Positions 1-64,000 of a stretch of 64,000 nucleotides of DNA are shown here, piece after piece. The notes under the pieces were generated by a model. The model made no database searches, was not told the DNA's origin, and worked only from the letters and a program-made list of their open reading frames with translations. Positions within the stretch are counted from its first letter, which is position 1; every line of letters begins with the position of its first letter. This stretch comes from Algoriphagus boseongensis. Lineage in GTDB: Bacteria; Bacteroidota; Bacteroidia; Cytophagales; Cyclobacteriaceae. The position numbers were made by a program, and so were the translations under genes. Where the stretch lies: the NCBI RefSeq assembly GCF_004362805.1, contig NZ_SNYF01000006.1:310001-374000 (forward strand), written 5' to 3'.

Positions 1-2
1 TA

Positions 3-353
3 GATGTCCGGGATGCCGCTCAGATCACCCGTCTGTTAGTAGAGAAAGAGGCATGGGGAGAACGATTTATTTTGAATAAAGAAAGTATTTCATTTTTGGA
101 ATTTTTGAATAGAGCTGCAAAGACGTATAACAAAAAGCCACCAAGATTTGCCCTATCCCCGGTTTGGTCTGGAACTTTGGGAAAAGTCTTTGGTTTTATG
201 AGGCTTCTCGGACTTTCGGATAATCCCTTGACTGCCCAAACGGCTCGAATTGCCCAGCAAAAAATCACTTACCAGCCTACCAAGGCAACTGAATTGCTCG
301 GCTTTTCCTATCGCTCTTTGGAGGAGACTTTGATCTGGTGCAATGAACCCTGA
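3..353 (+). CDS. NAD-dependent epimerase/dehydratase (extended SDR), C-terminal part
   Basis: The reading frame is open from the left edge, so only the last 116 residues of this gene are present; the nucleotide-binding Rossmann half lies outside the window. The visible part begins with DVRDAAQITRLL and continues to GERFIL, the C-terminal pattern of extended short-chain dehydrogenases of the dihydroflavonol-4-reductase type. It ends in the usual substrate-side helix (LLGFSYRSLEETL). The substrate cannot be told from this half. A TTG at 72 could be taken as a start, but the coding frame and the family pattern continue upstream of it. Family assignment is fairly secure; specific function is unknown. 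Confidence 0.75.
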   Translation, partial: DVRDAAQITRLLVEKEAWGERFILNKESISFLEFLNRAAKTYNKKPPRFALSPVWSGTLGKVFGFMRLLGLSDNPLTAQTARIAQQKITYQPTKATELLGFSYRSLEETLIWCNEP

Positions 354-512
354 GTAAACTTATTTTTCCTAATCGGCGTTTAGCCTTTTATCACCCAAAA
401 TCCCCTGATTTTCCTATCAAAAAATTTGTAGCCTGAAAAAGGGAAATTTAACTAGTTAGCATTTTGAGATAGCCGTTTTATTGGTATCTTAAGTAAACCA
501 TAACTCATTCGA

Positions 513-1934
513 ATGACCGGAGATCACGATCACGACTGGGAAGAAGACAAAAAGCTGGTTGAGCGATTTGAAAATTCCCTAAAATCCAACTTGGACCTCT
601 ATTTCGAAGAAGAAGAACTGGAAGACATCATCCGGTTTTACTTTGATCAGCAAAAATTCCTCAAAGCCTTAAGAGCCTCAGAATTTGCCTTGGAGAAGTT
701 TCCCTTCTCTGTGGAAATTCGTTTGCTTAAAGCGCAATGTCTGATTTTTAACGATGAATTGGATGAGGGCTTGAATATCCTCGAAAATCTGAACAACCTT
801 TCCCCAAACAATGAGGATATCCTGTTGGCTTTGGCCAATGCTCAGATTCTAGCAGGTAATCCTCAAGAAGGGATTGATTTGCTAGAAAATTTTCTGCCTT
901 TGGCAGATGACAAGGCCGAGGTTTTTTACTCTCTTGGAAATCTATATCGAGCTAAAGGCGATAACAACAAGGCAAGTTTTTATTTCAAGGAAGCTGTCAA
1001 AAACAGAATCAATCACGAGGATGCACTTTTCCAGTTGGCGATGATCACTGAGGAAGAAGGCTCCTTTGATGAAATATTGGAGTTTTATCAGGAATTCATC
1101 GATCAGGATCCCTACTCAGCCGGAGCTTGGTATAACCTTGGAGTGGTTTATAACCGACTGGGAAGATTCAAAGAAGCTATTCAAGCCTATGAATATGCAT
1201 TGTTGATTGACGATTCTTTTGCCTCGGCCCATTTTAATATGGGGAATTCCTTGATGAATACCCATCAATATGAAGCGGCCATAGAAGCATATCAGAATAC
1301 GATCAATTGTGAGGGGGCCAATGCTGAGAACTGTTGCTACATGGGGGCTGCGTATGAGAAGCTGGGACGAATCGATGAGGCTTTCAAATACTTTAAAAAA
1401 TCTGCCAAACTTGACGAGGAATATGATGACGCTTGGTTTGGATTAGGTATGTGTATGCTGAAAAAGGAAAAATACTTTGAAGCGATTCACTATTTCAAAA
1501 AGGCCCTGAATCTCAACAAGGACAATCCAAACTATTGGGTGGGATTGGCAGATGCTGAATTTAACCTTGGAAACCTTCAGGCTAGTTCAGAAGCTTATGA
1601 GGAAGCGATCAATCTGGAGCCTGGAATCATGGAAACTTATGTCAATCTTTCTGTGATTTATTTTGAGCAAAATAGATTCGAAGAGGCAATTGATGTAGTC
1701 CGAGAGGGAATCGAAGAATCTCCCGAGGAGCCTGAATTGTACTATAGATTGGTGGTGTATTTGGTTAAAATGGGCAAATACAAAGAAGCCTTCACATATT
1801 TAGAAAATGCCTTAACTTTGGACTTTGAAAGGCATACCATCTTGTACGAGCTCATGCCAGAGCTAAAAAAGCAGAAGGCTATCTACAAGATTATCGCCCA
1901 ATATCGGGATGAGCAATCCTCAAACGAATCTTAA
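513..1934 (+). CDS. Tetratricopeptide repeat protein
   Basis: A 473-residue protein with no signal peptide or membrane segment, so probably cytoplasmic. The first 35 residues are very acidic (DHDHDWEEDKK, FEEEELED). The rest is an almost uninterrupted TPR array, with repeats such as AWYNLGVVYNRLGRFKEAIQAYEYAL and AWFGLGMCMLKKEKYFEAIHYFKKAL showing the W-LG-Y-A-P spacing. Roughly ten or eleven repeats can be recognised. TPR solenoids hold protein partners; none is identifiable here. The gene stands alone, 159 bases after the SDR and about 100 bases before comA. It is a typical conserved Bacteroidota TPR protein, but its precise role is unknown. Confidence 0.85.
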   Translation: MTGDHDHDWEEDKKLVERFENSLKSNLDLYFEEEELEDIIRFYFDQQKFLKALRASEFALEKFPFSVEIRLLKAQCLIFNDELDEGLNILENLNNLSPNNEDILLALANAQILAGNPQEGIDLLENFLPLADDKAEVFYSLGNLYRAKGDNNKASFYFKEAVKNRINHEDALFQLAMITEEEGSFDEILEFYQEFIDQDPYSAGAWYNLGVVYNRLGRFKEAIQAYEYALLIDDSFASAHFNMGNSLMNTHQYEAAIEAYQNTINCEGANAENCCYMGAAYEKLGRIDEAFKYFKKSAKLDEEYDDAWFGLGMCMLKKEKYFEAIHYFKKALNLNKDNPNYWVGLADAEFNLGNLQASSEAYEEAINLEPGIMETYVNLSVIYFEQNRFEEAIDVVREGIEESPEEPELYYRLVVYLVKMGKYKEAFTYLENALTLDFERHTILYELMPELKKQKAIYKIIAQYRDEQSSNES

Positions 1935-1944
1935 AACCTAGCAT

Positions 1945-2040
1945 ATGAAATCAAGCATGACTAAAAAGTCACACGCCGTGATGATTAGCCTTCATGCGAG
2001 ATTCCATGTGGCCATTAAAAAACCAATCAAAAACACATGA
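1945..2040 (+). other. Possible 31-codon upstream ORF overlapping the comA start
   Basis: An ATG at 1945 opens a 31-codon frame that closes with TGA at 2038-2040, giving an ATGA overlap with the comA start at 2037. The predicted peptide is basic (many K, H and R, few acidic residues) and matches no family I know. An open frame of this length is expected by chance in roughly one case in four, so only the exact junction with comA makes it notable. It could be a translational-coupling leader or an accident. Confidence 0.2.
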
Positions 2041-2807
2041 ATTATGTGCTAAAGAATCTCCCTGTACGGACTGAGAAGCCACGTAATACGGGATTTACTA
2101 TGGCTATGGACAAGGGTCTTAGCCTAAGAGAAACTGAAGACTTTGTAGATAGCTGTGCAGATTACGTGGATATCGTCAAGTTAGGATGGGCGACTTCCTA
2201 TGTGACTAAACATCTGACAGAAAAAATTGCTGTTTATCGAGAAGCTGGCATCCCGGTCTATTTTGGAGGGACACTTTTTGAAGCATTTATCGTAAGAGGT
2301 CAGTTCGATGACTACAGAAAAGTCTTGGATAAATACGGGCTTCAATTTGCCGAAGTATCCGATGGCTCTATTTCATTGAATCACGATAAGAAATGTGAAT
2401 ATATCAGCACTCTTGCTAAGCAAGTGACCGTTCTCTCAGAAGTTGGGTCCAAAGATGCTGCGAAGATTATTCCTCCTTACAAGTGGATCGAGCAAATGCA
2501 AACAGAATTGAATGCAGGAGCCTGGAAGGTGATCGGTGAGGCAAGAGAAGGTGGAAATGTTGGTCTTTTCCGTGATTCCGGGGAAGTTAGACAAGGTTTG
2601 GTGGAAGAAATTCTTACCCAGGTTCCTGAGGAAAAAATCATTTGGGAAGCTCCACAAAAATCCCAGCAGGTTTGGTTTATCAAATTGCTTGGAGCAAATG
2701 TGAATTTGGGAAATATCAGCCCATCAGAAGTGATTCCTCTTGAGACAATTCGTTTGGGACTCAGAGGAGATACGTTTGATCATTTCCTTGGAGAAATAAA
2801 ATTGTAA
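2037..2807 (+). CDS. comA: Phosphosulfolactate synthase (ComA family)
   Basis: A 256-residue protein that looks like a complete ComA-type TIM barrel, the enzyme that adds sulfite to phosphoenolpyruvate to give (R)-phosphosulfolactate. Recognisable blocks are RNTGFTMAMDKGLS near the N terminus, VDIVKLGWATS, GIPVYFGGTLFEAF, FAEVSDGSI, and the phosphate-side IGEAREGGNVGLFR. In methanogens this is the first step to coenzyme M, and in some bacteria it leads to sulfolactate. No ComB, ComC or other coenzyme M gene is in this window. The ATG at 2037 is the only good start. A strong terminator follows the stop, so the gene is probably a single transcription unit or the end of one. Confidence 0.85.
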   Translation: MNYVLKNLPVRTEKPRNTGFTMAMDKGLSLRETEDFVDSCADYVDIVKLGWATSYVTKHLTEKIAVYREAGIPVYFGGTLFEAFIVRGQFDDYRKVLDKYGLQFAEVSDGSISLNHDKKCEYISTLAKQVTVLSEVGSKDAAKIIPPYKWIEQMQTELNAGAWKVIGEAREGGNVGLFRDSGEVRQGLVEEILTQVPEEKIIWEAPQKSQQVWFIKLLGANVNLGNISPSEVIPLETIRLGLRGDTFDHFLGEIKL

Positions 2808-2820
2808 ATAAACCTATTGT

Positions 2821-2859
2821 AAAAGAGGCTGATCGATCTATCGGTCAGCCTTTATTTTT
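2821..2859 (+). terminator. Rho-independent terminator after comA
   Basis: Inverted repeat with arms at 2826-2836 and 2841-2851 (11 pairs including one G-T wobble) and a four-base loop, followed by TTTATTTTTG. It lies 13 bases after the comA stop. Confidence 0.8.
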
Positions 2860-2932
2860 GTCTAGAAAATCAAGCAAAGGGTATTCTATCTGGTTATTAG
2901 ATTTTCTGGCAGATGAAAAAATTTGAATCAAG

Positions 2933-3868
2933 ATGAAATCCATCAAAAAATACGGATTGACTTACCTGAAAGGGATGGCTATGGGAGCGGCTGATATTGT
3001 CCCGGGGGTTTCCGGAGGTTCCATTGCTTTAATTGCCGGGATTTATCAGCATCTCCTAGATAGCATCAATGCTTTTAATCTTGAAAATTTAGGGTACCTC
3101 AGAAAGCTGGAGTTGAAGAAATTCTACAAGGCGGTAAATGGAAGCTTTCTCTTGAGCCTTCTGCTGGGAATCCTTACCAGCATTTTTGCTTTGTCTAAAG
3201 TGATTACTTTTTTGATGGAAGAGCACCCAATTCCCCTCTGGTCCTTTTTCTGTGGATTGATTTTAGTCAGTGCATTCTTGATATTGAAGGATATCAAAAG
3301 ATGGCATTTTGGAGTGATTTTGGCTCTTTTGATAGGAACGCTCATTGCAATTTGGGTAACCAACCTACCTCCTACGACTTCTCCGGACCAGAAGTGGTTT
3401 GTATTTGTTGCCGGAGCAATTGCCATCTGTGCCATGATTTTGCCGGGAATTAGTGGGAGTTTTATCCTGTTGATTTTGGGAAAATATGAGACGATCCTCA
3501 AGGCAGTTTCAGAAAAAGATATCCTGACTTTGGCATTATTTGCCTCTGGATGCGTGGTTGGAATTTTGTCGTTTAGTCGGGTAGTTTCCTTCTTGCTAAA
3601 AAAATATCATTCTGCAACTATTGGCTTGCTTTCAGGATTTATGCTGGGTTCGGTTAATGAACTTTGGCCTTGGAAAATTGTCACCGTTTGGAGAACCTCT
3701 TCAAGTGGCGAGCAAAAACCCTTTATTACTGAAAATTTATTGCCTTCAGATTATTTAGCTCAGGTGGGAAATGAACCTCAATTCCTTGCTGCAATCCTTG
3801 CATTTATTTTCGGGATTGGCATAGTCCTTTTCATCGAATGGCTGGCAACCAAACTTCAGAAATCATGA
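2933..3868 (+). CDS. popT: DUF368 membrane protein, undecaprenyl-phosphate translocase PopT family
   Basis: A 311-residue polytopic inner-membrane protein. It carries the two glycine/proline-rich re-entrant motifs typical of DUF368: MGAADIVPGVSGGSIALIAG near residue 20 and MILPGISGSFILLILG near residue 165, with about eight hydrophobic segments in between and after. DUF368 proteins (PopT) have been reported as flippases that return undecaprenyl phosphate across the membrane for reuse in cell-wall and polysaccharide synthesis. The stop overlaps the aroE start (ATGA, 3865-3868), so the two are translationally coupled. Symbol assigned from family knowledge. Confidence 0.85.
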   Translation: MKSIKKYGLTYLKGMAMGAADIVPGVSGGSIALIAGIYQHLLDSINAFNLENLGYLRKLELKKFYKAVNGSFLLSLLLGILTSIFALSKVITFLMEEHPIPLWSFFCGLILVSAFLILKDIKRWHFGVILALLIGTLIAIWVTNLPPTTSPDQKWFVFVAGAIAICAMILPGISGSFILLILGKYETILKAVSEKDILTLALFASGCVVGILSFSRVVSFLLKKYHSATIGLLSGFMLGSVNELWPWKIVTVWRTSSSGEQKPFITENLLPSDYLAQVGNEPQFLAAILAFIFGIGIVLFIEWLATKLQKS

Positions 3869-4602
3869 GAAAATTCGGGTTAATTGGATTTCCCTTAGGT
3901 CACTCTTTTTCCAAAAAGTATTTCACCGAAAAATTCGAAAGGGAAGGCATTCCCAATTGCCAGTTTGATTTGTATGAAATTCCTGAGATAACTGAGTTTC
4001 CAAAAATTATAGCTGAAAATCCTGAATTAGAGGGTATGGCAGTTACAATTCCTTATAAGGAACAGGTTATTCCATTTTTGGATGAGTTAGATCCTGCCTG
4101 TGAAGTAATTGGTGCAGTGAACTGTATTCGAATTCGGCCGGGACAAAAGAAGGGCTTCAATACAGATTATATTGGCTTTAAGCATTCGCTGCAGGCATGG
4201 TTGGGAGATAGTATTCCTTCGGCTTTGGTCCTCGGGACTGGTGGAGCTTCCAAAGCAGTAAAGCAGGCTCTGAAGGATTTAAAAGTTGATTTTTTGTCTG
4301 TTTCCAGAAAGGAGGACTCAAATCAAATCACCTATACCGACTTGGGAAAAAATCCCGATTTCTTAAAAAACTATCAGCTGATCATTAACACGACTCCTCT
4401 GGGTACTTTTCCCAAAACAGAAGGCATTCCGGCGATTCCTTTAAATCAGTTGACCTCTGAGCATATGGTTTATGACTTGGTCTATAACCCACCGGTCACT
4501 TCTCTGATGCAGGAATGCCTAAATCGTGGCGGAAAAGTTAAGAACGGGCAAGATATGCTGGAGCTCCAAGCTGAAGCTGCCTGGAAAATCTGGAACTCTT
4601 AA
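3865..4602 (+). CDS. aroE: Shikimate dehydrogenase
   Basis: Reduces 3-dehydroshikimate to shikimate with NADPH in aromatic amino acid synthesis. From the ATG at 3865 the protein has 245 residues, near the usual length but short of E. coli AroE. It begins KFGLIGFPLGHSFSKKYF (shikimate-binding Ser pair), followed by AVTIPYKEQ with the catalytic Lys at about residue 65, GFNTDYIGF with the partner Asp, and the nucleotide-binding loop VLGTGGASKAV. An in-frame ATG at 3838 is rejected because it lies inside popT and adds residues the family lacks. The start overlaps the popT stop by four bases. Confidence 0.93.
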   Translation: MRKFGLIGFPLGHSFSKKYFTEKFEREGIPNCQFDLYEIPEITEFPKIIAENPELEGMAVTIPYKEQVIPFLDELDPACEVIGAVNCIRIRPGQKKGFNTDYIGFKHSLQAWLGDSIPSALVLGTGGASKAVKQALKDLKVDFLSVSRKEDSNQITYTDLGKNPDFLKNYQLIINTTPLGTFPKTEGIPAIPLNQLTSEHMVYDLVYNPPVTSLMQECLNRGGKVKNGQDMLELQAEAAWKIWNS

Positions 4603-4638
4603 AATTGTTCCCGATTGATTTTTTAATGATTTTCAGGA

Positions 4639-5220
4639 ATGCAAAATTCTGAAGAAAAAATCCGTTGCCCTTGGTGCCTAGGATTCCCCCAATATGTTCA
4701 ATATCATGATCAGGAATGGGGAGTTCCAGTTTTTGATGATCAAGTGCACTTTGAATTTTTGATTTTGGAAAGTGCACAAGCCGGATTAAGTTGGGCCACT
4801 GTGCTCAAAAAGCGAGATGGTTATCGCAGAGCCTTTGCGGACTTCGATTATAAAATTGTAGCCGAGTTTCCAGAAAGTTATGTTCAGGAGCTTCTTCAAG
4901 ATCCGGGAATTATCCGGAATGTTTTAAAAATTCGGGCTGCTATCAATAATGCCCGGCGATTTATGGAAGTTCAGCAGGAGTTTGGTTCCTTTTCAAACTA
5001 TATCTGGAGCTTTGTTGGAGGAAAGCCCATTCAAAATTCCTTGAAAAAGGGAGACCCCTCACCTGCAACATCCCCAGAATCCGATGCTTTGGCAAAGGAT
5101 CTAAAGAAACGGGGATTTAAATTTTTAGGAAGCACCGTAATGTACGCCCATATGCAAGCCACCGGACTGATCAATGATCATTTGGTGGAATGCTTTCGGT
5201 ACGAAGAGGTGAAGCTTTAA
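4639..5220 (+). CDS. tag: DNA-3-methyladenine glycosylase I
   Basis: Excises 3-methyladenine from alkylated DNA, the first step of base-excision repair. The 193 residues match the family length. The zinc site is intact: Cys10 and His23 in RCPWCLGFPQYVQYHDQEWG, and His181 and Cys185 in NDHLVECF near the end. The recognition core LILESAQAGLSWATVLKKR is present. The gene follows aroE by 36 bases on the same strand and its stop overlaps the nhaD stop on the other strand (5217-5220). Confidence 0.95.
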   Translation: MQNSEEKIRCPWCLGFPQYVQYHDQEWGVPVFDDQVHFEFLILESAQAGLSWATVLKKRDGYRRAFADFDYKIVAEFPESYVQELLQDPGIIRNVLKIRAAINNARRFMEVQQEFGSFSNYIWSFVGGKPIQNSLKKGDPSPATSPESDALAKDLKKRGFKFLGSTVMYAHMQATGLINDHLVECFRYEEVKL

Positions 5221-6740
5221 ACAAAGGCTATAAATATCAACCAGACCAAGAATAAGATCGGGAGTAGTATTGGTAGAGTGAATCGAATGATATATCCGAA
5301 GAAAGATGGCATTTTGATTCCACTTTGCTCAGCAATAGATTTCACCATGAAGTTTGGACCGTTCCCGATATAGGTCATGGCCCCGAAGAATACCGAAGCA
5401 ATTGAAATTGCCAATAGTTGGAAGGTGGTGTCAGAATTATTCATGGTATTGGCAGCGAATTCTCTCACTGCCGCGATATTCCCAATATCTGCTCCTTCAG
5501 AAGCCATGGCCGCAGCTAAGAAGTTTAGATAGGTTGGAGCATTGTCCAAAACTGCAGATAGTGAGCCGGTTCCCCAATAGAGTGTATTTGGCGTGATCAA
5601 AGCTGCTCCTTCTGGTGATTTGGCAAAGTTGCCCACCAATTCCAAGGCGGGCATCATGGTACCAAAAATGCCTATGAAGATAAATGCGACTTCACGGATG
5701 GGCTCAAAGTTGAACTCATTTCCTTTTAAAGCCCGCTGATCTGCAAATTTGTAGGAGAAGAAGGCCACAGAAAGCATGATGATTTCCCTGAGAAAAGAAA
5801 ACTTCTGTCCATCATACTCAATGGCAGGAACTCCTTCAATCACATTCGGGTCAAGGAAAACAGCACAGATTACCACTAAAAGCCATCCAAAATTTTTAGC
5901 TCCTAACAGAGTGAATTTATTGGAATAAGTAATCTCCTCGGCAAATTCATCTTCTTCTTCCTTGCTGAATCTTCTATCCAAGAAATAGAAAACTGTAGCT
6001 AAAAGGATCAAGGCTAATCCCCAAGCTGGCCAGTTGTGTTCTATGGTCCAGAAGAATGGAACTCCTTTTAAAAATCCTAGGAAAAGCGGAGGATCACCTA
6101 TAGGAGTCAACGAACCACCCACATTACTTACCATCAAGATAAAAAACACTATGTGGTAAGGTTTGATGTTTCCTTTGTTTAATCGGATAAATGGCCGAAT
6201 CAAAAGCATGGAGGCCCCTGTAGTTCCAATCAAATTGGAAATAACGGCTCCGATCAAAAGCAAGGCAACGTTTGCATTTGGGGTAGCCTTCTTGTCAATT
6301 TCAATCAAAATACCACCTGAGGCTACATAAAGCGATGCCAAAAGGGCAATGAATTGTATGTATTCCGCCAAAGCATGGACTGGTGCATGGACATTATCCA
6401 ATGCAAACAGGTAGTACAAGACAACCAGAATGGAAAAGCCTACTGCAATTTTTGGGTAGTTGTGATGCCAGAAATGCTCATAAAAGAGCGGACCTGTAGC
6501 AATCATCAACAAAAGGGCAACAAAAGGAATCACAAGCCATCCTGGGGCGGAGTGACCATGCTCTGCGTCCTCAGCATGGATATCCACAGAATTAGCGGAA
6601 TCCATTGCTTGATCAGCGGAATTCTGAGCTAATAAATCTGTAGCTGTCTGGACAGTTTCAGCATATGTCTCGGAGGCTAGGGTCAAGCCAAAAAATATTA
6701 TTCCGAAAAATATGATAAAACTTACAAGAGATTTCTTCAT
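5217..6740 (-). CDS. nhaD: Na+/H+ antiporter, NhaD type
   Basis: A 507-residue integral membrane protein of the ion transporter superfamily with about a dozen helices. Motifs diagnostic for NhaD are visible: SNLIGTTGASMLLIRPF, GGSLTPIGDPPLFLGFLKG, LDNAPTYLNFLAA and YIGNGPNFMVKSIAE. The first 25 residues look like a cleavable signal or first helix, followed by a short acidic, His-containing stretch (HAEDAEHGHSAP) before the first core helix, which may face the periplasm. The protein would export Na+ in exchange for protons, fitting a marine or salt-exposed organism. It is on the same strand as gdh but separated from it by a strong terminator. Confidence 0.9.
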   Translation of the reverse strand: MKKSLVSFIIFFGIIFFGLTLASETYAETVQTATDLLAQNSADQAMDSANSVDIHAEDAEHGHSAPGWLVIPFVALLLMIATGPLFYEHFWHHNYPKIAVGFSILVVLYYLFALDNVHAPVHALAEYIQFIALLASLYVASGGILIEIDKKATPNANVALLLIGAVISNLIGTTGASMLLIRPFIRLNKGNIKPYHIVFFILMVSNVGGSLTPIGDPPLFLGFLKGVPFFWTIEHNWPAWGLALILLATVFYFLDRRFSKEEEDEFAEEITYSNKFTLLGAKNFGWLLVVICAVFLDPNVIEGVPAIEYDGQKFSFLREIIMLSVAFFSYKFADQRALKGNEFNFEPIREVAFIFIGIFGTMMPALELVGNFAKSPEGAALITPNTLYWGTGSLSAVLDNAPTYLNFLAAAMASEGADIGNIAAVREFAANTMNNSDTTFQLLAISIASVFFGAMTYIGNGPNFMVKSIAEQSGIKMPSFFGYIIRFTLPILLPILFLVWLIFIAFV

Positions 6741-6860
6741 CGGGTCAATTGGGTAAGCCGGGTTCTACTTTCCGATAAATTATAGAATTTTTTTAAAGAT
6801 TTATTAACGGGGTAAGCAAGCGCTAAACTACAATTTTTGAAGGAAACTGCCCAAGGGCAA

Positions 6861-6905
6861 AAACAATCCCCTCCTGATTTCACGAAAAGTTAATTCAGGA
6901 GGGGG
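6861..6905 (-). terminator. Terminator of the dehydrogenase gene
   Basis: Perfect 10-pair stem, arms 6868-6877 and 6895-6904, 17-base loop. Read on the minus strand it is followed by ATTGTTTTT. It lies just after the stop of the dehydrogenase gene and separates it from nhaD. Confidence 0.8.
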
Positions 6906-6922
6906 AATAATAGGGTCTGCTT

Positions 6923-8149
6923 TTACACGAGTTGTGCCAAAGCTATTTTAAAGGATGCCTGAGCGATGTTTGTTTTCGATGGGTTTTCTGCAAATGTTTT
7001 TTCAAGAGCCTTTTCGATGGTTTGGGAGACATCACTGAAAATAGCCTGATCGGTCACTTCTGCATCGTCACTCATTAAATAAGCAAAAACTCTTGCCATG
7101 CCACAGTTCGCAATAAAATCCGGAATCACAGAAATTCTCTGATCCGCCCAGACTCCTGTTGGTCCGAAGAAAATCTCAGGATCGGCAAATGGCACATTCG
7201 CACCCGAGGAAATTACCTCCAGTCCTGCTTCTACCATTCTCGAGACTTGTTCTTTTGTGATTAGTCTTGAAGCGGCAGCTGGAATGAAAATTTCACTTTT
7301 GATATCCCAGATTTTTGAATTGATTTCTTCGAATGGAATCAAGTTTTCAGCCACCAGTTTGTTCTTTTCCCGCTTTAAGAAAAGCTCCCTGATTTCATCC
7401 AGATCAAATCCTTCTTCCTTAATCAGACCTCCTTCACGGTCAATAATTCCTACGATTTTCACTCCCTCTACAGCCAGAAAGCAAGCAGCTGCTGCGCCTA
7501 CATTGCCCCAACCTTGGATGATGGCTCGTTTTTCCTTGATCTCTCCTCCCCAGATAGCATAATAATGTCTTACTGCTTCGGCAACACCATATCCAGTGAT
7601 CATGTCGGCTACGGTGTATTTTTTGGTACCGTTTGGAGTAAAGAGTGGATCTTCCAAAACCTTGGAAACACCTTGGCGAAGCTGTCCTATTTTTCGAATC
7701 TTTTGTGGTTCATTGGCGTGAAAGTGTCCATTGACAATTCCTTCCTGTGGGTGCCAAAGTCCATAAGACTCCGTAATTGGGATTACCTCATGGATTTCAT
7801 CCACATTTAAATCCCCACCAGTTCCATAGTAATTCTTAAGCAAAGGCATCACTGCCTTGTACCAGCGTTCCAAAACTCCAGTTTTTCTTGGGTCAGAAGG
7901 ATCAAAATTTATCCCGGATTTGGCTCCACCTATAGCTGGGCCCGAAACGGTAAATTTCACTTCCATTGTTTTGGCCAAGGATTCCACTTCCCGCTGATCC
8001 AAACCCTTTCTCATCCGGGTTCCACCGCCCGCGGCTCCTCCACGAAGCGAATTGATCACTACCCAGCCTTCAGCCTCGGTTTCACTGTCACTCCATTCAA
8101 AGATGATTTCAGGTTTTTTATTCTCAAATCGTTTTAGCAGTTCCTGCAT
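6923..8149 (-). CDS. Glu/Leu/Phe/Val dehydrogenase
   Basis: NAD(P)-dependent oxidative deamination of an amino acid to its 2-oxo acid and ammonia. From the ATG at 8149 the protein has 408 residues. The catalytic Lys is in PAIGGAKSGI (about residue 77) and the catalytic Asp in GTGGDLNVDE (about 113); the Rossmann loop is IIQGWGNVGAAAA. The early GGGTRMRKG block recalls leucine dehydrogenases, while the overall length is closer to glutamate dehydrogenases, so the substrate is uncertain. A TTG start at 8176 is rejected because it lies inside the promoter -7 box (8174-8181). The gene follows anmK by about 75 bases on the same strand but has its own promoter and terminator. Confidence 0.88.
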   Translation of the reverse strand: MQELLKRFENKKPEIIFEWSDSETEAEGWVVINSLRGGAAGGGTRMRKGLDQREVESLAKTMEVKFTVSGPAIGGAKSGINFDPSDPRKTGVLERWYKAVMPLLKNYYGTGGDLNVDEIHEVIPITESYGLWHPQEGIVNGHFHANEPQKIRKIGQLRQGVSKVLEDPLFTPNGTKKYTVADMITGYGVAEAVRHYYAIWGGEIKEKRAIIQGWGNVGAAAACFLAVEGVKIVGIIDREGGLIKEEGFDLDEIRELFLKREKNKLVAENLIPFEEINSKIWDIKSEIFIPAAASRLITKEQVSRMVEAGLEVISSGANVPFADPEIFFGPTGVWADQRISVIPDFIANCGMARVFAYLMSDDAEVTDQAIFSDVSQTIEKALEKTFAENPSKTNIAQASFKIALAQLV

Positions 8150-8173
8150 ATTTCTTGGGTTTATATTCGGCCC

Positions 8174-8181
8174 CAAAAATA
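8174..8181 (-). promoter_or_regulatory. Bacteroidota -7 box of the dehydrogenase gene
   Basis: Minus-strand TATTTTTG fits the consensus TAnnTTTG. It ends 24 bases before the ATG at 8149, giving a leader of about 20 bases and fixing the start codon downstream of it. A TTG lies 15 bases upstream of the box, a little closer than usual. Confidence 0.55.
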
Positions 8182-8223
8182 GAAAAATAACCTTGGCAAG
8201 AATCAGAAGATTTGGAGTAGTGG

Positions 8224-9297
8224 TCAGGGATAAATCGTTCCCCCTGAGGAATCTCGGCTAGCTCCAGTTACAGAGGCTAGAGAATTATTTTCACCCCGAA
8301 GTCTCAAAACGCCCAAAAAAGCAAAAATCAAAGCCTCTTTAAATTCGATCAACTCCTTACTGGCAGTGTATTTTTCCCAGGAATGATTTAAATGATGCCC
8401 CAATCTTTCCTCAAAAAAAGTATGGTATGCCCCTCCCCCAGTTATCAACACCAAAGGCTTTTCCTTTCTTTTATTTTCCAAAATAACCTTTGCAATCTGG
8501 AAGGCAAAGTGCTCTACCAGGGTTCTCATAGCATCTTTAGGGTCAAGTTTTGCTGCCTCAATTAAAGGCAAGAAATCTCTTTCCATATCCTCTCTTCCCA
8601 GTGATTTTGCCTCTTGATGGGTGTAAAAAGGCAAAGCATTCAATTGATTGAAAAGAGTCAAGGATACTTCTCCTTTTCTGGCTTCATTGCCTCCGGCATC
8701 ATAGTCAAGGCCGAGTTTCTTGGCTTCAGAATTCAAAAGGATATTGAATGGACTGGTGTCAAAGGCCAATCGTTTACCTGATTTTTCAAAAGAGATATTG
8801 GAAATCCCTCCCAGATTCAGGCAAAAATCTACTTGCGGAAAAAGCAATTGATCTCCGATCGGTACCAAAGGGGCACCCTGTCCCCCAAGCTGGATATCCA
8901 ACATTCTAAAATCATTGATTACTCGTTCCTTTGAGGAAGCGTGCAAAGCCCAGCCATTTCCGATTTGGTGGGAAAATCCAAGTTTGGGTTGATGAAAAAC
9001 CGTATGTCCATGAGATGCCACAGCCAGGGGCTTGAATTCAAATTCATCACAAAAATCCCTGACCTTTTCTCCCATCCATTTCCCAAAGTCCACATCCAAT
9101 TGCGCTAATTCTAATCCGGACATCAAGTGAGAACGCATAAGCTTTTCACCCAAATCCTCGGGAAAAGGAAAAGTTTTCGCCTCTTCAATTTCAAAATGCC
9201 AGGAACCTTCTTTGGAAAGATGAGCAAAGGCTACATCCAGACCATCTCCGGATGTTCCGGACATTAAGCCAATCATACTATAGGTTTCCTGAGACAT
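8224..9297 (-). CDS. anmK: Anhydro-N-acetylmuramic acid kinase
   Basis: Phosphorylates and opens 1,6-anhydro-MurNAc recovered from murein turnover, yielding MurNAc-6-phosphate. The 357 residues match the family. The N-terminal ATP loop GLMSGTSGDGLDVA is intact, followed by ASHGHTVFHQP, GGQGAPLVPIGD and NLGGISNISF, all characteristic of AnmK. A later GGGAYHTFFEERL block belongs to the second half of the ASKHA fold. It would use anhydro-muropeptides released by lytic transglycosylases such as the one at 53464. The gene is divergent from coaX. Confidence 0.95.
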   Translation of the reverse strand: MSQETYSMIGLMSGTSGDGLDVAFAHLSKEGSWHFEIEEAKTFPFPEDLGEKLMRSHLMSGLELAQLDVDFGKWMGEKVRDFCDEFEFKPLAVASHGHTVFHQPKLGFSHQIGNGWALHASSKERVINDFRMLDIQLGGQGAPLVPIGDQLLFPQVDFCLNLGGISNISFEKSGKRLAFDTSPFNILLNSEAKKLGLDYDAGGNEARKGEVSLTLFNQLNALPFYTHQEAKSLGREDMERDFLPLIEAAKLDPKDAMRTLVEHFAFQIAKVILENKRKEKPLVLITGGGAYHTFFEERLGHHLNHSWEKYTASKELIEFKEALIFAFLGVLRLRGENNSLASVTGASRDSSGGTIYP

Positions 9298-9329
9298 GGG
9301 TTAAAGATTGTTAAGCGAGGGAATAGCTT

Positions 9330-9337
9330 CAAAGATA
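9330..9337 (-). promoter_or_regulatory. Bacteroidota -7 box of anmK
   Basis: Minus-strand TATCTTTG fits TAnnTTTG exactly, 32 bases upstream of the anmK ATG. No convincing -33 element is seen. Confidence 0.5.
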
Positions 9338-9388
9338 AATTTACCGATAAAAAGTCTTACTTCTTTTATTGGCTATTTTGCGAAGCAA

Positions 9389-10105
9389 ATGAAAAATCTG
9401 GTAATCGACATAGGAAATACCCGAATCAAATCTGCCCTTTTTTCAGGGAAGGAATTGCTGGGTGACCATGTATTTGATTCTTTGGAAAATGCGGTAGAAT
9501 TCTGGCTAAACATGCCGTTTGACCATGCCTTGGTGAGTTCGGTGCGGTATTCTATGGAAGAACTTCAGAAGTCTATTCCTTTTGAATTTCAATTTTTGAG
9601 TCATTCTACCCCCTTGCCTATTGTCAATGGGTATTCCACTCCTCATTCTTTGGGATTGGATAGGATCGCCGCAGCGATTGGTGCTTGGGAACTTGCAGGA
9701 AAGGGTCCAGTTTTGGCAATTGACCTAGGAAGCTGCGTGACCTATGAGTTGGTTGACGAGCTATCCGTATACCGCGGAGGCTCCATTTCACCGGGCATGG
9801 CGATGCGGGCCAAAGCGATGAATACCTTCACTTCCAAATTACCCTTGGTGGATCTGGCTCAAAAGCCGGAAAATTTTGTCGGGGATTCGACAATCACCTG
9901 CATGCAAGCAGGAATTTGGTATGGCTTGACCTATGAAATGGAAGGGCAAATTGCAGCTTACCGTCTTAAATTTCCTGAAATTCTGGTCTTTCTCTGTGGA
10001 GGAGACGCCCAATCTTTTGTTTCAATGGCAAAAGACCACATATTTGTAGTCCCAAATTTGGTCCTTCATGGACTGAATTGTATTCTAAACCACAATGTTG
10101 AGTAA
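9389..10105 (+). CDS. coaX: Type III pantothenate kinase
   Basis: First step of coenzyme A synthesis, ATP-dependent phosphorylation of pantothenate. From the ATG at 9389 the protein has 238 residues and starts directly with the phosphate-binding loop LVIDIGNTRIKSALF. Family blocks follow: GLDRIAAAIGAWE, AIDLGSCVTYELV and GGSISPGMAMRAKAM. An in-frame start at 9308 would add 27 residues unlike the family and is rejected. The 3' end overlaps the next gene by 11 bases, so the two are coupled. Confidence 0.94.
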   Translation: MKNLVIDIGNTRIKSALFSGKELLGDHVFDSLENAVEFWLNMPFDHALVSSVRYSMEELQKSIPFEFQFLSHSTPLPIVNGYSTPHSLGLDRIAAAIGAWELAGKGPVLAIDLGSCVTYELVDELSVYRGGSISPGMAMRAKAMNTFTSKLPLVDLAQKPENFVGDSTITCMQAGIWYGLTYEMEGQIAAYRLKFPEILVFLCGGDAQSFVSMAKDHIFVVPNLVLHGLNCILNHNVE

Positions 10106-11378
10106 AATAGGGTTAAAATCTTTGGGTGTCATCTGCACCCTTTTATTATTTACAAAGGTCCATGGACAAAACAGTGCCTCCACCTACAGTGCGCTGGGAA
10201 TCGGGGAATTTAATTATTCCGGATTGACCCAAAATCAAGGAATGGGTGGACTAGGCATCAGTTATGGAACTGGATGGCAAGCAAACGTGGTCAATCCTGC
10301 TCTTTCGACCTACAATACGATTTTCAACTTTCAGGCTGCCTTTAATTACAAGCGAAATAATGTGAATAACGGGACTGAAAACTCCACAGTAGACGGAGGA
10401 GGCTTGTCCTATTTGGCGTTTTCTTTGCCAGTAAAATCTGGAAAATTCACCACGGGTATGGGTTTAGGCCAAATAACCAGTGTGAATTACAGACTTCAGG
10501 TTCGAAGCGAGGTAGCCAATTCAGATTTAGTGGCTACTAATTTTTTACAGGGAAGTGGAGGAATTTCTGAAGCTTACATGACTTTTGGTTATAGAATTGC
10601 AAAAAATTTGAGCATAGGATTCCAAGGGTCTTATCTCTTCGGTTCCACTATTCGAACCAACCAATTGGTCGTCTTTAATGAAGAAAGTAAAGAGGTGGGA
10701 AATCCTTCCGAATATTATGAGCGATTGACCGTGTCGGATGTGGGATTTAAGGCTGGTGTTCACTACCAATTCAAGACCTCAGAGAAAACTAATCTCCATC
10801 TAGGCGCCATTTATCAGAATTTAGGGAACGTTAATGGAACCGCGTTTGCAAAATTAGCGGACTTTGGCCAAGCTAGCGACCCGGATTCGGATGGTGACTT
10901 GATCGCCGATAACGTTAAAGGAAATATCTATATCCCAAATCGGTACGGATTTGGGCTGACTTTTGAGAAAATTAATAAATTCGCAGTCGGCTTGGAAGGT
11001 CAGGCTCAGGATTTTGCGCAATACCGAAACTTTTTCGGTGATCCGCTGAATCTTCAGGCTACCAGAAAAGTCGGTTTGGGCTTCCAAATCGTGCCTGATT
11101 ACCTGAATTTTGATAATATTTTCTTAAGGGCAACCTATAGAATCGGAGTAGAATGGATGCAGACGCCGTACATGTTAAATAATACAAATATCAATGACAT
11201 TGGCATCAACCTTGGAACATCTATTCCAGTGAACCAGCTTTCCTTGGTCAACTTCGCCTTCAAAGTCGGTCGAAGAGGGACTCTGGATAATGGTCTGATC
11301 AGAGAAAGTTATGTGAACTTCACTTTAGGATTTTCTCTAAACGACAATAGCTGGTTCTACAAAAGAGTATTTGAGTAA
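10095..11378 (+). CDS. Outer-membrane beta-barrel protein
   Basis: A 427-residue exported protein with a signal peptide (hydrophobic to about residue 22, cleavage near VHGQ). The mature part alternates aromatic and small residues in beta-strand fashion (FGYRIAKNLSIGFQGSY, YGFGLTFEKINKFAVGLEG) and ends in strands typical of a barrel (VNFTLGFSLNDNSWFYKRVFE). An opening NQGMGGLGISYGTGWQANVVNPAL resembles the FadL/PorV-like group of barrels, where an NPA motif is common. It overlaps coaX by 11 bases. Its cargo is unknown. A calcium-loop-like DPDSDGDLIADN stretch is visible near residue 262. Confidence 0.75.
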   Translation: MLSKIGLKSLGVICTLLLFTKVHGQNSASTYSALGIGEFNYSGLTQNQGMGGLGISYGTGWQANVVNPALSTYNTIFNFQAAFNYKRNNVNNGTENSTVDGGGLSYLAFSLPVKSGKFTTGMGLGQITSVNYRLQVRSEVANSDLVATNFLQGSGGISEAYMTFGYRIAKNLSIGFQGSYLFGSTIRTNQLVVFNEESKEVGNPSEYYERLTVSDVGFKAGVHYQFKTSEKTNLHLGAIYQNLGNVNGTAFAKLADFGQASDPDSDGDLIADNVKGNIYIPNRYGFGLTFEKINKFAVGLEGQAQDFAQYRNFFGDPLNLQATRKVGLGFQIVPDYLNFDNIFLRATYRIGVEWMQTPYMLNNTNINDIGINLGTSIPVNQLSLVNFAFKVGRRGTLDNGLIRESYVNFTLGFSLNDNSWFYKRVFE

Positions 11379-11452
11379 ACAATTAGTACTAAAAAAAAGT
11401 AACCTATATAGAACTCTAATTTTACAAAGCAACCGATTAAAACCTTACAGAT

Positions 11453-12754
11453 ATGAAACTTAAATCAACCCTTCTTGCTCTTGGAGCAGTGCTTCTGGCA
11501 GGTTATGCACAGGCTCAGGATGGATGGAACTGGCCTACTGATCCTGCACAGGAAGCCCTAGCCAGAGAAAAAAATGCCGCTTATGTAGACTACATGAAGT
11601 CTGAGCAATTCATTGAGGCACTTAAGCCACTTAACTGGCTATTTGTAAATACTCCAGAATTGAATGAGTCCATTTATATCAATGGGGTAAACATTTACAA
11701 AGGTGCTGCTGACAAAACTGCTGATGCTGCTCAGAAACTGGTGTATCAGGATAGCGTAATGGCTATCTATGAAAAAAGAGGTCAAATCTACAACAACCCA
11801 GAAAAGTGGATTGAAAATAAGGCCTACTTCGGTTATCAGTTTTTCAAAAATGATAAAGAAAGAATCGGTGGTGTAATTGCTGACTTTGAAAAAGCCATTG
11901 AATTGAATGGAAATATCAATCATCAATTAGTAGCTGCCTATTTCAATTTGATTTATTTGAATAACGCCTATAATAAAGCTTACACTGGTGAGCAAGTTTT
12001 GGCAAAATTTGAAATGGCTAGTGGATTATTGAATAAGTCTGAGGCTGAGGGTAAAGATGTTACCAGCTCAAGAAGTCTTTTGGAACAGGTTCTGATCAAT
12101 ATGGAATTGATCGATTGTGATTTTATCGAAAATACAATCGGTCCAAAATTGGCTGCTGATCCAACCAACTTGGATATTGCAAATCAGATATTTAGATATT
12201 CTGTACAATACAAGTGTTATTCATCCAACTCCTTCTTGGCGGCATTGGAATTGATTGACTCTAACAATCCTACTTTCGCTACTTCTCAGGTAAGAGCGAT
12301 GAGATACATGTCTGCTGGAGATTTTGACAAGGCTCAGCCTGTTTTGGAAAAAGCATTGACTTTGGCAGAAAATAACAAGCAGAAAGGCGAAATCCAGATG
12401 GAACTTGCAAAGATCCATACCAATGCTGGTAGGAAGGCTGCCGCTAGAACAGCTGCAAAAGAAGCTGCTGCTTTGGACGCTGAATTAACTGCTACTGCCT
12501 ACTCTTTGATCGGTGACTTGTACATGTCTTCTTTCAACGATTGTAAAGGTGGAGAGAGCCGTGCAAAAGACTACTCTGTATTCATCGCAGCTTACAATGC
12601 ATACCAAAAAGCAGGTGATTCTAAAGGAATGGGAAGTGCAAGATCAAGATTCCCATCTAAGGAAGAATTGTTTACTGAAGGTCTTCAGGTTGGTTCTTCC
12701 ATCAGCACAGGATGCTGGGTAGGTGAGACTGTATCTTTGGCTACCAGAGATTAA
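11453..12754 (+). CDS. Secreted TPR-like protein
   Basis: A 433-residue protein with a clear signal peptide (MKLKSTLLALGAVLLAGYAQA, cleavage before QDG). The mature part is helical, with degenerate TPR units such as MRYMSAGDFDKAQPVLEKAL and MELAKIHTNAGRKAAARTAAKEA. Three or four cysteines are present (DCDFIEN, YKCYSS, FNDCKGG, TGCWVG), which may form disulfides in the periplasm. It lies between the barrel gene and lptC and is followed by a strong terminator. A periplasmic scaffold role in envelope assembly is an inference from context only. Confidence 0.75.
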   Translation: MKLKSTLLALGAVLLAGYAQAQDGWNWPTDPAQEALAREKNAAYVDYMKSEQFIEALKPLNWLFVNTPELNESIYINGVNIYKGAADKTADAAQKLVYQDSVMAIYEKRGQIYNNPEKWIENKAYFGYQFFKNDKERIGGVIADFEKAIELNGNINHQLVAAYFNLIYLNNAYNKAYTGEQVLAKFEMASGLLNKSEAEGKDVTSSRSLLEQVLINMELIDCDFIENTIGPKLAADPTNLDIANQIFRYSVQYKCYSSNSFLAALELIDSNNPTFATSQVRAMRYMSAGDFDKAQPVLEKALTLAENNKQKGEIQMELAKIHTNAGRKAAARTAAKEAAALDAELTATAYSLIGDLYMSSFNDCKGGESRAKDYSVFIAAYNAYQKAGDSKGMGSARSRFPSKEELFTEGLQVGSSISTGCWVGETVSLATRD

Positions 12755-12772
12755 TTTCAAGCAAAATCTTAG

Positions 12773-12799
12773 AAAAGGCAGTCATTTGGCTGCCTTTTT
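12773..12799 (+). terminator. Terminator before lptC
   Basis: Arms AAAAGGCAG (12773-12781) and CTGCCTTTTT (12790-12799) with an eight-base loop and a T-run. It ends the upstream TPR gene, so lptC must have its own promoter. Confidence 0.8.
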
Positions 12800-12822
12800 C
12801 GTTTTCAGGCAATACGATTATA

Positions 12823-12830
12823 TATCTTTG
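12823..12830 (+). promoter_or_regulatory. -7 box of lptC, almost touching the start codon
   Basis: TATCTTTG matches TAnnTTTG exactly and ends only four bases before the GTG start at 12835. Transcription would start at or within a few bases of the GTG, so the mRNA may be leaderless. Confidence 0.5.
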
Positions 12831-12834
12831 TGAC

Positions 12835-13383
12835 GTGAATCCTAAAATTCAATTTCTCCTGCTTTCTCTTTTTGGGTCCCTTTTTTTCTTTTCCTGTAGA
12901 GAAAGCGTCAGTCCTGAGGTTTTGGAAGTGTATGATGGCCCCATGAATGAGGCTATTGATATTCTATTGATTCATAGCGATTCAGCGGTGCTTCGTTCAG
13001 AGATCCGTGCTCCACGACAGTTGGAATTTAAAAATGGAGACTTGCAGTTTCCTGAGGGCATAGAAATCAAATTTTTCACTGTTGAAGGACTTTTGGAAAC
13101 CACCCTTCGTGCAGATCGGGGATTTTTTATGAAAGATGAAAATCTTTATCGCGGAGAAGGAAATGTTCAAATTCAAAATTTGATCAAAGATCAAAAGCTG
13201 CAGACGGAAGAAATCTTTTGGAATCAAGCCCAGAAAAAAATCTGGACAGAAAAATTTGTGACTATTCAGGAAAGGCAAACCTTATTTAATGGTACCGGAA
13301 TGGAAGCTGACGATACCTTTTCTAATTATACCCTGAAGCAAGTTCGGGATAGTCGTACCCTTTTACCAGGAGAAGGCCTATGA
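12835..13383 (+). CDS. lptC: LPS export periplasmic protein LptC (lipoprotein form)
   Basis: A 182-residue protein with a lipoprotein signal: hydrophobic to FFFSC, with Cys21 as the lipidation site, so it is lipid-anchored rather than helix-anchored as in E. coli. The rest has the LptC beta-jellyroll look: EIRAPRQLEFKNGDLQFPEGI, LRADRGFFMKDENLYRGEGNVQIQN and LQTEEIFWNQAQKKIWTEKFVTI. LptC links LptBFG to LptA in LPS transport; lptB is at 51124 in this window. It starts with GTG immediately after a strong -7 box and overlaps the next gene by four bases (ATGA). Confidence 0.88.
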   Translation: MNPKIQFLLLSLFGSLFFFSCRESVSPEVLEVYDGPMNEAIDILLIHSDSAVLRSEIRAPRQLEFKNGDLQFPEGIEIKFFTVEGLLETTLRADRGFFMKDENLYRGEGNVQIQNLIKDQKLQTEEIFWNQAQKKIWTEKFVTIQERQTLFNGTGMEADDTFSNYTLKQVRDSRTLLPGEGL

Positions 13384-13580
13384 AACTCGGAGACGTTTTG
13401 ATCCTTTCTTTAGCCTTGGCATTTGTGATCATAGGCATCCATCAAAGCCTTACGGTAGGAATTGGTGGTTCATATGCTATTTTTATGTTTGCGGTTGGCT
13501 TGTTATTTTGGTTTCAGCTAAGAAGAAATAAAACCAACCCGAAAGAACCCGAACCTACTCAAAAGAAGAAAAAACGCTGA
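13380..13580 (+). CDS. Small membrane protein, unknown function
   Basis: A 66-residue protein with two hydrophobic helices (VLILSLALAFVIIGIHQSL and YAIFMFAVGLLFWFQL) and a strongly basic tail with a KKKKR end, so the C terminus should be cytoplasmic. It overlaps lptC by four bases and ends three bases before the CNNM gene, which places it inside a tightly packed envelope operon. I know no function for it. Tight spacing and coding-like composition support its being real. Confidence 0.75.
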   Translation: MKLGDVLILSLALAFVIIGIHQSLTVGIGGSYAIFMFAVGLLFWFQLRRNKTNPKEPEPTQKKKKR

Positions 13581-13582
13581 TC

Positions 13583-14851
13583 ATGGATAACACCTACCTC
13601 TTTTATGTATTGATCACCCTGGTTTTTTCAGCATTTTTTTCAGGCATTGAGATGGCTTATATCTCGGCCAATAAGCTTCAGATCGAGCTACAAAGTAAAC
13701 AAGGTCTGCTTTCAGGTCAGCTTTTAAGTCGCTTTGTCAAAAATCCAGGCCAATTTATTGGGACTACCCTAATCGGGAATACCATTATGTTGGTATTGTA
13801 CGGCACATTCATGGCTTACCTTTTAGAAGATCCCATTCGGTCTTTTCTTCCTGCCAATCTTGCCAATGAGGGTAGCGTATTGGTTATTCAGACCATTCTT
13901 TCCACCATTTTGGTTTTGGTCACAGGAGAGTTTTTGCCTAAAAGCCTTTTCATGCTCAATCCCAACTCCATGTTGAGATTCTTTGCGGTGCCATTTTGGG
14001 GGATTTATATGCTCATGTATCCTTTGGTTTGGTTGATTGTTGGGATGTCCAGATTTTTTATCACTAAAATGTTAAGACTGGAATACAACGAAGAAAGGCC
14101 GGTTTTCACGGTGACTGATTTGAATTCCTTCTTGAAAGAGCATTTTCGAATGGCTCAAAGTTCTCCGGGAAAGGTAGAAATCGATACCAAGATTTTTGAC
14201 AACGCCGTGGAATTTAAGACGGTTAGGATCAGGGAATGCATGATCCCCAGAACGGATATTGTTGCGGTAGAGGTAGAAGATTCGATTGAGGATTTGAAAA
14301 AAGTTTTTGAGGAAAGCGGTCACTCCAAAATTGTCGTCTATCGGGAAAGCATTGACGAAGTAATTGGTTATTGCCATCAGTTGGAATTATTCAAAAAGCC
14401 AAAGTCTATTGAGGAAATCCTTACCCCAATCATCATTGCTCCTGAGTCAGCCTTGGCCAATGAGCTGTTGATTCAGTTCATTCAGGAAAGAAAAAGCTTG
14501 GCTTTAGTCGTGGATGAGTTCGGTGGGACAAGCGGGATTGTTTCCATGGAAGATATCATAGAGGAGATTTTCGGGGAAATCGATGACGAGTACGATAGCG
14601 ATGATTTGGTAGAGCAGCAGCTAACTGATCAGGAATTTTTGCTTAGCTCCCGACATGAGATAGATTATTTAAATGAGAAATATGGTTGGGAATTGCCCTA
14701 TGGTGATTTTGAAACTTTGTCTGGTCTAATCCTTTCTATGACAGAGAATCTTCCTAATAAAGGAGATAACGTCACTATTGGGAAATATACCTTTACTATT
14801 GTGTCCAAACAGGCCCACCGAATTGATACAGTTCGCCTGAAAATCAACTAG
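13583..14851 (+). CDS. CNNM/CBS-domain transporter (HlyC/CorC family)
   Basis: A 422-residue membrane protein with the usual three-part layout. An N-terminal CNNM (DUF21) domain with about four helices occupies residues 1-175 and includes SAFFSGIEMAYISANKL. A CBS pair runs from about 200 to 330 (RECMIPRTDIVAVEVEDS, LALVVDEFGGTSGIVSMEDIIEEIFGEI). A C-terminal CorC_HlyC domain ends the protein (PYGDFETLSGLIL). Relatives export Mg2+ or other divalent cations, and the older name hemolysin is misleading. It is co-transcribed with lptC and the small membrane protein. Confidence 0.9.
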   Translation: MDNTYLFYVLITLVFSAFFSGIEMAYISANKLQIELQSKQGLLSGQLLSRFVKNPGQFIGTTLIGNTIMLVLYGTFMAYLLEDPIRSFLPANLANEGSVLVIQTILSTILVLVTGEFLPKSLFMLNPNSMLRFFAVPFWGIYMLMYPLVWLIVGMSRFFITKMLRLEYNEERPVFTVTDLNSFLKEHFRMAQSSPGKVEIDTKIFDNAVEFKTVRIRECMIPRTDIVAVEVEDSIEDLKKVFEESGHSKIVVYRESIDEVIGYCHQLELFKKPKSIEEILTPIIIAPESALANELLIQFIQERKSLALVVDEFGGTSGIVSMEDIIEEIFGEIDDEYDSDDLVEQQLTDQEFLLSSRHEIDYLNEKYGWELPYGDFETLSGLILSMTENLPNKGDNVTIGKYTFTIVSKQAHRIDTVRLKIN

Positions 14852-14890
14852 TCTGATATTTTTTCGATTAGGACTTTGTTTCAAGTTGAT

Positions 14891-14921
14891 TTTGAATTTC
14901 GAGGCTAATGCTATTATTTTG
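14891..14921 (+). promoter_or_regulatory. Probable promoter of ppiD
   Basis: TTTG at 14891-14894 and TTATTTTG at 14914-14921 (one mismatch to TAnnTTTG) lie about 19 bases apart, the usual Bacteroidota spacing, about 30 bases upstream of the ppiD ATG. Confidence 0.45.
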
Positions 14922-14951
14922 CGACACTTCTAAAAAAGCGTAGTAAATCTA

Positions 14952-17060
14952 ATGGCGTTAATTAAGCAAATAAGACAGCGGACAGGTCTCGCAATCGGTG
15001 TGATCGCCGGCGGGTTGATATTATTCCTCTTGGGCGGGGATTTGTTGAGTCCAAATTCATCCCTTCTGAATAGCAATCAGAACATCGTTGGAGAAATTGC
15101 CGGAGAAGAAATTTCTTTGGAGGAGTACTCCCAAAAGATTGAAGAGTTCAAGGCTTCTTTCCAGCAAAGAACCGGTCGAGTTCCGGCTGAAGCAGAGATG
15201 GTCTCCGTAAGAGAGCAGGCTTGGCAGGCAATGATCGTGGAGCGAGTGTTCGATGAAGAATATGAAAAATTGGGATTAACTGTATCTCCAGCAGAATTGG
15301 TGGATATGGTGCAGGGAAAAAATATTGTTCCTGAACTTCGTGCTCAATTGGTAAATCCTCAGACAGGTCAGTTTGACAAAAATCAGCTGATTACTTTTCT
15401 TCAGTCTTTGGAGACTGCGGATCCAGCTCAGCAGGCATTTTGGAATCAGCAAGAGCAACTTTTCGTGCAATCCAGAAAGCGTGTGAAGTATGACAACATG
15501 CTGGCTCTTTCTGAATATGCTACCACTGCTGAAGCGAAATTGGAATACAAGGGAGCAAATTCAATTGCTGACGCATCTGTATTGTACATTCCGTATTACG
15601 TGATTCCTGATGGAGAAGTAGAAATCTCTGATAGCGATCTTAGTGCATACCTAAGCAAGAATAAAGAGAAATTCCAGATTGGTAATTCTGCCAGCATGGA
15701 ATATGTGATGTTTAGCATTTTGCCAAGTGGGTTAGACTCAGCAGAGGTTATCAGCAGAATCAATGAATTGACAGAAGAATTAAAAACTACCACTGAAGAT
15801 TCTGTTTTTGTTAGCAGAAATTCTGAATTGCAGTTTCCATTCCAGGCCTTTGGTCCTGGTGACGAGCTTCCTGCTAGCTTGACTTCTAATGTGGGCGATA
15901 TCCAGAAAGGCCAAACTTATGGTCCTTTTGTAACCCCTAATTCTACCTACGTTTCTTACAAGATTTCTGATCAGTATGAAGGAACAGCTAAGATGAGGTC
16001 TTCTCACATTCTATTCAGCACTGAAGGAATGGACGATACTGGCAAGGCTTCTGTAAAAGAGCAGGCCGAGAAAGTTTTAACCGAGATCAAGGAAGGCTTG
16101 GATTTCGCTCTTGCAGCCAGACAATATGGACAAGACGGAACCGCTCAGGTTGGAGGAGATTTGGGTTGGTTTGCTAAGGAAGATTTTGTGGAGCCTTTTG
16201 CCACTGCCACTTATGCTGCTAATGCAGTTGGTTTGTTGCCAAATGTGGTGGAAACAGAATATGGCTACCATATCATTAGCGTTACTGAGTTGCCTAAAAC
16301 TAGCTATACAAAACTTGCTACTTTGGAATTGGAGCTAGTAGCTTCAGACGAAACAAGAGATGAAGCTTATAGAAATGCGGATACCTTCGCCGCTGAAAGC
16401 GGAAATAGAAATGAGTTTACTGAAAATGCTACTGACAAGGGTTACCGAATCATCCAGGCAAATAATGTAGATGCTAATTCTAGAAACCTTAACAACTTGA
16501 CCAATGCCAGAGGCGTGGTGATGTGGGCTTTCGGTGAAGCTTCTGTTGGTGAAGTATCTCCTGTATTTGAATTAGACAACTCTTACTTGATCGCTACCTT
16601 AGTTTCTAGAAAAGAAGAAGGCGATGCCAAGTTGGAAGATGTGAAAGATCAGGTAAGACAGCTAGTTCTTAATGAGAAAAAGGCTGCTATGATCAAGGAG
16701 AAAATTGCCGGAAAAACTACTTTGGAAGAAATGAAAGCAGTATTTGCGGATGCTTCCTTGAATTCTCTTCCTGATTTGAGATTGAACACTTCCGTGCTTC
16801 CAGGTATCGGTTTTGCACCAAAGGCTATTGGAGCGATTTTCGGACTTTCTACAGCCGGAAAAATTACTCAGCCTATCCAAGAAGATATCGGAGTATTAGT
16901 CGGAAAATTGAACTCTCTCACTCCAGCAGCTGAAATCGGAGATTATACAGCTTATCAAGGGCAATTGACACAAGCAGCTTCCCAACGAATGAACTATCAA
17001 ATCATGATGGCTCTACAGGATCTGGCCGATGTGAAAGATTACCGCTACAAGTTTTATTAA
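14952..17060 (+). CDS. ppiD: Periplasmic peptidyl-prolyl isomerase, PpiD type
   Basis: A 702-residue membrane-anchored chaperone. One N-terminal helix (LAIGVIAGGLILFLLGG, residues 13-29) anchors it, and the bulk lies in the periplasm. A SurA-like chaperone region follows (GEIAGEEISLEEYSQKIEEF onward). A parvulin domain sits at about residues 345-445 (MRSSHILFS, GGDLGWFAKEDFVEPFA, VVETEYGYHIISV). PpiD works near the Sec exit and helps outer-membrane proteins fold. Length is somewhat greater than E. coli PpiD (623). It has its own promoter and a strong terminator. Confidence 0.9.
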   Translation: MALIKQIRQRTGLAIGVIAGGLILFLLGGDLLSPNSSLLNSNQNIVGEIAGEEISLEEYSQKIEEFKASFQQRTGRVPAEAEMVSVREQAWQAMIVERVFDEEYEKLGLTVSPAELVDMVQGKNIVPELRAQLVNPQTGQFDKNQLITFLQSLETADPAQQAFWNQQEQLFVQSRKRVKYDNMLALSEYATTAEAKLEYKGANSIADASVLYIPYYVIPDGEVEISDSDLSAYLSKNKEKFQIGNSASMEYVMFSILPSGLDSAEVISRINELTEELKTTTEDSVFVSRNSELQFPFQAFGPGDELPASLTSNVGDIQKGQTYGPFVTPNSTYVSYKISDQYEGTAKMRSSHILFSTEGMDDTGKASVKEQAEKVLTEIKEGLDFALAARQYGQDGTAQVGGDLGWFAKEDFVEPFATATYAANAVGLLPNVVETEYGYHIISVTELPKTSYTKLATLELELVASDETRDEAYRNADTFAAESGNRNEFTENATDKGYRIIQANNVDANSRNLNNLTNARGVVMWAFGEASVGEVSPVFELDNSYLIATLVSRKEEGDAKLEDVKDQVRQLVLNEKKAAMIKEKIAGKTTLEEMKAVFADASLNSLPDLRLNTSVLPGIGFAPKAIGAIFGLSTAGKITQPIQEDIGVLVGKLNSLTPAAEIGDYTAYQGQLTQAASQRMNYQIMMALQDLADVKDYRYKFY

Positions 17061-17077
17061 TAAAAACTTCAAAAATG

Positions 17078-17105
17078 AACCCATGTCGAAAGACATGGGT
17101 TTTTT
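17078..17105 (+). terminator. Terminator after ppiD
   Basis: Perfect 10-pair stem, AACCCATGTC at 17078-17087 and GACATGGGTT at 17092-17101, with a GAAA tetraloop and a T-run. Confidence 0.9.
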
Positions 17106-17144
17106 GTTTGAAAAAATATTTGATAGAAAGGAGTAAGTTTGATC

Positions 17145-17411
17145 ATGAAAAAGAATTTTGATAAAGCAGGATTCAAGGAAAGACTCGAGGCCGCAGGCCA
17201 ATTTCCAATGCTTTACATGTTTAAATTTATCGTCCCCAATGGACGGGAAGGAGAAGTTGGAGAACTTTTCCCTAAAAATGAAATGAGCCTAAAGCCCAGC
17301 AGTGGAGGTAAATATGTGAGTACTACCATCCAAATGATGGTGGATAGTGCAGATCAGGTCATTGCTATTTATGAGCAAGCTTCAGAAATCGAAGGAGTAA
17401 TTTCTCTTTAA
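17145..17411 (+). CDS. DUF493 family protein (YbeD-like)
   Basis: An 88-residue cytoplasmic protein with the small ferredoxin-like DUF493 fold. Visible are [13 protein letters not shown], the basic/serine loop [17 protein letters not shown] and the final helix [19 protein letters not shown]. coli YbeD is of this family, and function is not established. I chose the ATG at 17145 rather than the TTG at 17139. An AAGGAG sequence at 17128-17133 is a rare Shine-Dalgarno-like match in this window. It is followed by the pterin dehydratase gene after 11 bases. Confidence 0.85.
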
Positions 17412-17422
17412 TACAATCAATC

Positions 17423-17656
17423 ATGTGGAAGGAAGAAAATAACCGACTCAAGAAATCATTTAAGTTTGCTGACTTTCAGGAGGCATTTGCCTTTATGACT
17501 CGCGTAGCTTTTCTAGCTGAAGCTCATAACCACCACCCTAATTGGAGCAATGTCTACAATCAAGTGGAAATTGAACTGACCACGCATGATGCCGGAAATG
17601 TGGTGACTGAAAAAGACCGAAAATTAGCCAAAGCCATAGATCAGATTCTGGGATGA
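17423..17656 (+). CDS. phhB: 4a-hydroxytetrahydrobiopterin dehydratase (pterin-4a-carbinolamine dehydratase)
   Basis: A 77-residue enzyme that dehydrates 4a-hydroxytetrahydropterin, recycling the cofactor of aromatic amino acid hydroxylases. The active-site signature is complete: [19 protein letters not shown], with the three histidines, then [14 protein letters not shown]. The length is that of short bacterial forms lacking N-terminal extensions. No aromatic amino acid hydroxylase is in the window. The stop overlaps the rsmI start by four bases (17653-17656). Confidence 0.9.
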
Positions 17657-18366
17657 CCGAGACTCCGATTAGTTTATTTTTAGTTCCTACGCCGATTGGC
17701 AACCTTAAGGACATCACCTTACGTGCCATTGAAGTCCTCAAGTCTGCAGATGTAATCTTGGCTGAGGATACCCGAACTTCAGGGATGCTTTTGAAGCATT
17801 TAGAGATTTCTAGGCCCTTGCAGAGCTATCATATTTTCAACGAACACAAGGCTGTTCAAAAGCTGGTGGATCGAATGAAAAAAGGGGAGGTCTTTGCCTT
17901 GGTCAGCGATGCAGGAACTCCAGCTATATCTGACCCTGGGTTTTTATTGGTTAGGGAGGTTTTGGCAGCAGGATTAGAAGTTCAATGTCTTCCTGGACCC
18001 ACTGCCTTTGTTCCGGCATTAGTCAATAGCGGATTACCCAATGATCGCTTTGTTTTCGAGGGCTTTTTACCTCATAAAAAAGGAAGAAAAACACGTATCG
18101 ATTCTCTACTTGAGGAAAGTCGGACAATGATTTTTTACGAATCCCCTCACCGATTGATGAAAACTTTGGAGCAGTTTGCTGAGGCATTTGGTCCTGATCG
18201 GCAGGCTTGCGTTTCCAGGGAATTGACAAAACTCCACGAGGAAAATGTACGGGGGACTTTGGAGGAACTGATCGATTATTATCAAAATAATACGCTGAAA
18301 GGAGAAATCGTCCTGATCCTTGCGGGGAGACCTGAAAAAATCAAGGAGAAAAAATATCAGGATTAA
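17653..18366 (+). CDS. rsmI: 16S rRNA (cytidine-1402-2'-O)-methyltransferase
   Basis: Methylates the ribose of C1402 in the ribosomal decoding centre. The 237 residues carry the tetrapyrrole-methylase fold: [22 protein letters not shown] at the start, [34 protein letters not shown] and [12 protein letters not shown]. It is about 50 residues shorter than the E. coli protein at the C terminus, as many Bacteroidota versions are. It overlaps the pterin dehydratase gene (ATGA), an association without an obvious functional reason. Confidence 0.93.
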
Positions 18367-18438
18367 TACCCAGAATTGATTTTCCAACCCTACTTTTAAT
18401 TAACACTTTAGTATACTCTCAGACCAACTCAATTACCT

Positions 18439-19242
18439 ATGCTTAGCCAAGAAAGAATTTCCAAACTTTTAGAGCAAACTCAAGAAGTAGCCAAAGAGGT
18501 TGGAGCGTTTATACGCAAGGAAAGAAGCCATTTTAATGTTGACAAAGTAGAGCACAAAGGTTTTAATGATTTGGTTTCCTATGTGGATAAAGAGGCTGAG
18601 AGACAGATCGTGGAAAAGCTCAGTGCAATCCTTCCTGAGGCTGGATATATCACTGAGGAAGGCACCAATACCACTCAAGCGGAAGTATATAATTGGGTCA
18701 TTGATCCATTGGATGGAACGACCAATTTTATCCACGGAATTCCAGTCTTTTCGGTAAGCATTGCCTTGATGGAAAAGGATCAGGTTATTTTGGGTGTAGT
18801 ATATGAAATCAATCGGCATGAGTGCTTTTATGCCAAAAAAGGTGGAGGAGCATTTTGTAATGACACCCCAATTCAGGTCAGTAAAGCTCCGGATCTTGCA
18901 GCTTCTTTGATTTCCACTGGCTTTCCTTATTACAATTTTGAATTAATCGACCGGTACCTCAATTCCATGAAATCACTCATGCAAAAAACCCATGGTCTTC
19001 GAAGATTGGGTTCTGCAGCAGTAGACCTTTGTTATGTTGCAACGGGTCGGACTGAGGGATTTTTTGAATATAACCTCAACTCCTATGATGTAGCTGCAGG
19101 AACTTTGATTGTTCAGGAAGCTGGAGGTACAGTGACTGATTTTATAGGGGGGGATGATTTTATTTTTGGTAGAAAAGTCGTTGCCAGCAATGGTCGGATC
19201 CATACTGAATTTTTGAATGTCCTGAATGAATTTTGGGGATAA
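18439..19242 (+). CDS. suhB: Inositol-1-monophosphatase family phosphatase
   Basis: A 267-residue Mg2+-dependent phosphatase. The metal motifs are intact: EEG near residue 73, WVIDPLDGTTNFIHG, and YDVAAGTLIVQEAGG near the C terminus; GSAAVDLCYVATGRTEGFFE lies between. Substrates of bacterial members include inositol phosphates and sometimes sugar phosphates or PAP, so the symbol marks family only. Its stop is immediately next to the stop of the AEC transporter gene on the opposite strand, with no room for a separate terminator. Confidence 0.88.
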   Translation: MLSQERISKLLEQTQEVAKEVGAFIRKERSHFNVDKVEHKGFNDLVSYVDKEAERQIVEKLSAILPEAGYITEEGTNTTQAEVYNWVIDPLDGTTNFIHGIPVFSVSIALMEKDQVILGVVYEINRHECFYAKKGGGAFCNDTPIQVSKAPDLAASLISTGFPYYNFELIDRYLNSMKSLMQKTHGLRRLGSAAVDLCYVATGRTEGFFEYNLNSYDVAAGTLIVQEAGGTVTDFIGGDDFIFGRKVVASNGRIHTEFLNVLNEFWG

Positions 19243-20151
19243 TCAACCCAAAAGCAAATACCAGATTGCAAGCGTAATTGCAGAAATCGGCATTCCCAAG
19301 CCGGAAAGTAAGGTGGCCAATTTGGGTTGAAGTCCAAATTGAATGGCAATGATTGACCCGGTAATCATGGGAGCCATACCACTTTCCATCACGGTAACCT
19401 TGAATTCTAAGGAATTTGTATCCATAAATTGGGAATAAAGCGCCCAAACCAAAATTGGAGCAAGGATCAACCTATAGCTCAATCCATACCAGAAAAATCT
19501 GGAGGTAATGGATTGGACATCTGGAGAAAATCTCAAACCAATTACCAGCAAAGCCATTGGAGGCATTGTTTTTCCGATCAATTGAAGGAGAGGCAAAAGG
19601 ATTTCAGGAGTTTTGATCCCCAATAAACTCATGATTAAGGTCCCAGCGAGAAATCCAAAAGGTGGAAATTTCAAAATCTTCAAGGGGACTTTTCGTAGGC
19701 TTTCACTGTGGTTGCCGTAGATAGATCCAACCAAAATCGAAAGGGAAGAAACCAATAAAAACGAACCTCCTTGGTCTATCAATAATGCTATGGGAAGGCC
19801 TTCTTTTCCATAAAGTGCCTCAATCACCGGAAAGCCAAGAAAGGAAGTGTTCGCAAGCCCGGCTACTATAATCAAGCATCCGGTCACATTTCTCCCCCAA
19901 TTGAATTTTTTACCCAAAAGCCCAAAAATCAACCAAGAAATCAGAAAAGTGAACCAGGCCGCAGAAATTGGAATTAACAAGCCCCAAGTTGGTTTGATCT
20001 CAGGAATGTAAAGTAGGGCTAAAGCTGGAAGAACAATATTGATAAGGTATGCCTGAACCCAATTTGCAGCTTTAGGAGCCGGAAAATTGGGGACCTTTTG
20101 AAGAATTATTCCCAAAAAAAGATAAGCGAAGGCTATAACGGCTCCTGTCAT
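19243..20151 (-). CDS. AEC family (auxin-efflux-carrier-like) transporter
   Basis: A 302-residue protein with about ten membrane helices in the two-by-five arrangement of the AEC family. The first half contains NIVLPALALLYI and ANTSFLGFPVIEALYG, the broken-helix motif, and the second has GKTMPPMALLVIGLRFS and ESGMAPMITGSIIAIQFGL. Bacterial members include malate and malonate carriers, but nothing here fixes the substrate. It is convergent with suhB, the stops being adjacent. Confidence 0.85.
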   Translation of the reverse strand: MTGAVIAFAYLFLGIILQKVPNFPAPKAANWVQAYLINIVLPALALLYIPEIKPTWGLLIPISAAWFTFLISWLIFGLLGKKFNWGRNVTGCLIIVAGLANTSFLGFPVIEALYGKEGLPIALLIDQGGSFLLVSSLSILVGSIYGNHSESLRKVPLKILKFPPFGFLAGTLIMSLLGIKTPEILLPLLQLIGKTMPPMALLVIGLRFSPDVQSITSRFFWYGLSYRLILAPILVWALYSQFMDTNSLEFKVTVMESGMAPMITGSIIAIQFGLQPKLATLLSGLGMPISAITLAIWYLLLG

Positions 20152-20191
20152 ACTTGAATATTTAAAAACTTTATTGGTTTTAACATAAAAA

Positions 20192-20199
20192 TAATTTTG
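20192..20199 (+). promoter_or_regulatory. -7 box upstream of the 75-residue gene
   Basis: TAATTTTG matches TAnnTTTG, about 57 bases before the ATG at 20257. It overlaps an upstream alternative start at 20197, arguing against that start. Confidence 0.45.
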
Positions 20200-20256
20200 T
20201 TCCTTTGTATTCCCTTGATTATCAATCTACTTTTACACCTGAATAAATTTGTTTCT

Positions 20257-20484
20257 ATGTCTAAACTTATACCGATTTTTATTGAAGGCAAAAAATGGAT
20301 TCAATTATCCCAGCTTTCCTTTGAGCATGCCCAATCTTTGAGATCAATGCTTCCAGGCAATTGTCTGAAAAAAATTATTTTCCATGGAATTGAGTTGATC
20401 GATTGTCTTGACTTTGAAACGTACGAATATTGGTTTCGAACCAAAGAAGTAAGCGACCAAACTGAGGCAGTTCTGGACTTTTAG
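20257..20484 (+). CDS. Small hypothetical protein
   Basis: A 75-residue soluble protein starting MSKLIPIFIEGKKWIQLSQL; no family recognised. Composition is coding-like with a plausible fold of mixed strands and helices (LKKIIFHGIELIDCLDFETYEYWF). A longer reading from 20197 adds a hydrophobic lead, but that start lies in the likely promoter. Its 3' end overlaps the opposite-strand gene by four bases. The two convergent small genes may be unrelated. Confidence 0.5.
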   Translation: MSKLIPIFIEGKKWIQLSQLSFEHAQSLRSMLPGNCLKKIIFHGIELIDCLDFETYEYWFRTKEVSDQTEAVLDF

Positions 20485-20855
20485 TCCAATCCAAAATTTT
20501 TCCTCTTTTCCTCGAAATACTTTTTCAATTCTGGATAGAATGGACTTTCAGCCTCTGGAATTCCATCCAAAACCAGAGCCATATTTTCTTCCTGAAGGTC
20601 CTGATTGACTTGCATTCCTTCGATGAGGTAAATGATATCCTCAAAATTCAAGGGCTCCCAGCTGCTTCCCGGATAGACGACATAGTCATTTCCATAAAAA
20701 TCCACCACTTCAAATTGAATCTTTCCTTCCAGGGAATGGGCATAAATGCTGATTTGCTCTCCCCACTGGCTTTCAGGAAAATGCAAGCGAACCAGAAGTA
20801 CCGAATTGGCGTCCTCGCTGAAGTAAGTTTCTGGCCTGAATTTGAAATCAAACAT
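20481..20855 (-). CDS. Conserved-looking hypothetical protein
   Basis: A 124-residue acidic soluble protein (MFDFKFRPETYFSED at the start, FYPELKKYFEEKRKNFGLD at the end). I recognise no domain. The middle looks beta-rich (VLLVRLHFPESQWGEQISIYAH) with a WEPLNFEDIIYLIEGMQ block. There is no signal peptide. It faces glyA across a 261-base gap that contains a strong palindrome. It ends four bases inside the opposite small gene. Confidence 0.6.
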   Translation of the reverse strand: MFDFKFRPETYFSEDANSVLLVRLHFPESQWGEQISIYAHSLEGKIQFEVVDFYGNDYVVYPGSSWEPLNFEDIIYLIEGMQVNQDLQEENMALVLDGIPEAESPFYPELKKYFEEKRKNFGLD

Positions 20856-20970
20856 GGTCTAAAAATAACCTGAAATTGGTCAGATCTGAAAAAATCAGGC
20901 TTTTTGATCAAGATAGGTTTGTTAAAATCCTCCCGAATCAGGGAGATAATCCGATAAAGCCTAGTTCCAA

Positions 20971-20991
20971 AAATTTGATTCAATCAAATTT
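20971..20991. promoter_or_regulatory. Perfect 21-base palindrome, operator candidate
   Basis: Left arm AAATTTGATT (20971-20980), one central C, right arm AATCAAATTT (20982-20991). The core TTGAT-N3-ATCAA has the half-sites of a CRP/FNR-type site but with three rather than four central bases. It lies in the divergent gap between the 124-residue gene and glyA, 125 bases before the glyA ATG. There is no T-run, so it is not a terminator. Confidence 0.5.
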
Positions 20992-21116
20992 CAACTTTGC
21001 CTCTTTTGAGTCCCTTTTCACATTGGATTATAGGGACATTAAGGCTATTTTTGGGCACAATAATTTGGGCCTAAGAAAATACTTGGGCAATTTTCATTGC
21101 TTTCAAACCACTCATT

Positions 21117-22385
21117 ATGAAAAGAGATTCGCTTGTTTTCGATTTGATTGCCAAAGAAGAAGACAGACAAAAAAGAGGCATAGAGCTAATTGCTTCTGAA
21201 AACTTTACTTCCAAGCAAGTAATGGAGGCTGCTGGCAGCGTATTGACCAACAAATATGCAGAAGGCCTTCCTGGCAAGCGATATTACGGAGGTTGTGAAG
21301 TGGTCGATCAAATCGAGCAAATTGCTATTGACAGAGCGAAGGAATTATTTGGTGCCACTTGGGCCAATGTCCAGCCGCATTCAGGAGCCCAGGCAAATGC
21401 TGCGGTAATGTTGGCTTGTTTGAAGCCAGGCGATGCCATTTTGGGATTTGATTTGGCTCACGGTGGACATTTGACACACGGTTCTCCTGTAAACTTCTCT
21501 GGAAAGCTTTATCAACCGCATTTTTATGGGGTGGAGGAAGCCACCGGAGTCATTGATTACGACAAGGTGGAAGCGAAAGCACTGGAAGTAAATCCTAAAA
21601 TGATCATTTGCGGAGCTTCTGCATACTCTAGGGACTGGGATTACGAAAGACTGAGAGCAATTGCAGATGAGGTAGGAGCTCTTTTGTTAGCAGATATTTC
21701 CCATCCATCAGGATTGATTGCAAGAGGATTACTTAATGATCCTTTGGACCATTGCCATATTGTAACCACCACTACCCATAAAACCCTCAGAGGTCCTAGG
21801 GGCGGTTTGATTTTGATGAGAGAGGACTTTGATAATCCTTGGGGATTGACCACTCCAAAAGGAGAAATCAGAAAAATGTCTGCCTTGTTGGATATGGGTG
21901 TTTTCCCGGGAACACAGGGAGGTCCTTTGGAACATATTATTGCAGCTAAAGCAGTTGCTTTTGAAGAGGCGTTGTCGGACGAGTACATGCATTATGTACT
22001 TCAAGTGAAAAAGAATGCATCCATAATGGCTGAAGAGTTCGTATCTCGTGGATATCAGATTATTTCAGGAGGAACAGACAATCATTTGATGCTCATCGAT
22101 CTTAGAAATAAGGATCTTACCGGAAAATTAGCCGAAGAGACTCTAGGAAAAGTAGACATTACTATCAATAAAAATATGGTTCCATTCGATACCAAGTCTC
22201 CTTTTGTGACTTCAGGTATGCGTGTTGGAACAGCCGCAGTGACTACCCGGGGATTAAAGGAAGATGATATGAGAAAGATCGTTTCCTTGATTGACCGGGC
22301 ATTGCAAAACCATTCCAATGAATCAGAACTGGCAAAAATCAAGTCAGAAGTAAATTCTTGGATGGTACAATTTCCCCTTTACTAA
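21117..22385 (+). CDS. glyA: Serine hydroxymethyltransferase
   Basis: PLP enzyme interconverting serine and glycine with tetrahydrofolate, the main source of one-carbon units. The 422 residues match the family. Key blocks are [29 protein letters not shown] and [13 protein letters not shown], and the PLP lysine is in [14 protein letters not shown] (about K222). It is followed 18 bases later by tatC and then rpiB, forming one apparent unit that ends in a bidirectional terminator. Confidence 0.97.
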
Positions 22386-22403
22386 AAATAGCAGATTCCC
22401 AAA

Positions 22404-23258
22404 GTGGCATTAGATCAATATCAAGAGGAAGAAGAAGGAATGTCGTTTTTGGACCATTTGGAGGCATTGCGCTGGCATTTGCTTCGGTCCGTTGCGGCTG
22501 TGTTGATCTTAACGGTCATCGCTTTCCTAGCAAAAAGCATCGTATTCGGAGTGATTATCCTGGGTCCTTCAAAGGTGGACTTTTTCACCTATAGAGTACT
22601 TTGTGATGTTGGAAATTGGCTTGGGATTTCGGCTTTGTGTATAGACGAACTTCCGTTTACCATTCAAAGCCGGCAAATGACAGGTCAGTTTTCCATGCAC
22701 ATGACTTCCAGTTTTGTGGTGGGATTCATTGCTGCCTTTCCTTATGTATTCTGGGAGGTTTGGAGATTTATCAGCCCTGGTCTTTATGACAAGGAAAAAA
22801 ATGCCGCAAGAGGAGCTGTGTTCTTTGTTAGTTTATTGTTTTTGATGGGAGCAGCTTTTGGGTACTATGTGCTCTCTCCGCTTTCCATTAACTTCCTTGC
22901 GAATTATCAGCTGGATCCAAGCATCACCAATGAGTTTGATATCACCTCTTATGTGACAACCCTTACGATGTTGGTTTTGGCCTCTGCGCTGATGTTCCAA
23001 TTGCCAGTGGTGGTTTATTTCCTTTCCATGTCTGGTTTGGTTACTTCCAAAATGCTGAAAGCATATCGCAGACATTCTATTGTAATCATCTTGATCGTAT
23101 CAGCTATCATAACCCCTCCAGATGTGATCAGCCAGTTGCTGATTGCCATGCCGATTTTGGTATTGTATGAGGTGGGTATTTCTATTGCAAAAAGACTGGA
23201 AAAGCAAAGAGCGCTGAGAGAAGCTGAATACCAAAAAAACCGGGAATCTGAAGATTAA
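22404..23258 (+). CDS. tatC: Sec-independent protein translocase TatC
   Basis: Core receptor of the twin-arginine export pathway, an inner-membrane protein with six helices. The N terminus holds the recognition block MSFLDHLEALRWHLLRSV, followed by FVVGFIAAFPYVFWEVWRFISPGLY and later SAIITPPDVISQLLIAMPILVLYE, all diagnostic. It has 284 residues from a GTG at 22404, and an ATG at 22440 would give 272. tatA/B are not in the window. A Tat-signal protein (54449) is. Confidence 0.95.
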   Translation: MALDQYQEEEEGMSFLDHLEALRWHLLRSVAAVLILTVIAFLAKSIVFGVIILGPSKVDFFTYRVLCDVGNWLGISALCIDELPFTIQSRQMTGQFSMHMTSSFVVGFIAAFPYVFWEVWRFISPGLYDKEKNAARGAVFFVSLLFLMGAAFGYYVLSPLSINFLANYQLDPSITNEFDITSYVTTLTMLVLASALMFQLPVVVYFLSMSGLVTSKMLKAYRRHSIVIILIVSAIITPPDVISQLLIAMPILVLYEVGISIAKRLEKQRALREAEYQKNRESED

Positions 23259-23264
23259 AGAAAT

Positions 23265-23702
23265 ATGGCTAAGAAAATTGCAATAGGCGGAGACCACGCT
23301 GGCTTTGAATACAAGGGAAAGCTTATTCAGAAGTTGACTTCTCTTGGCTATGAAGTAAAAGATTTTGGACCCTTTTCTTCAGCTTCGGTAGATTACCCGG
23401 ATTTCGTCCATCCTTTGGCAAGTGCCATAGAAAAGGATGAATTTGAATTGGGAATCGTAATTTGTGGAAGTGGAAATGGTGTGGCTATCACAGCTAACAA
23501 GCACCAAGGCATCAGAGCCGCACTTTGCTGGAATGAGGATTTGGCAGCTTTAGCCAGGCAACATAACAATGCTAATGTTTTAGCCCTTCCGGCAAGATTT
23601 ATTTCTTATGAATTAGCCGAAAAGCTTTCAGAGATATTCCTGACTACAGATTTTGAAGGAGGCAGACATGCCAATCGCGTAAATAAAATAGCCTGTCAAT
23701 AA
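23265..23702 (+). CDS. rpiB: Ribose-5-phosphate isomerase B
   Basis: Interconverts ribose-5-phosphate and ribulose-5-phosphate in the pentose phosphate pathway. The 145 residues begin AIGGDHAGFEYKGKLI and include VDYPDFVHPLA, IVICGSGNGVAITANK (with the catalytic Cys) and RQHNNANVLALPARF, all RpiB signatures. It starts six bases after the tatC stop and ends before a bidirectional terminator. Confidence 0.96.
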   Translation: MAKKIAIGGDHAGFEYKGKLIQKLTSLGYEVKDFGPFSSASVDYPDFVHPLASAIEKDEFELGIVICGSGNGVAITANKHQGIRAALCWNEDLAALARQHNNANVLALPARFISYELAEKLSEIFLTTDFEGGRHANRVNKIACQ

Positions 23703-23717
23703 GTAACCTTATAAAAG

Positions 23718-23755
23718 GAAAAAGCCCTTGAGAAGTAATCCCCAAGGGCTTTTTT
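23718..23755. terminator. Bidirectional terminator between rpiB and the subtilase gene
   Basis: Arms AAAGCCCTTG (23721-23730) and CAAGGGCTTT (23743-23752), 12-base loop, A-run on one side and T-run on the other, serving two convergent genes. Confidence 0.88.
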
Positions 23756-23765
23756 CATGGGTAAA

Positions 23766-25403
23766 TCAAAGGGAAAGTTCCCCGTTTGATACTTTGCTTG
23801 CCAGAATTAGGGCGTTGTACAAATTGGCAATCTTCCCGGATTTAGAGATTTCGGAGAGTGATTTTTCTTCACCTTCTGCTCCGCCAACAGCCACCTTTGT
23901 TTGTGGAGTTACACCAGACTCCATGATTATTTTTTTAACCTGAGAAGCTGTAAGTTCTGGGAAATAGGATCGAATCATCGCTGCCAAACCCGCTACAGCT
24001 GGCGCAGCCATGGAAGTTCCACCTTGAAATTCATACTCATTGTCGGGCATGGTAGAATAGATTTCATCGCCTGGGGCAAAAATGTCCACATTCTCTTTTC
24101 CATAGTTGGAAAAACTGGCGATCATATCGGGTCCATAAGCATAGGTTAATGCTCCAACGGTGAGAAAATTGTCAACCAATTCTTGGGATTCACCAATAGG
24201 TCTATCAGTCGGGAAGTTTGGACTATCGGGAGAATCCAAGTCTATCCCATCATTACCAGCTGCATTTACAAATAACACATCCTTTTCAGCTGCATATTTT
24301 AAAGCCTCATAAACCCATTCAGCATTTGGAGAAAAGTCTTTTCCGAAGCTTCCGTTGATTACTTTGGCTCCATTATCAGCCGCATACCGAATGGCAAGAG
24401 CCACGTCCTTATCGTATTCATCTCCGTTTGGAACTGCTCTAAGGGCCATGATTTTTACATTTTGAGCCACTCCGTCAATTCCTTTTTTATTGTTTCGGGT
24501 AGCTGCGATGATTCCTGTTACATGAGATCCGTGGCTTTCCCCTTCTTCTCTTACATCCGGATTTCCGTTGCCATATCCTTGGTCAGAATAATCATAAGGA
24601 TTATCTCCAACAGGTTTGCGTCCGTCAAAATCCACATTGAGATTGTATTTCACTTGATTTTCATAGTACTCTACCCCTTCCTTGAGATCTTTTAGCGCGG
24701 AGGGAATTTCTTCTCCCATTCCGATTACCTGCATAAGAATTCCTACAGACTGTTCTTCATTTTGGTTTTTGGGCTGATAATTCTCCAGATCAGCTAGGGA
24801 ATAAAATTCTTTTCCCAAAGCCTTTTGCATGCTTTGATGAGCCATAGCTACAAAGCGTTCGATTTGCTTGATTTGGGGAAGGGTTTCTTTGGCATCGGCG
24901 AGTTCAGCTTCCAATTTTGTCCTTGCTTCTTTTTGGTAAGCCTCATCTCCGAGTTTCAATCTCAGGATTCTGGCCATTTCCATTTGTTCGTTATAGGATT
25001 CTCCTAAAAAATTATAGCCATGGATATCGTCAATGTATCCATTTTGATCATTGTCGATTCCATCATTTGGTTTTTCACCTGGATTGACCCAAAAAATATC
25101 CTTTAAGTCTTCATGATCTAAATCAATTCCAGAATCTATCACTGCCACTATAATGGGCTTGCCTTTTTTCTTTTTGAGTAATTCCGAATAAGCACGGTCC
25201 ACAGACATCCCTGGAACAGTATCTTTTTCCAAATCCAAATGACCCCATTTGCTTACCTCTTCTTCATCCAAATCAGATACTCTCGAGGTAGTAATTTGTG
25301 GATTAAGTAATGGCGCATTCACTACGAGGGATGAGGAACTGCAGCCCATAGCAAACAGGCCAATACTCAGGCCTGTCAACATTTTTATATTCAATTTAAC
25401 CAT
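23766..25403 (-). CDS. Lipoprotein subtilisin-like serine protease (S8)
   Basis: A 545-residue protease with a lipoprotein signal (GLFAMGC, Cys21), so probably membrane-anchored in the envelope. The triad is intact: Asp90 in VAVIDSGIDLDHEDL, His291 in ESHGSHVTGIIAA and Ser464 in GGTSMAAPAV, plus the oxyanion Asn in NAAGNDG. Unlike plain subtilisins it has about 150 extra residues between Asp and His (around 110-280), largely charged helix (ARTKLEAELADAKE), and an EF-like DGIDNDQNGYIDD loop at about 114-126. No propeptide inhibitor domain is obvious. Targets are unknown. Confidence 0.9.
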   Translation of the reverse strand: MVKLNIKMLTGLSIGLFAMGCSSSSLVVNAPLLNPQITTSRVSDLDEEEVSKWGHLDLEKDTVPGMSVDRAYSELLKKKKGKPIIVAVIDSGIDLDHEDLKDIFWVNPGEKPNDGIDNDQNGYIDDIHGYNFLGESYNEQMEMARILRLKLGDEAYQKEARTKLEAELADAKETLPQIKQIERFVAMAHQSMQKALGKEFYSLADLENYQPKNQNEEQSVGILMQVIGMGEEIPSALKDLKEGVEYYENQVKYNLNVDFDGRKPVGDNPYDYSDQGYGNGNPDVREEGESHGSHVTGIIAATRNNKKGIDGVAQNVKIMALRAVPNGDEYDKDVALAIRYAADNGAKVINGSFGKDFSPNAEWVYEALKYAAEKDVLFVNAAGNDGIDLDSPDSPNFPTDRPIGESQELVDNFLTVGALTYAYGPDMIASFSNYGKENVDIFAPGDEIYSTMPDNEYEFQGGTSMAAPAVAGLAAMIRSYFPELTASQVKKIIMESGVTPQTKVAVGGAEGEEKSLSEISKSGKIANLYNALILASKVSNGELSL

Positions 25404-25495
25404 AGTCTAAAGGTAACGGAAGGGATAGAAATTCAGCGTAGAACTAGCTGTTAAAAATCGTGAAGTATCAACCAAAAAAGGAATTCAGAATTCAT

Positions 25496-26887
25496 CTATT
25501 TCAAGTAAAAAATGCCGTTTTCCTTTTCTTGATACCAGGCCTTAATGGCAGGAAATTCATCCATAAATTGCCTGAATGTCCCCTGAGGGTCCAAGACTAC
25601 CTCAGGCTTTTGCAGGAAAATTTTTCGATATACCCGAGTCTTTTCTTCCAGAGATTTCTCCTTTGCCAAATAGTCTTGAGCTAAATGGAAATTGATAAAG
25701 GGACCACCCAATTGAGCGTCTAAATAAGGGCTTGAATCTTCACCCATCACCATGATTTTCTTTCCTTTCCATTCATTTGAAGAATTGGATTCGGATACAA
25801 AGTAGCCTTGGGAAGTTTGCGTTTGATTTTGCCAAAAAACAATACCCGCAGCCGGCAAACCTAAGATTAAAAAGTAAAATGCAAGTTTCCCAATTAGCCC
25901 TGATCTGAAGGAAAGAAAAAACTGGTTGATCAAATAAGTCATCCCGGGGATAAAAACCACTAACTGGAAAGCGGCTTGTCTCTTCACTAGGAAAAAAACC
26001 AGGGCAGAGAAAATCAGCCATAAGATGATCAGTTGCTTTTGTTTTTGCTGGTTGATGGTTGCTCCCCTCAAAAAGGTGCTAAAGAAATATCCGCCCAGGC
26101 TTAATAAAATGGGCAAGGATCCGGGAATTAGCCAGGTTAAAATGGATTGATAGGAATAGTCTGGATAGGTAAATATGGATGGGTAAATTTCAAGTATGTC
26201 CGTCAGAGAATCATTCCAGAAGTAATACACCAAAATGAGAACCAGAGGTAAGAAAAATCCAACCAAGGCTAAGATTAATTGTCTGAAAGAAAAGCCGGAA
26301 ATAACAAGTCCAGTGAATAAGATGTAAGGCAAGAAAATGGCAAAATAAAGATGAAAGCCAGTCGCCAATCCTCCATAAAGTCCAATAAGTAGGGTAGATT
26401 CAGAGGTCTCTTTTTGTAAGACTGTTTGAGAAAAAAGCTGTCCCAGAGCCAAAACCAAGAAGGTATTTCCCAATAAAGCTGGAGAAAGCCCCAACAAATC
26501 AAAAGAAAAATGAAATAGCGCAGCCATGATGATGGCCGGCAAATAGGAATTTTCATCAAACACCCGATACTTGAGCAAGGAGGAATTCCAATGGAAGATT
26601 TGAAACAGAATCAAAAATCTTCCAACTAACTCATAGGCAATTTGATTTCTTCCAAATAGCCAGTCCATGATTTCGAAAAATGCAGCAGATAAAGGCCCAG
26701 TATCATCCACGACGTCTTTGTAAAGGGAAAATCCCTCATTTAACCGTTCACCCAAAACCATCCATAGCAGGGTGGGTTCAGTTAAAGGACTTGGAAAAAA
26801 AACCAAATAGATTACCGTAAGAACAATTAGATAAATTGCTACACCGATAAGTCTGAAAGGGTCGTTGACTTTGAAAAAACTAAACAA
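25496..26887 (-). CDS. Polytopic membrane protein, GT-C glycosyltransferase-like
   Basis: A 463-residue protein with about eleven hydrophobic helices followed by a soluble tail of some 100 residues. The first extracytoplasmic loop, FSLYKDVVDDTGPLSAAFFE, resembles the acidic loop of GT-C lipid-linked sugar transferases. The tail (KKIMVMGEDSSPYLDA) fits the C-terminal domain of such proteins. It also resembles Bacteroidota membrane proteins of unknown function annotated as DUF6427. The transferase role is inferred from that loop and topology only. It shares an 86-base divergent promoter region with rbfA. Confidence 0.6.
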   Translation of the reverse strand: MFSFFKVNDPFRLIGVAIYLIVLTVIYLVFFPSPLTEPTLLWMVLGERLNEGFSLYKDVVDDTGPLSAAFFEIMDWLFGRNQIAYELVGRFLILFQIFHWNSSLLKYRVFDENSYLPAIIMAALFHFSFDLLGLSPALLGNTFLVLALGQLFSQTVLQKETSESTLLIGLYGGLATGFHLYFAIFLPYILFTGLVISGFSFRQLILALVGFFLPLVLILVYYFWNDSLTDILEIYPSIFTYPDYSYQSILTWLIPGSLPILLSLGGYFFSTFLRGATINQQKQKQLIILWLIFSALVFFLVKRQAAFQLVVFIPGMTYLINQFFLSFRSGLIGKLAFYFLILGLPAAGIVFWQNQTQTSQGYFVSESNSSNEWKGKKIMVMGEDSSPYLDAQLGGPFINFHLAQDYLAKEKSLEEKTRVYRKIFLQKPEVVLDPQGTFRQFMDEFPAIKAWYQEKENGIFYLK

Positions 26888-26948
26888 GGTAAATTGAGGG
26901 CTTTGGGGTTGGTTGGATTCGAAATTAAAGCTTACCCAAGTATTTCGC

Positions 26949-26956
26949 TAAATTTG
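26949..26956 (+). promoter_or_regulatory. -7 box of rbfA
   Basis: TAAATTTG matches TAnnTTTG, 17 bases before the rbfA ATG. No clear -33 element at the proper distance. Confidence 0.45.
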
Positions 26957-26973
26957 TACCACAAATACTTCTC

Positions 26974-27354
26974 ATGGAAAGCAAAAGACAACAAAAATAT
27001 GCCAAATTGATCCAAAAGGAGCTCGGAGATATTTTTCAAAAGGAATCCAGGCACCTAGTTGGAAAGGCAATGATAACAATTACCCGGGTGATGATGAGCC
27101 CTGACCTGAGCGTTGCTAAAGTTTACCTCAGTTTTTTATTGGCCGATCCGCAGTCAACCTATGAGTTGATCAATGAGCATAAAAAAGAGGTGAGACATCA
27201 TCTTGCAAAAAGAATTGGGAAAAGTGTTCGGATTATTCCTGAGTTGGCATTTTTTCCAGACGAATCAGCCAGCTATGCTCAGCATATGGACAAAGTGATT
27301 TCAGGTTTGAATATCCCCCCAGCTCCTCAAGAAGAGGAGGAAGAGGATGATTAA
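26974..27354 (+). CDS. rbfA: Ribosome-binding factor A
   Basis: Assists late 30S maturation by binding 16S rRNA helix 1. The 126-residue protein begins ESKRQQKYAKLIQKELGDIFQ and contains ITRVMMSPDLSVAKVYLSFL and LAKRIGKSVRIIPELAFFPDESASYAQHMDK, the KH-like RbfA fold. It has an acidic tail (EEEEEDD). The next gene, a LolC/E-type permease, begins 12 bases later and is probably co-transcribed. Confidence 0.95.
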   Translation: MESKRQQKYAKLIQKELGDIFQKESRHLVGKAMITITRVMMSPDLSVAKVYLSFLLADPQSTYELINEHKKEVRHHLAKRIGKSVRIIPELAFFPDESASYAQHMDKVISGLNIPPAPQEEEEEDD

Positions 27355-27366
27355 TTCCCCGCGCAA

Positions 27367-28593
27367 TTGAATACCAGCAGTTTTATAGCTGTCCGATATT
27401 TCCGAAGCAAGAAAAAACGGAATTTCATCACGGTGCTATCTATCATTTCCATGATAGGTGTAGCAGTGGGAACCATGGCTTTGGTGGTGGTGATGTCGGT
27501 ATTCAATGGTTTGGAGGATTTAATTCGAAGTCTTTTTGCAAGCTTCGATGCCGAAATAAAGGTTGAACCGGCCTTGGGCAAAAGCTTTCTCACTTCTGAG
27601 GAATGGCTAAAGGAAATCGAAAACTTGGAGGGCGTTGCCATAGTCACAGAGATTATTGAGGACAACGCTTTGGTGGAGCATAACGGCAACCAACTGGTTG
27701 CCACCATAAAAGGAGTTTCCCCTAATTTTCTGGATCAAGGCCGCTTTGCCAAAGGGTACTTTTGGGGAGATACGACTTTAGGCACACCAATCAGACCTGG
27801 AGCGATTTTGGGAAGAGGAGTAGGGTTTTTTCTTTCTGTAAATTTGGAAGAGGTCAATTCCTATCTCAAAGTTTATTATCCCAAAGCTCCCCGATCAGCC
27901 GGAAGCATTGATCCTTCCCAATTGTATAACTCGGCAGTTTTGGAGCCTCGGGCATTTTTCAGCATCGAGCAGCAGTTTGATGATGAGTATGTCATCGCTC
28001 CTTTGTCTTTTGTCCAAGATCTCTTGAATTACGGTGAAAAAAGAACAGCCATGGAGATCAAAGTCAAAGAAGGCTATTCAATCGAGAAGGTTCAAGAAAG
28101 GCTAAAATCCCATCTTGGAAATGATTTTTTAGTCAAAAATGCAGATGAACAGCATGCGGGTTTGTTGAGAACAGTCAAGCTGGAAAAGCTTTTCGTCTTT
28201 CTTACCCTAACTTTCATTTTGGCTATTGCCTCATTTAATATTTTCTTTTCACTGAGTATGCTAGCTATAGAAAAGAAAAAAGACATCGCCGTTTTGAAGG
28301 CCATGGGTTCTCCTGAATCCCTGATCAAACAAATTTTCCTAAAGCAGGGAGCTTTGATTGCGCTGAGTGGTGCTACAATAGGCTTGATTTTGGGGGTTTT
28401 GCTGGTTTTTGCTCAAGAGAAATTTGGATTGGTTGGGCTAGGAATTTCCTCGGCAGTCGTAGATGCATATCCTGTTAGGATTATTTGGACGGACTTGGTT
28501 TGGATTTCTATAACAGTAGTCGGAATTACCCTTCTTGCTTCTTGGAGACCTGCTTGGCTAGCTGCTCAGGTCGATACGGTCAAGCAACTCTGA
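27367..28593 (+). CDS. ABC transporter permease of the LolC/LolE (FtsX-like) family
   Basis: A 408-residue inner-membrane protein with one N-terminal helix (ITVLSIISMIGVAVGTMALVVVMSVFNGLE), a large periplasmic domain of some 230 residues, and three C-terminal helices beginning FVFLTLTFILAIASFNIFFSLSM. This is the type VII ABC permease layout, as in LolCE, which extracts lipoproteins. No ATPase gene is adjacent. The start is a TTG at 27367, since no ATG fits before the first helix. The stop is flush with the stop of the opposite TPR gene. Confidence 0.85.
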   Translation: MNTSSFIAVRYFRSKKKRNFITVLSIISMIGVAVGTMALVVVMSVFNGLEDLIRSLFASFDAEIKVEPALGKSFLTSEEWLKEIENLEGVAIVTEIIEDNALVEHNGNQLVATIKGVSPNFLDQGRFAKGYFWGDTTLGTPIRPGAILGRGVGFFLSVNLEEVNSYLKVYYPKAPRSAGSIDPSQLYNSAVLEPRAFFSIEQQFDDEYVIAPLSFVQDLLNYGEKRTAMEIKVKEGYSIEKVQERLKSHLGNDFLVKNADEQHAGLLRTVKLEKLFVFLTLTFILAIASFNIFFSLSMLAIEKKKDIAVLKAMGSPESLIKQIFLKQGALIALSGATIGLILGVLLVFAQEKFGLVGLGISSAVVDAYPVRIIWTDLVWISITVVGITLLASWRPAWLAAQVDTVKQL

Positions 28594-29784
28594 TTATTTT
28601 TTCCCGCATATTTTTTCCCAAGCGAGTTTAGCTTCATTCATACCCAGATCCATTCCAGCTTTAAATTCTGGACAAGCCTCCTGAATTTTCCCCATTTTCT
28701 GAAAAGCAATTCCTTTGTGGTAATGCCCTGAGGCATGTTCTGGATCAATTAATACGGTTAAAGTAAAATCTGCTAAAGCTTCCTCAATTGCACCGCTTTG
28801 AAACCTCGACTGACCCCTTGCCAAGAAGTATTCAGGATTTTGAGGCTCTAAAGAAATGGCTTCAGAATAATTTTCCTCGGCTTTTTTCCAATCCTTTTTT
28901 CTTGAATAGGTCCAAGCTCGATAGAAATAGGATTCAGGATCACTTGAATCTTTTTGGAGGGCGGAGCTAAAATCTTCCAAAGCACCATCCAAATCCCCAT
29001 GACTCATTCGATAAAATCCCCTTTGCTTAAAAGTCTGGGAGGTGGCTTCCGATTTTTCTATCAACTCCGTGAGTTCGGCAATTAATAAATCATCCCCACC
29101 GGTTTTGACAGAGGCAAGACCTAGTTTGGAGGGTTTATGCTGTGGATTGATAGAGAGCGCAAGTTCGTAGGATTCGATGGCAGCCATATTTTCTCCCAAT
29201 CGCGTTAATGCTCTTCCTCGTTCAGCATAGTAATCGGGTTCTTGAGGATTGGTCTCTATCGCTAAATCAAGGTAGCTAATCGCCAATTCATAGTTTTGTA
29301 ATTCGATGGCGCACAAACCCATGTGGAAATAGGCCATGTCAGGCAAAAAAGATTGGGCCGTGGTAATTGATGAAACCCCAGAATCACTAGGAGCTATCCG
29401 ATACAGCACTCGGTTAGTTTCCCCCGGAGGAGAAAGAAGGAATTCCTCGAAATCGTCCAATGCCTCCTCGTATTGTTTGAGCAAATAGCGAACTCTTCCC
29501 CTTTCGAAATAGGCTTCAGTATATTCAGGATCAAGAGTTAGCAAATTGCTGAAATCAATCAGCGCATTTTCATAGTTTCCGACTTTTTCCCATGCCTGTC
29601 CTCTGACCCAATAGGCTTCAGTATCTCTTGGATTTTCCTGAAGCCATTGCGTTAAATTTTGGATAGCCAGATTCCAATTTTCTTTTTCAAAAGCTTCCAT
29701 TCCGGCCTCAAAGGAGCTTTGTCGCTGCCCAAAACTGAGTTGCACCTGAATAAAAAAGAAAAGAAGTAAGCCAATCCGATACAT
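28594..29784 (-). CDS. Secreted TPR protein
   Basis: A 396-residue protein with a signal peptide (MYRIGLLLFFFIQVQLSFG, then QRQSS) and about nine TPR units, for example AYWVRGQAWEKVGNYENALIDFSNLL and YFLARGQSRFQSGAIEEALADF. The conserved W/Y, G, Y and A positions are clear. A periplasmic or surface scaffold is likely, and partners are unknown. It is convergent with the LolC/E permease, the stops being adjacent, and divergent from the coiled-coil gene at 29938. Confidence 0.85.
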   Translation of the reverse strand: MYRIGLLLFFFIQVQLSFGQRQSSFEAGMEAFEKENWNLAIQNLTQWLQENPRDTEAYWVRGQAWEKVGNYENALIDFSNLLTLDPEYTEAYFERGRVRYLLKQYEEALDDFEEFLLSPPGETNRVLYRIAPSDSGVSSITTAQSFLPDMAYFHMGLCAIELQNYELAISYLDLAIETNPQEPDYYAERGRALTRLGENMAAIESYELALSINPQHKPSKLGLASVKTGGDDLLIAELTELIEKSEATSQTFKQRGFYRMSHGDLDGALEDFSSALQKDSSDPESYFYRAWTYSRKKDWKKAEENYSEAISLEPQNPEYFLARGQSRFQSGAIEEALADFTLTVLIDPEHASGHYHKGIAFQKMGKIQEACPEFKAGMDLGMNEAKLAWEKICGKK

Positions 29785-29937
29785 AAGAAATGCCTTTTAA
29801 GCGGGAATTAAATTAAGTGGAAATGAACTTGAGTTGTTTCAAAATCAAAAAAACAATTGTGAAAAAATCACTTTTTGAAGTCAGAAAGGCACGTTTATTG
29901 AAAACTGTAAAAAATTCACCCTGAAAAATACTTGTAG

Positions 29938-30528
29938 ATGAAAAAATTCATACTTACCCTGTTTATTGTTTCAGGCTCTTTCGCTGGCCTTCGAGCCCAA
30001 GATTCCACTGCCCAAAATTCCCTCAATTCGGGGACAATAGAGAGCCAATTTGATTACATCTATCGTGTTTCCAATAATTTTCAGGAATACGAAGTAGTCA
30101 AAAAATCCAATCTCGAAAAGTTGAAATCCAACATTCTGGATTCTCTAAAAAGTATGAGGCAGGAAGTGGCAGGTGCAAAAGCCATTCAGCTTTCCCAATC
30201 CGATTCCATTCGAAAGATTTCTGAAAATCTTACCAATGAAATCAGTGAAAAAGAGGCAGCAATTGATCTAAAAGACAGCTTTTCTTTTTTAGGTATAAAC
30301 ATTCAAAAGACGGTATATTCTTCGATGATGTGGACTCTGGTGGCAATTCTCGCTGGCTTTTTAGGGTTCTTTTCGGTCCAATATTTCAGAAGTTTTGGCA
30401 AGGTCAAAAAAGCTCAAAAGGACTTGGAGGATATTCAGGAGGAGTTTGAACAGCATAGGAAAAACACACTGGAAAGGGAAAGGAAGCTCAAACGGGAGCT
30501 TATCGATGCCCAAATGGGAAAAAACTAA
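29938..30528 (+). CDS. Exported coiled-coil membrane protein, unknown function
   Basis: A 196-residue protein: signal peptide (MKKFILTLFIVSGSFAGLRA, cleavage before QDS), a short conserved-looking block FDYIYRVSNNFQEYEVVKKS, a coiled coil to about residue 120, one membrane helix (MMWTLVAILAGFLGFFSVQYF, about 130-150), and a basic cytoplasmic coiled coil to the end. From memory, related small Bacteroidota proteins are sometimes named tRNA (guanine-N1)-methyltransferase; nothing in this sequence supports that. A terminator follows the stop. Confidence 0.75.
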   Translation: MKKFILTLFIVSGSFAGLRAQDSTAQNSLNSGTIESQFDYIYRVSNNFQEYEVVKKSNLEKLKSNILDSLKSMRQEVAGAKAIQLSQSDSIRKISENLTNEISEKEAAIDLKDSFSFLGINIQKTVYSSMMWTLVAILAGFLGFFSVQYFRSFGKVKKAQKDLEDIQEEFEQHRKNTLERERKLKRELIDAQMGKN

Positions 30529-30531
30529 GTG

Positions 30532-30560
30532 AAAGCCGGAGTAATTACGCCGGCTTTTTT
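30532..30560 (+). terminator. Terminator after the coiled-coil gene
   Basis: Arms AAAGCCGG (30532-30539) and CCGGCTTT (30550-30557) with a ten-base loop and a T-run. It covers the region that a GTG start at 30529 for the next gene would make coding, so that start is rejected. Confidence 0.8.
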
Positions 30561-30570
30561 ATCTTTTGGA

Positions 30571-31695
30571 ATGCAAACCCCCTTGGAATTCGACATTGCC
30601 GTAATCGGCTTGGGAGCAGTAGGAAGCTCTGCCCTTTACCAACTCAGTAAGTCCGGAAAGCGAGTTCTCGGAATAGATCGTTTTGATCCACCACATGTTT
30701 TCGGTTCAAGTCATGGGGAAACTCGGATTACGCGTTTGGCTGTAGGCGAAGGTGAGGATTACGTGGCTTTGGCCAAGCGATCTCATGAAATCTGGAGGGA
30801 GCTAGAGCAGCTTTCGGGAGAAAAAATCATGACTCAAACGGGAGGAATTCAAATTGATTCCGGAGTGATTCCATGGGCTAAACACGGAGCAGAAGGGTTT
30901 TGGGAAAGGACGGTCAGCTTTGCAAAAAGCCAAAAAATAAACCATAAAATCCTGAGTGTAGAGGAATTTAGAAAGACCTATCCAGCATTTGCAGTTCCTG
31001 ATTCAGGAAAAATTTATTTCGAAGTAGAATCAGGATTCCTACGACCTGAATTAGCTATAGAGACCCAACTTCGATTGGCCAAATCTAATGGAGCCACCAT
31101 ACAACCCAATTCTCCTGTTTTAGCCATTCAAAAGGAAGGTGGAAATTTTAAAATCAAGACTTCGTCTTCTGAATTTATTTGCCATAAACTCCTGATTTCA
31201 GCTGGAGGTTGGATAAAGGATTTTTTAGGAGTTGAACAGAGAGAGGGTTTTAAAATTTGTCGACAAATACTCCATTGGTTGGAGATTGAACCTGGATTTG
31301 ATGCCTGGCAAAATCACCCGGTCTGGATGTGGGGATTTGGTTCAAACCCCGAGGATTTCATTTATGGATTCCCCGCTCTCGACGGGAAAACCGTAAAAAT
31401 GGCCACAGAGTTATTTTTAGCCATTGATCATCCTGATCTATTGAATCGGGAAGTTTCAAAGGAAGAGCAAATTCAATTTTGGGAAACCAAGGTAAAAGGC
31501 AGAATAAATGGGGTATTGCCAAATTTTGTTAAATCTCAAGTCTGTTTTTATACAGTTACCGAAGATGCTCGATTTGTGATTGAGCCTTGGAATGGGGACT
31601 CGAGGGCAATTTTGGTCTCTGCCTGTTCCGGGCATGGATTCAAGCATTCTGCAGCTTTGGGAGAAAAGTTGGCGCAACAGCTATTGGAAGCCTAG
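30571..31695 (+). CDS. FAD-dependent amino acid oxidase, monomeric sarcosine oxidase/SoxA family
   Basis: From the ATG at 30571 the protein has 374 residues. It begins with an FAD-binding dinucleotide fold (DIAVIGLGAVGSSALYQLSKSGKRVLGID) followed by FGSSHGETRITR, the conserved block of monomeric sarcosine and N-methyltryptophan oxidases that precedes the flavin-linked region. The C-terminal VSACSGHGFKHSAALGE block contains the Cys to which FAD is covalently attached in sarcosine oxidase. The exact N-methylated substrate is unknown. No other genes of that pathway are near. Confidence 0.85.
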   Translation: MQTPLEFDIAVIGLGAVGSSALYQLSKSGKRVLGIDRFDPPHVFGSSHGETRITRLAVGEGEDYVALAKRSHEIWRELEQLSGEKIMTQTGGIQIDSGVIPWAKHGAEGFWERTVSFAKSQKINHKILSVEEFRKTYPAFAVPDSGKIYFEVESGFLRPELAIETQLRLAKSNGATIQPNSPVLAIQKEGGNFKIKTSSSEFICHKLLISAGGWIKDFLGVEQREGFKICRQILHWLEIEPGFDAWQNHPVWMWGFGSNPEDFIYGFPALDGKTVKMATELFLAIDHPDLLNREVSKEEQIQFWETKVKGRINGVLPNFVKSQVCFYTVTEDARFVIEPWNGDSRAILVSACSGHGFKHSAALGEKLAQQLLEA

Positions 31696-31717
31696 TTCTG
31701 CCTATTGAAGGAATTAT

Positions 31718-31750
31718 TTTGAGATTTCTTGGTCTAAAGCCCTACTTTTG
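31718..31750 (+). promoter_or_regulatory. Promoter of the ABC exporter gene
   Basis: TTTG (31718-31721), 21 bases, TACTTTTG (31743-31750): a complete Bacteroidota promoter. The -7 box contains the alternative TTG start at 31748, so the ATG at 31772 is the true start, with a leader of about 17 bases. Confidence 0.6.
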
Positions 31751-31771
31751 TCAATTGATCAAAGCGTTAAA

Positions 31772-33559
31772 ATGGCAAAACAGAGAGGAATTGCTTTGGA
31801 GGCTGAAGAAAAGCGGAAGTTGAATAAGCAGAATCTGAATAAACTAGGCGGGATTTTCCGGTTCTTGATGCCCTATAGGTGGGCGTTTTTTCTGGGGCTG
31901 GTTTTCTTACTTCTTTCCTCACTTACCTTACTTACTTTCCCATTTGTTGCAGGGAAACTGATTGATACTGCTCAGGGAACGGAATGGATTGTCAAGGATG
32001 TGAATTCCATAGCGCTGATGCTGATTGGAATTTTGGCTGTTCAGAGTGTTTTCTCGTTTTTTAGAGTTTGGCTTTTTGCCTTGGTTTCTGAGCGATCAAT
32101 GCGGGATATCCGTCATGCGCTTTATTCCAGATTGGTGAGGCTTCCAATGACTTTCTTCGATAAAAGGAGGACGGGGGAACTTATCAGTAGAATTACTGCT
32201 GATGTGAGTCAGCTCCAAGATACTTTTTCTACCACGCTCGCAGAGCTATTTAGGCAAGTCATAACCCTGGTCGCTGGGGTTGGATTTTTATTGATCAATA
32301 CACCAAAGCTAACTTTGTTTATGCTGGGGACCTTTCCAGTTTTGGTTTTGGTGGCGATGGTATTTGGAAGGTTTATCCGAAAGCTTTCCAAAAAGACCCA
32401 AGATGAATTGGCTAGTGCGAATGTGATTGTAGAGGAGACGCTTCAATCCATTTCCACAGTAAAATCATTTGTGGGCGAAGAGTTTGAATCTGCCCGATAT
32501 GGAAAAGGTCTTGGCCGAGTGGTTGGTGTAGCCTTGACCACAGCAAAATACCGTGGAGCATTTATTTCATTTATCATTTTTGCGCTTTTTGGAGGAATTG
32601 TAGGGGTCATGTGGTATGGGGCCAGCCTGGTTGCTTCGGGGGAGATGAGTGTTGGCGAGCTGGTTTCCTTTGTGCTTTACACCACTTTCATTGGAGGATC
32701 AATTGCCGGATTGGGGGATATTTATTCCCAACTTCAAAAAGCAATCGGAAGCTCAGAGCGGGTTTTGGAGATTTTGGATGAGGAAATTGAGACCGAAAAA
32801 GGAGAAACTTCAGCTTCATTTAAAGGGAAAATTGAATTTGATCAGGTAGGTTTTAGATACCCTACCCGTCCAGAAGTGGAGGTTTTGAAATCCATTTCCT
32901 TCCAGATTCAACCGGGAGAAAAGGTTGCCCTAGCCGGACATTCGGGCGCTGGAAAGTCCACGATTATTCAGCTTTTGATGCGATTTTACGAAACTCAAAA
33001 GGGAAAAATATTAGTAGACGATCGCGACGTAAAAGATTGGGATCTTCGTGCACTTCGGAATAAAATCGGGATTGTGCCTCAGGAGGTGTTGCTTTTTGGC
33101 GGGACTATCCGAGAAAATATTGCCTATGCCAAGCCCAATGCAACGGAAGAAGAAATCATTTTGGCAGCAAAAAAAGCCAATGCCTGGCAGTTTATTTCTC
33201 AGTTTCCTGAAGGTTTAGATACTCTTGTGGGTGAGCGGGGAGTAAAGTTATCTGGAGGTCAGCGGCAAAGGGTAGCCATTGCCAGAGCTATTTTGAAGGA
33301 TCCTGCCATTCTGATTTTGGATGAAGCGACATCTTCCTTAGATGCTGAGTCGGAATCCTTGGTACAGCAAGCTTTGGATGAATTGATGAAGGGCAGAACT
33401 ACCTTGATTATTGCCCATAGATTGGCGACTATTCGAAAAGTGGATCGAATTTATGTGCTCAGCGAAGGCAAAATTGTGGAGCAGGGAACTCATCAGGAAT
33501 TAGCTGGAGAGGAAAATGGATTTTATTCCAATTTGGTCAGACTCCAGTTTGCAGATTAA
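31772..33559 (+). CDS. ABC exporter, fused permease and ATPase (MsbA-like)
   Basis: A 595-residue half-transporter that should act as a homodimer. The membrane domain (residues about 35-320) has six helices and the coupling block RLPMTFFDKRRTGELISRITADVSQLQD. The ATPase domain has Walker A (GHSGAGKST), the signature LSGGQRQRVAIARA and Walker B ILILDEATSSLD, followed by the H-loop IIAHRL. It resembles MsbA (lipid A flippase) and multidrug exporters, which sequence alone does not separate. It overlaps the opposite methyltransferase gene by four bases. Confidence 0.88.
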   Translation: MAKQRGIALEAEEKRKLNKQNLNKLGGIFRFLMPYRWAFFLGLVFLLLSSLTLLTFPFVAGKLIDTAQGTEWIVKDVNSIALMLIGILAVQSVFSFFRVWLFALVSERSMRDIRHALYSRLVRLPMTFFDKRRTGELISRITADVSQLQDTFSTTLAELFRQVITLVAGVGFLLINTPKLTLFMLGTFPVLVLVAMVFGRFIRKLSKKTQDELASANVIVEETLQSISTVKSFVGEEFESARYGKGLGRVVGVALTTAKYRGAFISFIIFALFGGIVGVMWYGASLVASGEMSVGELVSFVLYTTFIGGSIAGLGDIYSQLQKAIGSSERVLEILDEEIETEKGETSASFKGKIEFDQVGFRYPTRPEVEVLKSISFQIQPGEKVALAGHSGAGKSTIIQLLMRFYETQKGKILVDDRDVKDWDLRALRNKIGIVPQEVLLFGGTIRENIAYAKPNATEEEIILAAKKANAWQFISQFPEGLDTLVGERGVKLSGGQRQRVAIARAILKDPAILILDEATSSLDAESESLVQQALDELMKGRTTLIIAHRLATIRKVDRIYVLSEGKIVEQGTHQELAGEENGFYSNLVRLQFAD

Positions 33560-34227
33560 GAAAGATTTGTGGCGGTTAGGGATTTATTCATTCCCAGAGC
33601 TTTTTCAGCCAAAAGAGTGCATCCTGGGAAAAGAGTTTTCATTTCTCTTTCATTTAACAGGCGAATTTCATCCAGATATTGTTGTGCTGCTTGTGGAGTC
33701 CAACGCTGAAATCTGCTGACTTTGGTTTTGGTCAACAAGAAAAAGAGAAACTTTTTGGGTAAAAATTGACCAAAAGGAAGAGCATAATGTGCTTCGACTG
33801 GAAAGTATTTATTGGGTGTTTGAATGAAATACTTCTTTCCCACTCTTTTAATTTCATCAGCCATTTTTTGCTGATTTTCGAAGGTGTACAGGTGCTCTAT
33901 CACCGAGTTGGAAAACACCAAATCAAAATGTTGGTCTTGATATTCTTTGAGATTGGTAGCGTCTCCGATCTTGGCCTCCAGGTTAGGATGGGTGGTTTTT
34001 TCCTCATGGAGATTTAGCAAGGTGATTTTTATTTTGGAATGGGAAAGGAGTTTACTGTCTTTCCAAAAATAGTCCGTGCCCCCAACATCTAATATGGATA
34101 TATCCTGTGTTGGATCGAAGTTTTTAAAAAATAGATCCTCGAATTGTTTTAGTCTTTTCTTTCTGAATTTTGCACCCAATGAATTAGGCTGATCAGAAGA
34201 TGCGAAAAGACGAGAAAATGAACTCAT
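33556..34227 (-). CDS. Class I SAM-dependent methyltransferase
   Basis: A 223-residue protein with the SAM-binding glycine loop ISILDVGGTDYFW, an acidic strand-end region KIGDATNLKEY, and FDLVFSNSVIEHLYTFENQQKMADEIKRVGKKYFIQTPN, the post-II and post-III motifs of the Methyltransf_11 group. A C-terminal block FFLLTKTKVSRFQRWTPQAAQQYLDE is probably for substrate. Neighbouring genes (phosphoglycosyl transferase, second methyltransferase) suggest a polysaccharide or lipid-linked sugar substrate, but this is inference. Confidence 0.8.
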   Translation of the reverse strand: MSSFSRLFASSDQPNSLGAKFRKKRLKQFEDLFFKNFDPTQDISILDVGGTDYFWKDSKLLSHSKIKITLLNLHEEKTTHPNLEAKIGDATNLKEYQDQHFDLVFSNSVIEHLYTFENQQKMADEIKRVGKKYFIQTPNKYFPVEAHYALPFGQFLPKKFLFFLLTKTKVSRFQRWTPQAAQQYLDEIRLLNEREMKTLFPGCTLLAEKALGMNKSLTATNLS

Positions 34228-34264
34228 AGTTGGCTAAAAGTGCGTGGTAATTTACAATTAATGC

Positions 34265-34272
34265 CAAAAGTA
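34265..34272 (-). promoter_or_regulatory. -7 box of the methyltransferase gene
   Basis: Minus-strand TACTTTTG matches TAnnTTTG, about 38 bases before the ATG at 34227. Confidence 0.4.
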
Positions 34273-34374
34273 AGGATGCTTGATAATTTCTTTCTTAATT
34301 TTACAGTGTAATCCACAAAGAGGAATGAAAATTGTCGAAAATTTTAACCCTTTGCTTAGGAATACCTGATTTTT

Positions 34375-35745
34375 ATGAAGAGACGATTTGATATTTATTT
34401 TCCCTGGCTGTTTACGTTCAGTGATTTTTTTGCCGCACTCCTATCCTTATGGATTGCAAGCGTAATGCTGAAGTTTTTCGGCTTCTTCGAAGATTTGGGA
34501 TTCTTTGCATTCCTGCCTTTGGGAGGAGCTTGGTTGCTCATATCTGTTTTGCGTAAAGATTATAAAATAGGAAGAACGGATGAGTACGATCGTACGCTAA
34601 GAAGTTTACTCATCACTTTGTTTTGGTTTTTGGCGGTTATGGCCATCCTTTGGACACCACTACAAGGTGAACAAAATCGCTGGCTTCTACTTTTGGCCTT
34701 AGCTGGCATTCAGCTCATACTGATGGGATCCTTTAGGGTTTCCGTTCACATGTCCTTGAAGGGATACAGGGCTAGAGGGAAGAATTACAGAAATGCAGTT
34801 ATTGTAGGCAAGGGAGGCACCAGTCCAAAACTTGCAGATGTGTTTCGTATCCGAAAAGATTTTGGAATCAATTTTCTTGGCTATTTCGATGATCAGGCTG
34901 ATTGCAACCAGACTAGAGGAGGGATTAAAAATTTCTTTGAAGACGCTCCTAAGCTAGACTTGGATCTTATTTACATCCATGAACATCTGGAACCTGCTTT
35001 GGTCAAAAAAGTGATTGATTTTGCAGATGAGAATTACATCAAGGTCAAGATGATTCCCGGAGGGAGCCTTCAATTAGAAAAGAACCTGTCATTTTCAAAA
35101 TACGGGGACTTCTTCGTCATCAATGTCAATGATATTCCATTAGACAATCCTATCAATAGTTTGGCTAAAAGGGCTTTTGACATTCTCTTTGCTAGTTTGG
35201 TTACCATTTTCATTCTTTCTTGGTTGATTCCCCTGGTTGGCTTATTGATCAAATTGGAATCTAGAGGTCCAGTTTTTTTTATCCAAAAAAGAAATGGAGT
35301 AAATAACGAGGTGTTCAACTGTTTGAAGTTTCGCTCTATGACGCCCAATGATTATGCAGATACCAAGCAGGCAGTAAAAAATGATCCTCGGGTGACTCGC
35401 ATTGGATCTTTTTTGAGGAATACTTCACTCGATGAAATGCCGCAGTTTCTTAATGTATTGATGGGGGATATGTCGATCGTTGGACCAAGGCCGCATACCA
35501 TCCCGATGAATCAGACCTTTAAAACACAAATTAATCGGTACAATTCACGGCATAAAATCCGTCCAGGAATAACTGGATTGGCACAGGTGAGAGGTTATCG
35601 TGGCGAGATAGAAAATCCGCATCAAATCCGTTCCCGAGTCCGACTAGATTATTTTTATATCAATAATTGGTCATTCCTTTTGGATATGGAAATCATGATC
35701 AAGACAGTTTACGAATTGCTTTTTAACAGAGAGAATGCCTATTGA
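34375..35745 (+). CDS. Polyprenyl-phosphate sugar-phosphate transferase (WcaJ/WbaP type)
   Basis: Starts glycan assembly by moving a sugar-1-phosphate from a nucleotide sugar to undecaprenyl phosphate. The 456 residues comprise four or five N-terminal helices (to about 125), a CoA-binding-like Rossmann domain (about 140-250), and the catalytic bacterial sugar transferase domain. That last part includes KRAFDILFASL, GPVFFIQKRNGVN, FNCLKFRSM, the active-site LDEMPQFLNVLMGDMSIVGPRPH and PGITGLAQVRGYRG. The donor sugar is unknown. It overlaps the downstream methyltransferase by 11 bases. No flippase, polymerase or glycosyltransferase is nearby. Confidence 0.92.
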   Translation: MKRRFDIYFPWLFTFSDFFAALLSLWIASVMLKFFGFFEDLGFFAFLPLGGAWLLISVLRKDYKIGRTDEYDRTLRSLLITLFWFLAVMAILWTPLQGEQNRWLLLLALAGIQLILMGSFRVSVHMSLKGYRARGKNYRNAVIVGKGGTSPKLADVFRIRKDFGINFLGYFDDQADCNQTRGGIKNFFEDAPKLDLDLIYIHEHLEPALVKKVIDFADENYIKVKMIPGGSLQLEKNLSFSKYGDFFVINVNDIPLDNPINSLAKRAFDILFASLVTIFILSWLIPLVGLLIKLESRGPVFFIQKRNGVNNEVFNCLKFRSMTPNDYADTKQAVKNDPRVTRIGSFLRNTSLDEMPQFLNVLMGDMSIVGPRPHTIPMNQTFKTQINRYNSRHKIRPGITGLAQVRGYRGEIENPHQIRSRVRLDYFYINNWSFLLDMEIMIKTVYELLFNRENAY

Positions 35746-36661
35746 GGAAAATTCTTCCATCTGTCCATTTTGTAAAGGAACAGATCTTTTGAGTTTTTCA
35801 GCTCAGGAAAGGATGCTTGGTTTAGGAGATACTTTCCATTACAATACTTGTACATCCTGTGCTTCTATTCAGATTTCAGAAGTCCCTTCCAAACTTTCAG
35901 ATTTTTACCCAAAGGAATACTATTCTTTTGAGGAATTGAGTCGGTCCAATTGGATTAAGCGTACCCTCAAATTATTCCGAATGATAGGCTTTAGATACCT
36001 GGGGCTTTTTCCTCCCATTTATGGCTATTGGCTTAGAAAGATTAATCCAGACTTTAATGCCAGAATTGCTGATGTAGGATGCGGTAGTGGTCAGCTGATT
36101 TATGAACTTTCTCTAGGAGGATATTCTCGACTGGAAGGATATGACCCCTTTATCCCAAAGGATAAGAAAATCAGTGATCGGGTTTTTTTATTCAAAAAAG
36201 GAATTGAAGAGGCGGATGGAAAGTTTGACCTGATCATGATGCATCATGCCTTTGAGCACATGGCAAATCCTGAGGAAGTTTTGAATACATGCTTTGCAAA
36301 GCTAAACCCCGGAGGAAAATTGCTTGTACGTTGTCCAGTTTCAGATTCGCAAGTTTGGAAAGAAAAAGGGAACCTTTGGGTTCAATTAGATGCACCAAGA
36401 CATTTGGTGATTCCTTCTGTTGAGGGAATGAGAATTTTGTCCCAGAAGGTAGGTTTGAATTTGGATGAAGTAGAATTTGATTCCAATGGATTCCAGTTTT
36501 GGGGGACGAGTTTGTATGAAAAAGGAGAAAGGCTGGATTTGAAAAAACTGAGCCAATATTTTTCTTCCGAAGAGCTAAAGGAGTTCGAAAAAAAAGCCCT
36601 CCAATTTAACAAGGAGGGCAAAGGAGATCAGGCTTGCTTTTATTTGTCTAAGCCTTTATAA
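35735..36661 (+). CDS. SAM methyltransferase with N-terminal zinc-finger-like motif
   Basis: A 308-residue protein. The N terminus has two Cys pairs (CPFCKG and CTSC, about 30 residues apart) that may bind zinc, a feature of methyltransferases of surface-sugar and secondary-metabolite pathways. The SAM domain starts at IADVGCGSGQLIYELS (about residue 110), then LIMMHHAFEHMANPEEVLNT and LNPGGKLLVRCP. It starts inside the phosphoglycosyl transferase gene (11-base overlap), so translation is coupled. The target is probably a sugar on a lipid carrier (inference from context). It overlaps the usp stop. Confidence 0.85.
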   Translation: MPIEENSSICPFCKGTDLLSFSAQERMLGLGDTFHYNTCTSCASIQISEVPSKLSDFYPKEYYSFEELSRSNWIKRTLKLFRMIGFRYLGLFPPIYGYWLRKINPDFNARIADVGCGSGQLIYELSLGGYSRLEGYDPFIPKDKKISDRVFLFKKGIEEADGKFDLIMMHHAFEHMANPEEVLNTCFAKLNPGGKLLVRCPVSDSQVWKEKGNLWVQLDAPRHLVIPSVEGMRILSQKVGLNLDEVEFDSNGFQFWGTSLYEKGERLDLKKLSQYFSSEELKEFEKKALQFNKEGKGDQACFYLSKPL

Positions 36662-37570
36662 TTTGAAAAGGGCATCAAAAAAGCCCAAGGTTTCCCCTTT
36701 CTTCTTGAAGATTAGCATTGGCAGGTTTTTGTTCGCCAAAATGATTTTTTCCGCCGTACTTCCAAGAAGTATAGCTGCTGAAGTGGTCCTTCCCCTTGAT
36801 CCAAGCAAAATCAAATCTGTTTCAATCTGTTGGGCATATTCCATTAGCTGGACGCCGATATTCCTGCCATCATTGAGAAGCATCTTACATTCCAGATTGG
36901 AGTTTTCGTGCTTTGAGGCAAATTTCTTAAAGTCCTTCTCAGAATTCTCTTTCATGATTTCTGAAAATTCTTCAAAGGTCTTTCCTGTTTTAGAATACCC
37001 TTTTGGAACTTCATATACGTGAACAGGAATCAGCTCCGCATGAAGATCCGCGGCGATCCTTTCCCCAAACTCATAGAACATATGGTTGTGGGAAGAAAAG
37101 TCGGTAAGCATTAAGATCTTTTGAGGCAGCTTTACCTCTCTATTTTCCTGAAGAAGCAAAATAGAACAAGGAGCTTTTTTGGCAATTCCATTGGCCAAGG
37201 TGCCGTGTCCAGGAAGGGTATCCTTTCTTCCCATGATAATCAAGTCCACATCCTTGAGTTTGGCCCAACGCAGAAAAGTTTCCAAAGGGTGCTCCCCTTC
37301 TTCTACAAATACCTCGATATCAATGTCATCAGGAAATTTGTCTTCTTTAATCTTACTTTTAATTATTGCCTCAATTGACTCGTCAGTTGGAGCAACTAGG
37401 TCTGGAAATTGTTCTAAGATATCCTGAGGGATTTCCAAATTTTTAGAAACATGAACAAAGTAGCACTTGTCAATTCCTAAAAACTTGACTAGGACGGCTG
37501 TTTTCTGAATCAGAATATCATCCATCTCAGTCAAATCAAGACCAATCATGGCTTTGGAAAAGTACTTCAT
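36656..37570 (-). CDS. Tandem universal stress protein
   Basis: A 304-residue protein made of two Usp domains (about 1-150 and 150-290). The second keeps the ATP-binding signature GSRGRTTSAAILLGST (the G-2x-G-9x-G-S/T pattern). The first has only a degenerate form (MGRKDTLPGHGTLANG), so ATP probably binds to the second domain alone. Usp proteins respond to energy or redox stress; the pathway here is unknown. It is convergent with the methyltransferase gene, overlapping by six bases. Confidence 0.88.
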   Translation of the reverse strand: MKYFSKAMIGLDLTEMDDILIQKTAVLVKFLGIDKCYFVHVSKNLEIPQDILEQFPDLVAPTDESIEAIIKSKIKEDKFPDDIDIEVFVEEGEHPLETFLRWAKLKDVDLIIMGRKDTLPGHGTLANGIAKKAPCSILLLQENREVKLPQKILMLTDFSSHNHMFYEFGERIAADLHAELIPVHVYEVPKGYSKTGKTFEEFSEIMKENSEKDFKKFASKHENSNLECKMLLNDGRNIGVQLMEYAQQIETDLILLGSRGRTTSAAILLGSTAEKIILANKNLPMLIFKKKGETLGFFDALFKL

Positions 37571-37661
37571 AGGAGTTTTTGTTAATAATGTCTTAAGTTA
37601 AAAGAATGATCGAGGAAATCGAACAGTTTTTTTGATTTAGGTAGATGATCGGTTTTTAGGG

Positions 37662-37669
37662 TAATTTTG
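37662..37669 (+). promoter_or_regulatory. -7 box almost touching the 2H phosphoesterase start
   Basis: TAATTTTG matches TAnnTTTG and ends five bases before the ATG at 37675, so the mRNA could begin at the start codon or the first codons. A second ATG at 37684 would leave a leader of about nine bases. Confidence 0.45.
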
Positions 37670-37674
37670 AAAGG

Positions 37675-38229
37675 ATGAAAGTAATGCAAAAGTATTTTTT
37701 GGCGATCGTTCCTCCTGAGCCTGTTCTGTCCCAAGCCGAGGGTATCAAACAGGAAATTAAGGAAAGATTTAATGTAAAATATGCGCTGAAATCTCCTGCT
37801 CACATTACCCTAAAAATGCCTTTCACCTATAATGAGGCTAAAGAAGAGGCATTGGTTGAAAAACTATCCCAATTCCTCTCAGGAGGGCCAGCTTTCCCTT
37901 TGAAAATAGGTGGGATAGAAACTTTTGGAAATAGGGTAATTTTTCTTGGCGTAGAAAAAAACTCCCAATTAATTCAACTTCAGTCTAGCCTGAAAATATT
38001 TTGCAAAAAGGATCTTCATCTAGTGGATGAGTTGAGTGATAGAAATTTCCATCCTCACATGACTTTGGCCTTTAAAGACCTCAAGCCTTCGAAATTTCAG
38101 GAGGTTTTACATTTAGCAAAAGAAATGGCTTTTGATGCTGAATTTTTGGTAAATGAAATAGCGCTTTTGAAGCGGATAGAAGGGAGATGGATTTTATGCC
38201 GGAAACTCCCTTTGGGTAGAATTGTTTAG
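37675..38229 (+). CDS. 2'-5' RNA ligase/2H phosphoesterase family protein
   Basis: A 184-residue protein with both HxT motifs of the 2H superfamily: PAHITLKMPF near residue 41 and FHPHMTLAF near residue 121. It begins QKYFLAIVPPEP, typical of the Bacteroidota LigT-like group. Such enzymes cleave or join 2'-5' or cyclic phosphodiesters in RNA; the physiological substrate is unknown. The residues PVLSQAEG (about 18-25) coincide with a peptide encoded by a widespread palindromic repeat, but the domain length there looks normal. It stands alone upstream of the long SusC leader region. Confidence 0.85.
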   Translation: MKVMQKYFLAIVPPEPVLSQAEGIKQEIKERFNVKYALKSPAHITLKMPFTYNEAKEEALVEKLSQFLSGGPAFPLKIGGIETFGNRVIFLGVEKNSQLIQLQSSLKIFCKKDLHLVDELSDRNFHPHMTLAFKDLKPSKFQEVLHLAKEMAFDAEFLVNEIALLKRIEGRWILCRKLPLGRIV

Positions 38230-38715
38230 ATAAACTCAATTTTTTTATCCGATTGACACCAAAAATTGAAGATTTATCAAAAAAAGATGTTTGATATAAA
38301 ATTTTGGCAACAGAAGCTTTTGGGTTTATTCATTTGGTTTGAATTTTCAAGGTAAACATCGCCTTCAAAATAATCAGCTGTTATTTTAGTAAAACAGACC
38401 TTTTCACAGAATAATATTTTTTAGTTCTGAATATTGATTCCCAAAAAAATTTATTGTCCTTTTCCAAGAGTCCAAATAAACCACCACTTTAAATCTAATA
38501 GAGATATTTTCTATTGCATTTTTACCCAAAGAAATAGGTTTTGTTTTGAGTTTTAATAGTATTGGGGTACTTGGATTTATTTAATTTTTTCAAAGGTTGG
38601 TTTGGCCACATAAAATTGGCTTTTAGAGCTTATACAAGCACTTTTTAGCATTTGTCTACTTCCCTTTTAATTATTCATATTCGCCGCTTGTATTTAAAAT
38701 TTAATTAATCAACCT
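38230..38715 (+). promoter_or_regulatory. Long AT-rich non-coding region upstream of susC
   Basis: 486 bases without a credible gene. It is very AT-rich with several T- and A-runs. I see no clear terminator for the upstream gene, no tRNA and no recognisable riboswitch. It must hold the susC promoter, but no single TAnnTTTG box stands out (TAGCATTTG around 38650 is one base too long). A long upstream region for a SusC gene fits complex regulation. Confidence 0.5.
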
Positions 38716-41700
38716 ATGAAGAAAGTTTTATTAGGTTTTGCGTTGAGTATTCTGACTATCGTGTCAGTCCTCGCGCAATCCAAAACGATCACTGGTAGGG
38801 TCACTTCTGCAGAAGAGCCAGAAGGTGTGCCGGGAGCCAGCGTGGTGGTAAAGGGAACCACTCAAGGTACCATTACTAACTTGGACGGATCCTATTCCAT
38901 TTCCGTTCCTCAGGACGCAACTGTTCTAGTGTTCAGTTTCGTGGGATACCTCACCAAAGAAATGCCTATCGGTAGTTCCAATGTGATCAATGTGGTCATG
39001 GATACCGATGTTAAAGTTCTCAATGAGGTAGTAGTAACAGGTTACGGTACTCAGGAAAGAAGAGAAATTACCGGTTCGGTGACTTCTATCAGCAGTGAGG
39101 ATATCGAAAACTTGGTAACTCCGTCTTTTGAATCTCAATTGGCTGGTAGAGCACCAGGTGTTCAGGTAACTACTCCAAGCGGTATTTTGGGAGCTAGACC
39201 CATCATCCGAATCAGAGGGGTAAACTCTTTGACTTCAAGCGCTAGCCCATTGATCATTATCGATGGTGTACCAGTGGTGGATGATGACAGATCATCTGTT
39301 AATGCTTCTAACCCATTGGCAAACATTAACCCTTCAGACATCCAGTCTTATGAAGTCTTGAAAGACGGTTCTGCTACCGCTATCTACGGTTCTAGAGCAG
39401 CAAACGGGGTAATCTTGATCTCTACAAAAAGAGGATCCAGTGGAAAAGCTAAAGTAAGCTACAGCACTGTTATGGGCTTCAATGAAGAAGTAAGCAGATT
39501 TGAATTGCTAAATGGTGATCAATTTGTAGAAATCGCCAACGAAAAAAGAACTAACGTCAATGCGGCTACCTTGGCTAATCCAGGTGTAAATACCGATTGG
39601 CAAGACATCGTTTTCAGAAAAGGTTTTACTCAGCAGCATAACGTTTCTATTGCTGGTGGTTCTGAAGCAACCAAGTATTTCTTCTCATTGGGCTTTACTG
39701 ACCAGGAATCTCCAATTGTTGCCAATGATTTGACTCGTTATTCTTTCAGAGCAAATATTGATCATAGCATTTCTAAAAAAGTAAGAATTGGTAACTCCCT
39801 TTCTTATTCATTGACTGAAATCAATGGCTTGAACAACGGTGCAAACTCTCTTTCTGGAGCGATCTATAATGCTACTCGTTCTCTACCAAACGTTCCAGTT
39901 TATGACGAAGCAAACACTGCTTTCGATGGATTCAATGTAACTGCGAATGGTGCAACAACTGGTTTCGGAACCAACCTAGCTGGTCCAGACAACAATATTC
40001 CTAACATTGGATTTGTATTGAAGAATAATATTTACAGAAGCCGTGCACACAGATTGTTGGGTGCAGCTTATGGCGAAGTTGACATCATCACTGGTTTGAC
40101 TGCAAAGACTCAAATCGGTATTGACTTGACTATGGCTGACGACTTCCAGTCTTTGGATCCTAGACATGGTGATGGACGCAGCTCCAATGGTTCGGTATTT
40201 ATGGCATATAACCCAGTTTTCCGTTGGAACTGGCAGAATACCTTGAATTATCAAACTGTAATCGGTGACGATCATAACATCAACGTTACTGCAGGTTTGG
40301 AATATCAATTCACTAACTATTACAACTTCACTGCATCCGGTACTGATTTTTCAGACAATTTCTACCGATTCAGAAACTTGATCTCTGGTTCTTACAACAA
40401 CCAGTTCTCTGGTGGTGGTTATGCTGAGCAGGGTTTTGACTCTTACTTCGGTAGATTCAACTATAGCTTCAAGGGCAAATACTTGGCTTCATTCACTGTA
40501 AGAAATGACGGTATTTCTGACTTGATTGGTGACAACAAGCGTGGTACTTTCTTCGGTGGATCCGTGGGATGGAGAGTTTCTGACGAAGCTTTCTTCAACT
40601 CTGAATTAATCTCTGATTTGAAATTCAGAGCTTCTTATGCTGAAGTTGGTAACACCGGGATCGGTACTTTCGCTGCATTCGGTGGTTTCTCCCCAGTATT
40701 GGGTGGTGCCGGTGCAGGTATCGGATATGCTCGAGTAGCAAACGGTGCTTTGCAGTGGGAAACTTCCAAGAAGTTTAACATTGGTTTGGATATGACTATC
40801 GGTAGAGTGACTTTCTCTGCTGACTATTTCAATAACGACGTAGACGGTTTGATCTTGGCTGCTCCAACCCCTCCTTCTTTGGGTGTACCAGGAAATAGCA
40901 TCAACCAGAACGTGGGTACCATGGTGAACTCCGGTTTGGAATTGAGAGCTTTCGCTAACGTAATCAACAGAGGTGCTTTCTCCTGGAATACTGATTTCAA
41001 CATCACCTTTATCCAGAACGAAGTAACTAACCTTGTTCAGCCTTTGACTGGTACTTACAACAGAACTGAGGTAGGTGGTCCAATCGCTCAATTGTATGGT
41101 TTCAAGTGGGCTGGTGTTAACCCTGCCAACGGAAACGTATTGTACTACAGTGGCGAAAACATCGTACAGTTAGTAGGTGCTTCTGCATGGAGAGCTTACG
41201 ATCCTGCAAACCCTGGTGTAACTACAAACGCTGGAACTTCTCCAACTCAATTCTTCTTGGGTAACACCCTTCCTAAGTGGCAAGGTGGATGGAGCAACAC
41301 CTTCAAATTCGGAAACTTTGATGCTGAAATCTTCACCAGATTCTCTGGAGGAAACTACATCATGAACGAATCTTTGAGAGGTTTGATGGGTCTTGGTTTC
41401 TCTAACAACCATGCTTCTATCTTGAACAGATGGACTGAAAGCGGTCAGGTAACTGACGTGCCTAGATTGTACTCTGGTCGTGATTCCAACACTTGGTTGA
41501 CTTCAGCTGCTAATAGCAGATTTGTGGAAAAAGGTGATTTCGTAAGAATTCAAAACATTGTGGTGGGTTACTCTGTACCTAGTGCAGTTCTTCAGTCTGC
41601 CTTCAACGGAGCCATCGGAAATGCAAGGTTCTTTGCTCAGGTTCAGAATCCATTCACTTTCACCAACTATTCCGGATTGGATCCTGAGTCTAACCAGTTC

Positions 41701-41784
41701 TCTGGTCAGTTGAGCTTCGGTGTGGACTGGAACGTGGCACCGGTGATTCGTACCTACACCTTGGGTCTAAACGTTGGGTTCTAA
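38716..41784 (+). CDS. susC: SusC/RagA TonB-linked outer-membrane transporter
   Basis: A 1022-residue outer-membrane barrel that imports nutrients captured by its SusD partner. Layout: signal peptide to about residue 20 (SILTIVSVLA, then QSK), a carboxypeptidase-regulatory-like domain (about 23-98), the TonB-box region NEVVVTGYGTQERREITGSV (103-122), a plug (about 125-230, with IRIRGVNSL, LIIIDGVPV and YEVLKDGSATAIYGSRAANGVI), and a barrel ending in VGF. The codon use (GGT, AAC, TCT, TTC) looks more biased than in most neighbours, suggesting high expression. Substrate unknown; symbol marks family. Confidence 0.96.
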   Translation: MKKVLLGFALSILTIVSVLAQSKTITGRVTSAEEPEGVPGASVVVKGTTQGTITNLDGSYSISVPQDATVLVFSFVGYLTKEMPIGSSNVINVVMDTDVKVLNEVVVTGYGTQERREITGSVTSISSEDIENLVTPSFESQLAGRAPGVQVTTPSGILGARPIIRIRGVNSLTSSASPLIIIDGVPVVDDDRSSVNASNPLANINPSDIQSYEVLKDGSATAIYGSRAANGVILISTKRGSSGKAKVSYSTVMGFNEEVSRFELLNGDQFVEIANEKRTNVNAATLANPGVNTDWQDIVFRKGFTQQHNVSIAGGSEATKYFFSLGFTDQESPIVANDLTRYSFRANIDHSISKKVRIGNSLSYSLTEINGLNNGANSLSGAIYNATRSLPNVPVYDEANTAFDGFNVTANGATTGFGTNLAGPDNNIPNIGFVLKNNIYRSRAHRLLGAAYGEVDIITGLTAKTQIGIDLTMADDFQSLDPRHGDGRSSNGSVFMAYNPVFRWNWQNTLNYQTVIGDDHNINVTAGLEYQFTNYYNFTASGTDFSDNFYRFRNLISGSYNNQFSGGGYAEQGFDSYFGRFNYSFKGKYLASFTVRNDGISDLIGDNKRGTFFGGSVGWRVSDEAFFNSELISDLKFRASYAEVGNTGIGTFAAFGGFSPVLGGAGAGIGYARVANGALQWETSKKFNIGLDMTIGRVTFSADYFNNDVDGLILAAPTPPSLGVPGNSINQNVGTMVNSGLELRAFANVINRGAFSWNTDFNITFIQNEVTNLVQPLTGTYNRTEVGGPIAQLYGFKWAGVNPANGNVLYYSGENIVQLVGASAWRAYDPANPGVTTNAGTSPTQFFLGNTLPKWQGGWSNTFKFGNFDAEIFTRFSGGNYIMNESLRGLMGLGFSNNHASILNRWTESGQVTDVPRLYSGRDSNTWLTSAANSRFVEKGDFVRIQNIVVGYSVPSAVLQSAFNGAIGNARFFAQVQNPFTFTNYSGLDPESNQFSGQLSFGVDWNVAPVIRTYTLGLNVGF

Positions 41785-41809
41785 TTTCAAACTCCTAAAC
41801 GAAGAAAAA

Positions 41810-43327
41810 ATGTCTAAGTATTCTATAAAAAATTTCAAACTTATCGCAGCCGGTTTGGCTATGATGGGCGCGATCAGCTCCTGTGATGTCACAGAGCTAA
41901 CTCCAGCAAACTTGATCCCGGATCAGGAAGCTTTTGCTACTGCTGCAAGAATAAATTCCGCGGTATTGGGTGTTTATGAATCAGCCCAGAGAGGTTTCTA
42001 TGCAGGAGCAGTTCAAAGAGGTTATCCTTTTGGTGCAGCAAACGTGGAGCAGGGTGATATGAGAGGTGAGGACATGTACAACGACCAGTTGTTCTATGAA
42101 ATCACTTATGTAGGTACCTACAACCCAAATACAGCCAATAACAATGGTATGTGGATCTCTCTTTACAGAATGATCAACAGAGCCAATATTGTGTTGGAAA
42201 ACCTTGATCCGGCTTTGGCTAACGGAGTATTGACTCAAGCACAAAGAGATCAGTTCAGAGGTGAAATGTTGTTCTTGAGAGCTTTGGCTCATCATGAATT
42301 GTTGGTTCACTTTGCTAGACCATATTCTGACAGCCCAAGTTCTCCAGGCGTACCTTACAGAACTTTTGCAATCAATGATGTACCAAAGGTTCCTGAAGGC
42401 GAAGCTGTAGGAAGAGGTACTGTAGCTGAAGGCTATACTCAATTGATGGCGGATTTGAATGAAGCTGAAACTTTGTTGCCTACAGGTAATGCTTTGAGAG
42501 CTAGCAAAGGTGCTGCTATTGCCCTAAAATCCAGAGTAAAACTTCATATGGAAGACTGGGCTGGTGTGGTAGCTGAATTTGATAAAATCAAAGGTTCTTA
42601 TGCGGTAACTCCAAATCCTGCCACTCCTTTCAGAACTGCAACCAGTTCTGATAACATCTTCTCTTTTGTCAACACAGAAGCTTCTAACGCAGGTGTAAAC
42701 GGTGCCTTGGCTTCTATGTATGGCAATCCAAACAAAGGTGCCAGAGGATTGGTGAAAATTTCTCCATTGATCTGGACTGCAAACTTCTGGTTAAAAGAAG
42801 ATACTCGTAGAGCCTTGACTACTCAAAGTACTGCAGGTGTGTATACCGATAAATACATTGATCCGGTAACTTACACTGATCCTAACGTGATCTTGAGATT
42901 TGCCGAAGTAGTGTTGAATGCTTCTGAGGCTAATGCTGAGTTAGGAAATCTGGACGCTGCTGTGACTTTGTTGAACTCTGTAAGAAGCCGTGCACTTCCT
43001 GCTTCTATTCCTGCCTTCACAGCTGCTGGATTGGGTGGAAAAAGCGGAGTTTTGACTGCTATCTATCAAGAAAGAAGAATCGAATTCTTGGCTGAAGGCA
43101 GAAGATGGGCTGACATCCACAGATTAGCAGGAGCTGGCGTGATTCCTGGAGTACCTGCAAAAGCTACTTCCAGATCTATCACCAGCATCGACTATTACAC
43201 TGGTGCAAAGGCTATCCCTACAGATCATTCCATCCCATATACCAGCCACTTGTTTATCTGGCCGATTCCTTTGGAAGAAATCCAGACAAACTCTACTGCT
43301 CCTATCGAGCAGAATCCTGGGTATTAA
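41810..43327 (+). CDS. susD: SusD/RagB family surface lipoprotein
   Basis: A 505-residue surface lipoprotein that lids the SusC barrel and binds the substrate. The ATG at 41810 gives a signal ending MMGAISSC, with lipidated Cys25. An earlier in-frame start at 41774 overlaps susC and is rejected. SusD blocks are visible: LWISL-type region NNNGMWISLYRMINRANIVLENLD, FRGEMLFLRALAHHELLVHFARPYSDS and, near the end, IYQERRIEFLAEGRRWADIHRL and FIWPIPLEEIQTN. It follows susC by 25 bases and ends in a terminator. No glycoside hydrolase, regulator or sulfatase is next to the pair. Confidence 0.95.
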   Translation: MSKYSIKNFKLIAAGLAMMGAISSCDVTELTPANLIPDQEAFATAARINSAVLGVYESAQRGFYAGAVQRGYPFGAANVEQGDMRGEDMYNDQLFYEITYVGTYNPNTANNNGMWISLYRMINRANIVLENLDPALANGVLTQAQRDQFRGEMLFLRALAHHELLVHFARPYSDSPSSPGVPYRTFAINDVPKVPEGEAVGRGTVAEGYTQLMADLNEAETLLPTGNALRASKGAAIALKSRVKLHMEDWAGVVAEFDKIKGSYAVTPNPATPFRTATSSDNIFSFVNTEASNAGVNGALASMYGNPNKGARGLVKISPLIWTANFWLKEDTRRALTTQSTAGVYTDKYIDPVTYTDPNVILRFAEVVLNASEANAELGNLDAAVTLLNSVRSRALPASIPAFTAAGLGGKSGVLTAIYQERRIEFLAEGRRWADIHRLAGAGVIPGVPAKATSRSITSIDYYTGAKAIPTDHSIPYTSHLFIWPIPLEEIQTNSTAPIEQNPGY

Positions 43328-43349
43328 TTTTCCTTATAGGTTTTAGTTT

Positions 43350-43380
43350 AAAAGTCCGGTCGTTAGATCGGACTTTTTTT
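43350..43380 (+). terminator. Terminator after susD
   Basis: GTCCGGTC and GATCGGAC arms (one wobble pair) with a GTTA loop, extended by A-T pairs and followed by seven or more T. Confidence 0.88.
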
Positions 43381-43396
43381 GTTTGGAATAAAAAGA

Positions 43397-43789
43397 TCAG
43401 CCCAGATTCTCAATCACTCGCTTCAGTTTGCTTTGGACTTCGGTGGCTAAACTGCCAAGAGAATCGTTTTGAACCGCTGACATGCTAGCAATGGGGTCTA
43501 CGGCAACCACCTCGATTTGCCCGTCTTTTTGTTCTTTGACTAATACATTACAAGGTAGAAATACACCGATCTTATCTTCTGTGGTGACAGCTTTGTACGC
43601 AAACTGAGGATTGCAAGCTCCTAGAATAGTGTAGCGATTGATATCCGCATCGATTTTCTTCTTAAGGGTAGCCTGTACATCGATCTCGGTCAGGATTCCG
43701 AATCCCTCTTTTTTGAGTTCCTCGGTGACCAGTTCTTTGGCCTCCTCAAAGGTTTTTCCCGGAAGTATTTTGGAAAAATAGTAGCTCAT
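43397..43789 (-). CDS. DUF302 domain protein
   Basis: A 130-residue soluble protein with the DUF302 layout: FSKILPGKTFEEAKELVTEELKKEGFGILTEIDV, YTILGACNPQFAYKAVTTEDKIGVFLPCNVLV and VVAVDPIASMSAV. The Cys in LGAC and the one in LPC are the usual conserved pair in this family. Function is not established. It is convergent with susD and needs no relation to it. Confidence 0.88.
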   Translation of the reverse strand: MSYYFSKILPGKTFEEAKELVTEELKKEGFGILTEIDVQATLKKKIDADINRYTILGACNPQFAYKAVTTEDKIGVFLPCNVLVKEQKDGQIEVVAVDPIASMSAVQNDSLGSLATEVQSKLKRVIENLG

Positions 43790-43870
43790 GGTTCTTTAGA
43801 ATGATTTCCAGAATAAGGTAATAAAAACCGATGTTCTTTCCGGTAACCCAAATCACAAAACCAAAGGGCA

Positions 43871-43903
43871 AAAAAAATCCCCCGAGGGAAGCTCGGGGGA
43901 TTT
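43871..43903 (-). terminator. Terminator of the lipoprotein gene
   Basis: Perfect 12-pair stem, arms 43875-43886 and 43892-43903, five-base loop. On the minus strand the stem runs into a T-run. It lies 18 bases after the lipoprotein stop. Confidence 0.88.
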
Positions 43904-43920
43904 AATTGAATTTTCTATTA

Positions 43921-45111
43921 TCAACATTTGATATTTTCAAGACTACCTTTTTGGCTTTCACCATTAACGTTAAAGTCTGTCCACTTATTTTGTGGGTTAT
44001 TCAATGGTTTACAGGTTAAGGTTACCTTCCAAGTGTAGGTTTCGCAGGCCTTCAAATCCATTGTTTTTTGCATGGTTTGACCGTTGTAAGTCCATCCTTC
44101 AAGAGGACTATCCAAAGCACTTTGTGGGAAAGTGAATACCAAATTAGCTCCGGTAACGTCCTCTGCAGGGATGTAGGTAAAAGTAATTTCATTACCATTA
44201 ACTTGATAGCTGAAGCTTTTCTCGCAACCACCACATTCAATTACCTGTACAGTCGAGGTTGTTGAAGAAACACTTCCTTGATATCTAAAGGATGGTGTAG
44301 ATCTTACATATTGAGCAGAGTAAGTATAATTACCAGCAGTTCCGGTAGGGACATTATATGTAACTGAACGAACAGTAGATGTTACAGCTTCAGATGCAAC
44401 TACTTGATTGCTTGAATTCAAGATTTGTATAAAGCCCCCTGTAAGGGTTTCAGCTGAAGTAGAAACTGTAGCGGTTAAGCTAAATGCAGTTCCTTCGCAA
44501 ATAGGTTCTGTTGTTCCGGGAGAAAGAGAAGTAGTCGTACAGATTCCAATCAATGCATAGGATACATCACCCGCATCCAATGGATTTCCACCACCAGTTT
44601 GTCTCCATTGTTCAGTGATTACATCACCGGCTTTCCAATCTGTAGGAAGGTTCCTGGAAACAACAAATGGAGTTCCGACTGTAAGTTGACCAACTCCTAT
44701 CCAAGTAGCGGTTCCTTCATCATAATATTGAAGGTTATTTCCGTTTGGATTGGGACTGGAAAGCGTGAATCTATATTCGATGGTTGTTGGTGTATTCCAA
44801 ACCTCAACATTTAAAGTTTTTGTACTTGGATTATTTTGATTACCAAAAGTTGTAGATAGATCTCCAGTTGCTTTATACATAGACCCAGAAGTGGAGGTTA
44901 TACAATCCGTGTCGAAATTTCCACCCCCTGTAAGAGTTAGAGCATTCTCATTTCCAACTGTACCAACAGGATCCAACTTGAATCCCCCCTTTTCTGCAGC
45001 AGCCTGCTCATTCATCAGGTCTGCATCCTCGAATGTTGCCGTCTGGCTACATCCACCTAGAATCAGCCCCACCAGAGCTAATCCTAAAAGATTTGTTTTA
45101 AAAGTTTTCAT
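43921..45111 (-). CDS. Cysteine-containing surface lipoprotein with Ig-like region
   Basis: From the ATG at 45111 (MKTFKTNLLGLALVGLILGGC) the protein has 396 residues with lipidated Cys21. An earlier in-frame start is rejected because it adds 14 residues before the signal. The middle has a beta-sandwich look (PICEGTAFSLTATVS, TAGNYTYSAQYVRSTPSFRY), as in repeated Ig-like modules of Bacteroidota surface proteins. Cysteines occur at GICTTT, PICEGT, VIECGGCEKS, KACETYTWKVTLTC and the final ENIKC, so disulfides are likely. Function unknown; adhesion or binding is inference. Confidence 0.7.
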   Translation of the reverse strand: MKTFKTNLLGLALVGLILGGCSQTATFEDADLMNEQAAAEKGGFKLDPVGTVGNENALTLTGGGNFDTDCITSTSGSMYKATGDLSTTFGNQNNPSTKTLNVEVWNTPTTIEYRFTLSSPNPNGNNLQYYDEGTATWIGVGQLTVGTPFVVSRNLPTDWKAGDVITEQWRQTGGGNPLDAGDVSYALIGICTTTSLSPGTTEPICEGTAFSLTATVSTSAETLTGGFIQILNSSNQVVASEAVTSTVRSVTYNVPTGTAGNYTYSAQYVRSTPSFRYQGSVSSTTSTVQVIECGGCEKSFSYQVNGNEITFTYIPAEDVTGANLVFTFPQSALDSPLEGWTYNGQTMQKTMDLKACETYTWKVTLTCKPLNNPQNKWTDFNVNGESQKGSLENIKC

Positions 45112-45182
45112 AGTGTCTTTTTTAAATTTTACACTAAGATAAATGTATTTCACTTGATAATATTAGCAGTTCATTCAGAATT

Positions 45183-45207
45183 ATTTTTAGTAAAAAATAC
45201 TAAAAAT
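45183..45207. promoter_or_regulatory. Perfect inverted repeat between the lipoprotein gene and crtD
   Basis: Arms ATTTTTAGTA (45183-45192) and TACTAAAAAT (45198-45207) with AAAAA between. It lies in the divergent gap, 72 bases from the lipoprotein ATG and 162 from the crtD ATG. It lacks a terminator T-run and is placed where an operator would be. Confidence 0.45.
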
Positions 45208-45368
45208 GGGTTTTTGAGTCCGTTTGGGCACTTTTTGCTAAAAAATCAATGAATTTTGGTGATTAGCCATTAACTAAATTTTGATCAGCGGTAAAAAATG
45301 CCCCTTTTTTTGCACTCGAATCAAACATTTTATCTGATTTGTTGATCTTTATACAAACACCTTCCTCC

Positions 45369-46838
45369 ATGAAGAAAAAGGCTTTGATCATAGGTTCGGG
45401 AATTGCCGGCATAGCATCCGCACTTCGCCTTGCGGCTAAAGGCTTAGAGGTGGAAGTCTTTGAAGCCAATTCCTATCCCGGTGGAAAGCTTTCAGAAATA
45501 GAAATCAAAGGGTATCGTTTTGATGCAGGGCCTTCTCTTTTTACCCTACCTGAGCAGGTGGAAGAGCTCTTTCGACTATTTGGAAAAATTCCTGAGGATT
45601 ATTTCGAGTATACCCAGTTGGAGGTTGCCTGCAATTATTTCTGGGAAGACGGAAAGCGAATTCAGGCTTTTGCAGATTTGGGGAGGTTTGCAGATGAGGT
45701 GGAGTCCAAATTGGGAGAGCCGGGAGGAAATGTAAGAAAGGCTTTGCAGCGCTCTTCCTTTATCTATGAGCATTTGGCTCCGCTTTTTATGCATCGCTCA
45801 CTGCACAAATTTGGCACTTGGACCAATCCTCAGGCGCTAAAGTCTTATCTCAAAATGGGAAAACTGGGAATTTTCTCCACGATGAATCAGGCTAATGAGG
45901 AGCTTTTTTCCAATCCCAAGCTAGTCCAGCTTTTCAATCGCTATGCGACGTATAACGGTTCGGATCCTTACCAGACTCCTGCTACCCTAAATATCATTCC
46001 TCATCTGGAGTTCAATATCGGAGCCTATTTCCCTAAAAAAGGGATGCATGACATTACCCAGAGCCTTTTCCGGCTGGCGAAATCCCAAGGAGTGACTTTT
46101 CATTTCAATTCCAAAGTGGAGGAAATTCTCGTGGAGAATGGAAAAGCTGTGGGAATCAAGGCTGGTGATCAGGAAATTATGGGAGATCTGGTGGTCAATA
46201 ATATGGATATGGTCAATGCATACAAGACCATCCTCCGAAAACAAAAGCAGCCGAAGAAATTATTGGAGCAACCCAAATCCAGTTCGGCCCTGATTTTTTA
46301 TTGGGGAATTAAAAAGGTCTTCCCCGAATTGGAATTGCATAACATCCTGTTTTCGGAGGATTACCGGACAGAGTTTTCCCATATTTTCAAAAAAGGGAGT
46401 ATCTACTACGACCCGACAGTATATATCAATATAACCTCGGTTCACAAGCCAGATGATGCACCGGAAGGATGCATGAATTGGTTTACAATGATCAATGTAC
46501 CCAACAATCAAGGTCAGGATTGGGATCAGCTGATTGCCGAAGCCAGAAAAAATATCATTTCCAAAGTCAACAGGATTCTGAATACGGATTTGGAATCCTT
46601 AATAGAAGTAGAGGAGATTTTGGAGCCAAGGACCATAGAATCAAAAACTTCTTCTGCTCAGGGAGCGCTTTACGGGAATAGCTCCAACAACAGATTCGCG
46701 GCCTTCCTGAGACATGCGAATTATTCCTCTTCCATTAAAAATCTCTATTTCTGTGGAGGCTCGGTTCATCCGGGAGGAGGCATACCTCTTTCCTTGCTTT
46801 CTGCAAAAATCATGAGTGAGATGATCAGTCTGCAGTAG
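45369..46838 (+). CDS. crtD: Carotenoid desaturase, CrtI/CrtD family
   Basis: A 489-residue FAD enzyme. The N-terminal fold is ALIIGSGIAGIASALRLAAKGLEVEVFEANSYPGGK, followed by FDAGPSLFTLPE. The C-terminal FAD motif is YFCGGSVHPGGGIPLSLLSAKI. It resembles the Bacteroidota 1-hydroxycarotenoid 3,4-desaturases (CrtD), which act late in the route to monocyclic carotenoids, more than phytoene desaturases; that distinction is a judgement from the motif context. No crtB, crtI or crtY lies within the window. Its stop codon is inside an inverted repeat shared with recX. Confidence 0.82.
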   Translation: MKKKALIIGSGIAGIASALRLAAKGLEVEVFEANSYPGGKLSEIEIKGYRFDAGPSLFTLPEQVEELFRLFGKIPEDYFEYTQLEVACNYFWEDGKRIQAFADLGRFADEVESKLGEPGGNVRKALQRSSFIYEHLAPLFMHRSLHKFGTWTNPQALKSYLKMGKLGIFSTMNQANEELFSNPKLVQLFNRYATYNGSDPYQTPATLNIIPHLEFNIGAYFPKKGMHDITQSLFRLAKSQGVTFHFNSKVEEILVENGKAVGIKAGDQEIMGDLVVNNMDMVNAYKTILRKQKQPKKLLEQPKSSSALIFYWGIKKVFPELELHNILFSEDYRTEFSHIFKKGSIYYDPTVYINITSVHKPDDAPEGCMNWFTMINVPNNQGQDWDQLIAEARKNIISKVNRILNTDLESLIEVEEILEPRTIESKTSSAQGALYGNSSNNRFAAFLRHANYSSSIKNLYFCGGSVHPGGGIPLSLLSAKIMSEMISLQ

Positions 46839-46867
46839 GCAGTTATCAGTTTGCAGACTGCCTACTG
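46826..46867. repeat. Nested inverted repeats spanning the crtD and recX stop codons
   Basis: Two overlapping pairs: CAGTCTGC (46826-46833) with GCAGACTG (46853-46860), and CAGTAGGCAGT (46833-46843) with ACTGCCTACTG (46857-46867). They cannot form together. The left arm of the second pair holds the crtD stop and the right arm the recX stop. It could act as a terminator in both directions, though T-runs are poor. Confidence 0.6.
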
Positions 46868-47362
46868 AATACTGCCAATCGCTTCTTTGACCAAGTCTTG
46901 TTCAAATCCTTTGCTTATAAGGTATTGAATGACTTTGAAGCGTTTTTTGTAGGGATCTTTTTCGATGGTTTTCTCCCATTTCTTTTCAGTAGCCTGTACC
47001 AGTACCTCGTAGTATTCATCCGGATCAATTTCCAATAAAGCCTTTCGGATTAAATCTGTTGGGATTTCCCGAAGCTTCAATTCGCGGGTAATTCGATTTC
47101 TTCCCCACTTTTTTATCCGGAATTTTCCTCTTGCAAAAGCTCTCGCAAATCGTTCTTCATTCAGAAATCCGTCCTTGGTTAGCGTATCAATAAGCTGGTC
47201 TACCGCATCCCCTTTGATGCTTTTTTCATAAAGTTTCCTCCGAACCTCCCAGGCACATCGCTCCTGATAGGCACAAAAAGTCTCCAATTTTCCCTTTGAC
47301 TCTTCCAGGCTCCAGGACATTTTTGGAGTTTGATCTGGGTTATTTTTTCCCCAAGTGGACAT
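46862..47362 (-). CDS. recX: Regulatory protein RecX
   Basis: A 166-residue helical protein that limits RecA filament growth. Three-helix repeats are recognisable: AWEVRRKLYEKSIKGDAVDQLIDTLTKDGFLNEERFARAFARG, then KKWGRNRITRELKLREIPTDLIRKALLEI and YKKRFKVIQYLISKGFEQDLVKEAI. recA is not in the window. It is divergent from tpiA (68-base gap) and convergent with crtD. Confidence 0.9.
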   Translation of the reverse strand: MSTWGKNNPDQTPKMSWSLEESKGKLETFCAYQERCAWEVRRKLYEKSIKGDAVDQLIDTLTKDGFLNEERFARAFARGKFRIKKWGRNRITRELKLREIPTDLIRKALLEIDPDEYYEVLVQATEKKWEKTIEKDPYKKRFKVIQYLISKGFEQDLVKEAIGSIQ

Positions 47363-47430
47363 TTTTGGTAATTTTAAGCCAAAATACCCTTCGCTAGAGT
47401 TTTTTCAAACCTTATAAACTTAATCCTCTC

Positions 47431-48192
47431 ATGAGAAAGAAAATTGTTGCCGGCAACTGGAAGATGAACATGACCTACGAAGAAGGTCAGAAACTTACCT
47501 CTGAAATCGTCAATATGTTCAAAGACGAAGCCGTCAAAAATGTTCAGGTGGTCTTGAATCCTCCCTTCCCACATATTTATCCTGTAAAAAAGCTGATTGG
47601 TGACACCGAAGGCATTTTCATGGGTTCTCAGAATTGTTCGGATAAGGAATCTGGAGCATTTACCGGAGAGGTTTCAGCCAAGATTTTGGCCTCTTTTGGA
47701 GTTCAGTTTGTGATTTTGGGACATTCAGAGAGAAGAGAATATTTCAAGGAGAGCAATGAATTGCTTTCTGCTAAAGTGAAGCAGGCCTTGGCTCATGGAT
47801 TGACTCCTATCTTTTGCTGTGGAGAATCTTTGGAGATTCGAAATGCCGGAACCCACGAGGCAAATGTGAAATTTCAACTTACCGAAAGCCTATTTGATCT
47901 TTCTCCAGAGGATTTTTCAAAAGTTGTGATTGCTTATGAGCCAATCTGGGCAATTGGCACCGGAAAAACTGCAACTTCAGACCAAGCGCAAGAAATGCAC
48001 TTGGCTTTGAGAAGACATATAGCTTCCAAGTATGGAAAAGAAATCGCTGATGACACCTCAATCCTTTACGGAGGTAGTGCCAATCCAGGCAATGCCAAGG
48101 AGCTTTTTTCCAAGCCTGATGTGGACGGAGGTCTAATCGGTGGAGCTTCTTTGAAGTCAAGAGACTTTATCGATATCGTTAAGTCATTCTAA
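47431..48192 (+). CDS. tpiA: Triose-phosphate isomerase
   Basis: Interconverts dihydroxyacetone phosphate and glyceraldehyde-3-phosphate. The 253 residues carry all active-site motifs: the Lys in AGNWKMNMT, the His in ILGHSERREYF, the Glu in AYEPIWAIGTGK with the mobile loop, and the phosphate loop YGGSANPGNA and GGLIGGASLK. It has its own terminator. Confidence 0.98.
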   Translation: MRKKIVAGNWKMNMTYEEGQKLTSEIVNMFKDEAVKNVQVVLNPPFPHIYPVKKLIGDTEGIFMGSQNCSDKESGAFTGEVSAKILASFGVQFVILGHSERREYFKESNELLSAKVKQALAHGLTPIFCCGESLEIRNAGTHEANVKFQLTESLFDLSPEDFSKVVIAYEPIWAIGTGKTATSDQAQEMHLALRRHIASKYGKEIADDTSILYGGSANPGNAKELFSKPDVDGGLIGGASLKSRDFIDIVKSF

Positions 48193-48222
48193 GTATTACC
48201 CAATTCTATCTATAGTTTACCT

Positions 48223-48252
48223 CAGGTCTGTGTATTCACAGACCTGTTCTTT
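48223..48252 (+). terminator. Terminator after tpiA
   Basis: Perfect 10-pair stem, arms 48223-48232 and 48237-48246, TATT loop, followed by TTCTTT. Confidence 0.82.
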
Positions 48253-48276
48253 ATCTCACCTTTAGTAAAAAAAGCA

Positions 48277-49104
48277 ATGGATTACCTGGAGTTTAAAATC
48301 AAATGCCTGGAAGAGTTTCGGGAAATCCTGATTGCTGAATTGGCTGAAATTGGGTTTGATTCCTTTTTGGAAACTGAGGAGGGAATTGATGCCTATGCTC
48401 CAGAGGCGGATTTTAATCGAGAATCCTTTGAGCAAATCATCGAAAATTATCGGGATCAGGCTCAGCTTACTTTGACTGAAGGCCTGATGCCCAAGGTAAA
48501 TTGGAATGAAGAATGGGAAAAGAATTACGATCCTATTGCGGTAGATGACTTGGTTTATGTCCGGGCTTCCTTTCATGAACCTCAGCCAGGCTTTCGATAT
48601 GAGATAGTCATCAATCCAAAAATGTCTTTTGGAACAGGTCATCATGCTACCACTTTCCAGATGCTAAGACTCCAAGGAGAGATCGACCACCAAGGAAAAA
48701 GAGTTTTGGATGTGGGTTCCGGAACCGGAATCTTGGCCATCATGGCTCACCTTCTCGGAGCGAATCAGGTCGAGGCCTTTGACATCGATGATTGGTGTGT
48801 GGAAAATGGAAATGAGAATTTTGATCTGAATGGACTAAAAACCCGTATGGGCTTAGGAACCATTCGTCAGGTAAATCCTCAGGGTCCTTATGAAATTATC
48901 CTTGCCAATATCAACAAGAATGTCCTGCTTGATGAAATGAAAATCTATGCAGATCTGCTTGCAGAAAATGGCTATTTATTACTGAGCGGTTTCTACACAG
49001 AAGACATTGATGACTTAGTCAATCTTGCCAAAACCTTAGGTTTGGAATTGAAAAAATCCTCTTCCAAAGACAATTGGGCGGCTTTAATTTTACAAAAGGA
49101 CTAA
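48277..49104 (+). CDS. prmA: Ribosomal protein L11 methyltransferase
   Basis: Trimethylates lysines and the N terminus of ribosomal protein L11. The 275 residues show the N-terminal recognition domain (about 1-95, ending VNWNEEWEKNYDPI) and the SAM domain with FGTGHHATTFQML, VLDVGSGTGILAI and the catalytic-side ILANINKNVLLDEM. It is followed one base later by a small membrane protein gene. Confidence 0.95.
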   Translation: MDYLEFKIKCLEEFREILIAELAEIGFDSFLETEEGIDAYAPEADFNRESFEQIIENYRDQAQLTLTEGLMPKVNWNEEWEKNYDPIAVDDLVYVRASFHEPQPGFRYEIVINPKMSFGTGHHATTFQMLRLQGEIDHQGKRVLDVGSGTGILAIMAHLLGANQVEAFDIDDWCVENGNENFDLNGLKTRMGLGTIRQVNPQGPYEIILANINKNVLLDEMKIYADLLAENGYLLLSGFYTEDIDDLVNLAKTLGLELKKSSSKDNWAALILQKD

Positions 49105-49105
49105 C

Positions 49106-49306
49106 ATGCAAGAATTGATTATTTATGCATTCTTGTTTTTGGCATTGCTTGGGCATTGCCTATTGGCAGGAACAATGTATCGCAAAGTCCATGCGGATGA
49201 GGAGTTGAGTTTAACGGAAAAAAACTTCTGGAAGCTAAGAGCTTTGATATTTCCGCTCTTGTTTTGGTTTTATTACCACCAGGAAAAAAAGAGGAGAAGT
49301 TCATAG
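49106..49306 (+). CDS. Small membrane protein, unknown function
   Basis: A 66-residue protein beginning one base after the prmA stop, so certainly in its operon if real. It has a first helix (IIYAFLFLALLGHCLLAGTMY) and a hydrophobic second stretch (FPLLFWFYYH), then a basic tail (KKRRSS). The acidic middle (ADEELSLTEKNFWK) is amphipathic. No family recognised. Confidence 0.6.
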   Translation: MQELIIYAFLFLALLGHCLLAGTMYRKVHADEELSLTEKNFWKLRALIFPLLFWFYYHQEKKRRSS

Positions 49307-49377
49307 AACTAGAAACTTTTTAGTCTCTTTTTCCGCTTATTGCCTATGACCCTATTCTGGGGAGTAGCTTACCCAAT

Positions 49378-49385
49378 TACTTTTG
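49378..49385 (+). promoter_or_regulatory. -7 box of recJ
   Basis: TACTTTTG matches TAnnTTTG and ends 12 bases before the recJ ATG, so the leader is very short. Confidence 0.45.
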
Positions 49386-49397
49386 TAATTTTACCCT

Positions 49398-51122
49398 ATG
49401 GAGTACGTCTGGAAACAAAAACCTAAAGCATCCCAAGCAGCTATTGAAAAGCTAGGAAAGGAAATCAATGTGAATCCTACCCTGGCCAACATGCTGATCA
49501 ATCGTGGTGTGGATAATTTTGATCAGGCGAAGGACTACTTCCGCCCTAGTTTGAGCCAATTGCATGATCCTTTTTTGATGAAGGACATGGAAGCAGCGAT
49601 TCAAAGAATTGAAAAGGCTGTAGTTGGTCAGGAAAAAATTCTGGTCTATGGAGATTACGACGTAGACGGAACCACGGCTGTGGCTCTGGTTTATGGTTTT
49701 TTAAAAGGGTTTTATCCCCATGTGGATTTTTATATCCCAGATCGATATAAGGAAGGTTACGGGATTTCCGAGCGGGGAGTAAGATTCGCCGCAGAGAGTG
49801 GATTTTCCTTGGTCATTGCACTGGATTGTGGGATCAAAGCCATTGACAAAGTCCGATTGGCGGCTGAATTGGGAGTTGATTTCATCATTTGTGATCACCA
49901 TACACCGGGAGAAGAGCTTCCCGCAGCGGTGGCAGTTTTGGATGCTAAAAGAGAGGATTGTACCTACCCTTACAAGGAATTGAGCGGATGTGGGGTTGGA
50001 TTTAAATTGATTCAAGGCTATGCCAAAAGGCATGGAATTGAGGAATCTGTCTTATACCCATACCTGGATTTGTTGGCGGTAAGTATTGCTGCCGATATCG
50101 TACCAATCACTGGAGAAAACCGAATCTTGGCCTATTACGGTTTGGATAGGATCAACAATACTCCAAGACCTGGACTTAAGGCTTTGATCATTCAGGCCAA
50201 AGTGGAAAAGGAAATCCAGATTTCAGATATAGTTTTTAAAATCGGCCCAAGGATTAATGCTTCGGGAAGATTGGAACATGCAAAGGCCTCCGTTGAGCTT
50301 TTGATTTCCTCTAATCTCGATGAAGCAATCGAGCGAGCAAAATTGGTCGATGAGGTCAATTCTACGAGAAGAAACTTTGACGAAAACATCACCAAGGAAG
50401 CTTTTGAAATGCTGGCGGCACGGGAAGAGGAAGCTGAGTGGAATTCCACAGTTTTGTTCAAAGAGGATTGGCATAAAGGGGTGATTGGAATTGTAGCTAG
50501 CCGCTGCATTGAAAAATATTACCGCCCTACGATCATCCTGACAGAATCCAATAACAAGGCAACTGGAAGCGCCAGATCGGTAGTAGACTTCGATATCTAC
50601 GAAGCCATTGCGGAATGCGCTGAGCTTTTGGACCAATTCGGTGGGCACAAGTATGCCGCAGGTCTTACCCTTTCGGTGGAAAATGTTCCGGCATTTCAGG
50701 AAAAATTCGAATTGGTAGTTCGAAGCAGAATTGAAGAAGTTCACAGAAAGCCCGTAATTGAAGTGGATGATGTGCTGCTTTTGGACCAGATCAATTACAA
50801 GTTTTATAATATCTTGAAGCAGATGGCACCATTTGGTCCGGGGAATACCGAACCTGTTTTTCGAATCAATAATGTCTATGCAGACGAGGTAACTGTCTTG
50901 AAAGACAAACATCTTCGATTCAAAATCGTGCAAGATGGGCAAGTGACTACGCCGGTTTGTTTGGGTTTTGGGATGGCAGATCGAGCCAAAGATCCTGACC
51001 TGACTACCGTTAATTTGCTCCGTGCTAAAATGAGATTCGACATTGTGGCAGAGATGCGGGAGAATTTCTTCCGGGACAAAAGTAGTTTGCAACTCTACGT
51101 GAAAGACATCAAATTTGACTGA
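49398..51122 (+). CDS. recJ: Single-stranded-DNA-specific exonuclease RecJ
   Basis: A 574-residue 5'-3' exonuclease of recombination and mismatch repair. The DHH phosphoesterase motifs are intact: [34 protein letters not shown] and SGCGVGFKL. The DHHA1 region includes [24 protein letters not shown] and [11 protein letters not shown], and a C-terminal OB domain follows. Its stop lies one base before the lptB start at 51124. Confidence 0.96.
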
Positions 51123-51123
51123 T

Positions 51124-51861
51124 ATGATTCTTCGAGCTGAACACCTGGTCAAAATTTACAAAGGTCGCCGAGTGGTGAATGATATTTCCGTGCAGGTGGA
51201 GCAAGGGGAAATCGTCGGACTTTTAGGTCCAAATGGAGCAGGAAAGACTACTTCTTTTTACATGATTGTAGGTCTGATTCAACCCAATGAGGGAAAGATT
51301 TTTTTGGAGAATGAGGAAATCACTGATCTTCCTATGTACAAAAGAGCCAAACTTGGAATTGGCTATTTGGCTCAGGAGGCTTCAGTTTTTCGAAAACTTT
51401 CTGTGGAGGAAAATATCATGGCTGTTTTGGAAATGACCAAAATGCCAAAGGCTCAGCAAAAGGAAAAAGTGGAAAGTTTGCTGGAGGAATTTAGCTTAAC
51501 CCATGTCCGAAAAAACCTTGGGATGGTGCTCTCTGGTGGAGAAAGAAGGAGAACTGAGATTGCAAGAGCTTTGGCAGTAGATCCAAAATTTGTCTTGTTA
51601 GACGAGCCATTTGCAGGAGTTGACCCAATTGCGGTTGAAGAGATTCAAACTATTGTAGCCAAGCTGAAGACAAAAAATATCGGCATATTGATCACCGACC
51701 ACAATGTTAACGAGACCCTTTCCATCACCGATCGGGCATATTTGATGTTTGAAGGTAGATTGCTAAAGGCGGGATCGGCAGAGGAATTGGCGGCAGACGA
51801 GCAAGTCAGAAAAGTCTACCTCGGTAGCCAGTTTGAGCTCAAACGAAAAGTTTTTAATTAA
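51124..51861 (+). CDS. lptB: LPS export ABC transporter ATPase LptB
   Basis: The 245-residue ATPase that powers LptFG in LPS extraction. It has Walker A ([11 protein letters not shown]), the Q-loop in [24 protein letters not shown] (an LptB hallmark), signature [15 protein letters not shown], Walker [14 protein letters not shown] and the H-loop [11 protein letters not shown] chose the ATG at 51124 over the TTG at 51115, which overlaps recJ. Its stop shares a base with the GH3 start. lptC is at 12835, and lptFG are not in the window. Confidence 0.95.
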
Positions 51862-53387
51862 TGGAGGTGCTTAACAGCTTCATGACCTGGATTTTTAAAA
51901 GCCGACTGGGTCAAATCGAAAATTTCAAAACCAATCCCATCGAGGTCCAGGAAGCCACTTTCAGGTCCCTGATTGATTCAGGGAAACGCACAGAATTCGG
52001 GAAGAAATATGGGTTTTCCGGGATCAATACTTACAGAGATTTCGCTGCCCAAGTGCCTGTTTTTGATTACGAAACCTTCAAGCCCTATATCGAGAAAACC
52101 ATGCTTGGAAAGCAAAATGTGGTTTGGAATACCGATATCGAATGGTTTGCAAAGTCATCTGGAACTACCTCCAGCCGAAGCAAGTACATCCCAGTGTCTG
52201 AAGAAAGCTTGGAGGAATGCCATTACAAAGGTGGAAAAGACATGGTTTCCCTGTACGTTAATAATTATCCTGAGACGAAATTATTTACAGGAAAAAGTCT
52301 TTCGATTGGAGGCACACTAGAGAAGAATCCCCTGAACCCAGAAGGCACTGCCCGTGCAGGCGATGTCTCGGCAGTCATAATGCAGAACCTTCCAATCTGG
52401 GCTCAATTCGCGAGAACCCCTTCCTTGGAAACGGCCTTGATGAGTGAGTGGGAAGCCAAAATTGAAAAAATGGCAAGGGAGACCATGAACGAAAATGTCA
52501 CTTCCATTGCTGGGGTTCCGACATGGACGGTGGTTTTGCTTCAGCGGATTTTGGAATTAAAGAAAGCCAAGCATGTTTTGGAGGTTTGGCCCAACTTGGA
52601 GGTATTCTTTCATGGAGCGGTGGCTTTTGGTCCCTATACAAGTCTGTTCAGGGAATTGATTCCTTCTGAAAAGATGCGCTATATGGAAACTTACAATGCT
52701 TCCGAAGGCTTTTTTGGAATTCAAGACCAGCCAGATTCTGAGGATTTGCTGCTCTTGTTGGATTATGGGATTTTTTATGAATTCATCCCAATGGAAGAAT
52801 GGGGATCAGAAAATCCAAAAGTTATCCCTTTGGAAGAAGTTGAGGTGGGTAAAAACTATGCAATCATCATTTCAACCAATGGAGGACTTTGGAGATACCA
52901 GATTGGAGATACGATCAAATTCACCTCAGTTTTACCTTACCGATTTAAAATTTCCGGGCGAACCAAGCATTTCATTAATGCTTTTGGTGAGGAAGTCATC
53001 GTGGAAAATGCCGAGAATGCAATTCAGTACGCCTGTGAACAGACAGGAGCAACCTTAAGCAATTTTACGGCAGCACCGGTTTATTTTGAAGGAAATGGCT
53101 CTAAAGGAGCTCATGAATGGGTGGTCGAATTCAATAAAGAACCAGATTCGATCGAGGAATTTGCAAACTTGCTAGACAACCGACTGCGTCAAATCAATTC
53201 TGATTATGACGCAAAACGCTATAAAAATCTTGCCTTGAATCGTCTGATTTTGCACCCGGCCCCTCATGGACTTTTTGAGGCTTGGCTCGGAAAAAAGGGA
53301 AAGCTCGGTGGTCAATACAAAGTGCCAAGGCTTTCGAATTCCCGAGAATATATCGATGAGATTTTGGAGATGATGAAAAAGCAATAA
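51861..53387 (+). CDS. GH3-family protein (acyl-adenylate/amidosynthetase fold)
   Basis: A 508-residue protein of the GH3 family, known in plants for conjugating hormones to amino acids and widespread but uncharacterised in Bacteroidota. Visible motifs are the ATP-loop WFAKSSGTTSSRSKYIP, YNASEGFFGIQ (adenylate-binding) and WRYQIGDTIKF, with FKISGRTKHFINAFGEEV marking the C-terminal lid. It overlaps lptB by one base, so coupling to LPS export is suggested. The acyl substrate and acceptor are unknown. Confidence 0.9.
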   Translation: MEVLNSFMTWIFKSRLGQIENFKTNPIEVQEATFRSLIDSGKRTEFGKKYGFSGINTYRDFAAQVPVFDYETFKPYIEKTMLGKQNVVWNTDIEWFAKSSGTTSSRSKYIPVSEESLEECHYKGGKDMVSLYVNNYPETKLFTGKSLSIGGTLEKNPLNPEGTARAGDVSAVIMQNLPIWAQFARTPSLETALMSEWEAKIEKMARETMNENVTSIAGVPTWTVVLLQRILELKKAKHVLEVWPNLEVFFHGAVAFGPYTSLFRELIPSEKMRYMETYNASEGFFGIQDQPDSEDLLLLLDYGIFYEFIPMEEWGSENPKVIPLEEVEVGKNYAIIISTNGGLWRYQIGDTIKFTSVLPYRFKISGRTKHFINAFGEEVIVENAENAIQYACEQTGATLSNFTAAPVYFEGNGSKGAHEWVVEFNKEPDSIEEFANLLDNRLRQINSDYDAKRYKNLALNRLILHPAPHGLFEAWLGKKGKLGGQYKVPRLSNSREYIDEILEMMKKQ

Positions 53388-53463
53388 TTAAAACCCTTCG
53401 TCAAAAACCTTCCTGAAAATCCGGATTCAGGGATTATATTGAATTTCAATTGCCCAATAATTC

Positions 53464-54402
53464 ATGTCCCGGTTCCATCTGATTTCTCTTTACACTTTTT
53501 GCCTCGTTGCAATTTTTTTGGCTGCCATGGCCTATTGGACTAAAGTACCTGAAATTCCTTCTGAAGAATCGACTTTTCAAGAACAACCCATAGCCTTTCA
53601 TCCCTCTTCAGGAAGAGATTCAATCCGTCTTTTTGACTTGCCGAAGGAACTGACTTTTGCAGGAGAAAAGGTGCCCTTGGAAGATTCTGATGTGATGGAA
53701 AGGCTTGAGCGGGAGATTTATGTCAATGCCTATTGGGAGTCCAATATGATCCTTTTGATGAAGCGGTCTGGGAAATATTTCGAGGAAATTGACAGGATTT
53801 TGACTGAATCGGGGATTCCTTCTGATTTTAAATATCTCGCCTTAGCAGAAAGTGGACTGATGAATGTCGTCTCTTCGGCAGGAGCTCGGGGTTTTTGGCA
53901 ATTTATGGAATCTACAGCCAAGGAATATGGCTTGGAGGTTTCCAAAGATGTGGATGAGCGCTATCATTTTGAAAAATCCACCCGCGCAGCAGTAAAATAC
54001 TTGCAAAAGGCCCATGCCAAATTTGGAGACTGGACGGCGGTAGCTGCCAGTTACAACATGGGACAGACCGGTTTTTCAAAAAGACAGGAAGAACAGCTTC
54101 AGAGTAATTACTATGATCTCTATCTCAACGAAGAGACCAGCAGGTATCTTTTTCGGATTTTGGCATTCAAGGTAATTTTTGAAAATCCAGGTGAATTTGG
54201 GTTTAACCTCAAGGAAAAAGATTACTATAAAAACCCTAAGTTTAGAACTCTAAAGGTGGATTCAGATATCAAGAATCTGGCGAACTGGGCTAAATCTCAA
54301 GGAAGTAATTACAAAAATTTAAAACTTTATAATCCTTGGTTGAGAGATCGGGATCTCAATGTGAAACGAGGAAAAACTTACGAAATTCAACTTCCCGAAT
54401 AG
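53464..54402 (+). CDS. Membrane-anchored lytic transglycosylase (SLT domain)
   Basis: A 312-residue protein with an N-terminal anchor (LISLYTFCLVAIFLAAMAYW) and an SLT domain at about 115-240. The catalytic Glu129 is in LALAESGLMNVVSSAGARGFWQFM, then AVKYLQKAHAKFGDWTAVAASYNMG. Such enzymes cut murein to 1,6-anhydro-MurNAc products, the substrate chain feeding AnmK. It resembles MltD but without obvious LysM repeats; the C-terminal KRGKTYEIQLP is a short remnant at most. Confidence 0.88.
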   Translation: MSRFHLISLYTFCLVAIFLAAMAYWTKVPEIPSEESTFQEQPIAFHPSSGRDSIRLFDLPKELTFAGEKVPLEDSDVMERLEREIYVNAYWESNMILLMKRSGKYFEEIDRILTESGIPSDFKYLALAESGLMNVVSSAGARGFWQFMESTAKEYGLEVSKDVDERYHFEKSTRAAVKYLQKAHAKFGDWTAVAASYNMGQTGFSKRQEEQLQSNYYDLYLNEETSRYLFRILAFKVIFENPGEFGFNLKEKDYYKNPKFRTLKVDSDIKNLANWAKSQGSNYKNLKLYNPWLRDRDLNVKRGKTYEIQLPE

Positions 54403-54448
54403 CCACTTGAAGGCCGTTTACCCACCAATTATTTTACACATCTAGTTT

Positions 54449-55735
54449 ATGAAAAGAAGAAATTTTATCCATATGTCTGCACTCGGAGCCGGAAGTTCGT
54501 TGTTAGCAGGAACCACAGCATTTGGTTCCTCAAAGGCTGTTTCTGAAGCCAATCCATTTGATCGTTTACCTTCTTTTGATGCGGAGATTGTTCCGATTTC
54601 CATGGAGGAAAGAAGGTCTCGAATCGCCAAAGCTCAGGAATTGATGGGTAAAAACGGAATTCAAGCCATCGTTTTGGACTCCGGGACTTCCATGGATTAT
54701 TTCACAGGAATGAGATGGGGGCAAAGCGAAAGACCCATGGTTGCTGTAATTCCAGCAAAAGGTGAGGTAAGTTATGTCTGTCCAAAATTTGAAGAAGACC
54801 GCTTGGAAGAGTTGATCGCTATGGGAAATAAGATTGGCGACAAAATCTACCCCTGGGAAGAAGACGAAAGCCCATACGAGCAAATCAAGAAGGCCGTTTT
54901 GGATTCTGGAGCTACTTCCGGAAAAATAGGGATGGAAGAGCGCGTACGATTTTTCATCGCAGATGGGGTGAGACGAGTAGCCACCAACTTTGAAGTGGTC
55001 AGTGCAGATCCAGTGACGATTCCTTGTCGAATCATTAAGTCCCCAGCTGAAATCGCATTGATGCAAATCGCAACTAATATGACCATAGAGGCGATGAAAT
55101 TAGGCTTTTCGGCATTGAAAGAAGGTGAAGGTCCTTCTAATTTTTCATCAGCCGTGGCTCAGGCCCATCAGAAAATGGGCGCTAGGCATGCCTTTGCTTT
55201 GGCAAATTTCGGCCCAGCTTCTGCTTTTCCACATGGAAGTACTCAGCCTCAGATTTTGAAAAAAGGAGATGTGGTTCTGGTGGATTGTGGATGCTTGGTG
55301 CAGGGATACAATTCCGATATCAGCCGTACCGTAGTTTTTGGAGCGGAGCCTACTGCGCGACAAAAGGAAATCTGGGATCTGGAAAAAGAAGCTCAAGCAG
55401 CGGGATTTAGAGCTGCGCAAATCGGCGCTCCCTTAGAGGCGGTGGATGCAGCAGCCAGAAAAGTAATAACTGATGCAGGCTTTGGACCGGATTATAAACT
55501 TCCAGGCCTACCCCATCGAACCGGTCATGGAATCGGAATGGATGGGCATGAGTGGGGAAATGCAGTTCGGGGAAATAAACAGATTCTTGAACCGGGAATG
55601 TGTTTCAGCATTGAGCCGAATATTTCCATTGTCGGAGAATTTGGGGTCCGCCATGAAGACTGCGTGTACATGACAGCTGATGGGCCGGTTTGGTTCTCTC
55701 AGCCAAGTCCATCCATTGCTCAGCCTTTTGCCTAA
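54449..55735 (+). CDS. Tat-exported M24 family aminopeptidase (Xaa-Pro type)
   Basis: A 428-residue metallopeptidase. The N terminus MKRRNFIHMSALGAGSSLLAG is a twin-arginine signal, so it is exported folded. The M24 metal site is complete: Asp in VLVDCGCL, Asp in YNSDISRTV, His in LPHRTGHGIGM, Glu in FSIEPNISI and Glu in VRHEDCVYM. The creatinase-like N domain precedes it. It should remove N-terminal residues ahead of proline from peptides in the periplasm. Confidence 0.92.
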   Translation: MKRRNFIHMSALGAGSSLLAGTTAFGSSKAVSEANPFDRLPSFDAEIVPISMEERRSRIAKAQELMGKNGIQAIVLDSGTSMDYFTGMRWGQSERPMVAVIPAKGEVSYVCPKFEEDRLEELIAMGNKIGDKIYPWEEDESPYEQIKKAVLDSGATSGKIGMEERVRFFIADGVRRVATNFEVVSADPVTIPCRIIKSPAEIALMQIATNMTIEAMKLGFSALKEGEGPSNFSSAVAQAHQKMGARHAFALANFGPASAFPHGSTQPQILKKGDVVLVDCGCLVQGYNSDISRTVVFGAEPTARQKEIWDLEKEAQAAGFRAAQIGAPLEAVDAAARKVITDAGFGPDYKLPGLPHRTGHGIGMDGHEWGNAVRGNKQILEPGMCFSIEPNISIVGEFGVRHEDCVYMTADGPVWFSQPSPSIAQPFA

Positions 55736-55797
55736 AATCCAGAATTTGGGCTTGCCGAATTCAATTTTGAAAGAAATACCAAAAAGGAAAACTCAAG

Positions 55798-55825
55798 AGA
55801 CCTTAGATCGGTTATCCTAAGGTCT
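55798..55825. promoter_or_regulatory. Perfect hairpin between the M24 peptidase gene and uvrA
   Basis: Arms AGACCTTAG (55798-55806) and CTAAGGTCT (55817-55825), ten-base loop, 46 bases before the uvrA ATG. No T-run follows, so a simple terminator is unlikely. It could be an operator or a 5' leader hairpin of uvrA. Confidence 0.4.
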
Positions 55826-55871
55826 ACTCGTTCGAAATTCGTACTTTCGCACTCCAAATTCCCCTCGTCTG

Positions 55872-58709
55872 ATGAGTCAATCCCCTGCTTCACAGGAAGA
55901 ATTTATTGAAGTATTTGGTGCCAGAGAGCATAATCTCAAAAACCTGGATCTCAAAATCCCAAGAAATAAGCTGGTCGTAATTACCGGACTTTCAGGAAGT
56001 GGGAAGAGCTCCTTGGCTTTTGATACGATTTATGCAGAAGGTCAGCGTCGCTACATGGAGAGCTTTTCGTCTTATGCGAGATCTTTTTTGGGTGGACTTG
56101 AGCGACCGGATGTGGATAAGATCAATGGGCTTTCTCCGGTAATCGCTATTGAGCAAAAGACGACTTCTAAAAACCCCCGCTCCACAGTCGGTACTGTCAC
56201 TGAAATCTATGATTTCATGCGTTTGCTTTTTGCCCGGGCAGGGGAAGCGTATTCGTATTTGACGGGGAAAAAGATGATCCGCCAGACGGAGGATCAGATT
56301 ATTGAACAGCTATTTTCCAAATTCGCTGAAAAAAAACTTTATATTCTTGCCCCTGTGGTCAAAGGGAGAAAGGGACATTACCGGGAGCTTTTTGAGCAGA
56401 TCCGAAAAATGGGTTTCTCCAAAGTCCGGGTGGACAATGTGGTGATGGACATCGTCCCCAAAATGCAACTTGATCGATACAAAATCCATGATATCGAGAT
56501 CGTGATTGATAGAATTGTGGCAGATGAATCTGACCGCTTTCGGATTACTCAATCCCTGAAATCTGGCTTGCAGCATGGAAAAGGCGTGATCATGATCCGT
56601 GAGGAAAATGGAGATATTCACCATTTTTCCAAATACTTGATGGATCCCGAGACGGGTTTGTCTTACGATGAGCCAGCGCCCAATACCTTTTCCTTCAACT
56701 CCCCATATGGAGCTTGTCCTACCTGTAATGGTTTGGGTATCACTGAAGAAATAACCCGAGAAAGTATCATTCCTGATCCTGAATTGAGTATTACCCGCGG
56801 AGGAATAGCTCCTTTGGGAGAATACCGTGATATCTGGATTTTTAAGAAAATTGAGGCAATCCTGAAGCATTACAAATGCTCCATGAGTACACCGATCAAA
56901 AACCTTCCAGATCATGTGGTGGAGGTTTTGCTTTTTGGTGATAAAGTGGAAGTGGCCGTGGATTCTGTAAAGTATCCTGGGACCAAGTGGAATACAACTT
57001 TCGAAGGAATTGTAAATTTTCTCCAGAAATATCAGGAGGGAAGCTCAGAGAAAATTCAGGATTGGGTTTCTGAATTTACCGTGACAAAAGTTTGTCCTGA
57101 CTGCGAGGGATATCGACTGAAAAAAGAAGCCCTCCATTTCAAAATCGACGAAAAGCACATCGGTGAACTTGCGGTTTTGGACATCCGTGGTTTGTCTGAT
57201 TGGTTTGAGGATGTAGAATCCCGAATGAATGAAAAACAAAATGCCATTGCTGCAGAGGTTTTGAAAGAAATCAGAAAGCGAATTGGCTTCCTTATGGATA
57301 TCGGTTTGGATTATCTTTCCCTAAACCGACCTCTTCGAACTCTTTCTGGAGGGGAAGCACAGCGTATCCGTTTAGCAACTCAAATCGGGACTCAATTAGT
57401 CGGCGTTCTATATATTCTCGATGAACCAAGTATCGGGCTACACCAGCGAGACAATGTTAAACTGATCAAAGCCCTACAAAGTCTTCGGGATTTGGGAAAT
57501 TCGGTGATGGTCGTGGAGCATGACAAAGACATGATGCTGGAATCTGACTTTGTGTTGGACATGGGTCCGGGTGCTGGCCGACATGGTGGACATGTGGTTG
57601 CAGCTGGTTCGCCCAAAGAGATTTTCAATAATGGTTCAATTACTTCCCAATACCTCAGTGGAAAATTAGGTTTACCAGTTCCTAAAAAGCGAAGAGAGGG
57701 CAAGGGAAAGAAACTTGTACTTAAGGGAGCCACCGGAAATAATCTCAAAAATGTGGATTTGACCATTCCTTTGGGCACCTTGACTTTGGTCACAGGAGTA
57801 TCAGGAAGCGGGAAAAGTACCTTGATCCACGAGACTTTATTCCCAATTCTTAACCAGACTTTTTACAATTCCAAGAAGGAACCCATGCCTTACGAGAGCA
57901 TAGAGGGTTTGGAGCATTTGGATAAAGTAATTGAGGTAGACCAAAGTCCAATCGGAAGAACGCCAAGGTCAAATCCGGCTACTTATACAGGAGTATTTTC
58001 AGATATCCGGACGCTCTTCACAGAACTTCCTGAATCTAAAATCAGAGGATATAAACCAGGTCGTTTTTCTTTTAATGTCAAGGGAGGTAGATGTGAGGAC
58101 TGCGAAGGGGCTGGCATGAAGCTGATCGAAATGGATTTTCTACCGGATGTCCATATCCCATGTGAGACTTGCAAAGGCAAACGATATAATCGAGAGACTT
58201 TGGAGGTAAGATTCAAGGGAAAATCTATCTCAGATGTTTTGGATATGACTGTAGAGCAAGCAGTGGAATTTTTCCAAAATCAGCCTAAAATCCTGAGAAA
58301 AATCAAGACCCTGAATGATGTGGGTCTTGGCTACATCACGCTAGGCCAACATGCGACAACTTTATCTGGTGGCGAGGCGCAAAGAGTTAAGCTGGCGACG
58401 GAATTATCCAAAAAGGATACAGGGAAGACCATTTATATTCTGGACGAGCCGACCACAGGACTTCATTTTCAGGATATTGATCTCCTGATGGGTGTATTGC
58501 AGAAATTGGTAGAAAAAGGGAACACGGTGCTGATCATTGAGCATAATCTTGACGTCATCAAAGTCGCTGATTATGTGGTTGACTTGGGTCCTGAGGGAGG
58601 AAATAAGGGAGGAAATATTTTGATTCAAGGTACTCCTGAACAAGTAGCTGCCCATACAGGAAGTCATACCGGTAAGTTTCTCAAAATGGAACTTGACCGC
58701 TCAAATTAA
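55872..58709 (+). CDS. uvrA: Excinuclease ABC subunit A
   Basis: The damage-recognition ATPase of nucleotide excision repair, 945 residues. Both ABC cassettes are complete: Walker A GLSGSGKSS (about 40) and GVSGSGKST (about 640), two signatures TLSGGEAQRIRLA and TLSGGEAQRVKLA, and Walker B YILDEPSIGLHQRD and YILDEPTTGLHFQD. Zinc-finger Cys pairs are at CPTCNG and, later, CEDCEG with CETCKG. It stands alone, and a hairpin precedes it. Confidence 0.98.
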   Translation: MSQSPASQEEFIEVFGAREHNLKNLDLKIPRNKLVVITGLSGSGKSSLAFDTIYAEGQRRYMESFSSYARSFLGGLERPDVDKINGLSPVIAIEQKTTSKNPRSTVGTVTEIYDFMRLLFARAGEAYSYLTGKKMIRQTEDQIIEQLFSKFAEKKLYILAPVVKGRKGHYRELFEQIRKMGFSKVRVDNVVMDIVPKMQLDRYKIHDIEIVIDRIVADESDRFRITQSLKSGLQHGKGVIMIREENGDIHHFSKYLMDPETGLSYDEPAPNTFSFNSPYGACPTCNGLGITEEITRESIIPDPELSITRGGIAPLGEYRDIWIFKKIEAILKHYKCSMSTPIKNLPDHVVEVLLFGDKVEVAVDSVKYPGTKWNTTFEGIVNFLQKYQEGSSEKIQDWVSEFTVTKVCPDCEGYRLKKEALHFKIDEKHIGELAVLDIRGLSDWFEDVESRMNEKQNAIAAEVLKEIRKRIGFLMDIGLDYLSLNRPLRTLSGGEAQRIRLATQIGTQLVGVLYILDEPSIGLHQRDNVKLIKALQSLRDLGNSVMVVEHDKDMMLESDFVLDMGPGAGRHGGHVVAAGSPKEIFNNGSITSQYLSGKLGLPVPKKRREGKGKKLVLKGATGNNLKNVDLTIPLGTLTLVTGVSGSGKSTLIHETLFPILNQTFYNSKKEPMPYESIEGLEHLDKVIEVDQSPIGRTPRSNPATYTGVFSDIRTLFTELPESKIRGYKPGRFSFNVKGGRCEDCEGAGMKLIEMDFLPDVHIPCETCKGKRYNRETLEVRFKGKSISDVLDMTVEQAVEFFQNQPKILRKIKTLNDVGLGYITLGQHATTLSGGEAQRVKLATELSKKDTGKTIYILDEPTTGLHFQDIDLLMGVLQKLVEKGNTVLIIEHNLDVIKVADYVVDLGPEGGNKGGNILIQGTPEQVAAHTGSHTGKFLKMELDRSN

Positions 58710-58770
58710 TAGGCCAATCCTAGGACTTAGCCTTTTATCAAAATCAAACAGAGGAAAAATTCCAAAGAAT

Positions 58771-58778
58771 TACCTTTG
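58771..58778 (+). promoter_or_regulatory. -7 box of the LytS-type kinase gene
   Basis: TACCTTTG matches TAnnTTTG and ends eight bases before the ATG at 58787, leaving almost no leader. Confidence 0.45.
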
Positions 58779-58786
58779 GATCAGGT

Positions 58787-59839
58787 ATGAATAGAATTCG
58801 GCTCTATTGGATTTTGCAGATTTTAGGCTGGGGAAGTTTTGCTTTCGTCAATATCTTCTTCGCTTCCCTTTCTCAGGGGATTACCGCCGTACAGCTTTGG
58901 GCCTTTGTTGCCTTGGCCGCTTTTTATCTGATTTCCACCCACGCGCTTCGCCATGTAGTCAAGGCTTATGAATGGTTTAAGCTGGGGATTTTTCGGCTAT
59001 TGATTCAGACACTTTTGTCGCTTCTAGCCCTGGCAGTTGTGAACGTACTAGCTCAGATATTAATCAATTTGGCTTTTGGTACGCTTAATCCGGCAGAGGA
59101 CTTCCGTGCTTTGGTAATTGTCGTCAACCTGTTTGTCAGCTTCCTTTATTACTCTTTTTGGTTTTTGTTGTATTTCCTTTTCCACTTTCTGGATAATTAC
59201 AACAACAGCTTGAAATATGAAGCTAAAATCAACGAAATCAGGCTCAATCACCTCAAAAGCCAATTGAATCCGCATTTTATATTTAATGCCCTAAATTCGG
59301 TTCGTGCTTTGGTGGATGAAGATCCTGAAAAAGCCAAAACGGCAATCACGAGGATTTCCAATATGCTTCGCTTTTCCCTAATGATGGACAAGAAGCAAGT
59401 AATTGATTTTGCAGATGAATTAGCGACGGTAAAGGACTACCTGGCCTTGGAATCGATTCGATTTGAAGAGCGATTGGAGGTAATCTACCAAATTGAAGAG
59501 GAGTCTTATAATTACCGAATTCCTCCTATGATGCTGCAAACTATCGTGGAGAATGCGATTAAGCACGGGATTTCTAACCTGGTAAAAGGAGGCCTTATAG
59601 AAATCAAGTGTCGGGAGGGGCTCCAGGAAGAATTGTATATTCAGGTGAAAAACTCCGGGTTTTTGAATACCAACTATAAAAATGTAAAAAAGAGTGAAGG
59701 GGGACATGGTTTGGAAAACACCAAACAGCGTCTCAAGTTACTTTATGGTGACAAAGCAAGTTTTAGAATTTTCAATTCAGGAAGCCAATTTGTCATCACT
59801 GAAATCAAAATACCGAAACAAAGAATTACTTTAGAATAA
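58787..59839 (+). CDS. Sensor histidine kinase, LytS/YehU (His_kinase) family
   Basis: A 350-residue kinase with four hydrophobic helices in the first 135 residues and no separate sensor domain. The phosphoacceptor is His163 in LKSQLNPHFIFNALNSVRAL. The ATPase has the N box MLQTIVENAIKHGIS (Asn256) and G box EGGHGLENTKQRL. It is followed 14 bases later by its probable partner, a LytTR response regulator. The signal is unknown. Confidence 0.93.
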   Translation: MNRIRLYWILQILGWGSFAFVNIFFASLSQGITAVQLWAFVALAAFYLISTHALRHVVKAYEWFKLGIFRLLIQTLLSLLALAVVNVLAQILINLAFGTLNPAEDFRALVIVVNLFVSFLYYSFWFLLYFLFHFLDNYNNSLKYEAKINEIRLNHLKSQLNPHFIFNALNSVRALVDEDPEKAKTAITRISNMLRFSLMMDKKQVIDFADELATVKDYLALESIRFEERLEVIYQIEEESYNYRIPPMMLQTIVENAIKHGISNLVKGGLIEIKCREGLQEELYIQVKNSGFLNTNYKNVKKSEGGHGLENTKQRLKLLYGDKASFRIFNSGSQFVITEIKIPKQRITLE

Positions 59840-59853
59840 TCAACCCTAACAAA

Positions 59854-60588
59854 ATGAGAGCTATAGTAATAGATGACGAAAGACTAGCCCGAAAAGAACT
59901 GATTACCCTTCTCAATCAACTTGAGACCGTGGAGGTAGTTGGTGAGGCGGTCAATGTCGATGATGCCAAGGAAAAAATAGAGCAGCTTCAGCCCGATGTG
60001 ATTTTCCTGGATATCCAAATGCCGGAAAAAACCGGCTTTGATCTACTTGAAGAATTGGATCATGTTCCACATGTCATTTTTACCACAGCCTACGATGAAT
60101 ATGCGCTAAAGGCATTCCAAGTCAATGCCTTGGATTATTTGCTTAAGCCAGTAGAACCGAAGCGTCTGGAAGAGGCGATCAACCGATTGATCGGAAAGAT
60201 TGAGGGCTTTGCAAAGAGTCAGGAAGCTGCGGCAGGACAAAATCAGAAAAAATTGACTTTGGAAGATCAGGTTTTTGTAAAAGACGGAGATAGATGTTGG
60301 TTTGTCCGCCTTTCCAACGTTCGCCTGTTTGAATCCGATGGGAATTACATCAAAGTTTATTTTGACAATTTCAAGCCGATGATTCATAAGTCCCTGAATG
60401 CCTTGGATGAAAGATTGGATGAAAAGTCATTTTTCCGCGCTAGCAGAAAGCATATCATCAACTTAGGATGGGTCGAAGGAATCGAGCCTTGGTTTAATGG
60501 AGGTCTGGTAGTCACACTCCGTGGTGGCGATCGAATCGAAGTAAGCCGCAGACAGGCTGCCAGATTCAAAGAAATGATGAGCCTTTAA
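59854..60588 (+). CDS. LytTR-family response regulator
   Basis: A 244-residue two-domain regulator. The receiver has acidic pocket VIDDERLAR, phosphoacceptor Asp53 in IFLDIQMPEKTGFDLLEEL, and Lys in YLLKPVEP. A linker leads to the LytTR DNA-binding domain (about 140-244): VRLFESDGNYIKVYF, FFRASRKHIINLGWVEGIEPW and VVTLRGGDRIEVSRRQAARFKEMM. It is coupled to the kinase gene just upstream. Confidence 0.94.
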   Translation: MRAIVIDDERLARKELITLLNQLETVEVVGEAVNVDDAKEKIEQLQPDVIFLDIQMPEKTGFDLLEELDHVPHVIFTTAYDEYALKAFQVNALDYLLKPVEPKRLEEAINRLIGKIEGFAKSQEAAAGQNQKKLTLEDQVFVKDGDRCWFVRLSNVRLFESDGNYIKVYFDNFKPMIHKSLNALDERLDEKSFFRASRKHIINLGWVEGIEPWFNGGLVVTLRGGDRIEVSRRQAARFKEMMSL

Positions 60589-60617
60589 TTTCGTAACCAA
60601 AAAAAAGCATTTGATTT

Positions 60618-60634
60618 TCCAAATTTAATTTGGA
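60618..60634. promoter_or_regulatory. Palindrome between the two LytTR genes (first)
   Basis: TCCAAATT (60618-60625), one central T, AATTTGGA (60627-60634); perfect. It lies 30 bases after the first regulator's stop. There is no T-run. Confidence 0.4.
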
Positions 60635-60661
60635 GATTAGGGTAGGTTTTCGTTATTAGCT

Positions 60662-60682
60662 AAGAAATTGAAAGAATTTCTT
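60662..60682. promoter_or_regulatory. Inverted repeat just before the second LytTR gene
   Basis: AAGAAATT (60662-60669), five bases, AATTTCTT (60675-60682); perfect, 25 bases before the ATG at 60707. A likely operator or leader hairpin of that gene. Confidence 0.4.
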
Positions 60683-60706
60683 TGAAAGCACATCAAATCA
60701 TCACCC

Positions 60707-61462
60707 ATGAAAGAGGAAAGAATTCTTATAGTCGAAGACGACATTAGTATCGCAGAAAATATCCAGGAGATTCTGGAGCTTTTGGGATACGTGAATATCG
60801 ACATTGCCAACTCTGCAAACCAGTGTATCAAGGTCATTAAAAAGTATCGCCCTGACCTGATATTTATGGATATCAAGCTCAAGGGAGATAAAGATGGTAT
60901 CGAGCTTGGGGAAATTGTCAAGCAGATGGTGGATGCACCTTTGGTTTTTGTCACCTCCTACAGTGATCCTACCATTATCGAAAGAGCAAAAAGAATCGCT
61001 CCTGCTGGTTTCATCGTAAAGCCTTTCAATACCAATGACATTCATGCGATTGTAGAAATCGTATTGTATAACAAGCGATCTAAGCCTGCCCCAGAAGCAG
61101 CTGTGGTTAAAGTCAGCAATGAAAGTCCGTTCTTAGTTAATGATGCCGTATTCATCAAGGCGGATAATGCCTTTGAGCGAGTACAATACGAAGATCTATA
61201 CTATGTAGAGGCTAACGGAAACATGGTTACCATTTATACCAAAGGCCGGGAGTTTAGTATCCGAAAGTCCATGAAGGAAATCGAGGATATTTTGCCTTCA
61301 CATTTATTTCTAAGAGTTCAGAAATCCTACATCGTTCAACTTGGCCAAATCGATAGCTTCAACACCAAGGACATCAACTTGAAGTCAGGAGCCATAGTCC
61401 AAGTCGGAAGACAGTATTACAACAGCTTCTTGGCGAAATTGAATACTATTACAGAAAGCTGA
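60707..61462 (+). CDS. Second LytTR-family response regulator
   Basis: A 251-residue regulator with a receiver (ILIVEDDISIAENIQEIL, Asp55 in LIFMDIKLKGDKDGIEL, Lys in FIVKPFNTND) and a LytTR domain (about 135-251: VQYEDLYYVEANGNMVTIYT, LFLRVQKSYIVQLGQIDSF). The receiver pattern FMDIKLKG-D differs from the first regulator's FLDIQMP and is that of the group that often pairs with hybrid or PAS kinases. It lies 119 bases after the first regulator, with two palindromes in the gap. No second kinase is adjacent, so its partner may lie elsewhere. Confidence 0.93.
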   Translation: MKEERILIVEDDISIAENIQEILELLGYVNIDIANSANQCIKVIKKYRPDLIFMDIKLKGDKDGIELGEIVKQMVDAPLVFVTSYSDPTIIERAKRIAPAGFIVKPFNTNDIHAIVEIVLYNKRSKPAPEAAVVKVSNESPFLVNDAVFIKADNAFERVQYEDLYYVEANGNMVTIYTKGREFSIRKSMKEIEDILPSHLFLRVQKSYIVQLGQIDSFNTKDINLKSGAIVQVGRQYYNSFLAKLNTITES

Positions 61463-61469
61463 TAAAAAA

Positions 61470-61494
61470 AGGCGAGCAAAGCCCGCCTCTTTTG
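61470..61494 (+). terminator. Terminator after the second regulator
   Basis: GGCGAGC and GCCCGCC arms with one A-C mismatch and an AAA loop, followed by TCTTTT; starts eight bases after the stop. Confidence 0.6.
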
Positions 61495-61535
61495 ATAACC
61501 AAACAATCAACCAAATTAACCCTTACGAGTCACTC

Positions 61536-61775
61536 TTAACAAGCCTCAGGCGCCGTTTGCGCTTGGGGCTTTTGAGTTTTGTAAATGCTTACCTGAAGGA
61601 TTTCAGGACCTTGTTCAGATTGTAATCCGATTTGTGGAGTTGGTTTAGTAGTTTCAAATCGGGCAGTATGTTGTGCAAGCTTAGCTTCAGATTTCGCTTT
61701 TAGGACGATTGTGAAAGCCATTGCTATTCCCAAAGCAGCACAGACATTTTTTTGTGTGAAGATTGAAGTAATCAT
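61536..61775 (-). CDS. Small membrane-anchored protein, unknown function
   Basis: A 79-residue protein with one N-terminal hydrophobic stretch (CAALGIAMAFTIVLKA) and a polar, Gln- and Thr-rich remainder (FETTKPTPQIGLQSEQGPEI, KPQAQTAPEAC). It may be an inner-membrane protein with a periplasmic tail. No family recognised. The gap upstream holds a perfect inverted repeat (61883-61900). It is convergent with the second regulator gene. Confidence 0.5.
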   Translation of the reverse strand: MITSIFTQKNVCAALGIAMAFTIVLKAKSEAKLAQHTARFETTKPTPQIGLQSEQGPEILQVSIYKTQKPQAQTAPEAC

Positions 61776-61882
61776 GGCAGTAAAAGAGTTGGTTTAATTT
61801 CGTATTACCCTATATGCCAAAAGGCGACCAATTTCTAAAAAAGGCTCTATTTCCTTCAAAATGAGGTTTTAGGAAAAGAGGC

Positions 61883-61900
61883 GTGTACGCCACCGTACAC
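61883..61900. promoter_or_regulatory. Perfect inverted repeat upstream of the 79-residue gene
   Basis: GTGTACG (61883-61889), CCAC, CGTACAC (61894-61900). It lies 108 bases upstream of the small gene's start and 83 bases after the phoH terminator, where an operator would be. GC-rich against an AT-rich surround. Confidence 0.4.
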
Positions 61901-61982
61901 CATAACGTCAACTGCGGACAATAAACCGAACAAAATTTGGTTACAAAGGGGAAAAAGATTTAACAACTTTTTTCCTAGGCAT

Positions 61983-62011
61983 AAAAAAAGCTGCCCGGTT
62001 AAGGCAGCTTT
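61983..62011 (-). terminator. Terminator of phoH
   Basis: Perfect 9-pair stem, arms 61987-61995 and 62003-62011, seven-base loop; on the minus strand it is followed by a run of T. Confidence 0.85.
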
Positions 62012-62030
62012 CTATGGGTTTCACAATTAA

Positions 62031-63377
62031 TTACAATAACTCATTCGCCAGATTGGCTAATTCAGATCGCTCTCCTTTCTCGAGCTTGATATGCGCATAG
62101 AGCGGATGGTCTTTGACCCGATCAATCAGATAGGAAAGCCCATTGGACTGGGAATCCAAGTAAGGCGTATCGATCTGAAAGACGTCACCAGTGAAGATGA
62201 TCTTCGTGTTTTCACCTGCTCGGGAGATGATTGTTTTGATCTCGTGAGGCGTTAGGTTTTGTGCCTCGTCCACAATAAAGAAGATGTTGGAAAGAGATCT
62301 ACCCCTAATGTAAGCCAATGGCTGGATGACCAACTTTTCCTGATTGACCAATTCGGTGATTTTCTGAAATTCTTTATCCGTCTCCTTGTATTGGTTTTGG
62401 ATAAACTTCAAGTTGTCCCAAAGAGGCTCCATATAGGGGTTGAGCTTGGATTTGATATCTCCAGGCAAGTATCCGATATCCTTATTGGAAAGAGGAACAA
62501 TTGGCCGAGCTAGAAAGATTTGCTTGTATTCTCTTCTTTGCTCAAGAGCTCCAGCTAGCGCAAGTAAGGTTTTACCAGTTCCTGCTACACCCTGAATGGA
62601 AACCAGTTTTATTGCTGGATTCATAATCGCATGCAGAGCAAAGGTCTGCTCAGCATTTCTGGGCTTTACATTGTATGCCAAGCGCTTATCGACTCTTTCC
62701 AATACGTTTTCATCCGAATTGAAATAGGCGAGAACCGAGTTTTTGTCGCTTTTTAGAATATAATACGCATTCGATTTGCGCTTTCTGGTACCTAAAACAG
62801 CTTTAGCTTCGATGTATCCCTGATCGTAGATTTTATTGATTGCGGCAGGATCTACATCTTCAAGAATATATTTCCCGGTGTTTTCAAGCTCCGAAATATT
62901 CTTGATTTTCCCGGTCTCGTAGTCCTCCGCGTGGATTTCCAAAGATTTGGCTTTTAGTCTAAGATTGATGTCTTTCGAAACCAGAATGACTTTGCGGTCC
63001 TTTTCATGTTCTTTTAGATAAAGCGCAGCGTTGAGGATTTTGTGGTCGTTTTTTTCCTCACCAAAAATCACATTCGCATTGAGCTTATTATCCGGGTTCA
63101 TCAAGACTTTGAAGTTTCCCCGGGTTTTTCCATTGAGTGGAGTCCACTCGTGAATCATATGATCCATGGAAAGCTTATCCAGCAATCGGATAAATTCCCG
63201 CGCTTCAAAATTCTTGGTGTCGTTGCCTTTCTTGAATTGATCAAGCTCCTCCAGCACAGTAATGGGGATCACCACATCGTGCTCGGCAAAATTCATTATG
63301 GAGTTGTGTGCATACAGGATCACGGACGTGTCCAGCACAAAGATTTTCCGATCTTTATCGGACTTGGCTCTAGGCAT
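62031..63377 (-). CDS. phoH: PhoH-family ATPase with N-terminal PIN domain
   Basis: From the ATG at 63377 (MPRAKSDKDRKIFVLDTSVILYAH) the protein has 448 residues. A PIN nuclease-like domain (about 12-150) opens with the acidic FVLDTSVILY and continues VVIPITVLEELDQFK and VILVSKDINLRLKA. The PhoH ATPase (about 240-448) has Walker A GVAGTGKTLLALAGAL and Walker B IFFIVDEAQNLTPHEIKTIISRAG. PIN-PhoH fusions are RNA helicase/nuclease candidates related to PhoH2. An earlier in-frame start at 63452 adds residues unlike the family and is rejected. Confidence 0.93.
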   Translation of the reverse strand: MPRAKSDKDRKIFVLDTSVILYAHNSIMNFAEHDVVIPITVLEELDQFKKGNDTKNFEAREFIRLLDKLSMDHMIHEWTPLNGKTRGNFKVLMNPDNKLNANVIFGEEKNDHKILNAALYLKEHEKDRKVILVSKDINLRLKAKSLEIHAEDYETGKIKNISELENTGKYILEDVDPAAINKIYDQGYIEAKAVLGTRKRKSNAYYILKSDKNSVLAYFNSDENVLERVDKRLAYNVKPRNAEQTFALHAIMNPAIKLVSIQGVAGTGKTLLALAGALEQRREYKQIFLARPIVPLSNKDIGYLPGDIKSKLNPYMEPLWDNLKFIQNQYKETDKEFQKITELVNQEKLVIQPLAYIRGRSLSNIFFIVDEAQNLTPHEIKTIISRAGENTKIIFTGDVFQIDTPYLDSQSNGLSYLIDRVKDHPLYAHIKLEKGERSELANLANELL

Positions 63378-63520
63378 GTGCAGGAAAATTGTAGTGGTAT
63401 TGAGTTGAAATAATTTAGAAAATATTCTCGGGGAATAGGCATAGATGGCCAAGAAATTATGGTTAAAAATGCCGAAAAAAGGGGATGGGCTTGAAAATCA
63501 AATCAATAGAATTCCAAGAA

Positions 63521-63622
63521 TTGAAGATTGAAAAATTGAAAGATTAGGAAGTCTCCAAAGACTTCCGCCAAGACTGAACTTTAACACTCCTAATTTTTCA
63601 ATATTCCAATTTTTCAATTTTT
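63521..63622. repeat. Nested inverted repeat between the SNF2 gene and phoH
   Basis: An inner perfect stem, GGAAGTCT (63547-63554), loop CCAA, AGACTTCC (63559-63566), is flanked by imperfect, low-complexity arms. On the left are repeats of ATTGAAAAATTGAAAGATTA, and on the right the complementary TCCTAATTTTTCAATATTCC. On the minus strand T-rich sequence follows the inner stem, so it may terminate the SNF2 gene. The remaining gap holds no gene. Confidence 0.55.
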
Positions 63623-64000
63623 AATCTAACAGGGTTCGGATATCCTCGTTGTCCAAACTCTTCATGAAGCTTTCTTCATTGCTGATTAATTCGCCAGCTA
63701 GGGCCAGCTTGCGATCCTGAAGAGCCATGATTTTTTCTTCCACAGATCCTTTGGTGATGAATTTGTAAATAATCACCTTATTCTCCTGTCCGATTCGGTG
63801 AGCCCGGTCAATAGCCTGGGCTTCCACTGCCGGATTCCACCAAGGATCCAAAAGAAATACATATTCAGCCTTGGTTAGGTTGAGGCCTACGCCCCCCGCT
63901 TTTAAGGAAATCAAAAAGACTTTGATATTCTCCTCGTTTTGGAATTTTTCGACCTGAGCCTGTCTGTCCTTTGTGGCTCCATCCAGATAGGCGTAGGGAA
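63621..64000 (-). CDS. SNF2-family DEAD/DEAH helicase, C-terminal part
   Basis: The reading frame runs off the right edge, so only the last 126 residues are present. They hold the end of the helicase C lobe: [65 protein letters not shown] with motifs V and VI including the arginine finger, and the SNF2-type [19 protein letters not shown]. The N-terminal lobe and any SWIM or bromo-like region lie outside. Bacterial members remodel protein-nucleic acid complexes; the specific role is unknown. Confidence 0.9.

Follow-up and report, generated by a model that had tools for sequence, protein, structure and literature searches.

Why should a bacterial gene of the GH3 family, whose plant members conjugate hormones, begin on the last base of a gene for LPS export, and what does its product make? 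The question is raised by a locus of Algoriphagus boseongensis that lies in the stretch of DNA analysed here, 64,000 nucleotides of contig NZ_SNYF01000006.1 (hereafter the window). Three genes of the plus strand follow each other head to tail: recJ (49398..51122, TGA at 51120-51122; TIGR00644, 511 bits with a cut-off of 397) opens the run, lptB for the LPS-export ATPase comes second (51124..51861, ATG at 51124 and TAA at 51859-51861; TIGR04406, 378 bits with a cut-off of 240) and a gene for a predicted GH3 acyl-acid amido synthetase of 508 amino acids, belonging to the group called A below, comes third (51861..53387, ATG at 51861). A sequence-only reading of this DNA had described the run as gapless and the GH3 start as sharing a base with the lptB stop. 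Indeed, recJ and lptB are spaced by a single base, and lptB and the GH3 gene overlap by one, the A at 51861 that is common to TAA and ATG in the pentamer TAATG (51859..51863, plus strand). The first ATG is supported and the overlap is no artefact of start-codon choice, because an alignment of 32 sequences, that of the window among them, shows M1, N5, T9, W10, K13 and R15 to be invariant or conserved to at least 90%. A GGAGGTG motif is located just inside the GH3 start, ahead of a second in-frame ATG (51861-51886); the N-terminal conservation favours the first one. Directly 3' of the GH3 stop there is a terminator-like hairpin (53410..53433, plus strand), which is a weak consensus match, the search having returned 7 such sites in the region with 4.8 expected. 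Genes for a transglycosylase and an M24 peptidase are located downstream of the GH3 gene. A few genes upstream of the run, positions 45369-46838 encode the 1-hydroxycarotenoid 3,4-desaturase CrtD (662 bits, cut-off 500).

By homology, the protein is almost certainly a GH3-type adenylate-forming amide synthetase with the general chemistry of this family. The Pfam domains PF03321 (230 bits), PF23571 (80 bits) and PF23572 (100 bits; cut-offs 23.6) occur in this order, and the nucleotide motifs SSGTT (99-103), NASEG (279-283) and GLWRYQIGD (342-350) are intact. The AlphaFold model, calculated with 32 sequences, has a mean pLDDT of 82.6, and a Foldseek comparison with the PDB returned plant GH3 amide synthetases as all of the 28 best matches, the top one with a TM-score on the query of 0.77. 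Domains and predicted fold therefore support the enzyme type that the sequence-only reading had proposed. Plant GH3s such as JAR1, GH3.12, GH3.6 and VvGH3-1 share the adenylate-forming architecture, the motifs and the predicted fold with the window protein (TM on the query 0.76-0.77 for the best chains of 9fwd, 4b2g, 4epl and 4epm). However, they are only about 15-19% identical to it, their solved chains comprise 575-620 amino acids in contrast to 508, and their acids are hormones and related small acids.

The view that bacterial GH3s are largely undescribed, as the sequence-only reading had put it, needs updating, since OlsH of the planctomycete Singulisphaera acidiphila was described in 2025 (PMC12493201). 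Amino-lipid synthesis by a bacterial GH3 is thus already known: OlsH is reported to be a lyso-ornithine lipid synthetase that uses free fatty acids and forms N-acyl-ornithine, and its activity was abolished when S115 was changed to Ala (PMC12493201). According to the same paper, more than 7500 OlsH homologues exist, almost 90% of them in Bacteroidota and some in genomes with several GH3s; its authors regarded ornithine as an unlikely substrate in Bacteroidota and suggested other amino acids (PMC12493201). The exchange of clade B and GlsB described below offers a function to test for the GH3s of Bacteroidota, the bulk of the bacterial OlsH homologues by that count. The window protein resembles OlsH in family, length (508 and 526 amino acids), the three nucleotide motifs and the essential serine, of which S100 is the counterpart. 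The OlsH model NF052613 matches it over residues 21-507. The score of 409 bits, in a comparison made through this one NCBIfam model, remains below the cut-off of 620, so that by the model the protein is not OlsH. Moreover, no OlsI-type alpha/beta-hydrolase gene is found beside the window GH3, whose neighbours are recJ, lptB and the transglycosylase and M24 peptidase genes.

The GH3 proteins of Bacteroidia fall into three groups. In a tree of 89 rows, which was calculated by a quick method and in which long branches were flagged, clades B and C each received a support of 100, and group A with the window protein comprises 66 rows with a support of 90. Two further A-type rows (G041 and G045) stand beside A at an unresolved fork, and A is therefore not proven to be one clade. 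On average, A and B share 36% identity, A and C 31% and B and C 30%. The residues S100, G101, T102, A280, S281, E282, G342, W344, Y346, G349 and D350 are at least 90% conserved in all three groups; S100 is invariant in 32 group A sequences. In a survey of 99 genomes of the class, at least 95% complete, PF03321 was found in every genome. Group A was called where PF03321 scored 140 bits or more across almost its whole length and the gene did not belong to clade B or C; it is present in 94 of the 99 genomes, in two as divergent copies (G150 and G179). Clade B occurs in 62 (profile A2, built from five sequences, at least 540 bits, next match 490) and clade C in 53 (profile A1, at least 634 bits, next match 425), most members of the groups being placed by score and not by tree. 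The genome of the window has group A only. Eight positions of the substrate pocket (95, 98, 99, 171, 243, 451, 453 and 491), chosen for being conserved within the groups and different between them, are group-specific, and none of them predicts serine. Among the matches listed in the literature search (open-licence PMC papers), neither this division, nor the exchange of clade B and GlsB described below, nor group A as a ligase candidate was found.

It is clade B that links the bacterial GH3s to a pathway. The glycine-lipid acyltransferases GlsB and GlsA of Bacteroides likely belong to the same pathway as the enzymes considered here, and a glsA-glsB-like pair is located on another contig of the window's genome, where a 273-aa acyltransferase gene overlaps a 319-aa PF13444 gene. 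Since it carries this pair, the genome should make N-acyl-glycine. GlsB is a member of another family, however, and its relation to the GH3s comes from the distribution of clade B and not from homology. PF13444, the marker of the known N-acyltransferases of amino lipids, was split by length and score into GlsB-type frames of 306-359 aa and OlsF-type frames of 546-931 aa. This split is our own; short or weak matches (151-377 aa) were not counted as GlsB, and PF13444 can miss divergent N-acyltransferases. Thus defined, 38 of the 99 class genomes have a GlsB-type gene, 24 an OlsF-type gene and 37 neither, the latter comprising 34 genomes with no PF13444 match and three with weak matches only (G147, G177 and G187). 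Clade B is present in all 61 class genomes that have no GlsB-type gene and in one of the 38 that do (G017). GlsB-type genes were also found in none of 14 further class genomes that are positive for clade B by PF03321 score, one of them (G029) being checked in the tree; G064 has an ambiguous PF13444 match of 370 aa and 36 bits. GlsB-type and OlsF-type genes occur together in none of the 99 genomes, which sits uneasily with a report on Labilibaculum, where GlsAB was found alongside an OlsF homologue (32% identity; PMC12927429).

A second draw of 127 genomes of the order, four of them shared with the class draw, gave the same picture, with clade B in 108, a GlsB-type gene in 10, both in none and neither in nine. 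Three weak PF13444 matches were not counted in this draw (G270, 275 aa, 37 bits; G216, 305 aa, 32 bits; G215, 532 aa, 35 bits). Each of these genomes has clade B; if the match of G216 were a GlsB, this genome would add a second exception. Exactly one of the two genes is thus found in 98/99 class genomes, 118/127 order genomes and 212/222 genomes combined, of which 167 have clade B only, 45 GlsB only, one both and nine neither. The nine comprise six genomes of family f89, five of 0.7-1.2 Mb and one of 1.9 Mb, and three others, among them G222 with a clade-B-like fragment of 215 aa. Counted by family, 47 have clade B only, 16 GlsB only and five both kinds. Within the four families that vary in both genes (f1, f3, f59 and f84), all 28 genomes carry exactly one, a fit that was reached in none of 200,000 within-family shuffles; family f4, home of the genome with both, was left out of this test because clade B does not vary in it. 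Such shuffles leave some relatedness, and the independent exchanges number at least a handful rather than 28. The switch can even be seen within a single genus (g129), in which G288 has GlsB and G297 clade B.

The almost perfect complementarity ties bacterial GH3s to glycine lipids, and from the distribution it is likely that clade B does the job of GlsB and makes N-acyl-glycine. The same product would arise by different chemistry, with clade B forming an acyl-adenylate from a free acid and GlsB transferring an acyl group, in parallel to OlsH and OlsB/OlsF in the case of ornithine. Clade B would hence be a candidate route to glycine lipids in those Bacteroidia that have no GlsB. Match counts alone had pointed to an extra, third GH3 as the replacement of GlsB, a candidate that was superseded by clade B after the clade-specific searches.

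For the step catalysed by group A, the Gly-Ser lipids are instructive. Bacteroidota of the gut, the mouth and the environment produce these lipids (430, 654, flavolipin), which occur in several families of the phylum and are reported to be ligands of TLR2. For instance, flavolipins and glycine lipids were described in Labilibaculum (PMC12927429) and lipid 430 in Algibacter (PMC6864645), and in Chitinophaga lipid 430 occurred in 23 of 25 metabolomes and Gly-Ser-Orn lipids were among the core metabolites (PMC8433624). Gly-Ser lipids are absent from a glsB mutant of B. thetaiotaomicron, and, as a review suggests, serine may be added to the glycine lipid (PMC10191378). The gene for ligating serine "remains to be identified", and glsAB alone is reported not to have given rise to Gly-Ser lipids (PMC12746155); in the excerpts of that paper, the domain search covers PF02222, PF00668, PF00860, PF00501, PF04262 and PF07478, and GH3 (PF03321) is not among these six. 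No proposal of a GH3 in Gly-Ser lipid synthesis, or of a function for Bacteroidota GH3s, was present among the matches listed in a search of open-licence PMC papers. In the available parts of PMC12927429, which holds both "GH3" and "glsB", the former appears only in the reference to the OlsH paper, and those of PMC11631085 and PMC12479983 add nothing on GH3.

Amide formation between an N-acyl-glycine, through its carboxyl group, and serine, through its amino group, corresponds to the chemistry of GH3 enzymes, and group A is therefore proposed as the serine ligase. We favour the explanation that group A is a GH3 amide synthetase for amino lipids that acts right after the first N-acylation, and we would give it a probability of roughly 0.42. 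In the first step, GlsB, or the sister clade B in other species, would make N-(3-hydroxyacyl)glycine. Group A, a soluble enzyme, would then convert a carboxylic acid, namely the glycine carboxylate of the N-acyl-glycine lipid, to the acyl-adenylate with ATP and Mg2+ and transfer the acyl moiety to the amine of a second amino acid, for which serine is the best guess. The product would be the Gly-Ser lipid 430, and O-acylation would give lipid 654 (flavolipin). The parts of this scheme differ in strength: group A probably acts in amino-lipid synthesis, and the naming of serine as its amine and of N-acyl-glycine as its acid is tentative. The near-universal group A is nevertheless a concrete and, in our view, the leading candidate for the serine-adding enzyme of Gly-Ser lipids. 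The "lipid or acyl-amino acid" substrate that the sequence-only reading had offered as an example fits both the homology to OlsH and the swapping of the sister clade with GlsB, although no substrate is proven.

Most of the distribution of group A agrees with a step that comes after N-acyl-glycine. GlsB or clade B was detected in 99/99 class genomes and group A in 94/99. In family f89, group A is retained in the four genomes that have clade B, and five reduced genomes carry neither any GH3 nor GlsB. Among the nine genomes with neither GlsB nor clade B at the cut-offs, group A is absent from five and present in three, and G222 has group A in addition to its fragment. Several observations count against the proposal. 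Group A is found with neither clade B nor GlsB in the three genomes G234, G272 and G319, of which the latter two are split into about 290 and 530 contigs and G234 is fuller (about 70 contigs) and has a second GH3 that was not placed in a group. Conversely, five class genomes have clade B and no group A (G125, G160, G187, G132 and G165). Near-universality alone fits any core role. Furthermore, the annotation of chosen group A neighbours revealed no enzyme of lipid synthesis, and the glsAB-like pair of the window's genome is located on another contig; apart from recJ and lptB, the genes around group A differ from family to family, and no neighbourhood of group A or C named a substrate.

If group A adds serine, the scheme might be extended to a GH3 relay in which the N-acyl-glycine made by clade B or GlsB receives serine through group A and ornithine through clade C, an extension that we consider rather unlikely. 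If true, it would explain the formation of the Gly-Ser and Gly-Ser-Orn lipids by a peptide-lipid assembly line that is neither ribosomal nor of the NRPS type and is built from homologues of plant hormone-conjugating enzymes.

The strongest alternative, unlikely as it seems to us, is that group A resembles OlsH in linking a free fatty acid directly to a single amino acid, one that is not ornithine, and is not a second-step ligase. As OlsH uses free fatty acids (PMC12493201), group A could by analogy N-acylate an amino acid directly, and the OlsH model scores the window protein (409 bits) and three tested clade B proteins (402-417 bits) alike. However, each of the 99 class genomes already possesses GlsB or clade B, and a second direct synthetase in 94 of them would need a separate near-universal product, none of which was found described. 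More doubtful still, and in our judgement improbable, is a role like that of the plant GH3s, whose substrates are hormones, namely the conjugation of small acids in detoxification or signalling. The plant GH3 fold and motifs speak for this activity, and it is at odds with the near-universality of group A in the class and with its retention alongside clade B in four genomes of 0.9-1.9 Mb, which suggests a core product.

This leaves the neighbourhood of lptB, which had led the sequence-only reading to suggest a substrate linked to the outer membrane. The best 80 of 581 confirmed loci, 59-85% identical to the window gene, represent a sample of close kin (Algoriphagus, other Cytophagales and Pedobacter). 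In 74 of these best 80 of 581, the GH3 gene is preceded by lptB on the same strand, at a distance of no more than 220 bp in 69 loci and of up to about 0.7 kb in the other five; the overlap of one base recurs in 20 of the 80 and a gap of 0 in seven. Of the remaining six, three have full flanks and no upstream lptB (L035, L038 and L063), and three are on short contigs (L043, L047 and L065). In Cytophagales and Pedobacter, the gene order is conserved far more than chance would give. An even draw across the phylum (118 genomes) contained 29 Bacteroidia, of which 28 have a long-type GH3 by PF03321 score and the 29th (G064) a lower-scoring gene of the same group by tree. Here, lptB lies within 250 bp of the GH3 gene in nine genomes; in G111 a single gene separates the two, and the remaining 19 have lptB elsewhere. 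The order is kept by family, with 7/7 genomes in f1, f2 and f3, 2/5 in f4 (three with G111) and 0/11 in f6. It is thus stable in a part of the Bacteroidia, absent in the rest and not general across the class, and the expected association of GH3 homologues with lptB in Bacteroidota stood for the close kin and not for the class.

In 17 chosen genomes, lptB itself was sought. All ten genomes without group A that were tested retain it (G217, G230, G256, G280, G298, G125, G160, G187, G132 and G165), and G243 has groups A and B and no lptB match. Since ten of ten tested genomes lacking this GH3 retain lptB, LPS export is probably not its business. The five reduced f89 genomes have lost GH3 and both the known and the suspected maker of N-acyl-glycine, and lptB stayed. 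The proposed coupling to lptB, missing as adjacency in 19-20 of the 29 Bacteroidia, is hence not supported as a reason for an outer-membrane substrate; a link to LPS export beyond the shared operon is not supported, and the arrangement probably is incidental. The notion that the enzyme serves LPS itself by amidating a carboxyl group of the core or of the lipid A path, which would explain the upstream lptB in close relatives and the strict order in f1 to f3, is the least credible of all, given the genomes that keep lptB with no group A, its non-adjacent position in most sampled Bacteroidia and a sister clade that tracks GlsB.

Some features of the other GH3 genes may be added. In family f38, clade B occurs with no group A in all three genomes searched (G125, G160 and G187). 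Clade B follows a gene for an M23 peptidase at locus L161; at L162, it is followed by a 61-aa frame and the gene for 1-deoxyxylulose-5-phosphate reductoisomerase; at L164, the gene after clade B belongs to the same cluster as this reductoisomerase gene. The neighbours of clade C vary by locus and encode a LysE-type translocator, a transglycosylase, a glycosyltransferase, an alanine-racemase-like or an outer-membrane protein. A replacement of OlsF by clade C was considered and rejected: none of the 24 OlsF genomes of the class set has clade C, but three of six further clade C genomes have OlsF (G053, G099 and G115). In another class of the phylum, a GH3 protein of 1175 aa is encoded at L159:7104-10631, with the GH3 part starting at about residue 673 and no Pfam family matching the part before it. 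Two loci, L157:7046-9595 and L158:7099-9645, encode a fatty-acid hydroxylase domain (PF04116) fused to GH3, the domain of L157 being OlsE-like with 187 bits, below the cut-off of 475. The fusion gene of L157 is accompanied by genes for a P450, an acyltransferase-like, a methyltransferase-like and an enolase-superfamily protein, and three of the neighbour clusters recur at L158. The fusion locus looks like a natural-product cluster using GH3 chemistry.
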